DNA from: Candidatus Omnitrophota bacterium
Lineage (GTDB): Bacteria > Hinthialibacterota > Hinthialibacteria > Hinthialibacterales > JAKPRU01
Length of the DNA stretch: 16,351 nucleotides
Direction: 5' to 3'
Assembly: GCA_029570205.1 (NCBI GenBank)
Contig: JAKQSI010000099.1
Location: 1-16,351, forward strand
Shown here: positions 1-16,351 of the stretch, piece by piece
Position numbering within the stretch: the first letter of the stretch is position 1
How the letters are laid out: each line of letters begins with the position of its first letter
Notes under the pieces: model-generated
Databases searched by the model: none
Told to the model about the DNA's origin: nothing
Seen by the model: only the letters and a program-made list of their open reading frames with translations
Made by a program: the position numbers and the translations under genes

Positions 1-204
1 CTGGCCTGCTGCGTAGCTGCCAGGCAGAGACGCCTGGCCTACTGGTAGCTGCCAGGCAGAGACGCCTGGCCTACTGCGTAGCTGCCAGGCAGAGACGCCT
101 GGCCTACTGGTAGCTGCCAGGCAGAGACGCCTGGCCTACTGGTAGCTGCCAGGCAGAGACGCCTGGCCTACTGGTAGCTGCCAGGCAGAGACGCCTGGCC
201 TACT
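1..204. repeat. Tandem hairpin-repeat array, six full copies plus a leading partial copy
   Basis: Full units begin at 14, 46, 79, 111, 143 and 175. All are 32 bp except the second, which is 33 bp because its spacer ends in GCG instead of GG. The partial copy at 1-13 ends in GCG too. Each unit carries a perfect 7-bp inverted repeat, GCCAGGC and GCCTGGC, around the 6-base loop AGAGAC. The units are otherwise nearly identical, which indicates recent tandem expansion. The array ends about 14 bases before the Shine-Dalgarno site of gcvPA. It is not a CRISPR, because the spacers are only about 12 bp and are themselves conserved. An inverted relative lies near the right end of the window. Confidence 0.93.
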
Positions 205-230
205 CCTGTCAACAAAAGGGAGAACCACAC

Positions 231-1568
231 ATGCCTTACATTCCGAACACGGATGACAACCGAAAGGCCATGCTTCAAACGCTCGGCCTCCATTCCGTGG
301 CGGACCTGTTTCGGATTATTCCCGAATCGTTCCGCCCGAAACGTTTCGATATCCCGCCGGGGAAATCCGAGTTTGAGGTTACCCAATGGCTGCGCCACCT
401 CGCCGGGAAGAATGCCACAGGCCTGGTTTGTTTCCTGGGGGGCGGGTACTACGACCATTTCATCCCGGCGGCGGTGGATGCTGTCCTGCGCCGGGGAGAG
501 TTTTACACCGCATACACTCCTTACCAACCGGAAGTGTCCCAGGGAACGCTCCAGGTTGCCTACGAATACCAGACCTCTATCTGCCGCCTGCTCGAAATGG
601 AGGTAGCGAACGCCTCCATGTACGACGGCGGAACCGCGCTCTACGAGGCCGCGCTGATGGCGCTTCGCATCACCGGTCGCAACAAGATCCTGGTGGATGG
701 CGGTGTCAGCCCGATTTACCGCAAAATCCTTTACTGCTACACAAAGAACCTGTCTATCCAGTTCCACGAGATTACCCCGGTACACGGCCAATCCCACCGG
801 GAGGAGATTGCAAAATATCTCGACGACCGGACTGCCGCGATTATTCTCCAAAATCCCAATTTCTTCGGAGCCATCGACGATTTTACCGACATCGTCAATC
901 AGGCACATGCGGTCGGCGCGCTGGCGGTTCTCTCCGTGTACCCGATATCGCTCGGTCTTTTGAAAACCCCCGGCGAGATGAATATCGACATCGCTACAGG
1001 CGAGGGGCAGAGCCTTGGATTACCCTTGTCCTTCGGGGGGCCGTATCTGGGATTCATGGCTACCACAATGGAATATGTGCGCAAAATGCCGGGTCGCCTC
1101 GTCGGCGAGACCGTGGATCGTGAGGGGAAACGCGGTTTTGTATTGACCCTTCAGGCACGGGAACAGCATATTCGTCGGGAGAAAGCTACCTCCAATATCT
1201 GTACCAACCATGCTCTTTGCGCCCTCGCGGCTCAGACTTATATGACCCTGCTCGGCAAGCAGGGACTGGTACAGGTTGCCCGTGTCTGCGCGGATCGCGC
1301 GGAATATGCGCGGGAACGTCTCGGCGCAATCCCCGGCGTCGCCGTGAAACGCTCGGCGCCGACTTTTAATGAATTTATTATTGAGCTGCCCCGCGATGCG
1401 GCGGAGGTAGTCAATCAGATGATCGAACGCGGGTTCGCCGCCGGGTTCCCGCTTGGAAGGTATTACGAAGGCATGGAGAAATATCTACTCGTTGCCGTTA
1501 CAGAGAAAAGAACAAAGGAAGAAATTGGGCAGTTCGCCGAGGCATTGGAGGCTGTGGTATGTCACTGA
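231..1568 (+). CDS. gcvPA: Glycine dehydrogenase (aminomethyl-transferring) subunit 1, P-protein alpha
   Basis: One of the two subunits of the split P-protein. It decarboxylates glycine with pyridoxal phosphate and passes the aminomethyl group to lipoyl-GcvH in the cytoplasm. The 445 residues match the usual length of about 440-450. Family hallmarks are the N-terminal [26 protein letters not shown] near residue 65, [14 protein letters not shown] near 95 and [17 protein letters not shown] near 130. The C-terminal half carries [11 protein letters not shown] and the segment [19 protein letters not shown]. The subunit belongs to the fold-type I PLP family, but the PLP lysine is in the partner GcvPB. 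The ATG at 231 is preceded by GGGAG at 218-222 with an 8-base gap. The 3' end overlaps gcvPB by 10 bases, so the two are translationally coupled. No glycine riboswitch or promoter is visible between the repeat array and the start, so transcription probably enters from upstream. Confidence 0.97.
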
Positions 1569-3001
1569 TCTTTGAACAAAGCGTCCCCGGTCGTCGTGGA
1601 GCTCGTCTCCCCGAAAGCGATGTTCCCGCACAGGCGCACCTGCCGGAACAATACCTTCGAGCGCATCCGGCCGAATTGCCGGAGGTGTCGGAGGCCGAGG
1701 CCATTCGTCATTTTACATTACTTTCGCAACGCAATTTCGCCGTAGACCGCACTTTCTACCCGCTCGGTTCCTGTACCATGAAATACAATCCGAAAGTGTG
1801 TGAGGAGATTGCCCGGTTGGACGGGTTTTCGGCGCTTCATCCGCTTCTGCCGCAGCTGCGGGGCGGCGGCCTGCTCACCCAAGGTGCGCTACAAGTTATT
1901 TATGAAACCGAACGCCTGCTGTGTGAAATTACCGGCATGGCGGAGTTTACCATGCAGCCCATGGCCGGTGCGCACGGCGAACTCACCGGTGTGATGCTGA
2001 TTGCGGCATACCATCGCAAACAAGGGAACCGCAAGACCAAGGTCATCATCCCCGATTCCGCCCATGGGACTAATCCGGCCAGCGCCGCCATTGCCGGTTA
2101 CGCTGTGGTCAGCGTCCCCAGCGACAGAAATGGCCTGATGGACAGGAAGGAGTTCGAACGAGTACTCGATCCGGAAGTGGCCGCTGTAATGCTGACCTGC
2201 CCGAATACACTTGGCCTGTTCAATCCGAACCTGCGTACCATGGCCGAGCGCGTTCACGCTGTGGGCGGCCTGATGTATTGCGACGGCGCGAATCTCAACG
2301 CGATTCTCGGTAAGTGCCGTCCGGGAGACATCGGGTTCGATGTAGTCCATGTCAATCTGCACAAAACCTTCGGCGCTCCCCATGGGGGCGGCGGGCCGGG
2401 CGCAGGGCCGGTAGGAGTCTCGGAACAACTGCGCGATTTCCTTCCGATATCTCGGGTAGTCAAACGAAATGATGGAACATTCGCGCTGGAGTATGACCGC
2501 CCCGACTCCATTGGCTATGTCGCGCCGTTTTATGGGAATTTTGGAATCCTCCTTCGCGCGTATACGTATATCCTGCTGCTGGGCAAAGAAGGATTGATCC
2601 GTGTGAGCGAAAATGCGGTACTGAACGCGAATTACATTATGCACCGCCTGAAAGACTACTACGATCTTCCATACGATCGTTCCTGTATGCACGAGTGTGT
2701 CTTTTCCGCATCCCGCCAGATGAAGAACGGTGTTCATGCCATGGATATCGCAAAGGCGTTAATCGACGAGGGTTTTCATCCCCCGACGGTTTATTTTCCC
2801 CTGATTGTAAAGGAAGCGCTGATGATCGAGCCTACGGAGACGGAATCCAAGGAGACATTAGATGCTTTCTGTGACGGGATGATCCGCATCGCCGAGCGTG
2901 CGGAACAAGACCCCGCCGATTTCGCAACTCGGCCCCGGTCAACTCCTGTCTCTCGTTTGGATGAGGTAGCCGCCGCGCGGAAGGCGAAGGTGCGGGCCTG
3001 A
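1559..3001 (+). CDS. gcvPB: Glycine dehydrogenase (aminomethyl-transferring) subunit 2, P-protein beta
   Basis: This is the PLP-binding subunit of the split glycine decarboxylase and forms the active P-protein with GcvPA. At 480 residues it has normal family length. Diagnostic segments are [16 protein letters not shown] (about 64-79), [12 protein letters not shown], the [13 protein letters not shown] segment, [10 protein letters not shown], and the PLP lysine in [20 protein letters not shown], which is Lys269 by codon position. The C-terminal part has the usual PTVYFPLIV and [14 protein letters not shown] motifs. The ATG at 1559 lies inside the end of gcvPA, with GGAG at 1547-1550 eight bases upstream. 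The reading frame is intact and all expected blocks are present, so the gene appears functional. gcvT and gcvH, usually upstream of this pair, are outside the window or elsewhere. Confidence 0.97.
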
Positions 3002-3009
3002 CCCCTGAT

Positions 3010-3034
3010 TGTCAGGCTGAGACACCCGACCTAC
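3010..3034. repeat. Single decayed copy of the hairpin repeat in the gcvPB-dgt gap
   Basis: The 36-base gap between the convergent stops of gcvPB and dgt holds a 25-base stretch that matches the array-1 unit at 20 of 25 positions (hand alignment), in the same orientation. The arms read GTCAGGC and ACCCGAC around TGAGAC, so five of seven stem positions still pair. Stem position 2 is T-A here, against C-G in the arrays. It could also act as a weak bidirectional terminator, but no T-run follows on either strand. Confidence 0.6.
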
Positions 3035-3037
3035 CGA

Positions 3038-4222
3038 TTAAAACGTGAAACTTGGGAGGAAGATTTGGCGGTAGTCTTCGGCGGCGAAGCGGTCCGTCAT
3101 GCCGGCAAGATAATCGGCTACGGTTCGCATGACGCCATCGCGCTCAATCCGGCTTTGACTACTGCGAGGTAGATGATCGGAATGGTCCCGGTAATGTTCA
3201 AATAGCCGTGTCATAATCCGGACACTTTTCTGGGTTGCGCGAAGCACATCGGGATGCCGGTACAGGCGTTCATGAAGGAATCGCTTCAGCTGCCGGTTCA
3301 GCTCGGTCATCTCCGCGCTGTATCCGATGAGCGGCCGGCTGTCGTCGAGATTGTGAGGAGAAGAAACACCTGCTTCGCGAATCCGCCGGATGCTCTCATT
3401 GGCCACATCGGTGACCTGCGCATTGATCAGGCGCACGACGGCGGACGAGCGTTGCCGTTCCGGTTCCATGCCGGGGAAATCCTGAACAACCCCGTTGACA
3501 ATCTGTCGCCAGAGCGGAAGCGACTCCAGTTCCTCGGATGCGATCAGTTGCGACTTGATGCCGTCATCGCAGTCATGGCTGTTATAGGCGATCTCATCGG
3601 CAACATCGACCACCTGTGCCTCCAGGGAGAGGACGGGGGCAATTCCCTTCCCTTCACCCTCGAAAGGTTTTTTGCGTTTGAGAATACCCCGGCGAACCTC
3701 GGCGGTGAGATTCAGTCCATTGAACCGGGGATACCGTTCCTCCAGGATATCCACGACACGGAGCGCCTGCGCATTGTGTTCGAATCCCCCGTGATTTTCC
3801 ATAAGTTCATTCAGCACATGCTCGCCCGAATGACCGAACGGGGTATGTCCGAGGTCATGGGCCAGGGCGATGGCCTCGATCAAGTCCTCATTGAGTTTCA
3901 GAACTCGTCCGAGTGTCCGCGCAATCTGGGCAACCTCCAGGCTGTGTGTGAGGCGAGTGCGATAATAATCGCCGACATGGGTGACAAATACCTGGGTTTT
4001 GTATTCCAGCCGTCGAAAAGCCGCGCAATGGATAACCCGGTCCTTGTCACGCTGGAATGCGGTGCGATAGGGGTGTTCCGTTTCCGGGAAACGACGTCCG
4101 TAGGTTTCTCTTGCCCGGCAGGCATAAGGCGCCAGCCAGACCTTTTCCCGCTCCTCCTGCTCCTGGCGGGACAGAAGATCTGCCGAAATGTCCGTAGCAA
4201 GTAACTTTTTATCCTGGGACAT
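3038..4222 (-). CDS. dgt: dGTP triphosphohydrolase-like HD-domain protein
   Basis: Predicted cytoplasmic dNTP triphosphohydrolase that converts dGTP or other dNTPs to deoxynucleoside plus triphosphate, affecting nucleotide pools and replication fidelity. The 394 residues fit the shorter type-2 dGTPase-like group rather than the enterobacterial enzyme of about 500. The HD metal site is complete: His93 in RLTHSLEVAQ, His122-Asp123 in LAHDLGHTPFGHSGE, and an Asp in VADEIAYNSHD near 209. Other family blocks are YRTAFQRDKDRVIHCAAFRR (52-71), the segment around residues 145-155 containing GGFEHNAQALR, and LNLTAEVRRGILK. The ATG at 4222 has only a weak Shine-Dalgarno, but family alignment and the N-terminal charged helix favour it. 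A candidate promoter lies in the divergent gap shared with the pilin gene. The 3' end converges on gcvPB. Substrate preference cannot be read from sequence. Confidence 0.95.
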   Translation of the reverse strand: MSQDKKLLATDISADLLSRQEQEEREKVWLAPYACRARETYGRRFPETEHPYRTAFQRDKDRVIHCAAFRRLEYKTQVFVTHVGDYYRTRLTHSLEVAQIARTLGRVLKLNEDLIEAIALAHDLGHTPFGHSGEHVLNELMENHGGFEHNAQALRVVDILEERYPRFNGLNLTAEVRRGILKRKKPFEGEGKGIAPVLSLEAQVVDVADEIAYNSHDCDDGIKSQLIASEELESLPLWRQIVNGVVQDFPGMEPERQRSSAVVRLINAQVTDVANESIRRIREAGVSSPHNLDDSRPLIGYSAEMTELNRQLKRFLHERLYRHPDVLRATQKSVRIMTRLFEHYRDHSDHLPRSSQSRIERDGVMRTVADYLAGMTDRFAAEDYRQIFLPSFTF

Positions 4223-4259
4223 GTCTGGTCATCCGGTTTGAATGTGTCATAGGATAATG

Positions 4260-4288
4260 ACAATAGAGTTCATTTTCGTGCCGGTCAA
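4260..4288 (-). promoter_or_regulatory. Candidate sigma70-type promoter for dgt
   Basis: Reading the minus strand, TTGACC (revcomp of 4283-4288) is followed by a 17-base spacer and TATTGT (revcomp of 4260-4265). That is five and four matches to the consensus hexamers at ideal spacing. The implied start is near 4253, giving a leader of about 30 bases before the dgt ATG. The pilin gene reads away from the same 80-base gap. On its strand only a weak GATAAT at 4253-4258, without a clear -35, is visible. Confidence 0.4.
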
Positions 4289-4302
4289 CCGAGGCGCAGA
4301 CC

Positions 4303-4902
4303 ATGAGACAGAAAAGTGGATTTACACTGATTGAGTTGTTGATTGTTGTGGCGATTATCGGCATTCTGGCGGCAATTGCGGTGCCGAATTTTATGAACGC
4401 GCGAGTCCGTGCGCAGGTCGCCCGGACTTATGGGGATTTGAAGGCGCTGCACCTGGCGGTTCAAAGTTACCTGGTGGATCAAGGCACACTACCGCCGAAT
4501 TCCAGTCATTTGACCGTACACCTGAAATGGCTGACAACGCCGATGGCCTATATTGCCGGTGTCGGATTCAAGGATGTGTTCAAGGCCAAACAGGGCAATA
4601 CGGGCAATGACCAGGAAAGTTATTTGTATTTCTCCTATTTGTATGACCAGGAGAATCCGGGCAATTCCTGGATCGGGCAGGTGAATCTGCCGCAGTTTTC
4701 CACCAAGGGGTTTTGTTTGAGCAGCTGGGGACCGGATCGCAACCAAAGCGCCATCGAGTGGGTGTATATCCTTCGTCGCCAAGGCAACCCGGATGCCGGG
4801 AATGACTTCGTTTACAGTCCATCGAATGGGGCAATCAGCGGAGGCGGTATAGGGGTGTGGGGAGGGGATGTACCGGGAGTCAGCGCCACGCTGGGAGGAT
4901 GA
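4303..4902 (+). CDS. Type IV pilin-like / type II secretion pseudopilin (GspG-like) protein
   Basis: A 199-residue protein with a textbook class III signal. A short basic leader MRQKSG is cut between Gly6 and Phe7 by prepilin peptidase, then FTLIELLIVVAIIGILAAIA forms the hydrophobic helix with Glu at position +5. The following amphipathic helix (NFMNARVRAQVARTYGDLKA) and YLVDQGTLPPNS are typical of GspG-like proteins of PVC/FCB and candidate-phylum bacteria. The C-terminal region is aromatic and Gly-rich (SSWGPDRNQ, then FVYSPSNGAISGGGIGVWGGD) and resembles the calcium-binding tail position of GspG, but the site residues cannot be confirmed. GAGG at 4291-4294 sits 8 bases before the ATG. No other pilus or secretion genes adjoin it, so it may be a minor or orphan pseudopilin. 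Such genes are often multicopy in these genomes (recollection). Confidence 0.9.
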   Translation: MRQKSGFTLIELLIVVAIIGILAAIAVPNFMNARVRAQVARTYGDLKALHLAVQSYLVDQGTLPPNSSHLTVHLKWLTTPMAYIAGVGFKDVFKAKQGNTGNDQESYLYFSYLYDQENPGNSWIGQVNLPQFSTKGFCLSSWGPDRNQSAIEWVYILRRQGNPDAGNDFVYSPSNGAISGGGIGVWGGDVPGVSATLGG

Positions 4903-5071
4903 AGGGCGAATTAAGAATTAAAAATTGAAGAAAAGAGAAGGGAGATACAAGTGGGGCGGTGAGAAGACCTGATCCGAACTGTCTGCCCGCGAGCGGTCGT
5001 ATGCGGGGCAGTGCAAGGAGGTCGGTCCTGCCGCCTGGAATCTTGTGTGGGGAATCATGTATGATGGCAAT

Positions 5072-5077
5072 TATAAT
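5072..5077 (+). promoter_or_regulatory. Perfect -10 hexamer TATAAT upstream of the aminotransferase
   Basis: TATAAT matches the sigma70 -10 consensus at all six positions and would start transcription near 5084, giving a leader of about 50 bases. No good -35 exists at 16-18 bases. TTGTGT at 5043-5048 is 23 bases away, which is too far. The hexamer lies between two ATGGCAAT direct repeats, which could be an activator or repressor half-site pair. This is inference from sequence only. Confidence 0.3.
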
Positions 5078-5120
5078 GGCAATGGTCCTGGAGCAGGATC
5101 TCCGCGAACAAGAAAATCAC

Positions 5121-5127
5121 AAGGAGA
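5121..5127 (+). promoter_or_regulatory. Shine-Dalgarno AAGGAGA that decides the aminotransferase start
   Basis: A strong AAGGAGA ends directly at an in-frame ATG at 5128, leaving only one base after GGAG, too close for initiation. The next in-frame ATG at 5134 lies seven bases after GGAG, which is optimal. The protein therefore most likely begins MSNADKLAIHGG rather than with two extra residues. Confidence 0.75.
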
Positions 5128-5133
5128 ATGGAA

Positions 5134-6402
5134 ATGTCGAATGCGGACAAATTGGCAATCCACGGCGGCAGCCCGGTTTGCGCGGAGCGGATACCCGAAT
5201 CGCTCCATGGAGTGATGGAGATCGGTGAACCGGAGAAGCGGGCGGTAATGAATGTTTTGGAGAAGAAACGGGTGTTTCGCTTTTATCCGGAGGGTCTGGA
5301 GGATTCGGAGGCGGCGGCTCTGGAACGAAAATACGCGGAACGTCTCGGCGTTCGTCACACACTGGCGGTCAGTTCGGGCACCGGTGCGCTCGTGGCGGGA
5401 TTTGCGGGACTTGGCCTGGAACCGGGGGATGAGGTGATTATCCCGGCGTATACATTTATTGCGACACCGTTCTCCATCCTGGCCAACTGGCTGGTGCCGG
5501 TGCTGTGTGAGATCGACGCCACCATGACCATGGACACCGAACACCTTCGACAGTGCATCACTCCCCGCACGCGGGCGATCTGTCCGGTCCACATGCGCGG
5601 GTTCCCATGCAACATGGACGAGATTATGAAAATCGCCGAGGAACACAACTTGGCGGTTTTAGAGGATGTGGCCCAGGCGAACGGCGGAAGTTACAAAGGC
5701 AAACCGCTGGGGACATTCGGTGAGGTGGGATGTTTCAGCTTCCAGATGTATAAGATCATCACCGCCGGGGAAGGCGGCATGGTGGTGATGAACGATGACA
5801 GGATCTTTTCCCGGGCGCGGACACAACAGGATTGCGCCAGCCGATATTGGCTGAATACGCAGGATGAGATTTACGACGTTTATGGAGAGAATTATCGAAT
5901 CTGCGAGCTTTGCGCGGCGTTGGGGCTGGCGCAATACGAGCGGCTGGATAGCCTGCTGGACCAATTCCGTCACTGCAAGAAGAGAATCCTGGCGGGACTT
6001 GAAGGGGTAAACGGGATCGAACTTGCGCCCAGTCATGATCCCGAGGGTGATGTTGGAATTGCCGTCATGTTTTATACGGAGAGCATCGAGAAATCCCGCG
6101 AGTTCGCCCAAGCCCTGGATGCGGAAGGAATTCCCTGCGGGACCATGTATAATAAGGGCATACCCGACCGGCACATTTTCTACTATTGGCCTTTCGTGAA
6201 TCAGCTGCCGCCCGACAGTCGAATCAGCCCGTGGAACTGCGGCGGGAAGAAATCGGATGTCCGATACAGCCCCGATATGTGCCCCCGGACCCTGGATTAC
6301 CTGGGCAGGGCCATCACGTTGAATATCCACCAGAAGCTGACGGACAGCCATTGCGATTGGATGGTGGAAGCCGTGCGCAAGGTGGCGAAAGCGTTGTTTT
6401 GA
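5134..6402 (+). CDS. DegT/DnrJ/EryC1/StrS-family PLP-dependent aminotransferase
   Basis: A 422-residue fold-type I PLP enzyme of the family that aminates keto-sugars (nucleotide-linked or inositol-like) for envelope glycans or secondary metabolites. It opens with LAIHGGSPV. Further family features are RFYPEG, AVSSGTGALVAGFAGLGLEPGDEVIIPAYTFIAT for the PLP phosphate and substrate pocket, LEDVAQANGGSYKGKPLGTFG (Asp stacking with PLP), and the Schiff-base lysine in CFSFQMYKIITAGEGGMVV (Lys207 counted from ATG 5134). ENYRICELCAALGLAQ matches the conserved N-Y-R-E/L segment. Length is typical to slightly long, with a C-terminal extension (HIFYYWPFVN to the end) resembling the inosose/3-amino-sugar branch more than ArnB or WecE. 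The exact substrate is not predictable. There is no dehydratase or nucleotidyltransferase nearby. The downstream GT-C gene on the same strand, 213 bases away, suggests a role in surface glycan assembly. Confidence 0.93.
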   Translation: MSNADKLAIHGGSPVCAERIPESLHGVMEIGEPEKRAVMNVLEKKRVFRFYPEGLEDSEAAALERKYAERLGVRHTLAVSSGTGALVAGFAGLGLEPGDEVIIPAYTFIATPFSILANWLVPVLCEIDATMTMDTEHLRQCITPRTRAICPVHMRGFPCNMDEIMKIAEEHNLAVLEDVAQANGGSYKGKPLGTFGEVGCFSFQMYKIITAGEGGMVVMNDDRIFSRARTQQDCASRYWLNTQDEIYDVYGENYRICELCAALGLAQYERLDSLLDQFRHCKKRILAGLEGVNGIELAPSHDPEGDVGIAVMFYTESIEKSREFAQALDAEGIPCGTMYNKGIPDRHIFYYWPFVNQLPPDSRISPWNCGGKKSDVRYSPDMCPRTLDYLGRAITLNIHQKLTDSHCDWMVEAVRKVAKALF

Positions 6403-6615
6403 ATCGGGAAGAATCCTCACCCCTTCCCTTCCAAGTCTGGCGTCTATCGCGCAGATGCGGGGGTTGTTTGCGCGGATTGTGCGGTTGATTTTAATGGGGA
6501 GGTGCGGTCCGCGGTTTCAGCATATCGGTACGTTATACAGTTATGACTATCTCATTTCTGCATTGACCGAGCTGTTTCTAACCCATGAAAGAGGATACAT
6601 AGGAAACCATCGTTT

Positions 6616-7878
6616 ATGTTCAGGCAACCTTTCCGGGTTCGTTGGGGGCTTCGCTTTTGCTGTGAACACCCTTCCTGCATCACAGCCGGTTTTGTCCTGC
6701 TTATTCGATTGCCGTTTTTCTGGGCGGTTGTCACGAAGCCCGAATGTGCTTTGATGCCGGATTCCGTGACCTATATTGCTATAGCAGATAATCTTACCGA
6801 TCCCTCCATTCATCGAACACCGGGATACCCTTTATTTCTAGCTGCAATTCGATGCGTTTCATATTCTCCGATTTCTGTCGCGATGGTTCAGTCATTTTTG
6901 GCCGCCGTGACTGGGATCCTCGTGACCTGCATCGCCTATCGACTGTCTCCGTCAGGGAATGGATCCGCCCGACTTGCGGGAATTCTCGCCGGGATTTTCT
7001 TTGCCGCCGATGCGGTCTCCGCCGGCTATTCATGCCTGGTGCTGACCGAAAGTCTATGTGCGCTTGTCTTGACAACGACAGTCGCACTATTCGTTCTTTC
7101 TCCCGGATCACCGGGACAGATCATCGGAGTTGGGATCCTGAACGGATTGAATGCCTTGATTCGACCGGTTGCGATGCTATGCGTGATTGCACAGTTGCCG
7201 TACGGATATGTGAAGATACGGAGTCGCCGTTACGGCCTTGCATTGCTGATCGCTTTTTCTTTCCTTCTTCCCGGTATATGGATCCTTCGAAACGGACTAT
7301 CGGCAGGAGTTTATACACTTTCGGATATTGCGATTGTGAATCTCTATTTTTACCGTGCCGCGGCCATTGTAGCCGAGTTGAAACAACTTCCCTTTGAAGA
7401 AGTGCAACAATCAATGCGCGAGGAATGGAATCGGGAATTAACGGAAACCTCTTTAACACAGACTGAACAATTACAACGAATACGCAGCCGCGCAATTACA
7501 ATTATATATCAGCACCCGGATTTGGCCATGAAACATGCGGCAATCGGTCTGGTGAAAATGTTGTTCGGTCCGGGCCGTGAGTTATATCTCCGGTTCTTTC
7601 ATTCCGTTCCTCCGCTATTCTTGACACTTCTTCTTGCTTACTCTCTAGTTCACATTGTGGTAGTGTATCTGTGTGCCGGGATGTATTTTTATAGAAGCAA
7701 GCGGCCGGAAAAGTGGTTGTTTTTTTTGACTATTCTTTACTTTTGCCTGTTTTCCATGGGACCGGAGGCGTATTCTCGATTCCGGGTTCCGATTATGCCG
7801 CTTTTTTGCATCACGGCCGGACTCGGGATTCCGTTCAGAACCGAGCGAATGGGCGATAAGATAGCCGAAGAAGGATAA
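6616..7878 (+). CDS. GT-C fold membrane glycosyltransferase, family 39-like (ArnT/PMT-type)
   Basis: A 420-residue polytopic membrane protein with about ten hydrophobic segments. After the first segment (around 23-40) the loop reads MPDSVTYIAIADNL then HRTPGYPLFLAAI. The acidic residue (Asp49) plus Tyr and the R-x-P-G-Y-P-L-F signature are typical of bacterial PMT_2/ArnT-like enzymes, which take sugar from a polyprenyl-phosphate donor at the periplasmic face. A hydrophilic stretch near 255-315 (ELKQLPFEEVQQ to IYQHPDLAMKHA) matches the usual loop of the group, and the last helices carry GPEAYSRFRVPIMPLF. The start is uncertain: the ATG at 6616 has AGGA twelve bases upstream, and a shorter protein starting near residue 47 would lose the first helix. 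The gene looks more AT-rich than its neighbours. The 213 bases before it show no clear promoter. Acceptor and sugar are unknown. Confidence 0.88.
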   Translation: MFRQPFRVRWGLRFCCEHPSCITAGFVLLIRLPFFWAVVTKPECALMPDSVTYIAIADNLTDPSIHRTPGYPLFLAAIRCVSYSPISVAMVQSFLAAVTGILVTCIAYRLSPSGNGSARLAGILAGIFFAADAVSAGYSCLVLTESLCALVLTTTVALFVLSPGSPGQIIGVGILNGLNALIRPVAMLCVIAQLPYGYVKIRSRRYGLALLIAFSFLLPGIWILRNGLSAGVYTLSDIAIVNLYFYRAAAIVAELKQLPFEEVQQSMREEWNRELTETSLTQTEQLQRIRSRAITIIYQHPDLAMKHAAIGLVKMLFGPGRELYLRFFHSVPPLFLTLLLAYSLVHIVVVYLCAGMYFYRSKRPEKWLFFLTILYFCLFSMGPEAYSRFRVPIMPLFCITAGLGIPFRTERMGDKIAEEG

Positions 7879-8025
7879 AGTGTTCCGGATCGAGAATACG
7901 GAGGATCGATGGCCCGGTTCGTTCACTTCCACGAATAGTAATCTCCACGGCCTGCCCATGACTTTCACAGCGTTTTTCCGCTGAGAACGAAGACGGCGGT
8001 CTCTGCGAGAAGGTTCGGCAGAAAT

Positions 8026-8118
8026 TCAATCGGGCAATTCCTGGAAAGAAAATAGCTTACCGATATCGTCAAAGCAGCAAATCGACTGCATGGCACTGCG
8101 ATCGACGTTGAGTTTCAT
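8026..8118 (-). CDS. Possible small ORF or 5' remnant of a broken gene, 30 residues
   Basis: The minus strand has AGAGGAAACCC directly before ATG at 8118, a Shine-Dalgarno with about five bases of spacing and better than most starts in this window. The frame encodes MKLNVDRSAMQS, then ICCFDDIGKLFSFQELPD and a TGA at 8028-8026. Past the stop the same frame stays open for a long stretch, and the other two frames also carry protein-like segments such as EFLPNLLAETAVFVLSGK and GQAVEITIRGSERTGPS. This would fit a gene broken by frameshifts or a stop. I do not recognise the family. It could equally be a true microprotein translated after the giant gene, whose stop is about 110 bases upstream on the same strand, or chance. 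Confidence 0.25.
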   Translation of the reverse strand: MKLNVDRSAMQSICCFDDIGKLFSFQELPD

Positions 8119-8193
8119 GGGTTTCCTCTCATGCTTCGGCCCGCCCATCCGATCAAGCCCACGCTGCGGGGCGCCGGAATGAGGGAGGTCGTT

Positions 8194-8220
8194 TGTCACC
8201 GACGAGATGCCTGTACCACC
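8194..8220. repeat. Possible decayed hairpin-repeat copy
   Basis: The right part, GCCTGTACCACC at 8209-8220, matches GCCTGTCCCACC of the leading unit of the right-hand array (16033-16044) at 11 of 12 positions. The left arm no longer pairs with it. This is a weak hint of a third dispersal site, just past the giant gene's stop. Confidence 0.25.
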
Positions 8221-8229
8221 CTCTTTTCC

Positions 8230-11200
8230 TCAAGGAATTCGAATGCGGCGGACCTTGTGGTCATACAGGTCCGTGACAAGAAGAATGTTGCCCGGGGCCG
8301 GGCCGACTTTTCCCTCGCGAACCGCAATTCCGAGCGGCATTCGAAGCGGCTCGCCATCGGCATCCTGTCTCCATTCTCCCAGGGGATTCCCTTCCCTGTC
8401 GAAAGATAAGACCCGGCCACCGAGAGGATCTGTCAGACACACGGTTCCATCGGATACGCAGACAAGATAAGATTCGACCCCACGGTTGGGTTCCGTGGTC
8501 AATTGGACCGGCCAACCGGCCTTAGGCTGCCAGATACGGTTGAACACCTGCACCCGACTGTTGCGGGTATCGACCACAAAAACATCCCCATCCGCATTGA
8601 CATCAATCCCGATCGGTTCATTAAACTCGCCATCCGCGATTCCTGGCTGGTCGGCAGGATTGCCGATTTTGCGAATCAAGTCTCCTTTCGGGCTGAAGAC
8701 TTTGACAACGTGATGGCCGGTATCGGTGACATAAATGATATCGGTATGGCGGTCGATGGCGATTCCACGCGGGCCGTAGAACTCTCCCTGGATCAGATTC
8801 CGGTACACGCCGCCGGTATCAAACACCTGGATACGGTGATTCCAAGTGTCCAGCACATACACCTGATCGTTGCGATCGGTCGCTACATCCATCGGTTCCT
8901 CAAACTGGCCGATGTCCGCCCCCTGCTGCCCGATCTGCCCGATATATTTGCCTTCGGGGTCAAAAACTTGCAGGCGGTAATTGCGTGTATCGGTAACATA
9001 CACGCGGTTCTTTGAATCCAGGCAGAGTCCGCGAGGTTCCTGGAACTGACCGTCGGCAAATCCGGGACCACCTTGAAACATGGAGGCTCCGGGTTCAGGC
9101 TCGGCAAGGGGAGAGGCGGTGGGAGTTTCGGCAGCTGTCACGCCGCGCAGGGCATTCAAATTCTTGCGAACTGCGTAAATGAAGGTGTGGCTGGTTTCGG
9201 GACCGGAATCGAACGCGGCAACCAGGTCCAGAAGATTCCCCCATGAGTCCCACCGCTGACGGCATCCGGGGGATACCTCAAGCTCCTGCCGACCATAGAT
9301 GATGTAATCGACATCATATTTGCCGAGCAGCCTGGTGAACTCATCCGGTTGATTCGTGCTATAGATGCGATCGACATCCTGTTTTCGGGGCATGGTTTCA
9401 TCGGCGTGCAGGCGTTCACCAACATGATGCGCCCAACCCAGAACGGTCGGGCAACCGGTGTTGGTTGAGAACATGCAGAACTCGCGATACTGACGGTCAT
9501 ACCCATGGGCTTCCAGAATCACCGGAACACCTTCGATGGCATACCGGATAAACTGCATGGCCCGGTATTCATCCGGTTTACAGGTATTCATATAAGCCAT
9601 ACCGTCGAGTGTGGGCACAAATCCTTTCCGGTCGTTTGTATCGGGAGCCAGGGTAATCGAAAATCCGCCCGCCACGGGGAACACGACAGATGCCAGCAGA
9701 AGCAACACCGTGATAAAAGCCCAGCCAGACCGACAGCAACGGCGCAGGACCCGCGCCGTCTGACCGCAGACTTTGAGACGAAGTTCCCGCCACAGAAGGC
9801 AAGCCGCGATTGCGCCGAATATGCAAAGGTATATCCAAGCCTGAAGATAGAACTTGAAGATTGTGTTGTAGCGGTGCATCGGCTCGGACCAGATTTCTTT
9901 GAGGTAGACAAACTCGCAGCCGAACAGAATGCCGAGTCCAAGGATTCCCAGAATGTGGGCAAATCGCTCATCGGCCTCCCGTTTTCCGAACAGAGCAAAA
10001 GCCGCCGACAGAACAAGAAAAGGAAGCAGAAATGTGGCGGCGCGGTAATCGGAGGGCATCGACCAGCCTTCATAGTGTTTCTGCGGCGCGGGATATCCCA
10101 GCGGGTTGGTTCTGTTGACATACAAAGCAAGCGCGAACACCACAGCGGAGAACAGCACGATCGCTGCCAGGCGTTTCGGGCGAAAATCCGTCAATCCCCT
10201 CGGAAAGACCAGACGCCATAAGAGGAATGTCACAATCGGCCAGAACAGAATACCGAAAAAGGCCAGAAGAGCGCTGAGCGGGGTGTTTCCTTCGGTGACC
10301 CAGTGCAAGCTGGTGACCCGTGCCACGAAATGATGATGAAACGGCAGGAAGAGCAGCCACGCCAGGAAAATTGTGACAATGAACGGCAAAACAAGGTCCC
10401 ACACAAGGGCAGAAAGCCCGCGCGGGGTGAGCCACGATCCGATTTCGATTCGTCTGTGTACGAAGGGAGAACATGCTTTGAAACGCAGGAACACCACGAG
10501 CGCCAACGCAATCGCCAGCGCGGGAAAATCCCAGGTGTTAGTGCAAATGACCGTTCCAAGGACAAGAGAAAACCAGAGCAAGATTCTCCAGTCGGGTGCG
10601 GAAACAGTATGGACGGACACGGACGACGCACAGACGGGCACGGACGATGTGAGAGGCCCCTTTCGGAAAAATGCAAGGAGTAGCCCCAGGGCCGCGACGG
10701 TGATCGGCATGACGATCAAATGCGGGTGGAAGTCGGCGAAATAGAAGGTCCAGCACGGGAACTCATTCGCGACTGTGCCTTTGATGACATCATGCCCGCT
10801 CACCCAGAAGTAGTGATTTGCATGGAAATTAAGAAACTGAAGAGCCTCCGGGGGATACCGGTCCACAAGTCCCACGGCGGAGAGGAGCAGGTTGGCGGTG
10901 ATTTTCAAAGCGAATGGGAGGTAGGTAAACCAGTGAATCAGGCTGGGCAAAAATCCGTTCGCCGTGGGATCTCCCTCGACCCATTGCCGATAACTCTGGA
11001 TGAATCGGCCATAGGAAACCAGATGCCCGGAAAACATCACCAGGTATCCGCCCAGTATGCCGGCCTTCCAGCTGCGACACAGGTTGTAAATCAATGAGAA
11101 AACGCCGAGACCCAGGAGCGCCGGAACGATGGTCACCCCCAAATTGAACAGGTAGGCAGGCGGGATACCCAGAAATCGGCCGAGCAGGGCGTATATAACG

Positions 11201-14082
11201 TAGCCGTAATAGTAGTAATTGATCGTTTCTCCGGAAATCCAGGGGTCGATCGGTGGAAAAACCGAGGTCCGGTAGATCGCGTTAATGAAGGAGAACTCCA
11301 TGGGTTTCTCCCCCCAGAAGATATCCGGGTGATGTGCCCGAACGCATAAGAAAATCCACCAGGAGATAAGAAAGAAAATCTCCATGCCGAAAATGAGCAG
11401 CCGGCGCGCGCGGAGAAACTCGCGGATCTCGGCCAGTCTGCGGCACGCGACGGTGACAGCCAATCCGGCAAGAAGAAGGAACACGCAAAGCAACTGCCCC
11501 TGGGACAAAGCAAACACACGCACGGAGGCCAGAAGCCAGGAAATCCATGCGAAAAGAATGAGGCCGACGATTTTTGAGAGTCCATACCCGCGATCCGTAA
11601 GCGCGGAACAGCGACCAAACAGGAAAATAAATCCGAAAACTCCGAGAACCTGAATGCCCAGATACCAGGTGAGCGCGGGCCATTTAACACTCGGCTCCAT
11701 GAGAAACCGTCCGGCCCGCGCGCAAAGGATTTGTTCGAAGGTGACTTTCTCCAACCAGTCGGGGGGGCGGTCAATGGCGGAGCGCATCTGGGCGGCATTC
11801 AGATGTTTCACATTTCGGAAAATAACCACTTTGGGATGGTCATAAACCGCGAAAGATTCATCCTCCAGGTCGCTGGAAAGTTCCCATCGCAGATCATAAA
11901 GAGAGTAATGCGGCCATTCCCCGGCACGAGTATTCTGCCGGTACAAGCGAGGTTGGCCGAACCCGATGGCCGGTTCGCTGGTGATGGTTGCCGCGAGTTC
12001 GAAACCCAACTGCTCAGTGAAAAGCAGTTTGAAAAAGCGGTTGATGAGGGAGAACTTATTCGGCAGCCGGAAGGTGGTCCCGCAGGCACGTTTGGACGGC
12101 AAGACAAGGTAATCCGCCTTGGAAAGCATAGCGACGGTGTTATCCAGTCCGGCATCGCCTAAAGTGTGCAGTTCCAGGTCTCCCGCTTTTGGAATGCCGG
12201 GGAGCCATTCATCCCAGGATTGGGAAAGGATGCGTTTTGCCTGAGCATCATGCGCTCGGAGCCAGTCGGCGGCCTGGTAATAGGTGTGGGGACGGAGATA
12301 AACCTGAAGATAGGCTATACCGTAAACCGTGCCACAGAGAAGACAAAGAACAATCCCGATAGCCCCGATCCGTTTTGCGCCACGAATTGCCCATAGAGGC
12401 CAGTTCGCCAAAGCGGGGGAGTACATCGCCGGACGGATGCGCGTCATGGCGACCAGGAGCCGCGCACCGAACAGCAACAAAAACGGAACGATGGTAATCA
12501 GATATCGGGGGAACTTGCACAGAAATGTGCTATACAGGAAGAAATTCGGAAGAACCCACGCAAGCAACAGGATATCCGAGGCGTTCCGGTATTTCACCGC
12601 CGTATAGACAGCGAAACAGGCTCCGGCAATCGCAAAGAACGCTGTAACCCAATCCAGCGACGGATAGAACAGGTTGTCGAGACTGTAGAAGATCGGCATT
12701 GTGCCGACATACTGCTGCGTGTAGACAGCAGGTGTGTCTCCGGTGACGATGAGACCGTGCTGAGTGGTGACATCGCGCGCGAATGATGCGGCATCCAGGA
12801 AGGCGAGCGGTTCTGCGACAAACAAGGCTGCCATCCCAACCGGTATGGAGATCAGCAGATAAATCCAGGGCCGATAGACCCCCAACACGGACGCTCCCCA
12901 TCGTCCATGGCCATGCCACCAACTTCGGCAATACAGCAGGAAAACCGAAATTAGAAATAGAATGAGGCAGATAAATGCAAATCCAATAATATGAGATAGA
13001 TAAAAATCGCGGAATGAGGCAAGTGTGGCATGAAACGGTGGCGATATGGAAGAGGCTGCCCGGAAGAAATGAAGCAGGACCAGGCCGCTCAAGAGTAGCC
13101 AGACACTATGAATCCATCGCCCGGTTTGCCCGAATTCTTCTTTCCCCCAAGTTCCGATGGCATGGGCGAGGAGAAGAATGCCGGGCAGCGTGATAGCGCT
13201 CCACTTGGTCCCGATTGCGAATCCGGTTGCAACCGCCCCCAGGAGATAATATGGGAGTCGAGGACTCAGCGCGACTCGGTGAAAGCTGAAAATGGCCACG
13301 GCAATCCAGAATGCCAGGATGATATCCACCGTAGCGAAATGGGAGAGCTGCACATGAAGCACGGCCACCGCAAGAAACGCTGCCGCGAGAAGGCCGGTCC
13401 ACCGGCCGTAGGCATCTTTGCCGATAAGATACACCACCAGCAGCGTGAGAGAACCGAATAAAGCAGTAACAAATCGCCCGACCAGAATGGTCCCCAGCCC
13501 CCAGTTCGGCGGGATGTCTGTCACATTGACCAGTGAACGCGGGATTCTTTCCAGAAGGAACCAGCCGAGAAGGGGAAGAACAATGCAGAGCGGGAGGATT
13601 TTCAGGTACAGGCCGGGTTTGGAACCAGCGTCACGCATGGACCGGCAGAATTGAACGATTACAAATAGAAGACCAATCAGGAGAAGGCGATACACAGCCG
13701 GGCTGACCATGCGCGACCAATCCGGTGCGGTCATCGCCTGAATGACCTTATAGCAATAAAAAGGGAAAGAGCCATAATTGTAATTCACGGGCTTGAGAGG
13801 CGGGCCATCTCCCTGCCGGGAGGTGCGGGATTCCAAAAGTTGACAACGCCAATATCGTTTCCAGTAGTCCCAGTGGGATTCTCCCTCTTCGCGCGGGGAT
13901 ACGGGTTCGAGATAGATACTATCGACACAATTGCCGACATGACGTTCATCGGGATGAGGAGTTGAGCCGCCGCCGTGAATGGCCCAGTCGAGCCCCGTAT
14001 ACCGCAATGCGACCCCGGTTGCAAACACGGCCAGAAGTAAAAAAGCAATGACAAGACGTTGTGTAGTGGATTCCATTTCCAT
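8230..14082 (-). CDS. Giant trimodular membrane protein: GT39-type module, DUF2298/Chlor_Arch_YYY module, NHL beta-propeller
   Basis: A 1950-residue uninterrupted frame. Module 1 (about 1-790) is a GT-C/PMT-like domain. It has a first helix, then the catalytic-type loop HPDERH (Asp45-Glu46), NYNYGSFPFYCYK near 98, GRFVTALFGSLTLLVVYL near 207, HVQLSHFATVDIILAFW and GFAIGTKWSA, followed by more helices and a soluble part. Module 2 (about 795-1640) is a full DUF2298/YYY domain: EKPMEFSFINAI near 925, ETINYYYYGY (YYYY at 956-959), NEFPCWTFYFADFHPHLIVM, TNTWDFPA, HRYNTIFKFYLQAW, and the soluble tail with VILEAHGYDRQYREF, TGCPTVLGWAHHVGER and KYDVDYIIYG. Module 3 (about 1670-1950) has five to six NHL repeats such as VYVTDTRNYRLQVF and VFVVDTRNSRVQVF. 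The family is of unknown function and the GT-C resemblance suggests transfer of a lipid-linked sugar. A second in-frame ATG lies at residue 3. An extended -10 lies 29 bases upstream. Confidence 0.92.
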   Translation of the reverse strand: MEMESTTQRLVIAFLLLAVFATGVALRYTGLDWAIHGGGSTPHPDERHVGNCVDSIYLEPVSPREEGESHWDYWKRYWRCQLLESRTSRQGDGPPLKPVNYNYGSFPFYCYKVIQAMTAPDWSRMVSPAVYRLLLIGLLFVIVQFCRSMRDAGSKPGLYLKILPLCIVLPLLGWFLLERIPRSLVNVTDIPPNWGLGTILVGRFVTALFGSLTLLVVYLIGKDAYGRWTGLLAAAFLAVAVLHVQLSHFATVDIILAFWIAVAIFSFHRVALSPRLPYYLLGAVATGFAIGTKWSAITLPGILLLAHAIGTWGKEEFGQTGRWIHSVWLLLSGLVLLHFFRAASSISPPFHATLASFRDFYLSHIIGFAFICLILFLISVFLLYCRSWWHGHGRWGASVLGVYRPWIYLLISIPVGMAALFVAEPLAFLDAASFARDVTTQHGLIVTGDTPAVYTQQYVGTMPIFYSLDNLFYPSLDWVTAFFAIAGACFAVYTAVKYRNASDILLLAWVLPNFFLYSTFLCKFPRYLITIVPFLLLFGARLLVAMTRIRPAMYSPALANWPLWAIRGAKRIGAIGIVLCLLCGTVYGIAYLQVYLRPHTYYQAADWLRAHDAQAKRILSQSWDEWLPGIPKAGDLELHTLGDAGLDNTVAMLSKADYLVLPSKRACGTTFRLPNKFSLINRFFKLLFTEQLGFELAATITSEPAIGFGQPRLYRQNTRAGEWPHYSLYDLRWELSSDLEDESFAVYDHPKVVIFRNVKHLNAAQMRSAIDRPPDWLEKVTFEQILCARAGRFLMEPSVKWPALTWYLGIQVLGVFGFIFLFGRCSALTDRGYGLSKIVGLILFAWISWLLASVRVFALSQGQLLCVFLLLAGLAVTVACRRLAEIREFLRARRLLIFGMEIFFLISWWIFLCVRAHHPDIFWGEKPMEFSFINAIYRTSVFPPIDPWISGETINYYYYGYVIYALLGRFLGIPPAYLFNLGVTIVPALLGLGVFSLIYNLCRSWKAGILGGYLVMFSGHLVSYGRFIQSYRQWVEGDPTANGFLPSLIHWFTYLPFALKITANLLLSAVGLVDRYPPEALQFLNFHANHYFWVSGHDVIKGTVANEFPCWTFYFADFHPHLIVMPITVAALGLLLAFFRKGPLTSSVPVCASSVSVHTVSAPDWRILLWFSLVLGTVICTNTWDFPALAIALALVVFLRFKACSPFVHRRIEIGSWLTPRGLSALVWDLVLPFIVTIFLAWLLFLPFHHHFVARVTSLHWVTEGNTPLSALLAFFGILFWPIVTFLLWRLVFPRGLTDFRPKRLAAIVLFSAVVFALALYVNRTNPLGYPAPQKHYEGWSMPSDYRAATFLLPFLVLSAAFALFGKREADERFAHILGILGLGILFGCEFVYLKEIWSEPMHRYNTIFKFYLQAWIYLCIFGAIAACLLWRELRLKVCGQTARVLRRCCRSGWAFITVLLLLASVVFPVAGGFSITLAPDTNDRKGFVPTLDGMAYMNTCKPDEYRAMQFIRYAIEGVPVILEAHGYDRQYREFCMFSTNTGCPTVLGWAHHVGERLHADETMPRKQDVDRIYSTNQPDEFTRLLGKYDVDYIIYGRQELEVSPGCRQRWDSWGNLLDLVAAFDSGPETSHTFIYAVRKNLNALRGVTAAETPTASPLAEPEPGASMFQGGPGFADGQFQEPRGLCLDSKNRVYVTDTRNYRLQVFDPEGKYIGQIGQQGADIGQFEEPMDVATDRNDQVYVLDTWNHRIQVFDTGGVYRNLIQGEFYGPRGIAIDRHTDIIYVTDTGHHVVKVFSPKGDLIRKIGNPADQPGIADGEFNEPIGIDVNADGDVFVVDTRNSRVQVFNRIWQPKAGWPVQLTTEPNRGVESYLVCVSDGTVCLTDPLGGRVLSFDREGNPLGEWRQDADGEPLRMPLGIAVREGKVGPAPGNILLVTDLYDHKVRRIRIP
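10609..10655 (-). repeat. In-frame GTCCGTG-type degenerate repeat inside the giant gene
   Basis: On the minus strand this stretch reads as successive GTCCGTG, GTCTGTG, GTCCGTG and GTCCATA heptamers with 3-4 base joints. It encodes a Ser/Val-rich loop (SSVPVCASSVSVHTVS, about residues 1143-1158) between two membrane helices of the YYY module. The composition differs from the flanking helices and looks like a simple-repeat insertion that preserved the frame. Confidence 0.55.
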
Positions 14083-14110
14083 TATGCCGTCAGGTGAGAT
14101 TCAGATTTGG

Positions 14111-14119
14111 AATATAGCA
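14111..14119 (-). promoter_or_regulatory. Extended -10 promoter candidate for the giant gene
   Basis: The minus strand reads TGCTATATT: a TG-n motif joined to TATATT, five of six matches to TATAAT. Extended -10 promoters tolerate a poor -35, and none is evident in the pyrimidine-rich stretch upstream. The start would fall near 14104, about 20 bases before the ATG at 14082, and downstream of the bactofilin terminator, so the giant gene would have its own transcript. Confidence 0.4.
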
Positions 14120-14126
14120 CCCGGAC

Positions 14127-14177
14127 GGAAAGGTAAGAAAGGCAAGAAAGGGAAGAAAAGGACAAAAGAACAAGAAG
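14127..14177 (+). repeat. Polypurine tract with 9-bp tandem units
   Basis: On the plus strand three successive 9-mers GAAAGGTAA, GAAAGGCAA and GAAAGGGAA (14128-14154) differ only at position 7. They are followed by looser purine-rich units to about 14177. The minus-strand pyrimidine run supplies the U-rich tail of the bactofilin terminator and lies just upstream of the giant gene's -10. The near mirror-like purine run could also form triplex DNA (inference). Confidence 0.6.
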
Positions 14178-14211
14178 CGCACAAAACATGTTTTTCTGTC
14201 TTGTGCGCCTC
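14150..14211 (-). terminator. Rho-independent terminator of the bactofilin gene
   Basis: Arms at 14197-14211 and 14174-14188 form a 15-bp stem on the minus strand with two G-U wobbles and an 8-base loop (14189-14196). The core GCGCACAA/TTGTGCGC pairs perfectly. The minus-strand tail is T-rich (TTGTTCTTTTGTC). The stem begins 33 bases after the bactofilin stop. The plus strand has no T-run after the stem, so it acts on the minus strand. Confidence 0.75.
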
Positions 14212-14244
14212 GGACGTTGCTACAAGGAGGCTGTAGAGACACTC

Positions 14245-14742
14245 TCATCCGGTGGACTTGGTGTCTTCTTCTTTCACAGGGCGTTTGGAGGCATCCCCCA
14301 CACTAGATCGTCGCTCCGCGGGCTGGACATCGGCTTTGCCGACATACACAACGCCTTCCTCGATTTTGAGTTTGGAGGCCTGAATATCTCCGAACAGTTC
14401 GGCGGCGCTTCGAAGGTCAATCACATCCTTGGCGGTGATGTTGCCGTTGACTTTCCCCTCGACAATACCGCTTCCGACTTTAATTTCGGCTTTTACGCGG
14501 CCGGTTTTTCCGATGATGAGATATCCATCGGTGGCAATATCGCCCTCAAAGGTTCCTTCAATTTTGAGAGTGTTTTTAAATTTGAGAGTGCCCTTAAACT
14601 GGGTGTCCTCGCCCAAAGTGGTGTAGGCTTGCTCATCGCGGGGACGAGGCGAAGGGACAGTGGGAGAGGCCGGGGTCGGCGGCTGAGCGACTGATTGGGT
14701 GGAAGGGAAACTTTTCTCGCGATCACTACGCAATATGTCCAC
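14245..14742 (-). CDS. Bactofilin-type polymer-forming cytoskeletal protein (DUF583)
   Basis: A 165-residue bactofilin. Such proteins self-assemble without nucleotide into filaments at the membrane and organise cell-wall or polar structures. The central region, about 46-140, is the right-handed beta-helix with six-residue periodicity: FKGTLKFKNTLKIEGTFEGDI, LIIGKTGRVKAEIKVGSGIVEGKVNGNI, DLRSAAELFGDIQASKLKIEEGVVYVGKADV. Proline-rich disordered tails flank it (QPPTPASPTVPSPRP and a charged C-terminus), the usual layout. The start is GTG at 14742, preceded by a GGGGG Shine-Dalgarno (14753-14757) with a 10-base gap. A candidate promoter and a leader with alternative hairpins lie upstream, and a strong terminator lies downstream, so it is monocistronic. 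The usual partner, an M23 peptidase, is absent here. The divergent neighbour is a coiled-coil protein. Confidence 0.93.
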   Translation of the reverse strand: MDILRSDREKSFPSTQSVAQPPTPASPTVPSPRPRDEQAYTTLGEDTQFKGTLKFKNTLKIEGTFEGDIATDGYLIIGKTGRVKAEIKVGSGIVEGKVNGNITAKDVIDLRSAAELFGDIQASKLKIEEGVVYVGKADVQPAERRSSVGDASKRPVKEEDTKSTG

Positions 14743-14780
14743 GTCTGGTGTACCCCCTATGGAGGATTAAGTTCCGGGTT

Positions 14781-14810
14781 GGGAGAGACTGGCGACTCTC
14801 TCCTGGAGAG
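14781..14810 (-). other. Mutually exclusive hairpins in the bactofilin leader
   Basis: Three segments compete. 14781-14787 (GGGAGAG on the plus strand) can pair with 14796-14802 (CTCTCTC, one wobble, 8-base loop). The CTCTC part of the middle segment can instead pair with GAGAG within 14805-14810, closing a 3-base loop. Both lie between the predicted bactofilin transcription start and its GTG codon. This is a simple switch-like arrangement, and its function is unproven. Confidence 0.35.
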
Positions 14811-14836
14811 CGCCGAGATACGACGCTTTTCTGAGT

Positions 14837-14865
14837 TAGATAGCAGATCACCCTTGTGCTGTCAA
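14837..14865 (-). promoter_or_regulatory. Candidate sigma70 promoter for bactofilin
   Basis: The minus strand has a perfect TTGACA -35 (revcomp of 14860-14865), a 17-base spacer and TATCTA (revcomp of 14837-14842), which matches only the first three -10 bases. The start would fall near 14830 and give a leader of about 88 bases containing the alternative hairpins. Confidence 0.4.
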
Positions 14866-15016
14866 CAGGAGTACCTTTCGGGGCGGGATTCGGGAGACTT
14901 TGGGGCATGTCAAAGATGCGGATGATGCACGCCTTGTGGAATCGGGGTGCGCTGATTATGATACAATTAAACCGACAGCCAGCTGGATACCCGGCAATGA
15001 ACTTCCGGAAAATCAC

Positions 15017-15952
15017 ATGGAGCAGAACTCGAATTCCCATGCCGCCAGTGTTTGGGAAACCATTCTCGGGCAAAGTCCCGGCGAATTAGCAACGAGAGTC
15101 CGCCAGGCGGCCACAGAATGTCACGCCGCCATCGCAAAACTGACCGTTCGGGAAGAGGTCGATCCCCACCAAATCAGCCAATTACAGAATGAAACCAATG
15201 AACTGCTTTTGGAGGTCAATGAGGTAAAGAATCGCCTGATCTTCGCCGACGAACAAATCCGCAGCCTGTCCCTGGATTCCTCGGTGAGTCGATACCTGGA
15301 AATCGCTCAGCTGCTCGATAATGGCGCCACGGAAGTGGAGGAGTCACAACGGAATTTGCTGGAGGCGGAGCGCGAAAAGATTATCGGCGAGCGGGTATCT
15401 CTCCTGAAGAAGTTAAGCGATCAATTGCGAGCCTCTTTGACACTGCGATTGGAAATGATCCGACATTGGAAGATGCTGTTGAATGAGGCCATTGATATCT
15501 ATACCCAATTCAAGGTAATCGTGCGGAACAGTCTGAAGAGACTGTGCGCTCTGATCCAGGATCCTTCCCTGCAAAACCTGGTCTCGGAAACCGTGGCCAA
15601 CGATGAAACTCTACCGGCCGACCTGATTTCTGCCGCTCATCATCGAATCCCGAACGACTTGGGCGAAATCGACCGTCAGGCGTTGAAGGAGCTGCATGAC
15701 CTTTCTGAAATTGAGGAGCGTTTGCAGGAGGTAAGAGAGTCCGCCGCCGAATTGGAGAACAGCGAATCGCTGGTCCGCCAGGAATTGCAGAGATCCTTGA
15801 AATCCGGCGAATCCTCCGAGCAGGCAGGCACCTCCCCCCGAACACTTATGAAGGGACTCCGCGCAATTGTTCAGAGCCAGAAGGCCCGCAAGAACGGTTC
15901 CAATGCCGCCGATTCCAATCGCCCACGAATGTTCGTCCGCAAAAAAGAATAG
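15017..15952 (+). CDS. Coiled-coil protein of unknown function, divergent from bactofilin
   Basis: I do not recognise the family. From the ATG at 15017 the protein has 311 residues. The frame is open further upstream and a TTG at 14900 would add 39 residues, but its Shine-Dalgarno spacing is only three bases, while ATG 15017 has GGA seven bases before it. The protein has no signal peptide or membrane segment. It is almost entirely helical and charged, with heptad-like stretches such as ISQLQNETNELLLEVNEVKNR, VEESQRNLLEAEREKIIGERV, LLKKLSDQLRASLTLRLEM and IEERLQEVRESAAELENSES. The last 45 residues are basic and probably disordered (LKSGESSEQAGTSPRT, ending RPRMFVRKKE). It shares a control region with the bactofilin, so a scaffold or filament-associated role is a reasonable guess, not evidence. 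Confidence 0.75.
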   Translation: MEQNSNSHAASVWETILGQSPGELATRVRQAATECHAAIAKLTVREEVDPHQISQLQNETNELLLEVNEVKNRLIFADEQIRSLSLDSSVSRYLEIAQLLDNGATEVEESQRNLLEAEREKIIGERVSLLKKLSDQLRASLTLRLEMIRHWKMLLNEAIDIYTQFKVIVRNSLKRLCALIQDPSLQNLVSETVANDETLPADLISAAHHRIPNDLGEIDRQALKELHDLSEIEERLQEVRESAAELENSESLVRQELQRSLKSGESSEQAGTSPRTLMKGLRAIVQSQKARKNGSNAADSNRPRMFVRKKE

Positions 15953-16019
15953 TCACACGGCTCGCTTCAGATCATCCGCTGAGATTCCTCCCATTCGTTC
16001 CTAAGAAAGTTCGCCCATC

Positions 16020-16146
16020 GACAGGCACAGAGGCCTGTCCCACCAGTAGGCCAGGCGTCTCTGCCTGGTTGTCCCACCAGGAGGCCAGGCGTCTCTGCCT
16101 GGTTGTCCCACCGGCAGGCCAGGCGTCTCTGCCTGGTTGTCCCTAC
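16020..16146. repeat. Hairpin-repeat array 2, inverted relative to array 1
   Basis: Three units of 34-bp period begin at 16047, 16081 and 16115. Each has GCCAGGC-GTCTCT-GCCTGGT, the reverse complement type of the left array, with a G-T wobble closing the stem. Spacers read TGTCCCACC rather than the CTACTGG of array 1. A diverged leading unit at 16020-16046 has arms GACAGGC and GCCTGTC around ACAGAG. The array separates the convergent coiled-coil gene and the gene entering from the right edge. Confidence 0.9.
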
Positions 16147-16202
16147 TCGCTACGGCCCGGCTCTGCAAAGGCCATTCGGTTGTGGTATTCTATGAAACAG
16201 CT

Positions 16203-16351
16203 CTACTTCGCAGCGGATTTCTTGAAAAGAATATCTCGCCTCTCCACCTCGTCAATTTCTCTGCAGAACTCGACAAAACGGGCGTAGTCTTTGGGTTCGA
16301 TCCGCTGGACAGGAACAAGCGCGCTTCTGCGAACATAAAGTTCATCTCCCT
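16203..16351 (-). CDS. C-terminal end of a transglutaminase-like / DUF3857-type protein (partial)
   Basis: The last 48 codons of a gene that continues beyond the right edge, ending in TAG at 16205-16203. The peptide GDELYVRRSALVPVQRIEP, then KDYARFVEFCREIDEVERRD and ILFKKSAAK, resembles the conserved tail of large DUF3857/transglutaminase-like periplasmic proteins, where a beta-strand of type LxxRR is followed by I-P-P-x-D-Y-xx-F-R-x-F-x-x-x-x-D-xx-xxxx-I. This is a family call from memory of the motif on a short fragment, so it is tentative. That the frame is coding is better supported: it is open across the whole edge region and ends just before array 2. Confidence 0.55.
   Translation of the reverse strand, partial: GDELYVRRSALVPVQRIEPKDYARFVEFCREIDEVERRDILFKKSAAK

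Follow-up and report, generated by a model that had tools for sequence, protein, structure and literature searches.

A membrane protein joining a GT39-like module, a DUF2298/YYY module, and an NHL propeller: a candidate subunit of an extracytoplasmic glycosylation system

The window, by which we mean the whole stretch of DNA analyzed here (16,351 nucleotides), is one entire contig of a draft genome whose 131 contigs total 4.39 Mb. From its left end, it carries glycine dehydrogenase as two subunit genes (231-3001, forward strand) that overlap by 10 bases (1559-1568), an HD-domain dGTPase-like gene (3038-4222, reverse strand), a pilin-like gene with an N-terminal methylation motif (4303-4902), and a gene for a DegT/DnrJ/EryC1-type sugar aminotransferase (5128-6402, forward strand). 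In a relative (G004, locus L036), the fusion gene described below is immediately followed by a further DegT gene and by one resembling GDP-mannose dehydratase. The next gene in the window (6616-7878, forward strand) encodes a 420-residue membrane protein with no Pfam or NCBIfam match worth naming; its start (PDSVTY ... RTPGYPLFLA) resembles that of a further GT-C type glycosyltransferase. Convergent to it is the gene on which we focus, an open reading frame on the reverse strand (8230-14082) that begins with ATG, contains no internal stops, and encodes 1,950 residues. A 15-pair terminator-like hairpin with a T-rich tail (14174-14211, reverse strand) separates this gene from a bactofilin gene upstream (14245-14742), so the two genes probably form separate transcripts. 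Bactofilin was rejected as an operon partner, given this hairpin and the presence of a DNA glycosylase gene in its place in other genera of the group.

The fusion protein consists of a GT39/PMT-like GT-C module (module 1, residues 1-790, 11713-14082), a YYY/DUF2298 module (module 2, residues 803-1603, 9274-11676), and an NHL beta-propeller (residues 1661-1949, 8236-9102), all features being on the reverse strand. The preliminary description had predicted these three domains in one chain, and the matches to PF02366/PF13231, PF10060/TIGR03662, and PF01436 all exceeded their curated cut-offs. We consider it vanishingly improbable that the chain is an assembly artefact or the product of a lost stop codon, and this reading is already refuted because independent full-length copies exist. 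A contig scan with the 1,950-residue protein as query returned two near-identical loci and nothing more, and a same-genus copy was 91% identical across all 1,950 residues. Within the window's phylum, eight genomes had the same chain at full length, and five further complete copies came from another phylum. No relatives were found among viral contigs.

Pfam assigned module 1 to PMT (PF02366, 45.2 bits against a cut-off of 22.7) and PMT_2 (PF13231, 44.2 bits against 26.1), both at approximately residues 199-331, and did not assign STT3. When its profile was searched against the PDB, it matched AglB (E = 1.2e-7), PMT1 (1.7e-7), and STT3A (9e-5), and PMT2 and PMT4 were also matched. By these profile matches, module 1 is surely a GT-C enzyme of the PMT/AglB/STT3 superfamily. 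Hydropathy counted 14 transmembrane helices, which we read as ~13 because an odd number alone fits both the charge pattern of the second half and known GT-C proteins. The C-terminal domain of the module (residues 591-790) is predicted to be external. Several loop motifs were strongly conserved across 60 GT39 modules. HPDE (residues 43-46, 13945-13956), the presumed catalytic acid site in the first external loop, was 98-100% conserved, with its DE pair present in every module. NYNYG (residues 100-104, 13771-13785) ends the same loop and has an invariant Y103 and G104, and KFPRY (residues 523-527, 12502-12516) lies in an external loop with K, R, and Y invariant or nearly so. The full set of near-invariant positions comprised R27, HPDE, Y103-G104, R203, H248, K293, R526-Y527, and H749-P750. 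Module 1 thus resembles the GT39/PMT family (PF02366, PF13231; PMT1/2, AglB, STT3) in being GT-C by profile and in its acidic DE motif after the first transmembrane helix, but it differs in forming its own subfamily, whose members in the loci seen were either joined to YYY or adjacent to it.

Module 2 scored 428.6 bits for TIGR03662 (NCBIfam cut-off 300.25, residues 803-1603) and 286.2 bits for PF10060 (Pfam cut-off 27.8, residues 843-1417). By score and motifs, it is a member of this family (Chlor_Arch_YYY, DUF2298), differing in that it is here a fused paralogue of what we call clade A, placed behind a GT39 module and ahead of a propeller. It has ~16 transmembrane helices by estimate. The EKPM motif (residues 925-928, 11299-11310) sits in the first external loop of the YYY core, with E925 conserved at 97-100% and M928 at 83-97%, and is followed by NYYYYG (residues 955-960, 11203-11220), in which Y956, Y958, and G960 were conserved at 91-100%. 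Across both YYY clades, E925, M928, Y956-Y958, and G960 were 83-100% conserved. The second large external loop carries EFP...D-x-H-x-H (residues 1107-1121, 10720-10764), where E1107, P1109, and H1119 were invariant and D1117 and H1121 reached 92-100%, and a late external loop carries R-x-NT-x-FK (residues 1404-1411, 9850-9873), with R1404, N1406, F1409, and K1410 invariant. The module closes with a soluble C-terminal domain (residues 1472-1605, 9268-9669), predicted to be external, in which G1543, H1553, R1557, R1566, and E1600 were conserved. HPDE, NYYYYG, and EKPM had been described earlier as intact; all three were present and conserved across the family, and by this conservation they are family invariants rather than chance.

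No solved relative of YYY was matched in the PDB by sequence, and a structure model of module 2, for which the input was its own sequence and one 90% identical relative, had a pLDDT of only 36.5 and was set aside. The profiles of modules 1 and 2 were nonetheless colinear over 326 columns (hhalign probability 67.7%, P = 4.9e-5), against 0.1% for three column-shuffled controls and 2.2% for a reversed profile. Among the stretches paired in this alignment are the second external loop (HFATVD against HPHLIVMP) and the helix after it (GTKWSA against NTWDFP). Inspection further suggests that NYNYG (module 1) may occupy the same place before the next helix as NYYYYG (module 2). We regard the idea that module 2 is a second, divergent GT-C module as moderately supported. 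The literature on DUF2298, TIGR03662, and GT-C proteins with NHL yielded nothing on function and no characterized family member.

Topology was estimated from hydropathy and charge. In module 2, we counted 30 K/R in 128 inside residues and 16 in 237 outside residues (p = 1e-5), the inside and outside segments having been set by hand from helix alternation. Because of this positive-inside bias, the YYY tail and the propeller were placed outside. The same reasoning puts EKPM, NYYYYG, E1107-H1121, and R1404-K1410 in predicted extracytoplasmic positions. The propeller would accordingly share a side with the catalytic loops, and the earlier view of it as a real part of the machine is supported. We conclude that the chain holds two outward-facing modules, of which the first is surely and the second probably GT-C, with the propeller over them.

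To place this protein among its relatives, we tracked the YYY family across genomes. TIGR03662 was found in all 14 genomes of the window's phylum, all 8 of a second small phylum (that of genome G090), and 107 of 151 in a large phylum (that of G073), which we take to be Chloroflexota from the family name Chlor_Arch_YYY. In a broad sample weighted to relatives, 39 of 386 genomes contained it. Both PF10060 and TIGR03662 also matched Haloferax volcanii and Methanosarcina acetivorans in control searches. A Halarchaeum sp. CBA1220 plasmid showed a partial match to the C-terminal part of YYY near the end of its record (L149 1139-1732; NZ_CP054708.1 601207-601800); this match has no gene in the PLSDB table, probably because the gene crosses the origin.

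Among the loci fetched, the large phylum contributed 32 complete GT39-YYY chains without a propeller, and other groups contributed 6. Of complete GT39-YYY-NHL chains, 8 came from the window's phylum and 5 from that of G090. These counts indicate that the GT39-YYY fusion is ordinary and that the propeller end marks two small phyla. The fusion of GT39 to YYY, which the preliminary description had presented as new, is therefore a known form and the usual one in the large phylum, and the three-part protein is a variant of it. The three-domain order is not unique to this genome either. The joined GT39-YYY pair is widespread in several bacterial phyla, and no characterization of it turned up in the literature surveyed. 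By contrast, the proposed joint function of GT39 and YYY gained support, as the two are fused in dozens of genomes and encoded as adjacent separate genes in others (G011, G228, G252, and G021). Some large-phylum chains were longer still: in G073, G214, G246, G165, and G238 (loci L048, L080, L099, L100, and L109), chains of 2,300-2,800 residues combine GT39 with two YYY copies, the second copies falling in clade A but apart from the first.

A tree of 112 YYY domains separated clade A (fused to GT39, 59 domains) from clade B (free, 53 domains) with a support of 0.982, and the YYY domain of the window grouped in clade A. The only unfused members of clade A were in G011, where GT39 and YYY-NHL are neighboring genes, and in G021, where one gene lies beside GT39. 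We refer to the two paralogues as YYY-A and YYY-B. Both were present in most genomes, and the ancient split between them argues that they have different jobs.

The propeller matched PF01436 at 107.5 bits, with NHL repeats from residue 1680 on and four repeats passing the cut-off singly. An AlphaFold2 model of residues 1405-1950 had pLDDT values mostly between 75 and 92 over the propeller, and this model aligned with the NHL domains of TRIM71/TRIM3 over about 261 residues (Z = 34.4, rmsd 2.5-2.8). On this model, the propeller is a six-bladed NHL fold, the same as in TRIM71/TRIM3 and in the extracellular PknD of Mycobacterium (Z = 29.7). However, the likeness is one of fold alone, and the ligands of those proteins are uninformative about the ligand here.

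Propellers of the same kind were fused to GT39-YYY-A, to YYY-B (G009, G012, and G013), and to TIGR03663 proteins (G000, G090, G100, and G101), and they were encoded as separate genes beside YYY-B or TIGR03663 in G077, G374, and G502. The separate propellers begin with a short basic or polar stretch and one hydrophobic helix, as expected of a putative membrane anchor with the propeller outside. The profile in our first propeller search included several of its own targets, so the search was rerun with sequences from the window's phylum only. With this own-phylum profile, the top two matches in G077, G374, and G502 (29, 15, and 25 hits, respectively) were the propellers beside YYY-B. By this test, the YYY-linked propellers are a recognizable, system-specific subfamily that occurs in cis and in trans across phyla, and their association with one partner in both forms is a Rosetta-stone pattern. 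G077, G374, and G502 are small genomes with 42-60 NHL matches each, some in chains of 3,000-5,000 residues.

This pattern bears on whether the propeller was acquired by chance, as a generic add-on for protein-protein contact or structure, with no role in a glycan system. Such an origin would be in line with the abundance of NHL in several genomes, including those three, and with the very different ligands that NHL propellers bind in solved structures. Still, we regard it as very improbable, because a chance add-on would not set the best-matching propellers beside YYY in three NHL-rich genomes, nor would it yield one recognizable subfamily in cis and in trans across phyla. In a tree of 23 propellers, the fused ones did not all group together, indicating that the fusion was probably gained or lost more than once. 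In G009, a member of the window's class, the GT39-YYY chain (L041) has no propeller, yet one YYY-B copy (L075) does, so the propeller seems to have moved.

The genes around these loci added a further frequent component. In the large phylum, the usual order was GT39-YYY-A, YYY-B, and then a TIGR03663-related protein, and in the G090 phylum it was TIGR03663-NHL, YYY-B, and GT39-YYY-A-NHL. YYY-B lay on the same strand within 1.5 kb of the fusion at 23 of 33 large-phylum loci, at 4 of 7 from the G090 phylum, and at 0 of 12 from the window's phylum, fractions that are not unbiased since the loci were chosen from hit lists rather than at random. Single-linkage clustering of neighbors mixed TIGR03663 proteins with propeller-only proteins through their shared NHL repeats, and 20 cluster members were checked with profiles. 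TIGR03663 was the best family for all 18 GT-type members tested. Eight of these scored about 177-311 bits; the other ten, from the large phylum, scored 44-187 bits, with one above the 126-bit cut-off and no other family matched. Two TIGR03663 proteins (L113 7620-9557 and L124 1147-3174) have an N-terminal Cys4 zinc ribbon (MADTMKCSKCGSENPKDNKFCDSCG) before the first membrane helix, and this ribbon is probably cytoplasmic.

The preliminary description had cast module 1 as the TIGR03663 partner, an identification that we rejected. TIGR03663 gave no match to module 1 at E <= 1 (NCBIfam), compared with about 177-311 bits for true members. In this genome TIGR03663 is a protein of its own, and elsewhere it has its own gene next to the fusion. 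Although distinct in this way, TIGR03663 is a frequent neighbor, and here as in other genomes it has an NHL propeller of the same type: the TIGR03663 protein of the window's genome, 1,075 residues long, also ends in one. It is encoded on a different contig (C86) from the fusion (C60) and from YYY-B (763-766 residues, C52), so that any co-action of the three in this genome would be assigned by homology.

NCBIfam names TIGR03663 "flippase activity-associated protein Agl23," and this frequent partnership raises a different account of YYY, as a non-catalytic membrane partner of GT39/Agl23 that moves or presents lipid-linked glycans, like a flippase or scaffold, and leaves module 1 alone catalytic. 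A study of Agl22 and Agl23 in Haloarcula hispanica, as far as its citations in PMC10384203 and PMC9943897 describe it, concerns the synthesis and utilization of lipid-linked intermediates, which would suit this account, as would the failure of YYY to match a PDB relative by sequence. However, YYY aligns with the GT39 profile, and the invariant polar residues of its external loops (E925, E1107, D1117, H1119, R1404, N1406, and K1410) resemble those of an active site. We therefore consider a purely non-catalytic YYY rather unlikely. The earlier proposal of two active sites is borne out only as two sets of conserved GT-C-like loop residues, whereas catalysis by YYY is a step that we infer.

The loci of the large phylum also have sugar-assembly genes nearby, namely GT4, epimerase, and methyltransferase genes. 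These could fit a complex that acts as an en-bloc ligase or polymerase, passing a finished lipid-linked oligosaccharide to a protein or polymer in the manner of an oligosaccharyltransferase or O-antigen ligase, and the best PDB matches of module 1 are not PMT1/2/4 alone but also STT3A and AglB, an archaeal oligosaccharyltransferase. Yet Pfam places module 1 in PMT/PMT_2 and not in STT3, and PMT enzymes use single-sugar polyprenyl-phosphate donors. Transfer en bloc is thus decidedly unlikely in our estimation.

Our preferred reading, which we hold with about even confidence for and against, is that the fused protein is a subunit of a multi-part extracytoplasmic glycosylation complex that uses polyprenyl-phosphate sugars, with the propeller recruiting an acceptor or a partner. 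For module 1, the sugar donor would be a polyprenyl-phosphate carrier at the outer face of the cytoplasmic membrane, and YYY-A would be a probable second GT-C module with external catalytic loops of its own, having arisen by duplication from the free-standing paralogue YYY-B, which was retained alongside. A TIGR03663 (Agl23-like) protein would be the usual third partner. A GT2 gene directly upstream in G374 is in line with this reading. Measured against a multi-component transmembrane system of GT-A, flippase, and GT-C, whose cluster would include a GT2 polyprenyl-phosphate sugar synthase and a flippase, G374 alone had such a GT2 gene upstream, and no flippase gene was identified at the loci. 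The external propeller would serve in recognition or docking, keeping the acceptor (a glycan or a protein) or the partner subunits close to where transfer takes place. The authors of a review of GT-C glycosylation systems propose that these enzymes depend on a domain that binds the acceptor or on a distinct partner that does so (PMC8035078), and propellers that occur both in cis and in trans fit this idea. The plan would match that proposed for GT-C proteins with external carbohydrate-binding domains, such as AftD and YfhO (PMC8035078), but here an NHL propeller is what has been added, and the chain joins two GT-C-like modules.

More broadly, and more tentatively, these proteins may belong to a widespread and unrecognized envelope-glycosylation complex of four GT-C-type modules, GT39, YYY-A, YYY-B, and TIGR03663/Agl23, together with a dedicated external NHL propeller that selects the acceptor, the parts shuffling between cis and trans from phylum to phylum. 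By family name and archaeal matches, the complex would extend into archaea. We put this wider proposal forward as a possibility that is somewhat doubtful as a whole. The part most worth following is the conserved system in which both YYY paralogues occur with TIGR03663 and a dedicated propeller. DUF2298/YYY proteins are large and conserved and have no assigned function, and many large-phylum genomes keep the two paralogues next to each other. The record of fusion and fission links YYY with a GT39 enzyme, with TIGR03663/Agl23, and with a single subfamily of propellers. With these ties, DUF2298 becomes a testable hypothesis, that of a glycan machine which works outside the cytoplasm and has a propeller for recognition, and the occurrence of the same domain both fused and free would offer a natural test of the acceptor-recognition idea for GT-C enzymes (PMC8035078).
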